Shown here: positions 1 through 64,000 of the stretch, piece after piece
How the letters are laid out: every line of letters begins with the position of its first letter
Numbering within the stretch: position 1 is the first letter of the stretch
Assembly (NCBI GenBank): GCA_027625915.1
Contig: JANTQA010000036.1
Span: forward strand, 10,623,001 to 10,687,000
DNA: 64,000 nucleotides
Origin: Anaeramoeba flamelloides
Taxonomy: Eukaryota > Metamonada > Anaeramoebidae
Direction: 5' to 3'
Made by a program: the position numbers and the translations under genes
The notes under the pieces: generated by a model
Seen by the model: the letters and a program-made list of their open reading frames with translations, nothing else
Databases searched by the model: none
What the model was told of the DNA's origin: nothing

Positions 1-146
1 AGATTTTAAATTCAAAATGGATAATAAAATTCAAAAATTTGAAAATTTATAATTAATGTCTTTAAAAAATTTGAAAAATAAAAACAAAAAATAATAAAAC
101 AAAAAATAATAAAACAAAACATAATAAAAACAAAAGGTAATTAAAG

Positions 147-2295
147 AAACAAATCAAATAACTGAAATGATGGCTAACAATAATCCAAATTTTGCAGCAA
201 TCGCCGGTGATCTTGCTTTAACAAATGGTAATGTCCATTGTTATAGAAAATGGGATAAATGGCTATCAAATTGGGGAAAATATGCTAAATCCAATAATAA
301 TTTGATTCCTATCTTGCCGACAATTGGGTATGATGATTTTTTTTTTTTTTTTATTTTTATTAAATTTTGAATTTCTTTAAAAAAAAAAATAAAAATGTTT
401 TTAATTAAAACCAAATAAATTATATTTATAATAATTTTTCCTATAACTTAAAATGAAAATCTAAAGAAATCATGAAACACAAACAGGATACAGAAAAACA
501 GAAAAACCAGACACCACAATCGCCCCGTTTTTTATGACACTTTTTCAACACAATTCAAAAATCAAAAAGGATCCGTTTAGTCAAAAAACTTACCAAGTAA
601 GCCAAATTACTGACGAAATTGCCTTTATTTCCTTAGACACTAACCATGTATACAGCGAAGTAGAGCAAGAAGATTGGGTTGAAGAAAATCTGGTTAAATT
701 GAGAAATGAAGGTGTAAAATATATTTTCCCAATTTATCATGTACCCGCATTCCCTTCCGATAGAAAGTTTTCAGTTCAACAATCGTTGGCAATTCGGGAA
801 AGTTGGGTTAAATTATTTGATAAACACGATATCACTCTTGCATTTGAAGGACACAGCCATATGCTAAAGGTTACAAAGCCCATAAGGGATGGATTAGTTG
901 TCGAACAAACCCAAGGTACAAGATATTTAGGCGATGGTGCTTGGGGAAGATTACGAGATAGGAGAGACACAACAGTTACGCGCTGGTATGAGGATCATGT
1001 GGATTCTATTCGGTAAATATTTTATTAAAAGGGTTTTTCTCCAATTGTTTTCAAAAAAGCATAAAAAAATTATAATATACAATTTTTGATGAATATTTGA
1101 TGAAATTTTTGTAATGGTTAAATTTAAAAACCAATGTTCATTTGTGAAAAACATTTCCATTTTGAGAGTAATTATCTAACTTGAAAATTAATAGAAATAA
1201 TTTTTTCAAAATTTTAATCTTTTTAAGTGCAAACAACATTATAAACATCAAAAAAAGGGTTATTTAGAAAATTTATTTATATTCAAAATAAACCTAAATT
1301 GAAAATTTTTTAACACATCAAAATTCGATTTTTTGAAAAAAAAAAATCTCATTAAATAATTCTACAGGAAATACAAAATTAAAACTAGACCCAGTTAATT
1401 GTAATGTTAACAATTATTTACAAAGTTAACAAAGCAAAAAATAAATAATTATCAATACCAAATAAAAAAATACTGTGTTAAAAATTGTGAAATGAGCACT
1501 ACAAAAAAAAATATGTTAAATTTGTTGAAATTTCATTAACAATTATTAATCGATCAGATGGTTAGATATCATCAACTAATTTTATTTGTTGCTTTCTATT
1601 AAAAAGAACTTAACTTTATAACAATCATTCGAAAAAAATTTTGGTGATCATAACATATTGATTTTTTTGAAAAATGGAAATGAAAACAAGAAACATAAAA
1701 AACAAAAAAATTGATAAAAAAATATTCTACTAAAAGTAAAATTCTTTCTGATTTGATTTGAAGTTTAATATTGTTATTCTTTTAACAATTTTGACTGTGT
1801 GAAAATTTTTGAATTTCAGTTGATATTTATTTTTGATTGTAAAAAAATAAAACTGCAATAAAACAAGCTCATTTTTATTCAATAATTTTAAAATCAAAAG
1901 GAAAAGAAAACGCGAAATCTTAATAACTTTTTATCAAGAAAATAGAAAAATATCGAAAAATATTTTAAAAATATTTTCTTTGGAACTTGTGGGTATATTT
2001 CTACAAACATACATTTTTCAAAGAATCGCTATTATTCACCATTATTTACTAATAACTAGATTAACTAGTTAAAATTTTTATTTAGTATTTGAATTCTTTA
2101 TTTTATAAAAAAACAATAATAATTAAACATCCCCTTCTTTACTTTTTTCTAAAAAAAATAAATAAATAAAATCTTAATTTTTTTTATATTATCATTGGAA
2201 ATAGACATGTTTGGATGGTTGATGTTGACGAGGATAATTTAACAGCTTCTGCTAAGAACGATAAAAACGAAATTCAAGCATCTATACATTATTAA
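147..2295 (+). CDS. Metallophosphoesterase (calcineurin-like, purple-acid-phosphatase-related), 5' partial, 3 exons visible
   Basis: Predicted metal-dependent phosphohydrolase. Exons: 147-327 (5' edge set by an AG at 145-146; an ATG at 167 lies in frame), 467-1012 and 2205-2295, with introns 328-466 and 1013-2204. All junctions are GT-AG and keep phase: GG|A rebuilds the GNHE motif and CG|A joins the last exon. Visible metallophosphoesterase motifs in order are AGDLA, GNHE, YHVPAF and GHSH. The first metal-binding block (D-x-H or GDxG) that should precede AGDLA is absent, so upstream exons probably lie outside the window. The position that holds the iron-ligand tyrosine of purple acid phosphatases (GDxxY) is leucine here (GDLAL), so it is more likely a generic metallophosphoesterase than a true purple acid phosphatase. 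The C-terminal exon (HVWMVDVDEDNL onward) matches the usual beta-strand end of the family. The 1.2-kb second intron contains a repeat-family R5 copy. Confidence 0.85.
1291..1821. mobile_element. R5 MITE-like element, copy 1 (inside intron)
   Basis: About 530 bp, lying wholly inside the second intron of the metallophosphoesterase gene. Ends are imperfect inverted repeats (AAATTGAAAATTTTTTAACA at the left; TGTGTGAAAATTTTTGAATT at the right) next to TA. The interior shares blocks with copies at 3184 and 9355, such as AAAAAATAAATAATTATCAA. There is no coding capacity. It resembles a non-autonomous Tc1/mariner-type element; the family assignment is inferred from the TA target only. Confidence 0.6.
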
Positions 2296-3183
2296 AAAAA
2301 ATAGATAAATAGAAAAAGAATTTTATTGTTAATATGAATAATAAACTTGAAAATTAGAATTGATTTTAATTTCTTTTATATTTTTTTTTTAAAACAAGTA
2401 TATCTTTTCATTCTTTTAATTGTGAAATTAGCTTAATTCTCAAATAATGATATTAGTTAACTTTTAAGAGAAAATAAACTCTTATTCAAATATTGTCTCA
2501 CACCTGAAATAATCAATTGAAAAAAAAAAAAATTATCATTTAGTATTCAAGAACACATAATAACTAAATCTGATTTGTAATTCACTTTTAAGTCATTCTA
2601 TTATATAATAACCTGATATATTAAAAATTAAAATAAAATAAAACCATAAACTTAAAAAAAGTGAATTACAATTTTTGAAATGAGCATTACGGATTTTTAT
2701 TTATTGGACTTTCGCTGAGAAAAAAAGTTGAACAACAAGATTTTTTATGAATAATTAAATTCATTTTCAAAGACATTACATAGTCAAAATTTTCAAAGTA
2801 ATTATTGGTCTTTTCAAAGATCTCTTTTTTTCAACTGATCTTTTTTAAAAAAAAATAATCAAAAAAAAATAAAGATTTGAAAAAGAAAAAAGAAAAAGAA
2901 AAAGAAAAAGAAAAACAATTTGAAAAATCAAAACAAAAATTTGAAAAAGTAAAACGTAAAATTAGCAAAATTAGAAAAAATGAATCTGATCCAAAAATTT
3001 GAAAATATTTTTTTGGCTTGAATACTGGAATATACCCTCCAAACATCTTCAAGAAACATTATAAAGTGAGTCAAAATTTTCGAAAAATAGTTTAGTTTAT
3101 GATATTTAATGATGGACAATATATAATTACAACCATTCAAAAGTTACCTTGAAATTTTTTCTATATCAAATTTTGTTATGATA

Positions 3184-3732
3184 CAAACTCCAATTCAAAA
3201 TTTTTAAAACACTAAAATTCTTTTTTTGAAAAAAAAAAAAGCATATTTAATCCATTCTTGAAGAAATTCCATATTGTAACCAGATGTCAATTGAAATGTT
3301 AACAATAGTTTAGAAATTGTAATAGTCATAAAACAAAAAAAAATAAATAATTAGCAAAACTAACAAATTAAGGGAGTATGTTAAAAATTTTGGAGAGAGT
3401 AAAACCTATAAAAATATATTTGTTAATTTTGTTTAAATTTTATTAGGATTATTGATCTATCAAATGGGCAGATATCAGCAATTAATTTTATTTGAGTTCT
3501 TCTGTTTTGAAAGAACTAAACTTTAATCTAATATCAATCATTGAAAAACAATTTTGATCGTAAGTAGCAAGTTACCTAATCCAAAAATTAATAATGAAAC
3601 AAAAAAATAAAAGATGAAAAAATGATTTTCATATTTTTCCAAAAATAAAATTATTTGCAATTTGAATAAAATTGTATTATTGTGATTCTTTGAACTGTTT
3701 TAACTCTGTGGAAAATTTTGGAATTATCATTT
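3184..3732. mobile_element. R5 MITE-like element, copy 2
   Basis: The left end CAATTCAAAATTTTTAAAAC and the right end CTCTGTGGAAAATTTTGGAA are inverted relatives. The interior aligns by eye over most of its length with copies 1 and 3. A TA lies beside the left end. Non-coding and diverged. Confidence 0.6.
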
Positions 3733-4889
3733 AGATTCTTGTAATAAGTTTCGTTGAAGAAAAGAAATCATATATTGAAAATTTATTTTCTTATATATGT
3801 CCTATGAAATATAATATTGATATGAATCAAAAAATAATTCTTATAATTATAATGTAAAATTTAACTAGTTTCTCTGTGATTTTTCATTTTTTTCAGTCAT
3901 TTTGGTTTCTGAATTTTTTTTTTTTTGAATATCAGAAAAAAATCTTGAGTATTAGTCGATTTCGGAAAATTAGTTATAAATATGATTTTTCTTTTCTTCA
4001 ACTTCATTTTTAACAAGAATCAATATTAGTAACAGAATTTGATTTTTAAAAATTTTCCACTGGAGTTTTGGAAAGATCTTATTTGAAGCTTTGTATTCTA
4101 TAGACTTTTCATCACTATCCTGTATTTTTCTCAAAATCACAAATAATTTTTTTAAATAATGTTATTTCATAACACCAGATAAGTATCAGAATCTGAATAT
4201 TTTCCTAATTTTATCAATAAAAACATTTATTATCAAGTAAAAATTTCTTAGACTGATCTTTTATACATTATAACATTTTTTTTTTTTTTCAATTTATTAT
4301 TGTAGACAAGTCACAATTTTGAAATAGGGCTTTGTTTATTTCTAAAAATATATCTAAAATATTGATAATAAAATAAAAAAAAAATGAAATTTTTTGTTCA
4401 AATGTTATAAATTATTTATTGAAAATAATACTGAATTCAAATACCTTCATACTGCTTTGGTTTTAGATTAATTTTAACACCTTCAAAGAGATTTTTTATT
4501 AAAATTCAAAATTGAAATTTATCTCCTTGATTAAATTTCTTGGTAAAAAAATTGGGTAAAAATTTCAATTAATCTTCTTATCTGAGATTTAAATTATTTG
4601 AAATTTAAATTGTTAACTCAATTCTAAAACTAATTCGATCTATGTGATTAAAGTTCTTTTGAAAATTGTTTGACCTGCATTATAAAAAGTAATTATTGTA
4701 ATAGCTTGAAACAAATTTAACAAAACATTTATCTTGTTAATAATTATTAAATTAAAGAACTTTATATTTATTTAGATCCGACAATTTTTTCATTTCTAAA
4801 TATATGCAAGGGAAGTTCAAAAATGAGGTTTATATATTTTATTTTTAAGCATTCAATCATTTAATAAAAAATTTAAAAAAAAAAAAAAG

Positions 4890-4915
4890 AAAGAGAGAGA
4901 GAGAGAGAGAGAGAT
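4890..4915. repeat. GA microsatellite
   Basis: Direct run of about eleven GA units just downstream of the transporter stop codon (minus-strand gene). It lies in the presumed 3' UTR or terminator area. No function can be assigned. Confidence 0.8.
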
Positions 4916-4929
4916 TGCCATTGGGTAAT

Positions 4930-7900
4930 TTAATTTTTAAGTCCAACATAAGGTCTACATACCACACCAACGATATTTCCTAATAGCCCACCAGCGAACC
5001 AAACATAGCCACTTACTGAAGCAGAAATCGAAGGAGAAGTCCATGCACCAACATTACAACCGTATGCCCACCTTGAACCAAATCCAAGTAATAACCCGGC
5101 GATTATAGCTGATCCATAAACTTTCCAGTTAGGGCGATAATTACCCTTCCCAAAGGTTCCCGTTACAGTTGCTGAAAGGAATGCACCAAGAATTATTGAA
5201 AGGTCAAGGACTATATAGTCGTTTGCAAAAAAGTGGGTAGGCAATGTTGAGTATTCTTGGAAATATTTCATTTTCTCGACATCAACATTCATAGCTCTTA
5301 AAGGCAATGCGATTAAAAAGGGGAATACACCCATTACGCCCCAAAAGTTACTTGTTGAAAGATAGAGAAAGACCTGTGCAATCGTAAGTAATATGCTTCC
5401 GACATAGATATCATGCTTCTTGGTAAAAATGTTTTTTACAACTTCCCTTTTTGCGTTTTTTGTATGGTTTGTAAGTAATGATTTCGATTCAATTGAATTT
5501 GATTTATTCCTTGCTATGTCGCGAAGCTTTGGAAACAGTTTCATTAATATCCTTTGTAAAAATTTTTCTTCAACGAGCCCATGTTTTTTGATTTCAATTG
5601 CAATTGTAATAATTCCAAGAATGAGAAATACAAAGGTTTGGAAAATGGTACCTCCTGCAGTACCCCATTTTTCAATCAAATTTATTCTTCCTTCAGATTT
5701 CGCTTTAAACCAGACATTAAAACTCCAGTCAAGTGCCGCGATAAAGGTTCCAACAATGAAAAAGATAAAGACAATCAATGTTCGAACAATGCCAGAACCA
5801 ACTTCATGTAAACACCCTTTTAATAAGTAAAAATAATTAGTCATGATATATTTAATTAAGGTACATTTGAAATGCTTTATAAAATTTGAAAAATAAATTA
5901 TTTTGTTTCCAAATTTGTTCTTAAAATAGTAAAATCTGATTTTTTAGAAGAACAACATTTAAACCTTAACAGAGATATTTTTTCGATATTTACTTGTGTT
6001 TGACTTTTTAAAAGGAGAACAAAATAATTTATATTCATTTTCTTTGCTTTTCATTTAAGTAAAGCTTTTAAATTTAGAATTCTTAATATTAAACTCAAAG
6101 ATAATATGGTATTGCGGATTTTATTTAAAGTTGCTTCTTTTAATTAAAATTTGATAAATGTTTAGAAAATTCTTTCTTTTCGATAGACCGTAAAGAAATG
6201 AAAACAAATGAGACAAATTTTTTTTTTTTTTTATCACATTAAAAAGAATTCAAATAAGTGCTTTGAATTGGTTAATTTTTTTTTTTTGTGATTCAATTTA
6301 TGCTTTGTATGAATTGGTAAAAAATTAACAATGTAGAATTGTTGTTGCGAAAAGAAAAAACTTTCTTTTAATTTTGGCTGTGGTGCGCTTTTAAACATAC
6401 CAACTTTTTTGTTTTTTTATTTGTTAAAAATAATGTAACAAGCACCATTGGTGTTTGACAATTTTAAACAAGTCAATACGATAAAAATAATTTTGGTTGA
6501 TTTTACGATGAACGCGGTTTTTAAGATTTTACAAAAGTGTGAGATATTGAAAAAACAAAACGAAAAAAAATCTTTTTCTTTTTTAGTAACAAATAAAAAT
6601 TTCAAAAAAAAAAAATAAAACAAAAGGGTGGAAAACAATTTAGAAAGTCTATTAATTAAAAAATTAATGTTTTGAATTACCCTTAAAAATTTTATCAGGA
6701 AATTTTAAATTTTTAAAAAGTGAATTGTTTTTAAAAATTGTGAGTCATATGAAAAATTTTAATAACTTTTTAATTATCATCTTTCCAAGAAAAAACCAAT
6801 TTGATGTTTTTTCAAGCTTAAATTATTTGAATTTGACTTAATTACAGCGTTTAAGTTATCAACGTCTACTACAAAGAAGTCTAAAATTAAAATATGTTGT
6901 AATCGAATCTAAATAATAATAGTAATCTCTGGCTAAAATGACTCTAAAAATTTTATTAGTAAAATAGTACTATTTGTTGATCTTGATCAATTAAAAAATG
7001 ATCCATTATATGAGTAAAAATAACAACAATTTTCGAAAAAAAATCTGTATTTCAAAATAAATATATAGACTGAATCATCAATACTCAGACTTCAAAATTG
7101 AAAAATTATATTTCTTCAATTTGTCTCAAAATGTAGATTAGTCGCTAAAAAATTCAATTGTTTTTAAAAATTAAATAATTCATCAGGGATTATTTTGACA
7201 AATTATTTTCAAATATTGAAAATATATTGAAAAAACAACTAAACTATATTCCAAAAATTTGGGCACAGTTTAAACAGTTGAAAGAATAGCAATACCACAC
7301 TTTAGGTTCAATTTGGAAATAATTTTGATTTTTCAAATTGTTTCATTTTTTGTCTTTTTTGTTTTTTTTTTCATTTCCTTTTTTCCAGTTACGTAATTTG
7401 TTTGGTTAGATCTTGGAATTTTTTTTTATAATGGTTGATAGAAGGTTAGTGTTGAGTTTGTTTAATATAAAAATCACATACAATTGATTGATGGTATCTA
7501 TCATTTGATCGATCAATAATTGTTTGTAAAATTTTAATCAATTTACCAATACATTTTTTGTTCCGCTTGTTCATTTCATTATTTTGTACAAACCAATTTT
7601 GTATTTTTTGAGTTTTATATTTTTTTTCTTATATTTGGATGTAAATGACTACTTCTAAAAACATTAATAATATGTAACTTAAATGTGGTTTTATATTAGG
7701 TTTGGAAAAATATAATAAATTGATTTTTTTTTTTTGCCTATTTTTGATTTTGGGTGTGTCCAAATTTTTGGGGACCGATTTAGTTCCAAAAGAAAGGTAA
7801 CCAAAGCAATCAATCTTTTTGTTTTTTATAATAAGAGTTATTGAGTAAATCTTTAAAATTAAAAAACTGAAAAAATAGTTACTTTTTGAGGTTCTAAATA

Positions 7901-10900
7901 TTAATTATTAAATACTTTGATACTATTATTTTGATTTTAAAATTTAGATTAGAAAAAGTAATTAAAAAAAAATTCCAAAATAAAAATTGTTATGTGAAAT
8001 CCTTAGCAAAAAATCTAATAATTTATTGTTCAATAATATTTATAATAGATTTTTTAGAGTCATTTGAACTATAGAGCGCCAATATGATTTACTTTTAATT
8101 ATAATATTCCTTAATTATAGACTTCTTTGTAGAAGACGCTAATACCTTAAAATTAAAAATTAATTACTATATTTTTTATTTTTTTTCCAATTTTTCCCCT
8201 GGCTGAATTTTCTTTTTATTGGGGAAAATAGTTACAAAGGAAAAAAGATCAAGTGATTACTTGCTAATACTGCGATACTGAAATATGGGTAATATGAGTC
8301 ACTTGAAAATCTAAAAAGCAAAAGGCAAAAATGACCAAATGGTTAAAGCAAATTCAATCAAAAAGAAAAAATAAATAATAACAATTAACAACTACCCCCC
8401 AAATGAACATTCAGGTGTAACTATCAAATTATACTGAATTCAACCAAAAGTATCGTGGCAGTGATTTTGAATGTTCTTAATTAAAGATAGAATTGACTTT
8501 TTTTTTTTTTTGATTTTTTACTGATTGCTTCTTAGAATCCATTTTAAATATATTTTCTTTTTCTTTTTCTTTTTTTCTTGTCAATTTTTAGTTTTAGCTT
8601 TTAAACCATAAAGATAATTTGGGTGTTTCTTATTCATGAATAACCGTGGAATCTATGATTTTATGCTTAAATTACCTTTAAGGAAATTTAAGTAAAAGAA
8701 TATTCAGAGTGTACTTTACACTTCTTTAATAATAATAATAATAATAATAATAATTAAATTTTTAATCATAGCGACTATTTCAATAATAGATGTGGTTCTC
8801 AAGTTTTTATTTTTCTATTTTATTTTTATTTTTTAGAGTTTAATTATTCGTTGGGGAAGGGGATAAAAAATATTTAAATTCTTGTTACAATTATGTAATC
8901 ATTTAAATAAATAAGAGAAGAAATAAATCTTTAGTAATTATTATCTAATATTATAATTTCAAAATGTTGATACTTCTATTTTTGTTAGAAAATTATTCAA
9001 ATATCTTTAAGTTTTGAAATTAGAATTATTAGTTTCTCTTAAGAAATATTTGTTCATTTTTATTTGCACTATTTCGCCAATTTTGATAAATCATATCAAT
9101 TAACATAATTGTTTTTCTTTGATTTTTTTAAAAAATAAGAAAACTCAATATTATAAGTTTTGTAAGATCAAAATAATTCATATTTTTTTTTTTTGTTTAA
9201 ATTCGATCGTTCTCGCACATTAATCTTGAAAAAAACATGAATTAATGATTTTCCATTGTTATAAATATTTTTTTATATTAAAAAATATAAATTATAAAAA
9301 AATATTTTTAAAAAATTGTGATTTATTTTAAGAATTTTGAAAATTTAAGATATAAACTCCAATTCAAAATTTTTAACACAGCAAAAATCATTTTTTGAAA
9401 AAAAAAAAATCTTATTTAATCAATTATAGAAGAAATACCAAATTAGAACCATTCGTTTAATATTTGAAATGCTAACAATTATTTAGAAATTACAATACTC
9501 GCAAAACAAAAAATAAATAATTATCAATTCTAATAAATTATCGGTGTGTTAAAAATTTTGGATATGGGCAAAAAAAAAAAAATACATTGATAAATTTGTT
9601 TAAATTCTATTAGGATTTTTGATCTATCAAATGGTTAGATACTACCAACTAATTTTATTTGAGTTCTTCTATTTTGAACAGCCCAACTTAAATTAATACC
9701 AATGGTTGAAAAAAATATTTCGATCGAACGAAACAATTTACGTAATTCAAAATATGAAATGAAAACAAAAAACTAAGATGAAAAAATGATTTTCATATTT
9801 TTCAAAAATGAAAATTATTTCCAATTTGAATAAAATTGTATTATTGTGATTCTTTGGACCGTTTTAACTGTGTGGAAAATTTTGAATTTTAGTCTATATA
9901 TATATATATATATGAATTTTCAGAGCACTTATTCTTAATCCTATAAAAATTAAAAGTCCAATTGTTTCTGAAAAAAAAAAAAAATTATTTGTAACACTAA
10001 GAAAAATAAAGAAAAAGAAAAAAATATAAAAAACAAACCTGAAGCACAAGCACTATTTTTTGTGATTTCCAAAATGATAAATATATTAAGAAAGGGAATA
10101 AAATGGAAATTTAAAAGAATAAATAAAAGGAGAAAAAGAAGAAGAATGTAAATTAATTTCTGAAATTTGAGAAAAATAAAAATGTCCAATAATTTAAAAC
10201 TCTCGAAATAATACAATATTTTTAAATTTCGGTTTTAGGAAATTTCATTTCATATAAAACAATATTATTTATTATTTGTTAATTATTATTCATTATTAAT
10301 AATGGCGATTTTTGTCAGAAAATTTCCGTTTTCGAAAAATCACCAGTGATAATATAATTAATTATACTCAACAAGTATTGAGTTGAGAAATATTTTTGAT
10401 ACTGATAAATTCAAATAAATGTTTGAAAAATTTTTACGTAATTTTCCATTTATTTCAAATTTTTTTACACAAGCTTTGAATCATGAATTTTAATGTTAAG
10501 AAACTTTGTAAAATTAGTTGACCTTCAAAATATTCTCTCTGAAGAGTTGTTTTAAAAGTTGAAGTTATAAGATTTAAACAAAAATTGAAAATTGAATAAA
10601 AAATTTTTATCTATTTATTTGAATTTATCAGTAATTAGAAAAAAAAGAAGAGTGGAAACTCATAAAATATATTTTTATTTTTTACATTTTGTTTTTTTCT
10701 AATTTTGAAATTTAGACTGTATTCAAGAAAATGTTGCAACAAGGAAAAAAAATTTTTTATATGAATGAAAAATAATTCGAAAAATATCGTGAAAATTTTT
10801 ATCCCTTTAAATTTAAATGAGTTTGAAATAAGTTCTCTTCAATAATAAGGTCATTTAAAAGGGTAGTTCCAACAAAATTTTTAATGGGGCCCGAAGAGTA

Positions 10901-13391
10901 TCTCTATTAAATTTTATCAATTATTTTTATAGATACTATTTAAAACTTTTTAGTCACGCTTTTTTACAATGACTCTCATAATAAATCTAAACTTTTGGGA
11001 AAAAAAGTTAAAAACACGATTTTTAATTGGTAATGCTTAATAGAATCATAGAAAACAAAAAAATGAAAAGTAAAATCAATTCAAAGAAACAAATTAACTT
11101 GAAAGAATAATTCATTATATTATTTTCAATCAAATTAACAAAAGCCATTTAAATTCCCTTTTGATTATCAAAATCCGAAGAGTGGTTTTTGGAGATCTCA
11201 TAAATTGTCAAATTTTTTCAACAATTTTTTAATTATTCATCAATCAAATAAAAAACTCCTTACCGAAAAAGACAGTGTTGAAAATTTTTATATTGTGTTG
11301 AATACTCTATTTTGTCTTTTAATAATTGATTTTTTCTTTTATTTTTTGATCTTACTTTTCATTTTCAGGTTTCTGTGGTTTTTGTGATTTCTGTGATTTC
11401 TGTGATTTCTATGATTTCTGTGATTTTCGAGATTTTTGAGATTTCTATCAATGTTCCAAATTAAAAATCGTGTTGAACTTTTTTTCCCTTATTTCACTTT
11501 TTTTCCCAAATGGGAAATAAATTTATTTGTATTTTGTTGTATTGTGTTCTATTTCAATTGTTTTATTAAAATTAAAAAAGCCATTAAAGATCAATTGCAG
11601 GGTTTTTAGGAGAAACATACACATGGTTATTAAATTCTCGGATTTCAAAAAGTGATAGGAATTATATTTAATTAGCTATCAATTGTTAATTATTTCTGAT
11701 TTCAAATTCAGAATGTTTAATGGTATAAAATTCTTGGTTAAAACAGATTTGTTCAATAAAACGGTTTATTTTATAAGAGCAAATTGTTTTAAAACATTCA
11801 CCATTGCTTAATTAAATTTCCAATTTGTTTACACAACAATAACTGTCAAAATATTGGTTTGAGAGAATTCAATGATCAATTTTTTTTTTTTTTTTTTCAG
11901 TTAATTATGCAATAATTGATCCCTAATCTCAAGATCGTAAAAGTTTTTAATTGAATTTCTTTTATATAAAATCCGAATGTGATTTTAATAAATGAAACAA
12001 AATGTAAAGAAGTTGATTGATGACTTGCAATTTATTAGTATGTTGAAAAGTTTCTGAAAGCGAAAGAATGTTCATAAATCTTTTTGAGATAAAGTATTAT
12101 TAATTGCAAAATAAAAAGATCAAAATTTTCATTCAGCTTTCCAAAAAAATCATGCAACAGTAAATTTTAACAAACCATCAAAAGTCCCCAATTCTAAAAG
12201 GTAAATGAATAATTTAAACTGACTAAGGAATTAAAAATTTGAAATTTTACAGGTTTTTAAAACCTTTTTTTTGGAAAGCTGTATGAAAATTATGTTCTAT
12301 TTATTTAACAACAAATAGTAATCTTGATTTTTCTTAGCTTCATTTTTGAAACTTTGAGATAAAATTGATTATTTTTAATTTGAAAAAAACAGTAATTAAC
12401 TATTACTGATAAATTCTAATAAATCTCAAAAAATTTTTTTGTTAATATTTCCATTTTTATAAATCTTCGAACTGTTTCTTATCAAAACAGTCCAGGACAA
12501 AGGACATTTTGAACAACAACCAAATTTTCAAAGTTTCTTAACATTTAAACCAATAAAATACTTTCTTCAAAGCTTGAGCCTAAAAATTCCAAAAAGGAAA
12601 ATCAAGTAAAAATTTACAAACTTAAATTGCAATTTATCAGAATTAAAAATTTGAAATTTTACCTGATTTTAAAACCTTATTTTGGAGGTATGACTCAAAA
12701 TTTTGTTCCATTTGTTTTCCAACAAAAAGTATTTGTAGCAAATTTGTTTTTTTTAACAAAAGGATTGATGTTGCACATTTAAGAAAGTTAATTCAAAAAA
12801 AAAAAAAAGTATAGAAAAGAAAGGAACCAAACAACAATTGAAGTGTCTGAATTCCCCATTAAAAAGAAATAACAATTACCTCCCAATTTGCATACCGATA
12901 CCAAAGATGAAAGATCCAAAAAAAACAGTCCAAGAAACAGGAGCTGCGCTGAGGTGAAGCTCCTTTGTTTTGTCGGTCCAGCTTTTGTGGTTAGGGCTTG
13001 CAGAAATGATAATACTTAAGATCCACATTGTCAATGCAAACATCGTAATTAAAGCACGGAAGTTTTTGCCTTTGCGATTGGCAATTAGATTACGAAATGA
13101 AGACGTATACCCAAACTTACATTGGGAAAGAGAAATACCAAAAAGCAAGCCAATTACCAGAATCACAATTTGCCGTCCGCCATAGACTTGTGAAAAAGAA
13201 AAAAATAAAATAAAAAACACAACCAATAAAAGTGGAAAGATGATCATGAATTTAAAGTTGATTTGGCCATAAGGATCTGTTATCTTTTTTTCATTACTAT
13301 TGATCCCAGAGTCTGATGTTAGTGGACTAGTTGAACTAAAAAATCCTGTTCCTGTAGTTGAACTACTACTAAGTTCTCCAACAAGTGACAT
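4930..13391 (-). CDS. YeeE/YedE-family sulphur-compound transporter, 3 exons including a 14-nt microexon
   Basis: Polytopic membrane protein of the YeeE/YedE (Sulf_transp, TsuA thiosulfate-uptake) family, about 470 residues. Exons on the minus strand: 13391-12880, 10052-10039 and 5816-4930. Exon 1 starts at ATG 13391; the upstream TTG at 13412 is not a credible start. After a Ser/Thr-rich N-terminus, exon 1 carries hydrophobic segments, SQCKFGY (Cys about 91) and FGIGMQIG, and ends in phase 2 at GGGAG|GTAATT. Exon 3 starts in phase 1 at AAAAG|GG TGT and carries GCLHEVGSG, further membrane segments and SRWAYGCNVGA (Cys about 429). Direct joining breaks the frame. A 14-nt exon TGCTTGTGCTTCAG, flanked by AG and GT, restores it and gives MQIG-SACASG-CLHEVGSG, matching the family's conserved G-C-A-S-G core. 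Three cysteines at the expected places support a transport role. Introns are about 2.8 and 4.2 kb, filled with repeats. A bacterial origin for the family in protists is likely but untested. Confidence 0.85.
7242..7780. mobile_element. R1 MITE (TA target), copy 1, inside transporter intron 2
   Basis: About 540 bp flanked by TA on both sides (7240-7241 and 7781-7782). The left end, AACTATATTCCAAAAATTTG, is inverted at the right end, with CCAAATTTTTGG visible. The interior shares long blocks with copies at 37.7, 42.0 and 55.8 kb, including AGTTACGTAAT and GATCGATCAA. No transposase. TA target plus TIR of about 25 bp fits the Tc1/mariner group. Confidence 0.8.
8727..8752. repeat. AAT trinucleotide microsatellite
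   Basis: Direct array of about nine AAT units in the second transporter intron. It is non-coding here, but the same triplets encode the poly-Asn tracts of neighbouring genes. Confidence 0.7.
9355..9894. mobile_element. R5 MITE-like element, copy 3, inside transporter intron 2
   Basis: Best preserved copy, 540 bp, with TA at 9353-9354 and 9895-9896. The left end AACTCCAATTCAAAATTTTT is inverted relative to the right end AAAATTTTGAATTTTAGTC. It sits only about 145 bp from the 14-nt microexon. A TA microsatellite follows at 9895-9913. Confidence 0.75.
10039..10052 (-). other. 14-nt internal microexon of the YeeE/YedE transporter
   Basis: On the minus strand this reads ...AATAG|TGCTTGTGCTTCAG|GTTTGT. 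Spliced between phase-2 exon 1 (ends AG) and phase-1 exon 3 (starts GG), it gives the codons AGT GCT TGT GCT TCA GGG, that is S-A-C-A-S-G. Its length of 14 is exactly 2 modulo 3, as the mismatch between the flanking exons requires. It fills the position where YeeE/YedE proteins carry their conserved GCASG core. The donor GTTTGT is weak; the acceptor has little pyrimidine tract. Evidence is by sequence only. Confidence 0.8.
10370..10560. repeat. R10 dispersed repeat, copy 1
   Basis: The block around GATACTGATAAATTCAAATA recurs in the same order at about 35.84 kb (there with AATACTGATAAAGTCAAATA), followed in both by related AT-rich text including a GTAAAATKAGTTGA block. Ends are not defined. 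Probably a diverged mobile-element remnant. Confidence 0.45.
10987..11518. mobile_element. R9 inverted-repeat element with internal 9-bp minisatellite
   Basis: The left text TTTTGGGAAAAAAAGTTAAA followed by AACACGATTTTTAAT reappears inverted at the right as AAAAATCGTGTTGAAC followed by TTTTTTTCCC. The interior block GAAGAGTGGTTTTTGGAGAT is shared with a second copy around 13.9-14.26 kb. The middle holds a TTTCTGTGA tandem array. Non-coding. Confidence 0.55.
11364..11455. repeat. 9-bp minisatellite, unit TTTCTGTGA
   Basis: About nine units of TTTCTGTGA and close variants (TTTCTATGA, TTTTTGAGA) stand in tandem inside the R9 element. It is absent from the corresponding place in the 13.9-kb copy, so it expanded after the copies separated. 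Confidence 0.8.
12104..12319. mobile_element. R6 MITE, copy 1
   Basis: About 215 bp bounded by inverted repeats. The left is GCAAAATAAAAAGATCAAAA then CATTCAGCTTTCCAAAA; the right is TTTTGGAAAGCTGTATGAAA then ATTTAACAACAAATAGTA. Two further copies stand in tandem at 26.3-26.76 kb, and a right half lies at about 12.62-12.74 kb. It is in the first transporter intron. Confidence 0.65.
12620..12740. mobile_element. R6 MITE, partial copy (right half)
   Basis: Shares AATTAAAAATTTGAAATTTT and the following AAAACCTTATTTTGG...TTTTGTTCCATTTG order with the right half of R6. No matching left end was found, so it is truncated or strongly diverged. Confidence 0.45.
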
Positions 13392-13879
13392 TAAAAATTT
13401 TCTAAAAAACAAGAAAAAAAAAAAAACAATAAAAAATGTTTAACCAATTTAATATTTGTTATTTTAAAGAATGGGATCTTTTTTTAAGGTAAAATTGGAA
13501 AATTCGGGGAAAAGGTAATTGGGGACTTTTCATAGTAATTAATTTTTTTTTCACACAGTTTTTTCCTTAAAAATATATTTTTATTGATTTCCAAATTGAC
13601 TCGTCAGAAAATCTAATAGTGCACGTATGCTCAAAGGTTCTATTTTTATTCTTTAAAGATCGAATATAGGATCTCAGAATTAGATAAGATCCCAAAAATA
13701 ATTTTTTTTCTTTTGAAAATTGCTTTGTTGTTTGTTTATCCTTTCTTAGAATGTCATACACCCCCAGGTTTCATAATATGTTATATACTTCAAGGACTTT
13801 CTTTTTCTTTTAAACGTTTATTAATTATTGACTTTATAAAAAAAAAGAGAATAAGGAAAATAATTGAAACAAAATTTGT

Positions 13880-14260
13880 AATTGTATCCCTGATTGAAAA
13901 ATTAAAAAGTAAAATCAATTCAAAGAAGAAACTAATAACATTCAAAGATCAATCCATTATATTATTTTTAATCAAATCAAAAATATCAATTTTGAATCTT
14001 CTTTTTGTTTGAATGATTCGAAGAGTAGTTTTTGGAGATCAACAAAAATATTCAAATTTTTTCAACAAATTTTTAATAATTGTATTAATCAAAGCAAAAC
14101 TCCTTTCCAAAAATAGAGTATTAGAAAATCTTTTCTTATGTTTGGTCCATCATTTGTGTGTTATTCATTGAATTGTTATTTTATTAATTGATCTTACTTT
14201 TCATTGACGGTATAATTAACATATAAAAATTGTATTGAACTTTTTTTCCTAAATAGTAAG
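13880..14260. repeat. R9 element, copy 2 (diverged)
   Basis: Shares AAGTAAAATCAATTCAAAGA, the GAAGAGTAGTTTTTGGAGAT block, the TTGATCTTACTTTTCATT block and the terminal TTGAACTTTTTTTCC with copy 1. The left inverted end is not recognisable. Confidence 0.5.
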
Positions 14261-15518
14261 TTTTTTTTAAGATGAAAATAATCAAAGATGAAAAATATCT
14301 ACTTGTCTAATCTAAAATAAATAATTGTTTTTCAAATGTTAGAATTGGTCTTTCTAAATTCTGTTTTTATTGTAGAAAGAATTGAAATTTTATTCTCAAA
14401 TTTTATAAAGTTACCGGAATCTTTTTATTTGATAACTTTTCTGTAGACAATATCTTTGAAATTCATTAATTAAAAATGTTTATCTTACCTAAATATAAGG
14501 GCCATTTATTAAAAATATCTCTGAAATAGAATAAAGTATAATATCTTTCGTAATATAATTCAACAATCGAAATCAAAACAATAAAAAAATTGATCCATAA
14601 AAAAAAACAGATTTCCTATTTAGCTTTTCTAAAAAAGTTAGACCAAAAGTTTAAAAATTTTGACTCAAAATATTTCAAAACAATGAATTAGAAAGTATAC
14701 TGCACAACATACCACACTTTTTTAAAGTTTCTGTATTTATTGATCTTTTATGTAATATTTGATACACTTATTTATTCTTTATTTGGTTTTATTTGTAATT
14801 CTTAATGGAAAAACTTTTATTTGGGAAATTTTTGATTAAAAAACAAATTACTTTTTATTTCAAAAGAATTTCCAAAATGAACTTGAGTTTTGATTTTCGT
14901 ATCAATTCATTTAATGTAGATTTTATTAAACAAAGTATGATCTTTTCGAATCTTTGATCAGACAAAAAGAATTATTAAATCCCTTTGTTGTGATTTGATA
15001 ATTATTTATTTTTTATCTAATTGTTAAAACGAAAATAATTTTAAATTTTTAAATAATTTTTTTTTATTGAGATGTTTTCTTTTTATTTGGGTTGAATTTT
15101 TTGGATCAGTTTTTTGGTTTTGAGAATTCAATCGATTGACTTAATCTTAGAAAGAGTGTTTTTCTGGTTTTTGTCTTCTTTTATTAGATAAAAACTCATT
15201 TTACAAAAAAAAAAATATTGACTAAATAAAAAGGATATATGGAATATAGCTGGGGCTGGTTACAAGGCAATCTTTTGTTGATTCCTTGTAATAGATTAAG
15301 AATAAAGAGATGAAAAAGAAGAAAAATATTTGAAAATAAAATTTGGTTGAATTTTTTTTTCATCATTTATTTCATCAAATTTATCAGGAAATATGATATA
15401 TATTGTTTGGGATAAAATAAGTAAAGATCTTTTAAATGCCAATATCTGGATTTATGATTTGATTAAATTTATAAATTCATTGGAACACATTTAATTGATT
15501 CAAAATATAATTTAATTA

Positions 15519-15714
15519 CAGTCAGTTCCACTTTTACGGCAGAAACTTTCAATGAAATTTAAGATACAAAAAAAATCTGAAATTAATCCACTATAATTCA
15601 AAATCTAGTAAAGTAATTAGTAAAAAAAAAATCCAAAAAATGTGCTTTAATTTGAGATTTTTTTTATAACTTAAATTCCATTAAAAGTTTGTGTCTTTAA
15701 AGTTGAACTGACTG
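15519..15714. mobile_element. R4 foldback MITE, copy 3 (old)
   Basis: Starts CAGTCAGTTCCACTTTT after TA and ends TTGAACTGACTG before TA. At 196 bp it is the same length as the intact hairpin at 36.2 kb. The arms are clearly diverged, so it is an older insertion. Confidence 0.7.
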
Positions 15715-16202
15715 TAAAAGCAAAAATTTAATCAAAAAATATTTTCATAAAATTGAAAAATAAAAAATTCTCAACTCAGATTTATTTTTATTTGTTTCAC
15801 AAATAGAGTAGTGGGTGATATTTTGGTTTCAAGTTTTTATTTCATGTTTTATCTAAAAAAAAAAAAAACAGTTCTGTTCACACAATTAAAAATCCCAAAA
15901 ATGGAAAAATGAACCCACTTTTTTAAAAGTTTTAAGGATTGATATAAAGAAAATAATTCACGAATTAATTAATTTCATTTTTGACTCTTGTTGTTTTATG
16001 TTGTAATCCTTTTAAGCACACCCCCACCTACCCCTAGGGTGATAATAAATATTTAACTTTACAAACAACAATAATTTTTCAATAGTAAGAAAATCTAGAA
16101 TTATCAAATATTCTTAATGTTTATTACAATAATTACTACAGTTTTAGTATTTGATTTCTGTACATTAAAATTGAACTGTTTTTCATTTGATTAAACATAT
16201 CA

Positions 16203-16397
16203 ACACGTTTCAATTTCAAGGTAGAAACTTTAAATGAATTTTAAGGCACATAAAAAATATCTCAAATTTAAGTAACAAAAATTCTATTGGCTTTAAAATA
16301 ATCGAAAAAAATAAAATTCCCAAAAAAATCTACTTTAATTTGTAATTTATTTGTTCTTTAAAAATTTACAAAGTTTGTACCTTACAATTGGCACTGT
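16203..16397. mobile_element. R4 foldback MITE, copy 4 (very old)
   Basis: Keeps AGAAACTTTAAATGAATTTT followed by AAGGCACA and the inverted right-hand counterpart GTTTGTACCTTACAATTGGC. Both termini are eroded. Boundaries are approximate. Confidence 0.5.
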
Positions 16398-16703
16398 ATA
16401 TAATAAAATATTCAAAACAAATTATTTAAATTATGTTAAATAATAAATTATTTGAATCAAATCCTTTCAATTGATTTTATTATTCTGATAAACAATATTT
16501 AATAATAATAAAATGAAAAAAATGAAACAATACATTAAAATTATTTTTAAAAATATTATTTATATAAAATTAAACCACTTAAAGTGTAAATATTATTATG
16601 GCATTATTATTACATTATTATTAACAATAATTCTAATTGTGAAAAGATAAAAAAGAAATAAAGAAAAGAAAAGCTAAGGAAAGAGAAATAAACTCAATTA
16701 AAT

Positions 16704-19700
16704 TTAATCATTAAAAGAATTGTCTATATTAATTTGCCGATTAGTATCAGCTCCATGATAAAAACGGTTCCATTTTAATAATTGCTTAATATTTGTAGAA
16801 TTCTGCGCCAACGAAGATTTGATTGTTGTTAAATTTTTTTCAAAATCTACGAACTGTAATTCACGTAAAGAAATTTTCAAATTATTTTCCATCTTTTGGT
16901 TTTTCTCTAATTCTAACTGATCATAAATGGGGCCATATGATGCAGCGTTAACCAAGTTTTTGAGATCTGAACCAGAATAATTTTCTGTTAATTTGGCTAA
17001 TTTAATAAAATTAAAATCGGATTCCAATTTTTTCTTTTGTAATAAAATTTTTAAAATTTGTAATCTCTGCTCATAATTAGGCAAAGGTAGATAATATTTT
17101 TTATTAAACCTCCTAATTATGGCTTCATCTAAATCATAGGGTCTATTTGTTGATCCAATAATAATAATTTTATTTTTGTTAAAATGATCATTATTAACAT
17201 GATCCTGATCATCGTCGTCATTAATATCATTAAAATCATTAGTATCAAAATTTTGGCTTGCAATTTCAAAATTATTATGCGAATCGATTTTGGTATTCTT
17301 TTTATCAGAACTATTTTGATTACTTTTCAAGCAATCACAAAATTGCATAAATAAGTTTTTAATTTTCCTATTTGTTTCATTTCCCATTTGGGTATTTGTT
17401 CTTTTAGACAATAAAGAATCAACTTGATCAATAAATAAAACAGAAGGCGAGCATTTTTGAGCAAGAGAAAAAATTGCCTTGACATTTTTTTCTGCATTTC
17501 CATACCATTTGGAATATATTAACGATGGTGTGATCTTTAATAAAGTGACCTTGTTTTCCCGATCGTTGGATATTTCTTGAGCAAGGGCCTTTGCTAACAT
17601 TGTTTTCCCAGAGCCAGATGGCCCGTATAATAATACCCCCTTAAAAAAATTATTACTTTTCAAATTTCCTCTTTGGTACAATTCCGGCCTATTAAAAGGC
17701 TGTATTAAATCATCGAATAATTTGTCTTTAATACTATCCATACCTCCAATATTTTCAAATTTAACTTTCAAATTGTCAAGAGCAACATTCGCTTGCTTAT
17801 AAATTAATTTTTCCAAATTAGTAAAGTTTTTAAAGCTTATTGCTCCGTTATTTTTATTAGCCCTACATGCATTTTCATTCACACCCACATTACTCTTTTC
17901 ATATTTTACATTTAATTTTGTATTATTAAATAAATTTAACCCATAAATTAAATCATTTTTATTCAGATCGACATTCAAGTTTTTATTTTTATTAAAATTA
18001 TTTTTTAATGAATTGGTAATTGAATAGCCAATAATGCAGTCCATTTCTTTTGGCGTATAAATATTATTTGTAAATAAATTACAATTTGTATTTAAAAAAT
18101 TTGAGTTTAAATCAATTGCTTTTAAATTATTGCATTGGAAATTTAATAATAATTTATTTTGTTGCTGAATGTTATGTTTTTTTTCGATGTTTATTAAATT
18201 TTTCCAAATTTTTTTTTTTTTTTGGCTTGTTGGTTTTTTAATAAAAATTGATTGCCCAAAATATTGTGCAAAAAAATTTATTAATCTTTTTTCCCGGGCA
18301 TCAATAATTTTCATTAAAAAATTTTTTTGAATATTTTTATTTAAGATTATTGTAGTTTTTTCATTATTATCATTGCTTTTGTTGTTATTGTTATTGTTAT
18401 TGTTATTATTATTATTATTGCTGTTGTTACTGAGTATACCAATATCATTATTATTGTTATCTTTGTTTATTAATAACTTTCTTGAATTGTTTAATAATTG
18501 GAATTTTGCATGTTGATATTTATTAATTGATTTTAAAATATGTGCTGATTCCAATTTTGTTAATTTATGTTTCCCAGTTTCAATGCCACTAAAAATAAAA
18601 GCATTTGGATTATTACTAATTAAATTATCAATTTCAGATTTTATTGTTTCCAATATATGATAAGAATGGAATACAGATTTATCAATATTTGGGATAAATA
18701 GTAGAAAGGGCCGCCCACAATTTTTTAAAATATTAAAAAATTGCTTACAGAGGATTATTGGCAGGTCTTTGCTTCGTACGTCATCTAATTTCAAAATTTC
18801 ACCTTTTTTTACAAAATAGCAATTTCTTTTTGATTTTAGCCCGAGATCGCTTCCTACATTTGGAAGCGGGTCATCAAATTCAATTGCAAGATAAGACGAA
18901 GAATAACAAGACTCTGTGGGGAAACTCATGATTATTTTTCCAAACGCACCAGGCTTTGGCCCTGATAATAAAGTTGAATTTTGATTATTTTGCTTGCTTT
19001 TCTGTTGGCTATTGTGAAGCAAGGATCTAATCAATCGATCAGAATCAATTTTTTGAAAATCTGGTCCAATGTACATTATTCTCTCTCCAATTGAAAATTC
19101 TTTTTCTTTACTGTGTTCTTTTTCTTTTTCTTTTTCTTTTTTACAAACGTTTTCTTCTTCTTTTTCTATTTGTTTTTCTATTTCTATTTCTTTTTCTTTT
19201 TCAATTTCTTTTTCTTTTTCAATTTCGTTAACGTTTTCTTTTTCTTTATAAGTGCTATTGTTGTACTTTTTTTCAAATGTTTTAAATAACGGCAAAAGTG
19301 GAAGGAATTCCAGAAGACTAAATTTAAAGAATTGAAAATTAAATTCTTTTGAGAGGTATTTACATATCTTTTCTTGAATAAAGGTACAATTTTTCTTGCC
19401 AACGAAAAAATATTTCCGAAGATTATCATTCTGAGTGTTGTGTGAATTACGTTTGTTCTTCTCCAAGTGATGAAAGTTTAAATCATTATTAGAATTTAAT
19501 TTAATAATCATTTTTAATAATTTAAGAAGATTTTGAGGAAGATATTTCTCAAATTGGATCGCCTTGTTTTCGTTTAGCGATCGCTTTTCAATTAAATTTT
19601 CAAATTGTGTAATCAAAATCTGGTTGCAGAATTGCTTTTTAATTTCATTTCTTTTAAAAAACAGTAATTCCCGAGAGAAAAACTTGCTTATTTTGGGCTT

Positions 19701-20303
19701 TTTTGGGTTGAACTTTGAGAATTGCTTCTCGAATGAGGCAGTTTTCTTCAGGTTTTCTTTCGTTTTGTTAATAAACAATTCAGAAAGAAAAACAAACGAA
19801 TAGCGTTTGCCTTGATCACCGATGAACTCAAGATTGTCCCCGTCTTTTAAAATGATTTTGTGCCCCTTGATCAAAATGTTTCCATTTAAATACACCTTCC
19901 CTTCTTCCCCTGTCACTCTTAAATAACGATTTCTTGTAATCGCATCGAGAGAAATGTTCGACAGTGATCGGCTGAATTCTCCTTCTTGGCCATACAACCT
20001 GAAGCTCAGCTTTGGGTGCGATCCAAAAAAAAACGGTAATTTGCAAATTGGCACAAAGGATCGATTGCCATACAGAGAATAAAGCCTTCCATATTTGGGA
20101 CGTTCAAGTTCTCGTTGGGTAGAGTTGGACTGTACGTTAAGACCCCCGGGCTTGTAAAACAAGCGTTGCGTTTGGGGCGAGATTATTTTTGGTGACTGTA
20201 GCCTTTGCCTCTTGAACGAAAACTGCTTCAGATCACAAGTTTTTTTCGTTGAGCTTAAATTTGTCGTTACCACATTATTTTTTGGAGCAAATGGGTCGTT
20301 CAT
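16704..20303 (-). CDS. FHA-domain AAA ATPase (Msp1/katanin clade) with Walker B E-to-Q
   Basis: Single-exon frame of 1199 residues starting at ATG 20303 (MNDPFAPKNN). An FHA domain, expected to bind phosphothreonine, lies at about residues 70-180. Around 445-600 is a region like the degenerate first module of plant FHA-AAA proteins (LLSGPKPG, FDDPLP, GSDLGL, PFLLFIPNIDKS). The C-terminal AAA module has the N-linker ENIGGMDSIKDKL, Walker A GPSGSGKT (about 893-900), Walker B VLFIDQVDSL (about 953-962), sensor 1 GSTNRPYDLDEA and paired arginines IIRRF. The Walker B acidic residue that activates water is glutamine (codon CAA), so hydrolysis may be lost while ATP binding is kept. A KE-rich repeat (about 355-420) and a poly-Asn tract (about 630-650) are linkers. 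The 5' fifth is visibly richer in GC than the rest. Relatives include plant DAA1-like and ATAD1 proteins; the substrate is unknown. Confidence 0.85.
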   Translation of the reverse strand: MNDPFAPKNNVVTTNLSSTKKTCDLKQFSFKRQRLQSPKIISPQTQRLFYKPGGLNVQSNSTQRELERPKYGRLYSLYGNRSFVPICKLPFFFGSHPKLSFRLYGQEGEFSRSLSNISLDAITRNRYLRVTGEEGKVYLNGNILIKGHKIILKDGDNLEFIGDQGKRYSFVFLSELFINKTKENLKKTASFEKQFSKFNPKKPKISKFFSRELLFFKRNEIKKQFCNQILITQFENLIEKRSLNENKAIQFEKYLPQNLLKLLKMIIKLNSNNDLNFHHLEKNKRNSHNTQNDNLRKYFFVGKKNCTFIQEKICKYLSKEFNFQFFKFSLLEFLPLLPLFKTFEKKYNNSTYKEKENVNEIEKEKEIEKEKEIEIEKQIEKEEENVCKKEKEKEKEHSKEKEFSIGERIMYIGPDFQKIDSDRLIRSLLHNSQQKSKQNNQNSTLLSGPKPGAFGKIIMSFPTESCYSSSYLAIEFDDPLPNVGSDLGLKSKRNCYFVKKGEILKLDDVRSKDLPIILCKQFFNILKNCGRPFLLFIPNIDKSVFHSYHILETIKSEIDNLISNNPNAFIFSGIETGKHKLTKLESAHILKSINKYQHAKFQLLNNSRKLLINKDNNNNDIGILSNNSNNNNNNNNNNNNNKSNDNNEKTTIILNKNIQKNFLMKIIDAREKRLINFFAQYFGQSIFIKKPTSQKKKKIWKNLINIEKKHNIQQQNKLLLNFQCNNLKAIDLNSNFLNTNCNLFTNNIYTPKEMDCIIGYSITNSLKNNFNKNKNLNVDLNKNDLIYGLNLFNNTKLNVKYEKSNVGVNENACRANKNNGAISFKNFTNLEKLIYKQANVALDNLKVKFENIGGMDSIKDKLFDDLIQPFNRPELYQRGNLKSNNFFKGVLLYGPSGSGKTMLAKALAQEISNDRENKVTLLKITPSLIYSKWYGNAEKNVKAIFSLAQKCSPSVLFIDQVDSLLSKRTNTQMGNETNRKIKNLFMQFCDCLKSNQNSSDKKNTKIDSHNNFEIASQNFDTNDFNDINDDDDQDHVNNDHFNKNKIIIIGSTNRPYDLDEAIIRRFNKKYYLPLPNYEQRLQILKILLQKKKLESDFNFIKLAKLTENYSGSDLKNLVNAASYGPIYDQLELEKNQKMENNLKISLRELQFVDFEKNLTTIKSSLAQNSTNIKQLLKWNRFYHGADTNRQINIDNSFND

Positions 20304-23300
20304 TTTCTGTTGACTGAATGTTATCTTTTTTTAAAATGTTTGAATTGTAACGAAGTGGGATTTCTTGAAATTGCTTCTTTTATTTAATCAAAAAAAGAAA
20401 TAAACAAAGACAAATTATTGTTTTTTATTTTCGAGAAAAAATAAAATTAAACCTTTTTAGATTTTTATTTTTCGGAAAATACATGATATTTTGATCTCTT
20501 GGAGCGTTATCCAAGAAAATATTTCTTAAATTACGTACAACCCTCTCTAATTTTGTTTCTGAGAAATCACTCAAGCTTTGCCAAAACATTTTAAAAATAA
20601 ACTCAAGTTTTTAAAGTAATAAATGCCTTTGTTTACACTTTTCCATCGGAAGTCAAAAAATGAGGTGAGGAGGTGTTTTATTCAAGAAATGGAATTAGTT
20701 AAAATTTTCAACAATTGATTTTTCTTTTTGATGACATAAGTTAATTTGCACTTTTTTTCTTTGCTGATGAAAAATTGTCAAATTTTAATTTTCTTGGGTC
20801 TGTTTTGGAAACTAACACATCACCAATTAGTGTAAATACACACAACTATTATCATTTTTTTATAAATTATATGATAATGTAGAAAAAAGTTTTTTTTCTT
20901 CGAAATTGTTATTTTTCTTTGAAAAACCCAACTTTTTAATTTACTTCCTTTATTCGTTTTACAACAACAAATTATTTCTTAAAGCGAAAAAATTTATACA
21001 CCCAAAGATTTGATTTTATTTTATTTGATTTGATAGGCTAAAATTCTTGGGAAATTGAATAATTAGACATATTTTTCTGTAATAATTAATAAGTTTATTG
21101 AAATGTAAGCAATTCTTAGATCTTTTCTGATCCCCTCATTATCTTTTATCTATAATTAGAATGTAGAAAATCACTTTTCTTCATTTTTTTTGTTTTTGAT
21201 TTATAAAATTGTTAATTTCAATATTTTGTTTTAAAATAATTTTTTTTTTTATTTTATTTATTGTTTAATGTCTATCTGAATTTTATGTTATTATAGAACT
21301 AATATCTAATACTGTAAATAAAAAAAGTTGTTATAAAAGAATTTTTGTTAAAGGAAAACCAATATATTGCAGAAGTCTTGTTTTTTTGATTTTGATGACA
21401 ATTTATTGAAACATTTGAAGTTCCAAAAACCTTTTGGAATTCTTGGATAAAACAAGCTAAATTTAAAACAATATTTTTACTTTTTACTGGACTTACTTTC
21501 TATTTTATCTGAAAGGGCATCTAATTCAGTTTTTTTAAGCTCTATTATCTTTTAATATCGAGTCTAGCATACGAAAATTTTGATTTTAGAATCTTACAAG
21601 CTAAATTTCATATTTGTGTTGTGAAAATTGTTTTACCAAATAATAGAAATTTCAAAACAATCAATTTATATTAAACAAAACAAGATATCTTGACTCAACA
21701 TTTTTTTGAAATTAGTGAGTAAGTAATTTAGCAAATGTTATATTTATTTTAATAGAAATAATGTTAAAAAAGTTTGATTTTAGTGAAAATTTTAAAGGAA
21801 TATATATTTTACTCAAATAAATGTTAAAAAAAAAAAGAAATTTGATCATATATAAAATTAATGAACATTACCAATTTATTAAAAAAGTGTGTGATTTTTT
21901 GAAAAAAAAAAATTTAAAAATTTAAGAAAGTAGTTACATTTTCCCCTTTACAAAATTTTTAATTTCTATATTCTTACTGAACTATTTTTTGAGTGTAACA
22001 AGACATTTCAACTGTAAAATTAAAATACCATTTATTAAATTTATTTATTAAAAGAAAAAAGACAAATTTTTATAGAATTTTGAATTTTTATTTTTTTTTG
22101 AAAATTTCTTTTGATTAAATTATTTAGTAGGATAATAAGGTGGTTTTGAAAAAAGAAATGTATTCACAGTGATGATTTAAATTAATTAAAAAGATAAATC
22201 ATAGACCTGAGAAGGTATGTATTTGAAACGAATCTTTTCGATTTGAAGACCAAATACGAACGATCACCCATCCAGACAAACTTGTTGAAATCAAGAATGA
22301 AAAAAAAATCATTTTGAACAAAAAAAATATATTTGAGACTTTTTTTTTGTCTTTATCTTTATAAATTGGATGAAAATGTACAAAAGATTAACTTTTTTTT
22401 TCTCGTCCCAGTAATATTTTTTTTCATTTTTTCCAAATAAAACCTTTTTCATAAGATATTGATTTTCAAAAACCCATTCAAAATCTTTTTATCAAACAAT
22501 ACCATAATATCGAATACTGTTTCAAAAATTAAAATAAAGGAGTTGAATTCTTGGAATCAAAAAACAGTTACAAAAGATTCAACACAATATAAAGAGAGAA
22601 TTTTTAGAAAAAATTTAATAAATAATTCAGAATTCTTTTTAGTTACAATTAAATCGAAAAATAAAATAATCATCAAATCAAAGTAGGTCATCCAAAAAAT
22701 CTTTATTTCTAAAGAAGAATTTAAAAAACAACCTATTTTTCTCAAAATAAATTAAGAATTAGATAAATCAAAGAAAAATGGGATTTTTAAATTTATTTGT
22801 GAAATTCTTTTGAAATAAATAGTAATTTGTTTATAAAAATAATTACAAATAAAGTAGATTTTTCAAAATATTAAAAAAATGATATTGATGAATTAAATCA
22901 ACTTCAAAAAGTATTGCTCAAGAAAACGATAATATATATGAAAAATGAAAGAATTATTTAATCATTATTTGTTTTTTAGTTTTAATAATTAGATTGGTTA
23001 AATAATTCTTTTAAAATTAATGGACATAAGTAAATAACTCTAATTTTCGGAATGGGTATTTATAAATATTATAATTTCTTTAACCAAGAGTGAAAATTGA
23101 TAAATTTAATAAAAAATGGATTTTTAAATTCATTTTTTGGAAATTCTTTTAAAATAAAAATAATTTGTTTATCAAATATTTTACAAATAAATTTATTTTT
23201 CAATTTAGAATTAAAACAAAAAACAAGTAAAGAAGAAGCGGTTGTATCAACTATTAGAGATAAGATAAATAAATAAATAGTTTTTTTTTAATTTTTTTAA

Positions 23301-23736
23301 AGAAAAAATTTTTCATTTTTTTAATTTCCATTTTTTTGTTCGAATGATAATATATTATCTAGGATATATCCAACTATTACATTTTTTAAAATATCAATTT
23401 ATTTAATAAATGATTTGAATTATTACAATTCGAAACGGTCAGTTTTCAAGAATTATTAATAAAATAAATATTTTTTTTTTGTCCCTTGTTTGATTAATTG
23501 GAGGTGTTAAAAAGTGCAGAGACTGTAATGATTTTCAAAAAAATTCAAGATTGGTTGGAAAAAAAGGAAAGAATATATGTTCTAAAAAATTAATAAAATT
23601 TATTGAATAAAAAACGGTGTTTAAATACAAATAATGAAGTAAGGTTTGTCATTTAAAAAAAAAAATAAACAAAAATAAAGAAAGAAAGAAAGAGATCAAA
23701 CCAAGACTTTAAAAATAAAAAAAAAAAGAGAGATTT
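20304..23736. other. Intergenic, no gene seen
   Basis: About 3.4 kb upstream of the AAA gene and downstream of the PAP2-like gene. It is AT-rich, with many poly(T) and poly(A) runs. A 75-codon frame at 22459-22686 is low-complexity and unsupported. The strings TTTTAAATTYATTT and TTTGTTTATMAAA recur at about 22.78 and 23.11 kb, suggesting an old duplication. Confidence 0.5.
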
Positions 23737-24660
23737 CTAAAACATATGGTTAAAATTGCTGATTAATCGCTTTATAGTTGGAAATATTTTTTTTTCTTTA
23801 GGCTTTGTATAATATTGCTTTGAAAAAACAGAGTCTTTCCAAACACAAGGTGGGGGTGGCAAAATCATTGCCACAAATGCTACGTAGAGTACACCGCAAA
23901 TTAAATCTATTAAGAAGTGGTGTTCTAAATAAAGCGCAGAAAAAATGATCAAAAAATCAAAAAACCATAAAAACCCATTTTTGATATCAAAAAGTGTGGC
24001 TGTTAAGGGCCAAGCAATATGCATTGAAGGCCAAGACCCGAACACAATGGGGTTAGCAGAATAGAAATCTTTAAACCATGAGACCCCAAATATGTGATCA
24101 GCTCTCGCCATCCCAGCACAGTTCCCAGTGATCGGTGAAAAGGGCAACAGTTTGCCCTGCTCTACTGAGAATTCAAAAAACCAAGATGGTGCGCTTGGGT
24201 AAAGTGTCATTGTTAAAAATCCACAATTCGCAACAACAGCTAACACCAAATAGAAATAGGCCACGCGCTTGGGATCCTTATATTTGTAAATCAGGTATAT
24301 CGGGAAGACAGTAGGCCAGAGATAATGCGTCATATATATGTACCCACAGATGAGATCAAAGACAGGGTTGACTAGGGGGCGTAGTAACCGATGTACAATG
24401 CCACCAAATAGCAATTGTTCCAATCTAGGGAGGCCCGTGACAACAATACCCGGGTGAAGGTCCTTTGGTACGATCAAATCAAAAATTGGCCCAATAAAAA
24501 AGTAAGATAGCAGAAATAAACCAGGCAGAATTAGCCTCCAGCTGATGTATGGAAACGTCCTTTGGACAAGTGGATCCTTCCCAAAGAGCCAATTTAAAGA
24601 AGTGTATGGGTTTGGTATCATACTCTTTGCATGGTTGCTTAATTTTTGATATTTTTTCAT
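23737..24660 (-). CDS. PAP2/Aur1-like membrane phosphotransferase (candidate inositolphosphorylceramide synthase)
   Basis: Single exon, 307 residues, starting at ATG 24660 (MKKYQKLSNHAKS). About six hydrophobic segments are visible. The PAP2_3/Aur1 signature is present: YPSAPSWF (about 170), GSWPSMHIAWPL (about 225) and YLEHHFLIDLICGV (about 258), giving the two catalytic histidines and the aspartate of the lipid phosphatase/phosphotransferase fold. Known Aur1-type enzymes transfer phosphoinositol from phosphatidylinositol to ceramide in the Golgi. The length is near that of compact protist sphingolipid synthases. Substrate identity (inositol versus choline or ethanolamine head group, or a plain phosphatase) cannot be read from sequence. 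Its base composition is richer in GC than the surrounding DNA, as expected for coding sequence here. Confidence 0.8.
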   Translation of the reverse strand: MKKYQKLSNHAKSMIPNPYTSLNWLFGKDPLVQRTFPYISWRLILPGLFLLSYFFIGPIFDLIVPKDLHPGIVVTGLPRLEQLLFGGIVHRLLRPLVNPVFDLICGYIYMTHYLWPTVFPIYLIYKYKDPKRVAYFYLVLAVVANCGFLTMTLYPSAPSWFFEFSVEQGKLLPFSPITGNCAGMARADHIFGVSWFKDFYSANPIVFGSWPSMHIAWPLTATLFDIKNGFLWFFDFLIIFSALYLEHHFLIDLICGVLYVAFVAMILPPPPCVWKDSVFSKQYYTKPKEKKIFPTIKRLISNFNHMF

Positions 24661-26317
24661 TCAACTAATGATTTTTGTTAAAAAGAAGTTTTGAAAAAAA
24701 AACAACGAAAATCGGATGGAAATCTTGAAAGTTTAAAATTAAAAGAAAATGATATTCAAATTAGATCCAATTGACTTTCATCAAACTTTTACATTAAAAA
24801 CAATACATACCAAAAGCTAAATTCTGCCTTATTTTCCAAACGAGAATGCCAGTTTTTTCAAATTATTGAATTAAGCAAAAATTCAACAATTAAGTTTTTG
24901 ATCTTTACTATTATCTATTCTATTTTGGTCTTACTTTTACTCCATTCAAAATGATTCACAATTTAATCTTTTCAAACCAAACTAAATTTTTTATATTTTT
25001 TTCGTAATACATCTGCAAAAACCAACTCTTTTTGAAAAATAATTTATGGAAAAAACCGAAGAAAGATGATCAATACTCTTAAAATAAAGTTAAAACAAAA
25101 CACTACTTGAAAAGTTTACATTTTCTTTGATTGAGTTAATAAAAAGTTTATTAGTGGATTATTTAATTGATTTTTAATAAAAACAAATTACAGTTTTTAA
25201 TTACTACTAAGTGGTTACTCACCTAAGAATTCTTCTATCTATTTTCGAACATAAAAATTTATTTTAAGAATATTTATTATTTTGCTTACATGATTTTTTT
25301 AAAAATTTATCGAACATTGGAAAAATCTGATCTTTTTGGCATTAAAAAATGATCTAACATATTTCCCAAATTTTCCATTTCATATTATTTAACAAAATTC
25401 ACTTAATTTTTTAAGGATTTTGGATGAAGTGTAAACCATTTATCTGAAGCAAGAAATTAAAAGCTCCTTCGTTTGATTCATGTTTGTTTGCTTTTTAACA
25501 AAAACAATAAATTTTTAACGAAAATAAATAGTGTTACAATTTGAAAAAATAAGGTGATAATATTTGAGTGAATGTCAATTTTCAATTCTGAATTATTTCC
25601 TTTTTTTAGGATTGTCTGGTTACCCAGTATAATGCAATACACTCTTGTGTTCTAAGAAAATAGAACCAATATTTGAATAGAAACAAAAACGAATCTATTT
25701 CTTTGAAATTGTAATTGAAAAAGAAAAAACGTAGAAAAGAAGTGAAAAAATTTTCCAATTCATTATCCAAATACAAGTATGATTTTTTTTACCAAGAATT
25801 TTGATATTTGGTACTGATTTATTGTCTGTTTTTGTTTTTTCGTTTGTAGTTTATGAACCAAGCATTTCTTTCATCTTTTTGCATTGCTATTAGAATTAAG
25901 ATTAAATTAACAAAAAATCTTTTGTTTGAAAACTAATTTTTTCCTTTTAAAAGGTTGCCACTCGAACATCTCCTCTTTTTTCGTATTTAAAATCCAATGA
26001 AAAATGTATTAAAATTTAAATAATCTCAAGACTCTTTATTATTTTCATAGACTTTTAGATTATCAAATCTTTAAACTATCGAAAAATAATTTTTTTAAAG
26101 TTGAAATGAAAAATAGTGGATTATTTTGAAATTAATTTTGTTGATTATACTGAGTCTTCTAAACAGAAATCAATTGATTAAGTTTATAACCATAACTGTT
26201 TGAGTATCATCTATAAATTGTTTCAATTTCAAATTATTTTTTGTTTAGTTTTTGAGGGTGTTATTTAATTTCTTATTTTTGAATTTTAAAATACCAAAAA
26301 CATTTGACAATTATAAT

Positions 26318-26530
26318 TGTAAAATAAAAAGATGAAAATTTTCGTCAGCTTTCCAAAAAAGCCACCAGTCAAAGAATAAAATAAATCTGTAACAAAGTTG
26401 CCAATTCTATTAAGTAAATTAATAATTTATGGTAGTTTTACAAATAAAAAAGTTGAAATTTTAGTTGATTTTAGAACCTTTGTTTTGGAACGCTGAATGA
26501 AAAGTTGGTTCCATTTATTTTGCAACAAAT
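26318..26530. mobile_element. R6 MITE, copy 2
   Basis: The left end AAAATAAAAAGATGAAAATT then CGTCAGCTTTCCAAAA is matched inverted by TTTTGGAACGCTGAATGAAA then ATTTATTTTGCAACAAAT at the right. Non-coding, about 210 bp. Confidence 0.65.
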
Positions 26531-26538
26531 ACTTTTAA

Positions 26539-26757
26539 GGGTAAAATAAAAAGATCAAAATTTTCATTCAGCTTTCCAAAAAAAAACACATGACCAAAAA
26601 TTAAAATAAATCATCAAAGTCACCAATTCTTTAAGAAAAATTTTTAATTTGACCATCTTTTTGAATAAAAAATTTGAAATTTTAAATGATTGATTAAAAC
26701 TAATTCTGTGGAAAACTGATTAATAATTTTGTTCAATTTATTTTGCAACATTTAGTA
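26539..26757. mobile_element. R6 MITE, copy 3, next to copy 2
   Basis: Same orientation and length as copy 2 and begins within about 10 bp of its end. The left arm is well kept (CATTCAGCTTTCCAAAA); the right arm is decayed but ends ATTTATTTTGCAACATTTAG. The pair could arise by tandem duplication or by insertion beside an existing copy. Confidence 0.6.
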
Positions 26758-27179
26758 GTAGTTAATTATTAATTTTCTTTAGTCTTTATTTCCTTGGAAA
26801 TTATTTTTACTCTTGTTAAAAATAATGCATACAGAAAAGTTTAGTCCATGTCTCAAAATAAAAAAAAAAAAATTTATATATTCTAGAAGATCTGTACATT
26901 GACCTATTAAACAAACCAATGATAATAAACCCAAAGTAAGTATGACATTGATACCTTAAAGTTTCCATTCTTTGAAATGAAATTCAAAAAATAAAGTACC
27001 AAATTGGAAAATTTATTCTCTAAAAATAGAGTAAATATTGAAGAATTTATTTATTTATTGTGAGAAAGGAGTAATCAAAGAAAATTTTTTAATAAAAAAG
27101 AGAAGAAAAAAAATAATTAAAATATTAAAGTGAATAAATATTATATAATTTACATGACCAAAGTAAAAATTATCTAATG

Positions 27180-27715
27180 TTGTTAGGTTTTTCAGGATTA
27201 GAAAAATAAACAGAAAATTTTTGAAATTTTCTTTTAATTTCTAAAATTAAATAAAAGCGCGGTTAGGTTTTCTTGGTTTTTCTATTTATTGGGAAAATCG
27301 ATAGATTTTCATTAGTTGTTTTTACTTTAGAAATAAACAAAAAATTTTAATAAATTTTCGGTTTCTTTCTAAAGTAAAAAAAACCTAGAACTTTTCACAA
27401 ATAAAAGAGAAAACGAAAAAAAAAACATAGAACACTTAACAAATAAAACAGAAAACCTCAAGAAAACCTAGGTACTCGACGGCACTCGACAACACTTCTC
27501 CTAAAAAAGGACGATTAAAAACCCTATAGAAAGATTATCAGTAATAAATAAAGATTCCACAAACTGTGATTAATAAATTGGTATTTCACTGTTGTTTTTT
27601 TTTTTTTTTTTTTTGATTTAAAAGAATAGAGTAAAATCTCTGATTTTGCTCAATTCTTTTAAATCAAAAAAAAAAAAAAAACCTAGACACCACCTCTCAG
27701 AGTATGGCACTATGT
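27180..27715. repeat. R7 modular hairpin cluster 1
   Basis: Consecutive inverted-repeat modules. One (about 27.25-27.47 kb) has GTTAGGTTTTCTTG at one side and CAAGAAAACCTAGG at the other. A second (about 27.60-27.69 kb) pairs poly(T)-GATTTAAAAGAAT with ATTCTTTTAAATC-poly(A). Between them lie the GC-rich tags CTCGACGGCACTCGAC and the core CCACAAACTGTGATTAATAA, both also found at 54.3 kb. There are no open frames. Confidence 0.6.
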
Positions 27716-29275
27716 ACCTGAATTTGTATATTTTTTAACTATTTCAGGAATTTTTAATTTTGTATTTTTTATTTTCAATTTTTTATTTTTAATTGTTTCT
27801 TTATTCCCAAAAGTTTTGTAACCATAAGAGCTTTGATGAAAAATTCTCGACAAGAACAAAAAATTTAGTAATTTTGATTAGACAGATTAGAGAGTTTTTG
27901 AGTATTTTTCCTAAGGATATCAGTTTTATATAAGTTTTTATCGAAAAGTTTTGTTAATTTTTTTTTTTGTTTTGATTCTGATTAATTTATATCAAAAAAT
28001 CTGTATTACAAATTTATAATTAATCTATTAGCATATCTTAATTAATAATCAAATCCCTCCAAAAACGAAAATCAAATTTTTTTCAGGCACAAGGGGGTAG
28101 AATTATTATCTTTAATTTAATTCTATCTTTTTGCCAAAAATTAATCAAATCTCAAAACAATATATGAATAGTAAACCAAACTAAACTGAAAAGATAAACA
28201 AAGATTAGAAATCAAAAAAAAAAATAAAAAACTTAATCACTATAATGCTGTTATATAATACGGTATTAAATAATATGGTACTTTCTTGATATTAGAGACA
28301 AAAATGTAAATGCTTCTTTTTATACCTAAGCATTTTTAAAAAAATCGACCTTCTGTTTTACTTTTTTTTCTCCTAAAATGTTAATTCGGAACACAAAGTT
28401 TGATTTTTGAATCGATAGTCAAGAAAAAAGTTGTCAAGGTTGATTTTTTTCAGTGAAATAGTGAAATGATTAAGTTGTGTGAAGGGAAATAATGTGAAAA
28501 GTAAACAGATCTTTCCTCACAACAACATAAAATGATCTTTTTGTTAAAAAATTTCAAAAAGGAAACTTATTAATTTATTAAATGTGTGAAAAATGTTAGA
28601 TCTGTTTTCTTATAAAACCTTTTTTATTACTCATTTTGTTCATTTTCTCAAAATCAATAAATTGAAATAAATGAAACTTTGAAATAAAAATTTTTCTTTT
28701 CATTTTTTATCATAGTTCTGATGGACTAATATAATTAATAGTGAGTCCAATTGTCGATAAATCTTAAATTTTTTTCATTTTGTGGTCAAAGGACTTTTTT
28801 TCCAAAAATGTGTCAAATATGTTAGGAAGAGAAAATAAATATAACAAATGACAAACTTTAAAGTAAAAATCTGATCACTAATAATTTCTTATGTCAAGAC
28901 TATGTTTGATCATTATAAATCAAACTCTGAATTGACGGATTTCAAAAATGCAAAAAATGTTCACTGGTTTTCATAGGGATAGTTTCTTCTTCTTGATTTT
29001 ATATTTTTATATCTTCAAGTTACACGTTGAAAAAAAATCAACTTGTTTTCTGATCCCCTTAAAAACAATAACATGAAATTTCTGACAAAAACAAGATATT
29101 TTCAAATTTATAAAAATTGTGTGTTCAAGTAAAGTCTCAAAAAAAACCTATAAGTGATCAAGGAACACCAATAACAAGTGCAATAAAAAACAACCTCTTT
29201 CAATATTTCCAAAAATGTTCATTTTTTCATAAAACCACCTCAATAATAAAACAAAAAAAAGAGGGTATTTAATTA

Positions 29276-30961
29276 ATGCTGAATACAAATGTTCCAAGCA
29301 ACCTCGTTTTAAAACAAAAGCTATTGAGAGCAAATTTTAGTCAAAGTAAATATCCAAGTTACCAAGAGACGATCAAAGCGTTGTTTCGGCATCAATCTGT
29401 GAAAGCAAAGCTCACAGAATTGGAGCTCAACACCCACAACACGAAGGAAGAGCTTGCGCATTTTACAAAGACACTCGATCTTCAACAGGTGCTAGCGCGT
29501 ATTCCGACTCTCCACGTTGCAGGAACAAAAGGAAAAGGATCAACCTGTAGCTTCATTTCAAGAATTCTGCAGTCGGTTGGGTTAAAAACGGGATTGTCTA
29601 CAAGCCCACATCTTGTCTCGGTCAGGGAGCGTATCCAAATTAATAACGAGCCCATAAACGAGCAAGATTTCACCTCGCTTTATTGGAGGATCCGTGAGCG
29701 AATCGAAAAAAACAAAACAGACCGATACAAAATGTTGCCCTCCTTTTTCCGGTTTGTCACCATGATGTCCTTCCAACACTTCTGGGAATCCTGTGTCGAT
29801 GCGATGGTGATCGAGGTGGGCATTGGGGGGCGGTTCGATGCAACAAACATTGTCAGCCCTGACGTGTGTACGATCACCTCGCTGGGGATGGATCACCTCG
29901 TCAAGTTAGGTGGCAGCTTGGAACAAATTGCCTGGCACAAGGCTGGCATTATGAAGCCGGGTGTGCATTGCTTCACTGTGCCACAGAAATTAGAAGCAAT
30001 GAAGGTTTTAACGAAGGTTTCAAAGCAAGTCGGCGCCAAGTTAAGTGTGCCAAGGCCCATCGATCAAATGGTTAACATTTGGGAGAGCTCACCAAGGATC
30101 CAAGGCGTTCGGCAAATGTATCAAAACGGGAAATCTCTGGCGCTGTCCCTGCAGGGCGAACACCAGAAGATAAATGCGACAGCTGCACTGCACACAGTTG
30201 TTGAATTTCTTTCGAGAAGGTATGGAGTGATCGACGACCTATTCGGCATTGCGCCAAATAGCCGCCCAAACCATATACCCTGCATGGAGACCATCGGCAA
30301 ACAGAATACGTACACCCAAAATTGGATTTCCGCAAAGCAACAGGAACAACACCACCAGCGGCTTGTAATTCGAAACAAAGAAAAATTCCAATTACACAAG
30401 TCCCTATACAAGCTTCCCATTTCAACGCTAATGCCCCAAATCATTAAAGGGTTGGAAACAACCAAATGGGATGGCCGTTGCCAATTAATTAAAGAAAGCA
30501 ATCCCAAAAACTCTGCAATTATTAATTGGTTTCTTGATGGCGCGCACACCACAAACAGCATTAATTATGCAATCAAATGGTTTATGGGCATTATTAACGA
30601 TCGCCCACTTGAACAAAAACAAAACACAACAAATATACTTATATTTAATTGTATCGGCGATCGCGAAATTGAAAATTTATTAGAGCCCTTGTCAAAGTTA
30701 AATATCTTCCAGAATGTCATCTTTTCACCCAATTTAATTAAAAAGGCCTGGCATCTAGACAAAGACTTACAACAACTCATTAGCCAAATTTGGAAGCAAT
30801 TAAATGGAAAGGGGAAGATTTCAGTCACCGACTCCTTACAGAATACCTTACAACTCGTCGACAAGTTAACTTCAAAAAAGGAAAACGTAAATATTTTTGT
30901 TACGGGATCTTTGCATTTAGTTGGCGGCATAATGAAACTCCGCAAGTTAAAAAAAATCTAA
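29276..30961 (+). CDS. FPGS: Folylpolyglutamate synthase / Mur-ligase family
   Basis: Single exon, 561 residues, ATG 29276. It adds glutamate to folates, retaining them in the cell; bifunctional dihydrofolate synthase activity cannot be excluded. Signature motifs in order: the ATP-binding loop HVAGTKGKGS (about 80-89), STSPHLVSVRERIQIN (about 109-124), EVGIGGRFDATNIV (about 182-195), LGMDHLVKLG and WHKAGIMKPGV (about 225-235), TKWDGRCQ, FLDGAHTTNSINYA and TGSLHLVGG near the end. The protein is longer than the usual 430-500 residues because of inserts around 335-385. The N-terminus (MLNTNVPSNLVLKQKLLRAN) is basic and free of acidic residues, so an organelle-targeting leader is possible, by inference only. 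The first two thirds have near-balanced base composition, unlike the AT-rich 3' third and all flanking DNA. Confidence 0.93.
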   Translation: MLNTNVPSNLVLKQKLLRANFSQSKYPSYQETIKALFRHQSVKAKLTELELNTHNTKEELAHFTKTLDLQQVLARIPTLHVAGTKGKGSTCSFISRILQSVGLKTGLSTSPHLVSVRERIQINNEPINEQDFTSLYWRIRERIEKNKTDRYKMLPSFFRFVTMMSFQHFWESCVDAMVIEVGIGGRFDATNIVSPDVCTITSLGMDHLVKLGGSLEQIAWHKAGIMKPGVHCFTVPQKLEAMKVLTKVSKQVGAKLSVPRPIDQMVNIWESSPRIQGVRQMYQNGKSLALSLQGEHQKINATAALHTVVEFLSRRYGVIDDLFGIAPNSRPNHIPCMETIGKQNTYTQNWISAKQQEQHHQRLVIRNKEKFQLHKSLYKLPISTLMPQIIKGLETTKWDGRCQLIKESNPKNSAIINWFLDGAHTTNSINYAIKWFMGIINDRPLEQKQNTTNILIFNCIGDREIENLLEPLSKLNIFQNVIFSPNLIKKAWHLDKDLQQLISQIWKQLNGKGKISVTDSLQNTLQLVDKLTSKKENVNIFVTGSLHLVGGIMKLRKLKKI

Positions 30962-31855
30962 AAGGGTTTGGATCTCTTAATTGAAACGGATTAAAGCCTC
31001 CAACCAGAGAGAAATTATTTAATATTTTGTAATTAATGATAAATTCTATTTGGATTCTATAATCCAAATCACGATATAAAATTCTTTGTTGGTTTTTATT
31101 GATCCATAACATTTTTAAATTTTTTTTTACTAACTCTTGTAATAAAATTTTTCATTGTTTGGAAATTTTTTTTTTGAATTAATTTTCCAAATCTAAAGAT
31201 AGATAATAAAATAAAATTATTTTAATATATTTAAAAATTTTCTTTTAGAACTCGAAAAAGTATCTTTTAATTAGTTCACTATACACTCAATAAATATATT
31301 AAAAATGAAAAAATATTAATATTTTGTTACAAAATTATTATCAGAAAAGAAGGATTAGGGGTTTATCAAGGAGACCCTTAAACTACTTTATTTTTTGGAT
31401 TTATTAGCCACTTTTTAATTGAAAATAAATAAAAATTAGTTCATCCTGTTCAAATTTTTGTTTGCAGATGTATTGATTTTAATAATAGAAGGGCCAATTC
31501 CAGAAATTGACGAAAAGTAATAATTATTTATAAAATAATTCAAGAATTTGGAATGAATCTAAATATTGATAAAACTTTAAAATCAAACCAATTATATAAA
31601 TTAATAATTTAGAAATTTAGCTTCACAAAGAGAAAGATATTAGAAAAAAAAAATTAAAAAAAAGTAAAAGACATTTTTAAAACAATTAAAAGGATTGTTA
31701 ACCAACAAAAATTAGCCAATGGAGTAAAAGTGAAAAATATTCAAATCAATATGAAATCTAGCCAACTATTTTATAGACTTAGTTATTTATAATTTAACTC
31801 AAAAATGATTTTGAATCAATTGGCGTTTGAATAAATAAAAAAGTCACAAAATGTT

Positions 31856-32026
31856 GAAAAATTAATCAACATTCTCCTAGAATAATCTCTAAAACTGAAG
31901 TAAAAATTGACCAAGTAAAAATTCCAATCTACAAAAGAAGCTATATACTCAAAAAAGAATTTAGAAATTCTAGATTTTGGAAAGATATTTCAAAAAAATT
32001 AAAAATTTTCAAAAAAAGATAATGAA
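31856..32026 (+). other. Possible gene remnant, unidentified
   Basis: About 55 codons open with a mixed, protein-like composition (for example ISKTEVKIDQVKIPIYKRSY then RFWKDISKKL), standing out from the surrounding low-complexity translations. There is no start codon and no recognisable domain. It could be a fragment of a mobile-element or host protein, or chance. Nearby 31.5-31.75 kb text is also moderately mixed. Confidence 0.2.
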
Positions 32027-32164
32027 AATATCTATTGGGAACTATAAAATTTTACATTATTAGATATATAAAAGCAAATAAATTTAGAACAAAAGTAATA
32101 ATAAATAGTTCTGGATGGAAAGTCGAGGAATATTTAACAATTTTTAGGTATAATAATAATATCA

Positions 32165-32265
32165 ACAAACAGTTGTGTCGTAGAGTGCCTAGCTTTTGCA
32201 TAATTCAAATGAATGGAGTAAAATCAAAGATTTTTACTCTCTTATTTTTAATTCTGGAAATGTTA
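32165..32265. repeat. R7 hairpin module, isolated copy
   Basis: Begins GTCGTAGAGTGCCTAGCTTT, continues into a hairpin arm with GGAGTAAAATCAAAGATTTT and ends TTTAATTCTGGAAA. This is the inverted form of the module at 52.9 and 54.2 kb. Confidence 0.55.
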
Positions 32266-33557
32266 ACAACATTGTTTTTTAATTTTATAAATAGATCGAA
32301 ATTTTCAAGAATTTTCGGTTTAATTTCACAGATTAAAAAAAGAAATAACAGCAATAAGAAGTAAGGAATTTCCTCCCAATAAAATAAAGAAAAAAAAAAT
32401 CAATTTTTTTCATTTTTTTCTTTATTCCATTTTTTCTCGTTTTATATTTTTTGATTTTAAAATCTAAAAAACAATTGGGTATGTCTTTCATTGAACAATA
32501 AAGAAATGTATGATTTTAAAACTTAAATTATCTTTAGGGAAAATTCAAGTAAAAATACGTTTAGAGTGTAATTTATACTTCTCCAATCAGAATTTTTATT
32601 ATTATTTTTTTTAAATCTTATCTTTTTTATTCTGATTTGTAAAAATCAATACAAAAAATATTAAACTCAAGTAATGAAAATATTACAGTAAACTTGTTTT
32701 AACTATAAACAGTGTAAACAGTAATATTCATTTTCAATATACATCACCAACAGCCTCGTCTATATTATATAATCAAAAAAACTCTAGAAATTATTATGTG
32801 TCTTAAAAATTTATAAATGATTGTAAACCCTATTTTTAGAGTATATTTCTAAATGTAATATTTCATTTTTTAATTCAAAAATAAAAGTAAAAAAAAAAAT
32901 GACAATCTATTTAGATAGATACTAGATATTAAAAAAATTCATTTTTTATGAATTTAAATTGATTTATAAGTTTTAAGGTATTGTAAGGTTATTTATTATT
33001 TTATATTTTTAAAAATAAATTTGATAATGATATAAGTATATTTTTATTTTTTAGAAAAAAAGATAAAAAATGAAATACTGTTTTTTAATTTATTATTAAT
33101 TCTTCAATTAAATTGTTTTTCATGTATTTTTTGAAAACTTAAAAGACATTATTTTACAATTACAAAAATTGATTTTTCAATAACACATTTTATTTATTTA
33201 TTTTTCTTTTCATACACCCATACTGAGATTTCTTTATTATTGTTTTAATAAAATTATATAAACAAAAATTTTATTAAAAATTTCAAATAGGAATCTTTTT
33301 AAAATTCCCCAAAATACCTTTTACAATTGATTTAGTGAAGATCTGGGATTTTTTCAACTATTTATCAGCAAAATATTTTGGAGAGATAGACTTCAAAATA
33401 TTATTTACTTTCTTCGAAAATATATAAATATGAAAACCCCAGTACAGAAAATTTATATTCAAAAATTCATATTGGATACCAACAAGTTTTTTTTCTTGTT
33501 AATTAAAAAAAAAATATACTAATTATAGTTTTAATCTCTCTTTTTACCATAAATATT

Positions 33558-34145
33558 AGGTATTTCCCAAAAACTGGTCCAAATTTATTTTAAAATAGAT
33601 TTATTAAACCCAACTTCAAAAAAGTATTTAAATATACAAAATCATGAAATACCGTTTATAGATTCCTGATAATAATGCAATTTGTTTCTAGATATTATAT
33701 TATATAAAGAAAAGATATTAAAAATTTTGATCTCGGTTTTATTTGATATTATTTAGAGGGTGATAATTTTGTGTTTATTATTTTCTTTTTGATTGAAAAA
33801 ACCGTTTATATTACTTTTTTAATCACAAAAAATTTTCAAATCGAATTTAAAATATATAAATCTGTTTGATTGTTTTAAAAAATTATCTGTACCCTTTCCA
33901 CATTTTCAGTTTTATATTGAAATTATTCCATACAATGTTTTTACTCTAAAAAGAGTGCTATTTTTTTTTTCATTTTTTTGAAATATTCCATCCAAACATA
34001 TTTTTAAATAAATACCGATATCATTGGTTCAATCAGTATTAATATTAAACTTAATTTGGTATTTTCAATTGACAAATACCCCCACCAACAAAGATGATTT
34101 TTTATGAAATGTAAAAAAAAATTCCCCACTTTTTTGGAAATACCT
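33558..34145. mobile_element. R2 MITE, copy 1
   Basis: 588 bp. The left end, AGGTATTTCCCAAAAACTGG, is inverted at the right as CACTTTTTTGGAAATACCT. The interior aligns with the copy at 56238 (shared: GATCTCG, TTTATTATTTTCTTTTTGAT, AAACTTAATTTGGTAT). TA at the left; the right flank is mutated. No coding capacity. Confidence 0.75.
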
Positions 34146-34886
34146 TCGGCTATTGTATAATCTGGCATCATTAATTTTTATGATTACCAAGGTAAAATTT
34201 GAGAAATTGATGAAACCTTTGATATATTTACTATGATCAAAATAATACAAGAATAAAAATTTAATGGATATTTCTAAAATAATGAATATTTCTTTTTATA
34301 GAAAACCTATAAATTATTACATCGATTGGCAATAAATAATTAATTAAATATGATGTTGGTTTCTTAAGGTTCTATTATTAAAAAATACATTTAAAACAAC
34401 ATCAAAAGAGGAAAATTTTTCTCCAAAATAGAATTAATTTTTTTATGAAATTTATATCATCGAAAAAAGAAAAAATTTTAAATAAAAAATTGAATAATTA
34501 CAAAAATTATTTAAACAAATTGCATTCCTAATTTAAATTTTACTTCAAATATCATGGATTTTACCTTCAAAATTGATTTGGGCTTACGTATATTATTGGG
34601 TCAAGAATTAGATGTTATATTGAAACAAGATGAAAAAAAACGTGGATCTTATTTTAGAACTGGAATTATTGGATTTAGGAACTATTTTTTTAATTACATT
34701 AGGGAATTTTGATAATACTACGACAAATAATCACAAGACTTTTACATAGCTTTGAGCTCTTACGCTGTTGGATGGAATTTAAATGATAAGAAATTATACT
34801 TTCATTCCCAATATGTTTGCAAATGGTAAGAGATTTTTTATTTTGTTTAATATATCATTTTTTTTCATTTTTTTTATTTGTGAATC

Positions 34887-35222
34887 ATGAGTCTAACTTT
34901 ACCAACACAAAAAACCTTTTCTTTCCTTCAAAATACTACCACCCTTTTCAAAAATCATTTTTCAACAATCACAACAAAGCAATTGGAAGAATTAAAAAAG
35001 ATAACAGCCGAAGAGGCATCAAAATTTACAAACTACAATTTTCGAGAATATTTCAAAGAACGAACAAATGATATGTTTGATGAATTTCTGAATAATGACG
35101 AAAAAAGCGAAGAGCAGGTAACACAATTCTATGACGATCGTTTGTCAGAATATGAAATGATCAAAAGGCAAGCTTTGATTGGAAAATTATATCCCGAACA
35201 AAAGTTTGTCACCGAAAACTAA
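34887..35222 (+). CDS. ISD11-like Fe-S cluster assembly factor (LYRM4 family) lacking a canonical LYR
   Basis: Single exon, 111 residues, ATG 34887. ISD11 binds and stabilises the cysteine desulfurase Nfs1 with acyl carrier protein in mitochondria or related organelles. The C-terminal 70 residues match the family: YNFREYFKERTNDMF (human YNYRTYAVRRIRDAF) and IKRQALIGKLYPEQKFVTEN (human [20 protein letters not shown]). Counting back 12 residues from the shared Phe of SKFTNYNF (human KRFSAYNY) places L36-K37-K38 exactly where human has L-Y-R, so the motif has lost its Tyr and its Arg became Lys. The N-terminus is about 24 residues longer than human ISD11, without acidic residues until E34 and rich in Ser/Thr/Lys/Phe, consistent with an organelle presequence. 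Presence of ISD11 implies a mitochondrial-type ISC pathway. Recognition is by eye. Confidence 0.8.
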   Translation: MSLTLPTQKTFSFLQNTTTLFKNHFSTITTKQLEELKKITAEEASKFTNYNFREYFKERTNDMFDEFLNNDEKSEEQVTQFYDDRLSEYEMIKRQALIGKLYPEQKFVTEN

Positions 35223-35829
35223 TTCGATTCTCTTCTCCCGAAATTTGTTTTTGATTAACGCAATGAGCGATTTTTGGTTTATTCAAGGAACTAATCCAAT
35301 TTTCTTTTTAGTTAGATGTTTTACACTTGTTCTTTTTTTTTAATAAAAGATCATTTTTATTCAACGTTTTTGTTTAATTTTTGATCTTTTCAAAAAGCAA
35401 AAGCAAAAACAAAAAAAAAAATCAAGCAAATTTCAACTATTTTGACTCTGTTTGTTTCTTTTGGTTTGTATTTTAGATTTCAAGAAAAGAATTTTCTGAT
35501 CAAAGTTCTTGATTATTCTTTTTTTTTTTTTTGCTTTTGGTGGAGTTAGGTAGGTCTCCAAATAACCGTTTTTGTTGTTAGTCTAGGCTCAACAACTTTT
35601 TTTGCTTTTATTAAGGTGGTCATTAGGCTTTAAAGAAACAAAGAGTTGTAGACATTGTATATGTTTTTATTGAAATCAGCGAATGTTAAGAAGAAAAAAA
35701 ATGTATTTTCAATTTTAAGGTTACAGTACCAAGAATAATATATGATCATTAATTCGATTTTAAAGTCCTTAAATTTTTTACTACATCTTAAAAACATAAA
35801 ACGAACTGAAAATAAAATATAGAGCAAAA

Positions 35830-36010
35830 GTTGAGAATTCAAATGTTGAGAATTTTCAATACTGATAAAGTCAAATAAATGTTTTAAAAATTTTTGCTTC
35901 TTTTTTCTATTTTTTAATTTTTTACATTTATTATGAATAAAAGTTTCGTAAAATGAGTTGAAATTGTGAATATTCTTTGTAATTTACTGTTTTGAAAGTA
36001 GAGGTATTTA
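35830..36010. repeat. R10 dispersed repeat, copy 2
   Basis: Partner of the 10.37-kb block, sharing AATACTGATAAAGTCAAATA, then AATGTTTTAAAAATTTTTGC and a GTAAAATGAGTTGA block. Ends are undefined. Confidence 0.45.
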
Positions 36011-36244
36011 ATTCCAAAAACGGAAAACTTTGCAATTTTTTTTTTGGAAATTTTGATTTTATAGTTAACTGGTAAAAGTTTTATAGTTTTCAGAAAAATG
36101 ACAAATAAAGTAAAAAAACTTAAAATATTAAGATAGCGCTTTTTGCACATGCGTAAGGAAAAATTTTACCAGACACCAAAAAAAAAATCCCAGATAAAAG
36201 TTTTAATTGTGAATATTAAGAAAATTGATATATAATTACTTTTA

Positions 36245-36440
36245 CAGTCAGTTTCACTTTTAAGGCACAAACTTTCAACGAAATTTTAAGGCACAAAAAA
36301 ATCTCAAATTAAGGCACAAAATTTGGAATTTTTTTTTTCAATTTATTTTTACTAGAATTTGAATTTTGTGCCTTAATTTGAGATTTTTTTGTGCCTTAAA
36401 ATTTCGTTGAAAGTTTGTGCCTTAAACGTGAAACTGACTG
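36245..36440. mobile_element. R4 foldback MITE, copy 1 (young, near-perfect hairpin)
   Basis: 196 bp between TA dinucleotides. The left arm CAGTCAGTTTCACTTTTAAG with GGCACAAACTTTCAACGAAA is almost exactly complementary to the right arm ending CGTGAAACTGACTG, over about 90 bp per arm with a short AT loop. The GTGCCTT motif recurs three times per arm. Near-identity of the arms implies recent insertion or selection for the hairpin. Confidence 0.85.
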
Positions 36441-37625
36441 TATTGAAAATCAAATCCTTTCTATTAATAACCAAATTTTTATGTATATATAGTAATAAAT
36501 CGACCAAAAGTTCATTAAAGTTGGGGTGCCTCTAGAATACTCAAGTTATTGTTTGATAGCCTAAGTAGATCATCTTTTTTTGAAAAACAATCGAGTTTTT
36601 ATAGAGAGGTTTACTTGAGTTTGGAAAATAATAATTTTTATTGTTGTTTTTTGATTGGTTGAATGGTGTTTTGAACAAGTGTGATTTCATTAATCATCAT
36701 CCCAGTATGTGAGTGTGTTATAATTTTAAAAGTTTGATGCTTAGATAAAAGGATTTGATTGTAAATAAAAGACATTACAAAAATAATTCATATATTCATA
36801 ATTAAAAATCTTGTCTGGGATTTTTTTCATATACTCTGTTTTTCGCTGATATATCCGTATTTCCAATTTCTTTCAAAAAATTATTATCTTCAAAGAAGAA
36901 AAATATCTTATCATGGGTGTTCGTAACTGTTCAAAAAATACACTTTACTGAATTCGTTTAAACTTGGTAATTCTATCTTTCATGTAACCAGTTATTGTGC
37001 TAAATAAAATAAAGGTGACCAAAATAAACCACTATTGTTTGATAATCTCAGCACTTCCAATTAAAAGTTATCTTTCTATTTTTTTTTCTAGAAAGTTTTT
37101 ATATATAATAATTAAAGAAACTAGTAATAAATAATAAGTATATAGGGTATTGTATTTCTTGAAATCCATTTAATTAAACAAAAAAAAAAAAAATTAAAAA
37201 ATTAAGGAAAGAATATAAAAATTTTGTTGAAAAATAGTGAATTGTTAATAAAAGCAAAATAGAATGAAAATTTCAAACATAAAGATAAACAATTTGAAAA
37301 TTTTTCATCAAATTCAATTAATAATTTTATTTTTTGTCAATAATTTTATTTTCAAAATGAATTAAACTTTTGTATACTCTTGGATATTTTAGTGGGTTTT
37401 ATATTTGAACAAAAAGGAAAAATTGTATTTTTATTTTGAAATATCGGTTTTCTGCTCAGGGTAAAAGTATTTTTGACCAGTTTATATATCGAAATTCCAA
37501 AAAAAAAGGGTGTCTTTGACTTTTACTTTGTAAAATTTAAAAACTAATTTACTAACTGGTAGTATATATGAGTATAAATCAATTTTGAAAGTACACTCTT
37601 TGAACGTCCAGATATTTAATTTAGA

Positions 37626-37630
<5 letters not shown>

Positions 37631-37656
<26 letters not shown>
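37631..37656. repeat. TA microsatellite
   Basis: About 13 TA units immediately left of the R1 copy. It supplies the TA target into which that element inserted. Confidence 0.8.
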
Positions 37657-38180
37657 CTATATTCCCTTAATTTGGATGCTATTTAAACAGTTGAAAGAAT
37701 AACTATACCACAGTTTAAATTCAATTTGGAAAGAATTTTGATTTTACAAACTATTTCATTTTTTGTCTTTTATGTTTTGTTTTCATTTACCTTTTTGCAG
37801 TTACGTAATCTGTTTCGTTAGATCTGAATTTGTTTTTCAATGGTTGATAGAAGATTAGTGTTGAGTTTTTTAAATAGAAAATTCAATATCAATTGGTTGA
37901 TGGTATCTTATCATTTGATCGATCAACAATTATTGGTAAAATTTCAACAAATTTACCAATACATTTTTTGTTCTGCTCGTTTCATAATTTTGGACACACT
38001 TGTTTTTATTTTTGAGTTCTATGTTTTTTTCTTGTATTTGGATAAAAACTATTACTTATTAAAACATTAATACTGTGTAAATTAAATGCTGTTTTATATT
38101 ATGTTTGGAAAAATAAAATAAATTGTGTTTTTTTTTCCTATTTTTGATTTTGGGTGTGTCCAAATTTTTGGAACGGGGTT
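37655..38180. mobile_element. R1 MITE, copy 2
   Basis: About 526 bp. The right end GTGTCCAAATTTTTGGAACG then GGGTT precedes TA; the left end TACTATATTCC is eroded. The interior matches the 42.0-kb copy. Confidence 0.75.
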
Positions 38181-39603
38181 TATATATCTATATAAATTAA
38201 ATTATAAATTGAATTTTGAACCAATTTTTTCTAGCAATTTTTAATAATTATAATTATGGGAATTTCTAATTTTTATTCTAGACTAATTTCCTCAACAATT
38301 CAATATTTTTTCGAGAAAATTCTTTTATTTGATCCTTCATTTTTTTCATTTTTTTTTTTTTTTTTAATTAAAAGAAGTTTAAGATTTACAATTCCATAAT
38401 TATTCATTATTTATTGTCCGTTTCTCGGTTTGATTTATATATTAGTTTTCTATAAAAAAAAAGAAATTGACTTTTAATATTGAAATGTGGATTAATTTGT
38501 AATACTGGTTATTTTGACAATAGTACTTTAATTATGAACAAAAAAAAACAGTCGAATATATCCCCTAAACTGTAGGGTAACAATTAAAGTACGATTATTA
38601 AACATTTTACTAATTATCGACTGAAAAAATCCAACACTCTTCACAAAAACCAATTAGGATATATATCTATATATTTCTTAATATTTAAGACTATTTTTTT
38701 GTTAAAAAACATGAAATTGGGGTATAAAAAAATTCTTTTAAAATCCATAGCATCGAGTCATTTTTACCCCTGAGAATTTGTTTTACTAAAAATGAGGAAT
38801 TTCACAATTTTTCCAAATTTTACCTTTCAAAGATCCAAACCAAAATTGGTTTTTACAATTTCAAAATTTTAAATTTCAAATCTTGAAACACAAAATATTC
38901 CTATAGCCGCTCAAAATATTGTTTCCAGTCACTTTTACGACTTTGAATGTTTTCAAATTAGATTTTTACTTAAAGTCATTTCAAAATTTATAAAAATTTT
39001 CAAAGATTTTTTTTTGTTATTTTTGTCTTTTTAACTAAGAATTACAAATATTTTGATCCAATTACTCAGAATGAAAATTTCTATTTGAGAAGTGAATGTC
39101 AAATAACATCATAAACACACACTTCTGATGTGGGAACTTAGTCCTTAAATAATCTTCCCTATTTGATTTGAAATATTATTTCAAATTGATAAATTTGGAT
39201 TTTCAAGTATTTCTTTTCCACTTTATCAACTGTCACATAACTTATTATAGTTTCTGTGATTTATGAGTCTATAAACTTTTGAGAAAAAAAAAATAGAAAG
39301 ATATAGACGTTACAAGATTTATCTCAAGAAAAATTATTTATTATTTTATTTGTGCTTTGGGAATTTGACAAAACATTATATTACTTTTGATTGTCTTTCT
39401 CAAAAACTCCTTTGAAAAATAATAATTTTTAATTATCCGTTAAACCATTTTGAAACTGTTATCATTTTCCTACACATTTTATTCAAACACTCCTCTCTTT
39501 GATTAAACTTCAATCTACCCTTTACATTCTTCTAAAATTTATAAAATATTTTGAATTTTATCTCTTCAATCATTTTTTTACTTAATTTCCTAAACTTTAA
39601 AAA

Positions 39604-40714
39604 ATGAGTGTAAAAATTTTTTTTCTTCTTAAATTTTTCTATTTTGTGTTTACCTTATTCCCTTAACCTTTACTTTTAAACAAACAACTACAAAAGTACG
39701 AAGAAATTCCACAAAACGCACACACTTTCAAAATCGTCCTTGTTGGTGATGGAGGTGTTGGAAAAACAACTTTTGTCAAAAGACATCTTACTGGTGAATT
39801 TAGAAAAGAGTATATTGGTAAGTTTACTTCAATCATTTTTGAAATTTTTCTCTACAAAAAGAAGAATCGCTTTTTGTTTTTCTTTTTTTTTTGTTTCCAC
39901 ACCTAACAAAACAATTCAAAATAAATTTTTCGTTTTTTTTCCGATTATTTTTGCTTCTTGTGTTTTTGGATAATTTTTTTTTACAAAACTTAACCTAATT
40001 ATAGCAACTGTTGGTGTTGAAGTACACCCTTTAGTATTTTATACCAATAGAGGGCCAATCTGTTTCAATGTTTGGGATACAGCAGGACAAGTAATTATTA
40101 AAATCTATTTTTTTTTTGAAACCAAACAAAAACAAAAAAAAAAATCCTTTTTTTCAATAATGTTTAATTTTTAAACGTTGTTCTTTTACGATCAATTCTT
40201 TAACTTACAAAAACCGTTCATTATGAAAAAACCAAACCAAAAAACAAAACCCAAACAAACCAAATAGGAAAGATTTGGAGGATTAAGAGACGGGTATTAT
40301 ATTGGAGGACACGCAGCAATTGTCATGTTTGACGTCACATCAAGAGACACCTACAAAAACGTTTCTGTCTGGTACAGAGATATCGTTAGAGTGTGTGAAA
40401 CAATCCCAATGGTCTTAGTTGGAAACAAATGTGATATCAAAGACAGGAAAGTCAGAGCCAAACAAATCATTTTCCACAGAAGGAAAAACATCCCTTATTA
40501 TGACATCTCTGCCAAGTCGAATTACAATTTCGAAAAGCCATTCATCTATCTCGCTAGAAGGCTCATGAATGACAACAACTTGGTTCTTGAAAAGGCACCA
40601 GCACTCGCCCCACCAATTGTTTCTGTTGATCAAAAAGAAATGGAAAGAAACGAACAAGAACTTGAAGAAGCCACCAAGATCCCTCTTCCTCAAGAAGACG
40701 AAGAAGAATTTTAA
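39604..40714 (+). CDS. RAN: Ran GTPase, 4 exons with a 6-nt first exon
   Basis: Nuclear-transport and spindle GTPase, 219 residues after splicing. Exons: 39604-39609 (ATGAGT), 39697-39817, 40005-40090 and 40268-40714; all introns are GT-AG and phases match. Motifs: P-loop GDGGVGKTT, effector region [14 protein letters not shown], switch II WDTAGQERFGG, base-binding GNKCDIKD and [13 protein letters not shown], and the Ran-specific acidic tail [10 protein letters not shown] (human ends DEDDDL). The acidic tail, FHRRKN and the VHPL stretch separate Ran from Rab and Rho. The first exon codes only Met-Ser, its donor GTAAAA directly following. Introns are 87, 187 and 177 bp, small compared with the repeat-loaded introns elsewhere in the window. 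The alternative start would be a non-ATG codon in exon 2, which is unlikely. Confidence 0.95.
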
Positions 40715-41233
40715 ATCTATTCCTTTTCCTTTTCCCCTCCGCTCCCATTCTATTATTTTCTTTAACTCTTTTGTTTAATCTTTTTTTTCAAGATAAAAAG
40801 ATGAAATACTCTTTTTGTTTACCTATCATAATTCATTTTAATATTTCTGAACTAAATAATACCACTCTTTTTTTTTTTTTTTTTTTTTTTACCTCTTTAA
40901 GGGCTATCTGAATTTTATTATCATTGGTGATTAATCTTGTCACTAAAAACACATTTATTATCTTCAAAGAATGGCTGGGTAAAGGAACATATTGTTAAAA
41001 TTTAAAATTCAGGTTTTTCAAAAATGTGTCATTTGCCTAAAAACATTTTCTACCTTTCCAAATTTAAAATTTACCTTGAAAAAAGTATCGAAAATTCTAA
41101 AAGTACATGTTAATTGATCCCATTCCAATTTATGACAAGTATAGCCAAGTTTAAATTAAGAGTATCAATATACTTGAAAATTATCAGGAGGGAAGGTTCA
41201 AATAGTAGTAAACAAAAGCAATTTCAAATTTCC

Positions 41234-41610
41234 CATACGAGTGTAAATAGGATTGTTGTACAATATAGAGTTTCTACATTTTAGAGTTAAATAATGAGTC
41301 ACATACAATTACCCACATTTTCGTAATATTAAACCAAACCCCCATTTTGATTTTTGAGCTCAAATGGATTTACAGTCTAAAATCGTTTGGTAAATACCAA
41401 TACTTTGTTTGGAAAATGATTTTTTTTAAAATTTGAAAGATTGGTATTTACCAAACGATTTTTTTATTAAAATTATTATTAGTCTATTAATATAATAGGA
41501 GATTATATTTACTATGACTGAATTGTGGGTAATTGTATGTAACTCTATATTTATCTCTAAAAGTGTAGAAACTCTATTTTTTACAACATTCATATTTACT
41601 CTTGCGTTTT
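41234..41610. mobile_element. R8 long foldback element with second internal palindrome
   Basis: Outer arms of about 100 bp: TAGAGTTTCTACATTTTAGA and ACATACAATTACCCACA at the left reappear inverted as TGTGGGTAATTGTATGTAAC and TCTAAAAGTGTAGAAACTCT at the right. A second palindrome in the middle pairs AATCGTTTGGTAAATACCAA (about 41.38 kb) with TTGGTATTTACCAAACGATT (about 41.44 kb). Non-coding. Confidence 0.75.
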
Positions 41611-42025
41611 TGTATCTTAAAAATTTGAAAAAGTTTTTTGGATAACTAATTGATTCATTAAATTTTCACAAGATTCAAAAAAAAAAAAAATTATCTTTCC
41701 TCGAAGATATAATAAATACAATAGGTTGTTTTTTTTTTTTTTTTGAAAAATTGTTTTCGATTTTCTATAGCAGCATAAAATAGAAATAGCCCATAATAAA
41801 GCCAAGTAAAAAAAAAATTCATGAAAAATTCTTCTCTAATTTTTAATCATTAAATATTTGGTTTATTGTCAAGGATTTAGTGATGATAACTCTTAATCTA
41901 CTTAAAGAGAATAATTTTATTTTCACAAATTCGTAACTTTTAATTCAAAGATTGAATAAACAAAGTGATCATTATTTTTTAAAACTTAATTTAGTTTACT
42001 AAAATATTAAAAAGATTTTTATATA

Positions 42026-42558
42026 AACTAAATTCCAAAAATTTGGACACTGTTTAAACAGTTGGAAGAACACCAATACGACACTTTAGATTCAATTTTG
42101 GAATACTTTTGATTTTAAAAATTATTTCATTTTTTGTCTTTTTTGTTTTTGTTTTCATTTCCTTTTTTCCAGTTACGTAATCTGTTTGATTAGATCTGGA
42201 ATTTTTTTTCGATGATGATATAAAGTTAGTGTTGAGTTTGTTAAATTGGAAAATCACATACAATTGGTTGATGTTATCTTATCATTTGATGGATCAACAA
42301 TTGTTGCTAAAATTTCAATAAAGTTACCAATACATTTTTTGTTCAGCTTGTTCGTTTCATTATTTTGAACAAACCAATTTTTATTTTTGAGTTTTATATT
42401 TTTTTCTTTTATTTGGATAAGTTTGATTACTTATAAAAACATTAATACTATATGTAACTTAAATGTGGTTTTATATTAGGTTTGGAAAAATATAATAAAT
42501 TGATTTTTTTTTTGCCTATTTTTGATTTTGGGTGTTTCCAGATTTTTGGAATGGGGTT
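42026..42558. mobile_element. R1 MITE, copy 3 (reference copy)
   Basis: 533 bp between TA duplications at 42024-42025 and 42559-42560. The left end AACTAAATTCCAAAAATTTG then GACAC is the inverse of the right end, ending CCAGATTTTTGGAATGGGG. It contains AGTTACGTAATCTG and TTATCATTTGATGGATCAAC, shared with all R1 copies. No transposase. Confidence 0.85.
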
Positions 42559-42639
42559 TATTTTAAAAGATAAATTTAGAATCCAGAGTTATTAGTTCTT
42601 TAAAAACTGTCAAGATATAGAAAATATGATTATAAAAAA

Positions 42640-42890
42640 AAAATAAATTGTTTTACAAATTTTTCTTTTTCTGTATTGTTTGATCCAAAATCTCAAACAA
42701 AAATTGATCAAATCTTTTGACTGAAATTTCATTAGAAAAAAATGAATTATTTTAATATAATAATTCATTTGTTTATAGTCGATAAAGGTATCTATTTTTC
42801 AATTTTATAAGAACCTTTGCGAAAATAAGGGATCAATTAACGCGGGACAAAATAAATAAAGAGTTACTAATTCCTGAAGGTTCCAATCCC
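42640..42890. repeat. R11 dispersed repeat, copy 1
   Basis: Shares with about 50.59-50.86 kb, in order, TTTGATCCAAAA, AAAATTTCATT-type text, a CCTTTGCGAAAA motif and the following GAGTTAYTA block. No clear termini. Confidence 0.45.
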
Positions 42891-45349
42891 CAAAATTTGA
42901 TAAAAGATTATCTTGTGTACAATATGAGTGGTAACTTGTTATTTTGGTTGTTATCTGATCGATCTTGTACTTTGTAAGGATTTTAATATTGGTTCAAAAT
43001 GGAAATTTTTTAGAATTTATTTTCTTTTTTTTCCAAAATCAGAATATAAGAGTGTAAGGCTAATAGATCGGTTGGTGGGTATTCAATAAATTTGGATTTT
43101 TGGGGATTCATGAAAATAATAATTTCACCTTTTTCTCAATTATTTATAAAAAAAATAAACTTTTTTAAAAGCTCCAAATAAAACCAAACCTAAATAAAAA
43201 TTTCAATCAATAACTCACATATTTCATTTTTTTATAACTTAACTTCCGATATCTTAACTCTAGGCTCTTAAATTCTGATTTTGGAAAAAAAAAGAAAATA
43301 AATTCAAAAAATTGCCTTTTTGAACTAATAATAAAAGCTACACAAAGTACAAAATCAATCTACTAAAAACCCAATTAACAAACCACACCAGACATAAAAT
43401 AACCTTTTTTTCAAATTTCAGGGATTATAAGCCTTAGAAGGGTTTGTCATTTTCATTGATAAAAATAAAACTGAAGAAAATTACAATTTTTTGAGATTAA
43501 TTTGTTGTTGTTTTCTAAAGATGAACCATTTGAGAAAATAATTTTAAACCATTTGTATTGTATATAATTCCCCCAACCTCTCATTTTTAATAAATTAAAG
43601 ATCATTTTTTATCGAAGGGGCTTGATAATTCTTTTTTTTATTGCATTACACTACAAGGAAAAATTTAAATACTGAAAATTAAAGTTAGCCAAAAATATAC
43701 ATTGGATTTCAGTTATACTTCTTTTATAAATTATATTTTCAAAGTTATCATAATTTTATGTAATAAAAAAAGATAGCTATTAAACCCATGAAAATTCGAA
43801 AACCATCCTTTTCAAAATTACCCGACTTTTGAAAAAAACAACTATTTTCAGGGTATTTTTTTAATGAAAAAAGTTGAAATGAATTAATTTTTGATTGAAC
43901 ATTAAGATTGAAAAAGAAAAAATGTTAAAGCAATTTGCAGAAAAAAATCGGGAATGTATATAAAAACTCAAACAGGTAAAAAAATAAAATTATAAAAAAT
44001 ATTCCAAAAACAGATAAAAAATCAGATTTCCAATTTAATTTAGCGATATCTTTTGATTGAAATATTTTGTATTATTTTAAAATTGAAAAATATGATTCTT
44101 TTTGACTATTAAAAAAATACTTGAAAATTATCTCTCTACTTAGTCAAGTAAAAAATTCAAAAATTTTACAATTTTATTGAAAAAAATATTACTGAAAAAT
44201 TTCATTTTTTTTTCAATTCCGATTAAATTCTATTAAAGTTGTAAACCTCATTGAAAATTGTTATGTATAATAATGTTTATTATATGAGTGTATTTCAAAA
44301 ATACAAAATTTAGAGATTTTTTTTTGAAAACATTTTCCTTGTCTTGTACCAAAGTTGTTCTCTCAAAAAATTGTTTCCTTACATCGTTAAACTGCAAAAT
44401 TCACAAAATGTCTCCTATAACCACCTGTGTCCAATTTGTCTTGAAACAAACCTTAATTTTTTCCTAGAAAAACCTTACAAATAAAAAAAAATTGACACAC
44501 AAAAATAAATCAAATGTTTTTGTTATTCAGTAATAGAGGTTCTGTTCAAAAATCAAATAGAGTCAATACTATATTGAAAAGAGTCTGTTGGGAACTTTAA
44601 TTTTGGAAAAAACAATAAGAACCAACAAAAAAACCCAGAGAAATCCACAATCTCGTGTTCATAGAATTGTATTGATTTCTGGTAACAATTGAATACTCAA
44701 GTCACCCATTGGTCAAAAACCTATTGTCAACACGATCTTCAAAAGTTAGGGTTGTTTATTGAGAGTGTTTGAAATTTTCATCGTAATTTTTTTATACTAG
44801 AAAATCGATAATTCTTTTTCTTTTTTATTCTCACGTTTCTTAATAAGGGTGTTCGAGTTTGCCGATCTCTAAAAATTCTTTTGAATTTTTCATTTAAAAC
44901 AATAAACACCTAAAATGATTTTTTGATCCTTATCGGAGAATATTTGGATAAGTCTGACTTCATAATTTAAATGAAATTTAATCAAAAGGTTTTGGGACAC
45001 TTTGGTAAATTGATAACATCATCCATAAATAATTCAATTGTCGACAGAAATCTTAAAAGATCAAAAAAAAATTCCGAATTATATTTTTTTGAAAAAGAAA
45101 CTTGGATTAGAATACGAAAATTGTTTGTAAAATGGAAAAAACATTGATTTTCAGTTTCAATTACAATTTTGTTTTTAATTTTTCTGTTTTTTTTTGTTTG
45201 AGAATTAAATTCAAATCTCAAGAAAAAAGAAAAAAGAAAAAAGAAAAAAGAAAAAAAAGAACAAATTAGGTTTGAACATTTTTGAATTTCGTATAGTGTT
45301 TCGAGTAAAATTCGTGTAAAAGAAGTAGAACAAAAAAAAGGCATGGAAG

Positions 45350-45783
45350 TTAATTTTCTTCAGGATCGGATCTGGATGATTCAGATGAGGAATTAATTTC
45401 TTTTTCATCTTCAGAAGTTTCTTCGCTATCTGTTACTATTTCAACACTGGTTTGGTTATTTTGAGCCAACTTATTTAGTTCATCTTTGTCGATGCCAATT
45501 TCTAGAGCCTTAGAGTCAATGAGTTGTGATATTTCGTTCAATGACAGGTTCATTTGATCGACTTTGATAAACAAATTAAAAAAAAAAAGAATTCAAGAAG
45601 GAAAAATTTTTTTAAAAATAAAAAAAAGAAAAAAATCAGAAAAAAAAAGAATGTAAAAAAATTACTGTTTGCGGTAACATTTTTGTTGAATTCATCAAAA
45701 CTATTTTGTAATTTGTCTGCTAATTTGTTTCCTTCCTCATACACTGTATCAGGTTTCATTGTTTCCTTGTTTTCTTCGGACAT
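45350..45783 (-). CDS. Small coiled-coil protein, HSBP1-like, 2 exons
   Basis: Exons on the minus strand 45783-45666 and 45561-45350, intron of 104 bp (GT-AG, phase 1, A|TC giving Ile). The spliced product is 109 residues. Residues about 20-58 (KLADKLQNSFDEFNKNVTAN then IDQMNLSLNEISQLIDSKAL) form a heptad coiled coil resembling heat shock factor binding protein 1 (LQQMQDKFQTMSDQIIGRID then DMSSRIDDLEKNIADLM). HSBP1 is a small oligomeric coiled coil that binds HSF1 trimers and helps WASH-complex assembly. The tail (about 75-109) is highly acidic and Ser-rich (SEETSEDEKEINSSSESSRS), unlike the short HSBP1 tail. The match is short, so another small coiled-coil family remains possible. Confidence 0.65.
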
Positions 45784-47659
45784 TTTTTTAAAAAGAGAAA
45801 TAGAGTTTGATTAAAGATCTAAAAACGAAAAAATGAATGTAAAATCAACAAAATTTTGAAGTGTACTCTCACCTTTTTAAAGGTATCAGGAAACAAGTAA
45901 AATATTTTTTATGGTGAATGGAAAGCTGTGGGTTAGATTATGAATATTACTAATTGAAAAAGGATTAAGGGATTATCGTCATCCTAAATTTCTACAATAA
46001 TCATACAATTATGGAATTGGGTGATAATGATATTAGTGCACCATGGCTCAAATAGCTCTAAAAAATCTCTTAAAAATCTATGAAAAATCTTATTGCACAA
46101 TAAATTATTACATTTTTTACTAAAATCACCTTTAAAATTTTCGTTTTGGAAATTTTTTTTTAATATTATTCCAAACGAAAAAATAAAAAACCAAAATAAA
46201 AAGTATTCCAGTATTGAAAAATCCATATTTAAAACTTCTAAAAATATCTGATTATTTAATTTCAATGGATAACTCTATAATCATCAAGATAAAGCCCTAA
46301 GACAGATTATTTTTGTTTACTTTTATAAAACTAATGGAAATATCAATATATTTCAAAGATTTGAGAAATAATCGGTCAAAAAAATCAATTGGTTAATTGT
46401 ATTTTTTTTTAAGATCTGAATTTTTGAGCAGCTAATCTAACTTTGGCCATAAATTTAAGAAGGATATTATACAACATTAGAATCTGAATATTGATAATTC
46501 AACCTTTAAATTTGTCTTGGTATGCAGAGATTTTTCTGAAATTGTTGTATTTTATACTAATACATAGGATCCTTTTTAATTGATGAGATCAATAAATATT
46601 ACTATTTTACTAAAAGTTTTTTGGGAGAGACAGTTGAACCACGTAACACTCTTCTGGTTAAAAACAATAACAGCATACTTTGATCTTGGGATACTCCTTG
46701 GTTGAGGCTAACCCTATTAATTATCTTTATTTTTTTCCACAATGCGATAGAGGGTATTTACTATCAAAAGGATTCAATTAAACTTTACAAATTTAATGAT
46801 TTATCACTTTAGAGAAATGAGTTTATAATTTTTTAAATAATTCATTTTTTTAATTAATTATCAGTAAAAACCTCTGATCTTTTTGGTTTTGATTTTTTGA
46901 TCTAAAAAGAAAAAGTTTAAAAAAACGAAAAACATTTTTAGTTTGTGGAAATCTCACTTTTAATAATTTCTTATTGTTTGCATTAACAAAAATAATTAAA
47001 ACCTCAACCTTTTTTCAATATTCAATAAAAAAAAAATCTGATATTTGAAAAAGAAAACTTGAAATTGAAAATAATTCTGAAAATTATCCAATATTAAAAA
47101 CAATTTTTCAGAAAAATATTCACACATCAACTTGAAATCAACAACAATTACATTTAAAATAAAGACATTTTCATTGATTTAAAAAGATCTACACGAAAGT
47201 AATTAGTGAGGGGATTCCAAAAAATCTTTGTGTTGTCGAAAAAAAAACATATAATAACAATAACCTCATATCAAGATAAAAAAGAAAAGAAAAACCCAGA
47301 TTAAAATTGAAAAAAAAAAAAAAAAAACTCAAATTAACCCATATTATGATTATAAGATTGTTGATAAAGAAGATACAAATGAACTATAGAAACTAATAAA
47401 CTAAAAAATAAAACAAAATATTTGTCAAAAAAGATAACCTTCACAAAATGACCCAACATGCTATATGGAAAAAGAATCTAATATACGTATGATTGCAGAT
47501 CATATATACATACAAATTCATCTTAATTTCAAATAAGTCAAGATATTTTTCATTTAAATTTGGTTAACTGTTAACTTTTTTGAATCTATTTTTAGATTAT
47601 CAATTTTTACATAAATTTTTTTAATGTGAATTCTGAAGAAAATGATCGAAACGAATGAC

Positions 47660-47955
47660 CTCTTTTTTCCATTAGTTTTTTTTTTTTTTTTTTGAGATAA
47701 AAGAATATGTAAAAAATTTTCTTTTTATTTCTCAATTTAAAATTCCCACCTACTATTTCTCCAGAATTCTAAAGAATTGAGCAAAATTTTTGATTTTTCC
47801 CTCTTCTTTTAAACTCAGGTCAGGTGTCATTAGTTTTTTTTTTTTACTTTATGAAATTAAAAGAAAATTGAAGAAATTTTCTTTACATTTCATAAATAAA
47901 AAAAAAACCTAGGAACTCTACGGCACTTGACGGCACTCTACGGCGTTTAATGATA
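47660..47955. repeat. R7 modular hairpin cluster 2
   Basis: Two or three hairpin modules in a row, closed by the GC-rich tag CTACGGCACTTGACGGCACT then CTACGG, the clearest tag array in the window. One module has the central GAATTGAGCAAAATTTTTGA also seen in other clusters. Confidence 0.6.
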
Positions 47956-49332
47956 CTGCTCTTAAACGCTAAGCTTGTATTTATCATTTCTTATCTCAAA
48001 ATAAGACAGACAATATTCTAATGTCTAAATATATTTAACTTTAAAAACAAAAAGAAAAGAATAAACAGAATTTGACACAAAGATAAAAAAAAAGAGAAAG
48101 AAAGGTAAGAAATAAAAATAGATTTATAAAAAAAAATATTATAATATAATATAAAGGTTTTTTTTAAACCCCAATGTTAAATGGGTAATTATTTCCTTTT
48201 CTGTTAAAATTTCAAAATACTAATCATAAAACCTTTATTTTTTTGTACTAAATTACTTGATGGAACTTGATCACAATAAATTCCAATGGTTTAGTAACAT
48301 GCAGAAGCTAATCACATTAAAAATAAATTGCTAGAAAAAAGAAGTAGAATCACAAAAAAAAAAAATAACTCTTCTTCAATGACTTTTACCAAATTCGAAT
48401 CACATTTTTCAATTAATTATTTTTTTTTCACTGTTTAATTATACAGAAATAAAAGAAAAAAATCTTTTTAGAATAAACAAAAAAAATAAAAATAGTCAAT
48501 TTAAAAATAATCATTCTTTATTATTTCATTATTTATCATTTATTCGGTTTATTTTTAATATAAATTTATGTTTCGAACCTAGTTTAGAAAACAAAATTAG
48601 GTTTCTCAATGTTTACAATAACTATATTTAACTATGATTTGAATTTCTAGTTTAAAATTTGGTAAATTTGTAATCATATATTTAACAGATCAAGTCTTTT
48701 TGATATTAAATTATTAAAAATATAACAAAAAAATCAAAAAAAACTGATATTTTATTGTATTTTCAATAAAGGGCTAATAATCCTGGGTTTTAAAAATTTA
48801 ACTAATATTTTTATCTTCTAATATCCTGTGTATAAACAATAGAATTGTATTATTTAATTAAGTTTTTTTGATACTAGTTATTATTATTATTTATTAAATA
48901 TTTGAATTTGATTAATTGGTTTGAAAATATTAAAAAAAAGAAATAATGTGTAAAGTCTATTGATAAGTTTAATCTTTGTATTAGTACTAGCCAACTAAAA
49001 TAATTAAGAATGAGTTATTGAATATTATGGAAAAATATTCTTATTAAAAAGTTTTCCATTATGTTAACAGTTGAATTTTACTGATTCTGAAAAGATATCT
49101 TTTTGACATTTTTTAATTAAATTTTTTGGTAATTTTCCATATTGATTTTTTTTGTTCAATAAAAAATAAAAAATTGATTTGAATTGTTCTTTGAATCCAA
49201 AAAAAATATATTTTTTTCAAATTTAAAGTAATTATTGTAATTTATTTTTGAAATAAAGTAGATTATTTCTACTTATCCCATTAAAAGAGTTCATGATTTA
49301 ATTTTGAAAGTCAATTTTGGTCGAATTTCTTA

Positions 49333-49505
49333 CAGTCAGTTTCACTTTTAAGGCACAAACTTTCAACGAAATTTAAGGCACAAAAAAATCTCAAATTAAG
49401 GCACAAAATTTGGATTTTTTTTTTTTACAATTTATTTTTACTAGAATTTGAATTTTGTGCCTTAATTTGAGATTTTTATTTGTGCCTTAAAAATGAAACT
49501 GACTG
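49333..49505. mobile_element. R4 foldback MITE, copy 2 (young)
   Basis: 173 bp between TA dinucleotides. Arms are almost identical to the 36.2-kb copy (CAGTCAGTTTCACTTTTAAG ... GAAACTGACTG), but the right arm lacks about 20 bp containing one repeat of the inner motif. Confidence 0.85.
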
Positions 49506-50589
49506 TAGTAGAACTATAAGATTTTTTTCTTCTTTGACTGAATTCCTTTATTTTTTCAAATAATTTGCAAAACAGGTAGGAATTTTGAACTTATTGTAAA
49601 GTTACTAGTAAAATAAAAAAAAATCTTCAAGTAAATGTAAACACAAATTCAAAAAAAAATTTCTGCTTCTTGAAATTGAGAAATGGTGTAAAAATCTGAT
49701 TACTAGGAAGCCAAAATACCTTCAAAGATATTTTTAGAAATAAATTATTGTTTTTAAAAGTTTGATTCCTTTTTTCTCATTTATGAAAAGTTGAAAATCC
49801 AACATGTTTGAATATTATTTAAAAAAAAAATATTTTCTTTAAAAGAATATTGAAATTTTAGGGTATGTAAAGGAAGTGTACAAAAATACAAATTAAAAAT
49901 GAAACCAATAAGTCCTAAAATAAAACCTATATAAAAAATCTACTTAATTTAAAAAAAAATACAATAATTATTTGAAACTTTAAAAAAATAGAAATTTTTT
50001 GATTAAAAAAATCATTCAAATCAATTTTTTCTTTTTATTGAATAAAAAAATCTGAGAAAAATAAACCAAACAATTAAATTAAAAATTCCCCCAATATACT
50101 TTTTTAAAACCCCGAAAATTCAACCTCTAATCTAAAGAAATACTTTTTAATTTGATTATTTGTAAATAAAAATAAATAAACCATTTTAATTTTTATAAGT
50201 GGATTCTCAAAAACCTAAAAATTAAATATATCAAGATATTTTATAGTTATTTCTCAATTTTTTAAAGATTTTCAAACAAATAAAAAACGAATTAAAATCA
50301 ATAATTCTAATAATAAAAAAAAATAGCTATTATCAAATAACTGATTTTAATACTAATAGTTTCATGTTTTTTACTCTTGATATTTGAAAAAGAATCTTGC
50401 AATATCTTTTAAATTTGAAGATATTTAATAAATATTTGCTAATAAAATAGATCATCAATTTTTTTAGATCTTTAAGGATTCAATATTTGAATTTATTTTT
50501 CTTGTATTTTTAAAATAAGTTTAATATTTCAAGGCTATTTGTTCTAACAGAATCCCAGAAATTACTCAAAGTGAGATTTCTTCAAAATT

Positions 50590-50860
50590 AAATTTTTTGC
50601 AAATTTTTATTTTTCTAATTTGATCCAAAAACCCAAACTAAAAATTGGATTAAGACTCTTTTGAGAGAAAATTTCATTTGGAAAATGAACTCTTTTAAAA
50701 AAGATAGCTCATCTCTCTAAAGTTGATAAAAGAAGTTGCATATTGGGTTTAATTGTATCTTTGTGTAAATAATTACTCTATTACCTTTGCGAAAAAAAGT
50801 AAATAAGAGTTATTAGTCCCTTAAAAGATAGTAAAAAATGATCCAACTTTTGAAAACAAT
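50590..50860. repeat. R11 dispersed repeat, copy 2
   Basis: See the 42.64-kb copy: TTTGATCCAAAA..., CCTTTGCGAAAAAAAG and GAGTTATTAGTCCCTTAAAA occur in the same order and spacing. Ends unresolved. Confidence 0.45.
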
Positions 50861-51138
50861 AACTCATTTCCGAAAAAAGCGATATAAAAGAAAGTTTGGT
50901 TTTGGTAACAATCGGATTTTTACTTAATTGTTCAATTTCAAAATGATGTAATTTTTTTTACAGTTTGGGCTCTTAAATTTACTCGAAGAATTTTTTATGT
51001 TTATTCGTAAATATAATTCAACTCTTGTGTTGGTTGCTAACAAACATTTCTTTAAAGTGAGAACAAATCTCTTGAGAATGTTTTCACAAATTATTTCACA
51101 AAACATTTTTTCAAATTTTCTTCAAGTGTTACAGAAAC

Positions 51139-54100
51139 ATGTGTAAGAACAAAATTTTATTTCACTAAAGAAAACCAAACCCGACTAAATTTACTTTTCT
51201 TTCCAAGACCATTTAATACAACAAATAATCCTTTTTCTTTTGCCTTTTTAAAATAGTACGCAGCATCACAAAAAAGGAATTAAGAGCGCTTAAAACACGT
51301 GTTTCTTTATTACCGGATTACAAAACTGATTTTGACTTATCAATTAAACAAGTACTCCTTTTCCTTTAATTTTTTTCGTGGTCTTCCTATTGGGAAAGTT
51401 TCCAACTAAATCTTCTTTTTTCACTTCTTATTTGTAGCTGGGTTATTTGTTTGGTTTAGATCCAGATGGAGCAAAATACTTTACACAGGGTATGAACAGA
51501 ACAAACATAGTCTTTGGTGAACAAGAAGTGTTTTTCAATAAGGACACAGTTGTAAGCTATCTAACCAATTTTATTCCGAACTTTAAAAAAAAAAAAAACA
51601 AGATTCAAAATTTTCTTTTTGTTTTTGAAATTGTCTAACTTTCGGTTTAATAGGATTTTGGCTCGCTAACAAAAACAATTGAAATTCTTTTAGGAGAATC
51701 ACACTCAGATTTATCAAATTTTATTTTTAATGTCTTTGATCTGTAAGATTTGTTTTCTTCTCAATTCTCCTTCTCTGTTTTTACAAATTTTTTTATATTT
51801 TTTTTATTTATTTTGTACTTGGTTCCAAATTTACCAACAACACACAAAAACAAAACTTTTTCTTTGAAACACAAAAAAAGTGATCGTGATCGTGTCTTAC
51901 AGAAAAACGAATTATTAGCACTTTGCCGCTCTTCGATGTGGATTTCATCAACCTCAATAGGTAAGCAACATAATTCATAAATTTCTACTTTCTAAATAAA
52001 ACACACACATTTTGTACACAAAAGATTTTCATGCTCAGACACTAAATAAAACTATAATTGCCTTATCCCCAAGGTCTGTAACGTTTTAAAAAACTAGATC
52101 TATTTTTTTCTTTTCATTTTACTCATAATATTTTTGTTGATATAAATCAAAGACTATTTCAAAAAAACCCAAAAAACCTGTTTAATGACAATTTTTAATT
52201 CAGCCTTCTTCACTCAAAAAATTTGTTTTTTGAAACAAAAATCAGAAATTATCTCAATTTTTTTATAAATTATTTTTAATTATATTGGGATCTGCCTTTT
52301 GTGACACTTTTCTTATTTTTTTCAATTTCCTTTTTAATATATTACACATCATTCATGAGCTTTCGAATAAACCCCAATTAAAATTTATGGGATTTCTCTC
52401 TCCAATATTTGAAAAAAATCTTTGTAAAAATTAATTATTTGAGAGACACAATCATGAAAAAATTGTTTCAAAAAAAATCAAACATTTGCTAATTTTTCAC
52501 TTTTTGATAACTTCACTTATAATAAACACTATTAGTTAATAAAGGATCTTGGATCAAAAAATACTTTTAAAGATATTTAACAATTTAAGTTGGAAAATTC
52601 TATTTTCCAGTAAGATTTTTTTCAAATTTAATAGTAAAAAATTTGAGTATTTTGATCTTCACAGTTAAGAGGTTCTAATCATATATTTTAAAAGTATTTT
52701 AAATTTAATAAATATCTTTCAAACTGATAACCAATTATTTGGACTATTTTGAAGTTATTTATTAATATAAATTTAAAAAAATCTTTTTTTTTTGATTTTC
52801 CGTTAGGTTTTTTTTAATTTTTGAAATGAACAGAAAATTTTAGAAATTTTCGGTTTATTCCAAAAAGTAAAAAAACTGCCGTTAGCTTTTCCAGAATTTA
52901 AAAGAATTGAGTAAAATCTTTGATTTTTCTCCATTCTTTTTAATTCTGGAAAAGCTAGGCACTCTACGGACACTCACAATAATTATCATCAGTAATTTTT
53001 TTTCTCTGTTTCAGTTTTATTAATTGAGTACAATGTTTTCAAAACAATTTGTTATTACCTATCAAAGTAAATATCTCCAAGTTGAATTAATCTATAATTC
53101 ATTCTTCCGTTTATTTGTAGTTTTTACCCGAAAAATGCCCTTTTTTCTAGACTAGATACTTTTAAAAAAGTTGGTTATACTAACAACAATAAATACAATA
53201 GCCTCAAGATTTTAAAGTTCTGGAATTTTGATTATATTGTGAATAAATTTTATTATTCAAGATGAAAGGTTAAGGAATGGAGTAGTTTTGTCTAACTTTT
53301 TTTTTTTCAATTTTATTTTTTTCATACTAGTGGATACTCAACTAAAATTACAAAATTTTTTTTTAAAGAGTTAAAACAGTTCAAAGAATAACAACAATAT
53401 AACTTCATTCAATTTGGAAATAATTTTGATTTCTGAAAATCATTTTTATAATTGTTGTGCCTTTTATTTTCCTTTCATTTTTGCATTACGGAATCTGTTT
53501 ACATAGATCTGAAAATTTTTTACAAACATCGATATTTAGCAAAAGTTGAGTTCTTTCCAATAGAAAAACCCTAATAAAATTAGTTGGTGGTTTCTAACCA
53601 TTTGATCGATCAATAATTGTTGGTGAACTTTCAACAAATTGAACACTTGCATTTTTTTTTTCTGATTCTTTTTTTTTTTAGAAAACTAAATTTAGATTCA
53701 AATACTTCTTATGACTGTATCTGTTAGATACTCTTTGAATTGGAAGTCTCAAATTTAGAAACAAAATAAAAAATTAAAAAAAATCACCGTTAGGTTTTCT
53801 TGAGTTTTCTGTTTATTTAGAAAATATATCAATTTTCGTTAGGTTTTTTTGAGTTTTCTATTTATTTACAAAGTAAAAAAACGGAAAATTTTAATAAAAT
53901 TTTCTGTTTATTTCAAAAAGTAAAAAAAACCTAGAACACTTTACAGAATAAAGTAAAAAAAAACTAACAAAAATCTATTGATTTTCCAAATAAATAGAAA
54001 ACTCACAAAAACCTAACGAAAATCAATAGATTTTCGAAATAAAATAGAAAACCTCAAAAAAACCTAGAACACTTCACAAATAAAATAAAAAACCTCAAGA

Positions 54101-55116
54101 AAACCACCTTTAGCTTTTTTTTTACTTTTAAAAATTAAAAGAAAATTTATTAAATTTTCTTTTCGTTTCAATAAGTAAAAAAAAAACCGCCGTTAGCTTT
54201 TCCAGATTTGAAAAGTATTGAGTAAAATCTTTGATTTTTCTCCATTCTTTTGAATTCTGGAAAAGCTAGGCACTCTACGGCATTCTACGACACTCTGCAA
54301 TAATATACTGCACCCTTCATGTATTGGTGGGAGGAATAAATGCACAATAAAAAGATTATCAATAATAAAAAATTTTTCCACAAACTGTGATAAATAATTG
54401 ATATTCCGGAACTCAAGGAAATGCATACATAGTACCGGGATTTATATTTAAATCTTGAATTTTTAAAAAGCAAAGAGTACTAGATCAAGACTCCCAAAAT
54501 TTTAGATCATAATTTATTAATGTTTGCTAAAATTTACAAAATATTCGATTAGAAATCACTATACCCACAAAAACAATTTGAATAACTTTTAAATTTCAAT
54601 AAAAGAAACATCAAACTCAAATGATAAAACTTTATAAAATAGAATAGAAAAAAAATAAAATACTAAGAATAAAATCATAAATAACTCTATTTTCAAAATG
54701 AATTTAATCTATTTTTAATTCTTTATTTTTACAAAAAAAAAAAAACCATAAAAATAATAATTAACCTTTTTTATTTTATATTTATATTTTCTTTTTTCTT
54801 TTTTCTTTTTAATCATCTTTAGCTGTACAATATTCACTTCAAATGTCACAAATACTAGTTGTTGATTTAGACAATAATCAAAAAAGAATTTCGAGAACAA
54901 ATTTTTTCTCGTGTTCAAAAATCTATTACGGACGATCACGTACAACAAGTGTTTGTTGATTTTTTTCAAGAATTTGATACAAATACAAGTAATATAATAA
55001 CACTTCAAGAATTCAAAAAATATTGTCAAAATAATGGTTCAATAATTAAACCATTTATTAATATTGCAAAAGAATTAATTTCCCCAATTAAAGAAGATAA
55101 ATGTATAATCTGTTAA
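51139..55116 (+). CDS. Four-EF-hand calcium sensor with C-terminal CaaX-type motif, 6 exons
   Basis: Exons: 51139-51142 (ATGT), 51257-51351, 51438-51551, 51654-51742, 51881-51960 and 54887-55116; 203 residues. Phases agree at every junction and all introns are GT-AG. The last acceptor (CAAAAAAG|AA) has no pyrimidine tract, but it is the only one found that keeps the frame. Architecture resembles NCS, calcineurin B and CIB sensors: ITKKELRALKTR helix, two degenerate EF-hands (about 10-85), EF3 loop DLDRDRVLQKNE (100-111) and EF4 loop DTNTSNIITLQE (158-169), both with canonical ligand positions. The protein ends Cys200-Ile-Ile-Cys, a CaaX-type prenylation signal, whereas NCS and calcineurin B proteins normally use N-terminal myristoylation (no MG start here). 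Calcium-dependent membrane signalling is the likely role; partner unknown. The fifth intron, 2.9 kb, contains R7 hairpins and an R1 fragment. Confidence 0.85.
52795..52975. repeat. R7 hairpin pair (inside EF-hand intron 5)
   Basis: Two adjacent hairpins. The first pairs ACAGAAAATTTTAGAAATTT with its inverse text. The second pairs AGCTTTTCCAGAATTTAAAA with TTTTTAATTCTGGAAAAGCT around AGTAAAATCTTTGATTTT. It is followed by the tag AGGCACTCTACGG. A clean single-unit example of the family. Confidence 0.7.
53350..53690. mobile_element. R1 MITE, diverged partial copy (inside EF-hand intron 5)
   Basis: Keeps the R1 order AACTAAAATTACAAAATTTT, TTACGGAATCTGTTTACATA and CATTTGATCGATCAATAATT, but the right end is not recognisable. 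Confidence 0.55.
53785..54430. repeat. R7 modular hairpin cluster 3 (inside EF-hand intron 5)
   Basis: At least four nested or tandem hairpins. The outer arms include GTTAGGTTTTCTTGAGTTTT paired with AAAACCTCAAGAAAACC. An inner module is AGCTTTTCCAGATTTGAAAA ... AATTCTGGAAAAGCT. The cluster closes with tags GGCACTCTACGGCATTCTAC and the core CCACAAACTGTGATAAATAA shared with 27.57 kb. Confidence 0.65.
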
Positions 55117-56237
55117 AATTATGTATTTACTCTTTTATTATTAATACTTTGTTTTTTCTTTATTTTTTTTTTTTAATTTTCATTTTATATATTTTTTTCT
55201 TTGATAATCTTTTTTTTCCTCTTTTTTATTAAAAATCACTTTTAATAAATAAGTTGATTGTATCCCTTAGAACGCCATATTTATCTAAAATTTCATCAGG
55301 TTTAAAATAAAAGATTTAAAATAATATTGGTATGTCAATAAATTTATTTTCTTATTTGTTTTTAATTCGGATTTTAATTTTAATAAAAAGTGAAAATAGT
55401 TCTTAGATAAATTAGTTATATTTTTGTATTTTTTTTTTTTTGGTATTGGTAAAAATTAAATGATTATTCTTTTTTAATTTTTTTCAAGATTTCATTTTTT
55501 TTTTATATTTTTAAATAAGGAATTTTATTATCATTAATAGTAATTCAAAACTCAATACATTTATTTATTATTAATAACTATCAAAAAAATTTATTAATTT
55601 TATGATGTACTGAATAAATTAAAAAAAAGACTCTAGTAATGTGAAAATTTCATTTTTTCTTCAGATAAAATTGCAATAAATAATGAATTAAGAGAAAAAG
55701 TAAATTCATTTCTTATAGCCAGAATTAAAAGTTCAATCTGAATAATTTTCTAATACTTTTATTTAAACAATAGAAAACAATTGAAAAAACAAAAAAAAAA
55801 AAAAAATAATTTTCTTCAAACTAAATTCCAAAAATTCGGATATAGTTTAAACTGTTGAAAGAAGATCAATACTCCACTTTACATTCATTTTGGGAAATAA
55901 TTTTGATTTTTCAAATTATTTCATTTTTAGAAAATTTTGTTTTTTTTTTCATTTCCTTTTTTCAAGTTACGTAATCTGTTTTGTTAGATCTGTAAATATT
56001 TTCCAATATTTGATAGAAGGTAAGTGTTGAGTTAGTTAAATTAGAAAATCATATACAATTGGTTGATGTTATCTTATCATTTGATCAATAAACAATTGTT
56101 GGTGAGAAAAGTATAAAATTTGCCAATACATTTTTTGTTCAGCTCGTTTCATTATTTTGAACATATCAATTTTTTTTTTCTTTTTATATTTTTTTCTTTT
56201 ATAGAAAACAATTACTTATAAAAACATTAACACTATA

Positions 56238-56819
56238 AGCTATTTCCAAGAATGTGGGGCAAATTTATTTTAAAATATATTTTTGTAACCCATTCTTCAA
56301 AATAGAATTTAAATATATAAAATCATTAACCACATTTATAAATTCTTGATAATAATTCAATTTGTTTCGTGGTATTGTATTGCAGAAATAAAAAATATTA
56401 AAATTTCTGATCTCGATTTTATCAGATATTTTTTTATGGTGAAAATTGGTGTTTATTATTTTCTTTTTGATCGAAAAAAATATTTTCATAAAATTGTATA
56501 ATCTCAACAAAATTTACAATATAATTAAAAACATATAACTGCGTTTTCGTGTTTAAAAAATCATTTATTCCCATTCCATATTTCCGGTTTTTTATTGAAA
56601 TTGGTCGTACATTGCTTTAACCAAAAAAAAGTGCTATTTTTTTTTTCATTTTTTGCGAATATTTTAACTAAAATGCTTTAAATTATATACATAAGTGGTT
56701 GATTCAATCGGTATAAATATTAAACTTAATTTGGTATAGTTGATTAATGATTACAATCACTAAAAAAGATTATTTTTTATGAAATCTAAAAAAAATGCCC
56801 CAATTTTTTGGAAATACCT
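56238..56819. mobile_element. R2 MITE, copy 2, inserted in R1
   Basis: 582 bp, ends AGCTATTTCC and GGAAATACCT (inverted), duplicated TA on both sides (56236-56237 and 56820-56821). Removing it restores the R1 text ...AACACTATATGTAACTT seen at 42.45 kb. Confidence 0.85.
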
Positions 56820-56844
56820 TATGTAACTTAAATGTGGTTTTATA

Positions 56845-57415
56845 TGTCCTTAATAAAATTAAGCACTATTTTTTTCTGATTAATATTTTTCAAAATTAAG
56901 TTTATAACTTAATTCAATTAACCACTGGTATAAATTTTTTTAGAATAAAAACACTCTCAACTTTTTAATATCGAAAATATTTTTAGGAATTAATATACAC
57001 TTTTTTATTTTTTTTTTGAAAAATTGGGGTTGAGAAAAGTTTGAAATCAAAGAATAAGTTAATATATTAAATTAGAATTCTTTTCCAGAAAGTTTATCCT
57101 TTTAGTTTAACTTTTTTTTAATTTTACCATTTAAAACTAAATATAACATTTGAGGACCAAATTAGTGCCTTTTGTGAAAAGAAAATTCCCATAATTTAGA
57201 ATTTGTTTTAGTAAATGAGTTAAAACAAGATAGTGAATCTAAAAATATACATAATTTCAAGTTTGAATTCAATGATTTTGGCAAAAAATGTTTTCAAGAA
57301 AAAGTTAAATTGAAACTTTATTTAGTTTTATTTTTATATTTAGTTTTTTTAATTGTATTAATGGAAAGTATTTGATCTGTTTTCCATTTTTAGTGTTTTT
57401 TGGGTCGTAGGGACA
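56845..57415. mobile_element. R3 MITE, single copy, inserted in R1
   Basis: 571 bp, ends TGTCC and GGACA inside imperfect inverted repeats (left AAGCACTATTTTT, right TTTTTAGTGTTTT), TA duplicated at 56843-56844 and 57416-57417. It lies only 25 bp from the R2 insertion. No coding capacity. Confidence 0.75.
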
Positions 57416-58504
57416 TATTATGTTTGGAAAAATATAATAAAATGAGTTTTATTTTGACTATTTTTGATTTTGGATGTGTCTAAATTTTTGGAATAAGGTT
57501 TTTATTGATTTTAAATCAGTAAAAACCTTTTTACAGGATAAAAAAATTGACTCTAAATTTAAAAAATACAAAATAAAATTTAAATATTACTCAAATGACA
57601 ATAAAAGAATCTTCGAAACCAATTTTTTTTTTTTCTTTTTTTTTTGGTTGTTAGGATAATTGCTTGAAAAAAAATATTTGAGAAAATTGTATTTTTAAAT
57701 CAAAATTAATCCAGATATTGAAAAATATTTTTTTGGTATCTTGCCTCTTATTCAATAATATTGCTTATTTTATACCTAGATTTTAAAAAGTAAAAAAAAA
57801 AAAAAAAAATAAGAAAATTTCGAAAAAAAAACCAATTATTAATCTAACTTAAAATTTTTCGTCAAATGAGATACAGTTTTAAAAAAATATTGTTGAAAAA
57901 ACTTGAAAATTTTATTATGAATAAAAATAAAAATAATTTTATATTTAATTTATATATTTTTCTCTTTTTTTAATTTTTTAGAATTAAATAAATATATTAG
58001 CATTGGAAGGTAATCAATAGATAAAAAAAATTATCTATGTTTTATTACAAGAAATTATGAAATAAATAAATTATTTATTAAAATAAAATAGATAATGCTG
58101 GAGTACTAACAATTCCGAAAAAAATCACAGTAACGAAGGGTTTGTTTAAATCTAAAATAAAAATTAAAGTTTTTGATGTGTAGATATACTTTTTTAAAAA
58201 ATATTTAATATTATTTATATAAATTTAGATTAATAAATAATAAAATCACAATAAAGAAGAAAAAATTTGATAAGATATTTTTTTAATTTCATATTTTTTT
58301 AATATAGGTAATTATATAATTTTTAATTCTAAAATTATCTTACTAATAAAATTATTTAGAAATTCTAATCTTGTGCTCTTTTTTTTTTTTTTTTTTTTTA
58401 TATTTATCAAAGCTCTTGTGGTTAGAAAACTTAAGGTAATAAAGAAATAATAATAATAATAAAGTGAAAACAAAAAATATTTAAAATAGTAACAAATATA
58501 TAAA

Positions 58505-58990
58505 TTCGGGCAACTAGTTCGCCACTCTGAGAGGCCGTGTCTAGGTTTTTTTTTAATTCAAAAGAATTAAGCCAAATCAAAGATTTTACTCTATTCTTTT
58601 AAATTAAAAAAAACCTAACGATAGTGGAATACAAATTATTAAACATTGATTGTGGATTTTTTTCTGTAATCGATAATCTTTCTATCTGTTTTTATTTCTT
58701 ATGTGTAATCAGGAGACGTGTCGTCAAGTGCCGTAGAGTGCCTAGGTTTTTTTTAACTTTTTGTAATGTAAAGTAAATTAAATAAATTTTCTTTACATTT
58801 CAAAAAGTCAAAAAAAAACCTAACGGCGCTTTTTTTTAATTTAAGAAATTTAAAGAAAATTATTAAAATTTTCGTTTTCTTTTTCAAATTAAAAAAAAAG
58901 CTAAAGGCGGTTTTCCAGAATTAGAAATAATTTAGTAAAATCAAGGCTTTTACTCAATTATTACAAATCCAGGAAAACCTAACGACAGCA
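58505..58990. repeat. R7 modular hairpin cluster 4
   Basis: Four hairpins in tandem: TTAATTCAAAAGAATTAAGC with its partner, then the reversed core GATTGTGGATTTTTTTCTGT, the tag GCCGTAGAGTGCCTAGG, a CTTTACATT hairpin, a GTTTTC hairpin, and GGTTTTCCAGAATTAG with its partner. Opposite in orientation to clusters 1 and 3. Confidence 0.65.
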
Positions 58991-59650
58991 GATAGTTTCT
59001 ATTTTGTCATGAAAATGATAATATTTATATATTAATTATTTTTCTTTTCCTCTTTTTATATTTTGATGAATTTTCTTTAATGACTCCTTTCTCTAAATAA
59101 ATAAATAAATAAATATGTTGGAATCTTTTCAGAACAATTCAAATTCCAAAATTTATTTTCAAATATAATTCGGATATTTCTGGCTCTAACGGATATAAGA
59201 ATAAACATCTTAATTTTCTATCTAGTATTTTTTTTTTTTGATAAAAATTGAAAGTGTCACCCATCTAGGTAGCTGTGTCCAGTACCCAATCAGACATATA
59301 ATACTATAAATTGATACTATTTTCAAAACATTCTTAATTTTTCATCGAATTATAGAAAAATAAAAAAAAAATCACAACAATTAAAAAAAAAAAAAAAGTA
59401 ATTCTAAATTTGTAATTTAAATAAAATATAATATTAATTAATTACAATCTTTATTATTTGTTTTCTAATTTATTTTAATTTTTTTTTTTTTTGTTCAGAA
59501 AAGATTTTTAAACTCCATCTTTTCAATATTTTGTAAGAATGCATATATAAAATCTAATATAAAAGTGATAAATAACAAATAGAATATAATTTAATTGAAT
59601 CAAATAACAACAAAAACAAAACAAAAAAAAATAAGATAAGTTTAATTAAA

Positions 59651-62600
59651 TTACTTTTTCGAAAAAAATTTATCTTTTGAAAGTAAAATAGAACCATAAT
59701 TATTCAAATAAGGATCATTATCTTTCTTGGCTTTCCAAATATTAGAACCAGATTTACTTGGAAAATGATTTTTTTGAAGTGATACAATCCGATTTGAAAA
59801 AAGCTTTTGTGGAATTTCGTCTAGTCCTAAGGATGAGTTTAAATTTTTTAGAATTGGATTTACATTTTTCTGTGTTTTTGGTTTATTATTGAAAATATTA
59901 CTGAAATGATTTTCTAATTGGAAATTAGTATTCATAATTTTTTGTTTTTTTGAAGTCACAGAATTGGATGAATTCAAACCCGAACCCGAACCCGAACCTA
60001 AACTAGAACCAGAAATAAAATTGGTATTGGAACTAAATTTAGATGTAAATGGTGGTGTGGCTATTGATGAAAATTGTGGGAATTTTTGATCTGTATTATT
60101 ATTTAATCGTGTTTCGTTATCGTAATCAATAGATTCATATCCATTCTCACTGGGCTTTTTAAAAAATTGCAGATTCTTTGAGGGTTTTGGTATTTTTTCA
60201 AAAAATGAATCCAAATAATTCTTATTTAATTGCTTATTTTGCTTTGGTTGCTGCTTTTCTTTTTCCTGAAGTTTATCCACTTTTTTTAAAGTAGGAACCG
60301 TAACTGGATCTCTATAGAAAAATGAAGGCTTTTTTAAACTTTCAAAGATATTTAATCCCGATTTTGGAAGAGAGGATGTTTTGGGGATGTTGGGTTGCAA
60401 ATTTAATGGTTGGTTTGTAAATGGTTGGTTTGTAAATGGCTTATTTCTTATAGGATTTGTCGGCTTTAAAAAGGTATTATTCATTGGAAAATCATTTAAA
60501 GAAAGATTATGAGATAATTGAAATTTTGGAGAATACGGTTGTTTGTTGTTTTTGTTTGAAATAAGATTTGTTTTTTCTTTTTGAAAAAATTTTTTTTCTT
60601 TTTTGTTGTTCTCAGCTGTTAAATTTGGGAAAATAATTTTCTTTAAATCTAAACTTTGTTTTGTTTTATTCATTTCTTTATTAGTTACTTCTTGTTTATG
60701 CTCATTATTTTGGTTTGTTTGTTTAATAACCTTTGGATTGCCTTTTTTAGATATATTTTTTTTATTTGGAACTTTATTTTTATCTTTTTTATTTATTTTT
60801 ATTTCATTTTCATTTGAATTTAATTTACTTATTTTGTTTTTTTCCCCTTTATTATTATTTTTTTCATTTTCATTTGATTTTTTTTTTATAGTTTGGCTTT
60901 TTGGTTTGCTTTTATTTTGAATTTCTTTTTTATTTTTTGTGTTGTTTTTTTTTTGAATTTCTTTTTTATTTTGCATTTCTTTTTTTATTTTGCATTTCTT
61001 TTTTATTTTGAATTTCTTTTTTATTTTGCATTTCCTTTTTTTTTTTAATTTTCTTTTTTTGTTCAATTTTCTTTCTATTTTCATTTTTCAAATTTTGAAT
61101 CTGATGGCCTTTATAATCATTGTCATTATCAATAATTTTCTTTTTAATTCCCTTTTCTTTGTCTTGTTGTATTAATTTATTATTCTTATCCGATGTTTGA
61201 GATTTTTTTAATTCATTGCTATTTTTTGTATACGCCAAGGAAAGTTCAATATATCTCCAATCCATATATTGATGATTTTTTTGTTTTAAAGCAATTTTTG
61301 CAATTTTTTGATTTTCAAAGGCAACAAAGGCATCTCCACTTACACGATCCCCAATTGTAATAATTGAAATCCCATTTTTAAGTATTTTAAACCCTTCAAA
61401 GAAAGTTTTAATTTCCCTTTTAGTTGTTGAAAATGGTATTCCCCTCATTCTTAACACTGCCCCATAAGGGAAATTTGAAAGGAATTCTTGTGTTTTTTGG
61501 ATAAATATTTGCTTTGCAGATAAAGGTTTTTCATATTGCGATGCAATGTTCATTCTACCAAAAAACATCCCGTTAATCATTTTCCCATTAACTTCATCAA
61601 ATGCTTTTAAAGTTGATTTCCCTTCTTGGTAATTTATAAAAGCACAACAAGTTTCTCTAATAATTCTAATACTATTAACTTTTCCGTATTTATAAAAAAT
61701 TTTTTGCAATTTGTTTTTTGTAAAATTTTGACCCACATTACCAATCCAAATTGTTCGATTATTTGAGATTTTCTTGGATTGTAATTTTTCTTGCTCTTTC
61801 TCTTTTTCTTGTTCGTTTTGTTTGCTTTTTTCTTTTTCTTTTTCTTTTTCTTTTTCTTGTTCCTTTCCTTTCCCTTTTCCCTTTTCTTTGGATTTTTCTT
61901 TTTTGATCTTATTTTTGTTTTCATTTTGTGGGTGTTTTTTTTTTTCTTTTTCGAATTTATTTTTCAGATCGTTATTTTTTTGATTTGTATCTTGAGTTTT
62001 GATATTTCTTTTCTTATTTTTTATCTTTTTCTTATTTTGTTTGTGATTTGATCTTTCAATTCCCCTTTCTCTTTCTCTTTTTTTTTCTTTTTCCTTTTTT
62101 TTTTCTTTTTCCCTTTTTGTTTGTTTTGGTTGTGCTTTTTCCTTTTTTCTTTCCTTTTCTTTTTCAATATTCAAATTTTCATTTCTTTTTTTCTTTTTTT
62201 CTATTTCATTTTTTTTTGTTTTCTTCATATTTCCATTTCCTTTACTATTCCCATTTTTTTGATTTTTTGTCGATGATTTCGCCAATTTCTTTTTACCATT
62301 TCCCCTTCCATTTTGCATTTCTTTCTTCTTCCCTCTCCCTTCTTTTTCTTTCTCTTTTTTAATTTTTCTTTCTGTTTCAATTTCCTTTTCTTTAATTTCT
62401 TCAATTTTTTTTTCAATTTCTTTTTCATTTTTTATGATTATTTCCTCTTCAATTTTTTGTTTCTTTTTCTTGACTTCCAATTCTTTAATATTTTCTTTAA
62501 TTTTTACTAATTCTAATTCCTTTTCTTTAATTTTTTCTCTTATAAAATTAATTTTTTCTTTTTGTTGTTGGTTAATTTGTTTATTTTTTTCATATGATTT

Positions 62601-64000
62601 CTTTAAAAATTTAATTCTTTTTTGTTTCTGTGCATTTAATCTACATGTAATCCCACTTAATACTAACTTAACTTCTCTATTTTTTTGACTAGCCCAGCGA
62701 TGAGATGGTAGAGGAATGATATTATATTCCTTCATTGAATATGAATATCTATAAAAATCTTCTAAACTCCAATAAAACAATTTACAAATTAAAACTTCTA
62801 ATTTTCTTTTATGTTGTCGAAATTCAAATTCTTCATTTGTTGTTTTATTATTTATCATTTTTAAAAATTCTTTATCTAAAAAATCTTGTTTTTTTTGAAT
62901 TGGTGTCTGAATTTTAGTTTTTAATTGCTGTTCAATTGTTAAATTTAAACCAAAATTAATAAACTGTTGAATATAGGTAATAATTTTTCTTTTAATTTCC
63001 TTTTCAAAAATTATTTTCGAAAATGTTAAATTATACTTATTGTCATTGTTATTGTTGTAATCATTATTTTCTTTATCATTGTTATTATTCTTATTGTTAT
63101 TATTGTTATTATTGCTATTTTTATCATTGTTATCGTTATTATTATCATTATTATTGTTGTTGTTAAATTGACTAATATTATCTTTATTATTATCATTTAT
63201 ACTATTTTCTTTATTATTATTATCATTATCATTATCTTTTGGTTTATTAATTGGATTAACATACGAAGATAAAGGAATAATATTTCTTAAATTATCCCTC
63301 TTCCCAGTTGAATTTTTTTTATTATTCTTATTATTTGATTGGTGAGGATTAACAGTAACTCTCTCTAATAAATGGAAAAAATTAAAATTATTTAATTTTT
63401 TTAAAATTATATTAATATGCTTTCTATTTTTTTTTTTTTTTTCTTCTTCTTTTGATTGTTTCCTTTTTTTAATTTTACTTTTTCCAAAATTTCAATCATT
63501 TTTTTTGATTCTTCTTTACAATTCTTTCCAATAAACTGTTTCAATACCACGTCTGGAATCGTTAAAATTTGCTGTGCATGTGGTAATGAACAATTACTTT
63601 TCCAAAAGGATAAAATTTTTGAATCATCAGAATTAATTAAATCCCAATTTACTTTTTTTTTATTAATTTCGTTTTGGCTTTTCGCTTGATGATCATTAAT
63701 CTCAATATTTTCGTTTAATTTTCTTTTATTATTCTTGTTATCATTTTTAGTATTATTCTTATTCTTATCATTATTCTTATTCTTATTCTTATTCTTATTG
63801 TAATTCTGATTATTCTTATTCTTATTCTTATTATCATTATTGTCTTTTGTATTATTTGAATGATTGTTATTTATGGAATTATTATTAAGCAAATTATTTT
63901 TTTTCTGTACTATTTTTAATAATTCTAAGGCATCTGTATTATTTTTATTATGTAATAAAATAAAATTTAAATCTTTTATTCCTTCTTGAAAATTTTTTTG
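59651..64000 (-). CDS. Large TPR / RPAP3_C-like / RRM / quasi-RRM protein, 5' partial, frame broken at two homopolymers
   Basis: Reads leftward from beyond the window end to the stop at 59651. In order: a TPR-like helix pair (QEGIKDLNFILL, TDALELLK; 63.9-64.0 kb); poly-Asn; a domain like the RPAP3/SPAG1 C-terminal module (ILSFWKSNCSLPHAQQILTI, then KHINIILKKLNNFNFF); long Asn-rich and Lys/Glu-rich coils; an RRM with WIGNV (RNP2) and a weakly matching RNP1 TCCAFINYQE; a quasi-RRM of the hnRNP F/H-ESRP type (VLRMRGIPFS, GDAFVAFE, RYIELSL); and a basic, Ser/Asn-rich tail ending LSKDKFFSKK. The frame changes at a 16-base A/T run (63427-63442), which falls inside the RPAP3_C-like domain, and at about 60981-60987, where one unit of a KKEMQN/KKEIQN repeat has seven instead of six T. 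Between 62859 and 63426 the frame is open without any ATG, so the ATG at 62858 is internal. A single gene with two one-base length differences is the best reading. Role probably RNA processing or a chaperone-linked RNP. Confidence 0.7.
60960..61060 (-). repeat. 18-bp coding tandem repeat (KKEMQN/KKEIQN)
   Basis: Units of GAAATGCAAAATAAAAAA and GAAATTCAAAATAAAAAA on the minus strand. All units have a six-base A tract except one with seven, and the hexapeptide repeat continues on both sides in different frames. This locates the frame change precisely and argues that both sides belong to one protein. Confidence 0.85.

Follow-up and report, generated by a model that had tools for sequence, protein, structure and literature searches.

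A putative 14-nt microexon encoding the cysteine core of a YeeE/YedE-family transporter in Anaeramoeba flamelloides

How can two long coding exons of one transporter gene be brought into a common reading frame when their phases do not fit each other? The question is raised by a locus in the window (the whole stretch of DNA analysed here, 64,000 nt, with a G+C content of 19-32% in 2-kb steps) from Anaeramoeba flamelloides; the genus is described in passages of PMC11550330 as anaerobic amoebae whose genomes are rich in A+T, have GT-AG introns and carry many genes acquired laterally from bacteria. The original prediction had proposed a 14-nt insert between AG and GT as the missing link, and its sequence, coordinates, strand, phases and frame all proved to be as claimed. 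The reading preferred here, and held with high confidence, is that of an ordinary three-exon Anaeramoeba gene, whose 14-nt middle exon would be spliced in to yield a 470-residue YeeE/YedE-family transporter.

Exon 1 (12880..13391, minus strand) is initiated by ATG and comprises 512 nt, that is 170 codons (residues 1-170) plus 2 nt; it ends with CAAATTGGGAG, followed by GTAATT. Exon 3 (4930..5816, minus strand; 887 nt including the stop codon) starts with GGTGTTTAC after AAAAG and needs one upstream base for its frame, so that the two exons are incompatible in phase and any insert between them must be 2 modulo 3 in length, as had been predicted. The microexon, TGCTTGTGCTTCAG (10039..10052, minus strand), is 14 nt long, with AAATAG upstream and GTTTGT downstream. 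It divides what had been described as one repeat-filled intron of 7 kb into intron 1 (10053..12879, minus strand; 2827 nt, GTAATT...AAATAG) and intron 2 (5817..10038, minus strand; 4222 nt, GTTTGT...TAAAAG); the repeat-filled character was borne out, three segments matching dispersed repeats, and the single intron has to be replaced by two. When 13391-12880, 10052-10039 and 5816-4930 are joined, the frame stays open for 470 residues and reads GMQIG-SACASG-CLHEVGSG at the junction, where the microexon finishes codon 171 and encodes A172, C173, A174 and S175 together with the first base of G176. The donors (GTAATT, GTTTGT) and acceptors (AATAG, AAAAG) are similar to those of three hand-read introns of a second family gene, L013 (GTTTTC..AAATAG, GTAAGT..TTTTAG and GTAAAT..AAATAG), a comparison of three introns and no genome-wide consensus; the 60 nt ahead of both window acceptors contain just 42-43% T. 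L013 (~1192) forms with L012 (~1239, reverse complement) a gene pair of another YeeE/YedE subfamily on contigs C32 and C34; in L012, splicing of intron 1 would depend on a GC donor (GGGTTT|GCTTTC), at a site where L013 has GT.

A second, homologous copy of the transporter gene, locus L009, resides on contig C24, the window copy being located on C37. Between the two copies, 491 of 512 positions of exon 1 and 830 of the 885 aligned columns of exon 3 are identical, and the L009 microexon, TGCTTGTGCCTCAG, retains 13 of the 14 nucleotides, the one change (GCT to GCC) being synonymous; both of its splice sites are kept. The exon, which with its 14 nt and its AG and GT flanks falls within the definition of a coding microexon (internal, ≤15 nt), was found at these two loci only, on what look like homologous chromosomes, and the exact motif with its flanks, AATAGTGCTTGTGCYTCAGGT, is present at the same two places only in the 254 Mb searched (76 contigs). 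In the joined coding sequence the differences fall on codon positions 1, 2 and 3 in the numbers 16, 8 and 54, dN is 0.020 and dS 0.205 (dN/dS ~0.1), and both joined frames are open: the gene is under purifying selection between the two copies. Against these values it is scarcely conceivable that we see a pseudogene in decay, with the microexon as a relic, a reading to which the heavy invasion of the introns by repeats would otherwise lend some colour.

The introns have followed a different course from the exons. Their lengths are 2827 and 4222 nt in the window vs 6139 and 658 nt in L009, and a collinear alignment by blastn (four collinear segments, the count omitting two short segments, one of them inverted) covers 1333 of the 7049 window nucleotides, such that 81% of the window intron sequence is no longer alignable to L009. 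The microexon itself lies in an alignable island (9908..10331, minus strand) with 350 of 441 columns identical; directly at its borders, identical columns number 24 of 26 on the upstream side and 10 of 10 on the downstream side, and farther away 77 of 106 and 84 of 106, respectively. Intron 1 harbours a dispersed repeat at 11000..11524, which may continue below 11000, the edge of the query. Intron 2 holds a further dispersed repeat of ~550 nt (9350..9900), with inverted arms at 9350-9387 and 9862-9899, and a terminal-inverted-repeat element (6850..8151), with arms at 6850-6965 and 8036-8151, inside which a very common repeat of ~530 nt is nested (7240-7771). Loose first-look candidates numbered 3888 for the repeat at 11000..11524, 10823 for that at 6850..8151 and 8691 for that at 9350..9900, 40 of each being scored, and the main matches are 76-89% identical. 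The two repeats with inverted arms appear MITE-like, and insertions of this kind would explain both the long introns and the differences in length between the copies.

The pairing extends to the neighbourhood. FolC, ~25 kb away, is paired across the contigs in the same way, with 93% amino-acid identity, so that the two contigs resemble homologous chromosomes which have diverged from each other. Several genes are present on C24 and C37 as collinear, diverged copies (L009, L016, L017), a second Sulf_transp pair among them, which suggests either that haplotypes were separated or that the chromosomes are homeologous. The FolC-like Mur ligase gene occupies 29273-30961 and runs for 562 aa in one open frame; in the PDB it matches folylpolyglutamate synthases, and a relative with 48% identity is found on C57. 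Elsewhere in the window, at 59651-63491 and 16704-20330, there are long open frames of 478, 841 and 1208 aa that contain poly-Asn or Lys/Glu runs; one of them has RRM domains and another an AAA ATPase.

A database search with the joined product returned as its best match the NCBI protein P0001, 'inner membrane protein yede [Anaeramoeba flamelloides]', which, like the product of the window, has 470 aa and the microexon-encoded peptide, GMQIGSACASGCLHEVG, within the stretch GMQIGSACASGCLHEVGSG, at 96% identity. P0001 matches the C24 copy, with 2 residue differences from the L009 product, whereas the C37 copy of the window differs from it at 18 residues. The next-best match is a Pseudomonas protein with 30% identity; among the matches listed (best 120 of 331), the other organism-named ones are all bacterial, and none besides P0001 carries the name Anaeramoeba. 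Since P0001 holds the same peptide, the public gene model already includes the microexon, and, given this full-length A. flamelloides model, the expectation of two truncated genes from standard ORF-based annotation is not upheld. P0001 may itself be a prediction, as the passages of PMC11550330 are silent on how its exons were called; the terms BRAKER, Augustus, EVidenceModeler, PASA and 'gene prediction' do not occur in its main text.

It could be argued that there are two genes or two transcripts, one with exon 1 and the other with exon 3, each coding for part of a transporter, and that the 14 nt stand between them by chance. Each piece alone indeed exceeds the cut-off of 27 bits of Pfam Sulf_transp (PF04143), with 34.9 bits for exon 1 and 94.9 bits for exon 3; half-size YeeE relatives, PmpB and PmpA, exist in bacteria according to passages of PMC11582611, and the window has an in-frame ATG upstream of exon 3. 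This ATG is missing in L009, however, whose open frame reaches just 8 codons upstream, and in either copy exon 3 has its first internal Met at residue 91. Exon 1 alone stops short of the conserved Cys, P0001 is one single protein, and the 14 nt and their splice sites are conserved while most of the intron sequence is not. Two separate genes are thus very improbable. Exon 1 matches profile positions 3-71 and exon 3 positions 79-310, with 72-78 absent from both; the joined 470-residue product, whose alignment to the profile had been proposed as a check, scores 153.1 bits and covers positions 3-310 of 310, which places it in the family.

A second objection concerns the insert itself, as the exons might be joined via a different or longer one, for instance one that begins at an acceptor farther upstream and ends at the same donor. 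The window intron offers 118 open in-frame AG..GT inserts of ≤150 nt (candidates being kept at least 30 nt from either intron end), and the reading frame in which the microexon lies has no stop between 10234 and 9950. Against this, a profile built from 119 bacterial homologues ranks the 14-nt insert first of the 118, with 214.9 bits and 202.2 for the next, and the homologous insert of L009 first of 61, with 209.5 and 196.3 bits, a preference of >12 bits in both copies; the ranking is partly circular, because the joined product had served as query in the search for the 119 homologues. The window CAG at 10162-10160 is no AG in L009, and P0001 has exactly the microexon-encoded residues. The spacing of the gap points the same way, being exactly 5 residues in 118 of the 119 homologues, the remaining one unmatched by the pattern. 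In the bacterial loci fetched by the exon-1 peptide patterns FIFGIGMQ and LYHAAFGF (the best 80 of 584 confirmed, in order of their similarity to P0001, a protein that itself has the microexon peptide), exactly 5 residues separate GMQxG and GxLxxxG in 80/80, and Cys is the third of them in 80/80. A junction through any other insert is accordingly a very slight chance.

Five open 14-nt AG..GT inserts are present in the window intron, and only TGCTTGTGCTTCAG has a Cys at the family position. When the intron was shuffled 3000 times with its dinucleotides preserved, 298 shuffles gave an open AG-N14-GT insert with a Cys at that position, and an insert encoding [GSA]xCxSG appeared in 1 of 3000; the match is beyond chance expectation. 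The three constraints invoked at the outset, phase, splice dinucleotides and family motif, do agree, and judged by its sequence the insert is very likely a real microexon, used in the mRNA. That it supplies the Cys-containing YeeE/YedE core, as had been proposed, is upheld by the open joined frame and by the sister locus and the NCBI protein, both of which carry the peptide.

What, then, would this core contribute to the protein? By its sequence the product is a member of the YeeE/YedE (Sulf_transp) family, to which YeeE/TsuA of Spirochaeta thermophila (PDB 6LEO, 8J4C, 8K1R) also belongs (phmmer). In the phmmer alignment, with residues counted by hand, Cys173 of the microexon aligns with Cys91 and Cys429 with Cys293 of S. 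thermophila YeeE, both of which are reported as indispensable for that protein in passages of PMC11582611; Cys293, Cys91 and Cys22 are placed along the thiosulfate path in passages of PMC11073785. Where S. thermophila YeeE has Cys22, the Anaeramoeba product has Gly94, with another Cys three residues earlier. A glycine also occupies this position in 113 of 119 bacterial relatives; the 6 remaining ones were unmatched by the pattern. Cys173, Ala174, Ser175 and Gly176 are invariant in 40 aligned proteins, a hand selection from the best 120 of 331 matches, in which P0001 is 29-33% identical to the 39 bacterial rows.

The comparison with TsuA that had been called for thus yielded a family match and equivalents of Cys91 and Cys293, two of the three TsuA cysteines (Cys22, Cys91, Cys293), and did not extend to TsuA identity. 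P0001 remains below the NCBIfam cut-offs for TsuA (NF052577, 54.8 of 400 bits; NF041049, 34.7 of 645 bits) and below that of the YedE/FdhT selenium-metabolism model (NF033796, 93.9 of 350). A search for a TsuB/YeeD (TusA-family) partner gave 0 PF01206 matches in the 254-Mb assembly, a search whose control was positive in 11 of 14 genomes and which an intron-split or very diverged gene could escape. With the cut-offs missed, Gly at the Cys22 position and no TusA/YeeD match, TsuA identity is unsupported, and the product is best described as a family member which probably moves a reduced-sulphur compound. A paralogous Sulf_transp pair, L010 and L011 (C37:6409354 and C24:19818193; 391 and 378 aa), matches the profile at 3-303 and 3-279 in a single open frame each, without a visible GMQxGxxCxSG core.

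As for the origin of the gene, a tree of 83 proteins, rooted at its midpoint, sets three Anaeramoeba rows, flagged for their odd letter make-up, off from the 80 bacterial ones by a branch of 7.7 changes per column; the sample is biased, because the 80 rows were fetched by the two exon-1 patterns as the best of 584 confirmed. On account of this very long branch no bacterial donor can be named from the 83-protein tree. The gene is of bacterial type, so if it came from bacteria both introns would have arisen in the eukaryote, 14 nt apart, and would later have been enlarged by MITE-like insertions.

In the proposed course of events the spliceosome would remove the 2.8-kb and 4.2-kb GT-AG introns and include the 14-nt exon in the mRNA; the microexon would thereby restore the frame and supply the residues around the second pore cysteine (the Cys91 equivalent), and the mature product would be a membrane transporter of 470 residues, probably for a reduced-sulphur compound. 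We infer the actual splicing, the transport activity and the substrate alike. Without the microexon the predicted product ends after 174 residues, and with intron 1 or intron 2 retained it would comprise 171 or 204 aa, respectively. One may go further and regard the microexon as a regulated switch: the gain of introns 14 nt apart in a laterally acquired transporter would have made the pore cysteine a separate splice unit, skipping or intron retention would shut the transporter off, and a host of sulphate-reducing symbionts would in this way set its sulphur uptake by splicing. We consider this extension unlikely.

Microexons of this size are already known, and this one is already contained in an NCBI protein. 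Small coding microexons of ≤15 nt occur in plants and are often missed by annotation, as stated in passages of PMC8831610. They resemble the present case, as described there, in being internal coding exons of ≤15 nt that are conserved between copies and encode important residues; the present case differs from them in its anaerobic amoeba lineage, in its repeat-enlarged introns and in a public model that includes the exon. Among the papers listed, none was on microexons in Anaeramoeba by its title or the beginning of its abstract. Each of 30 Ras-family loci, fetched for a survey of exon lengths, covers the full domain (1-161) in a single frame. The Ras/Rab family as such is very large, with 1782 first-look candidates, of which 150 were scored; ten of the matches listed have one in-frame stop each.

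The locus is a clear example of how comparison can recover a microexon, here from a bacterial-type gene of an anaerobic protist. Gaps in a family profile, taken together with exon phase, can find such exons, a practical message that is modest, as the public record already had this one. Beyond this, the locus illustrates that as few as 14 nt of coding sequence can survive where repeats have taken the place of most of the intron around them. If the gene is a lateral acquisition, it also shows that a residue essential for function can be set apart by the gain of introns.
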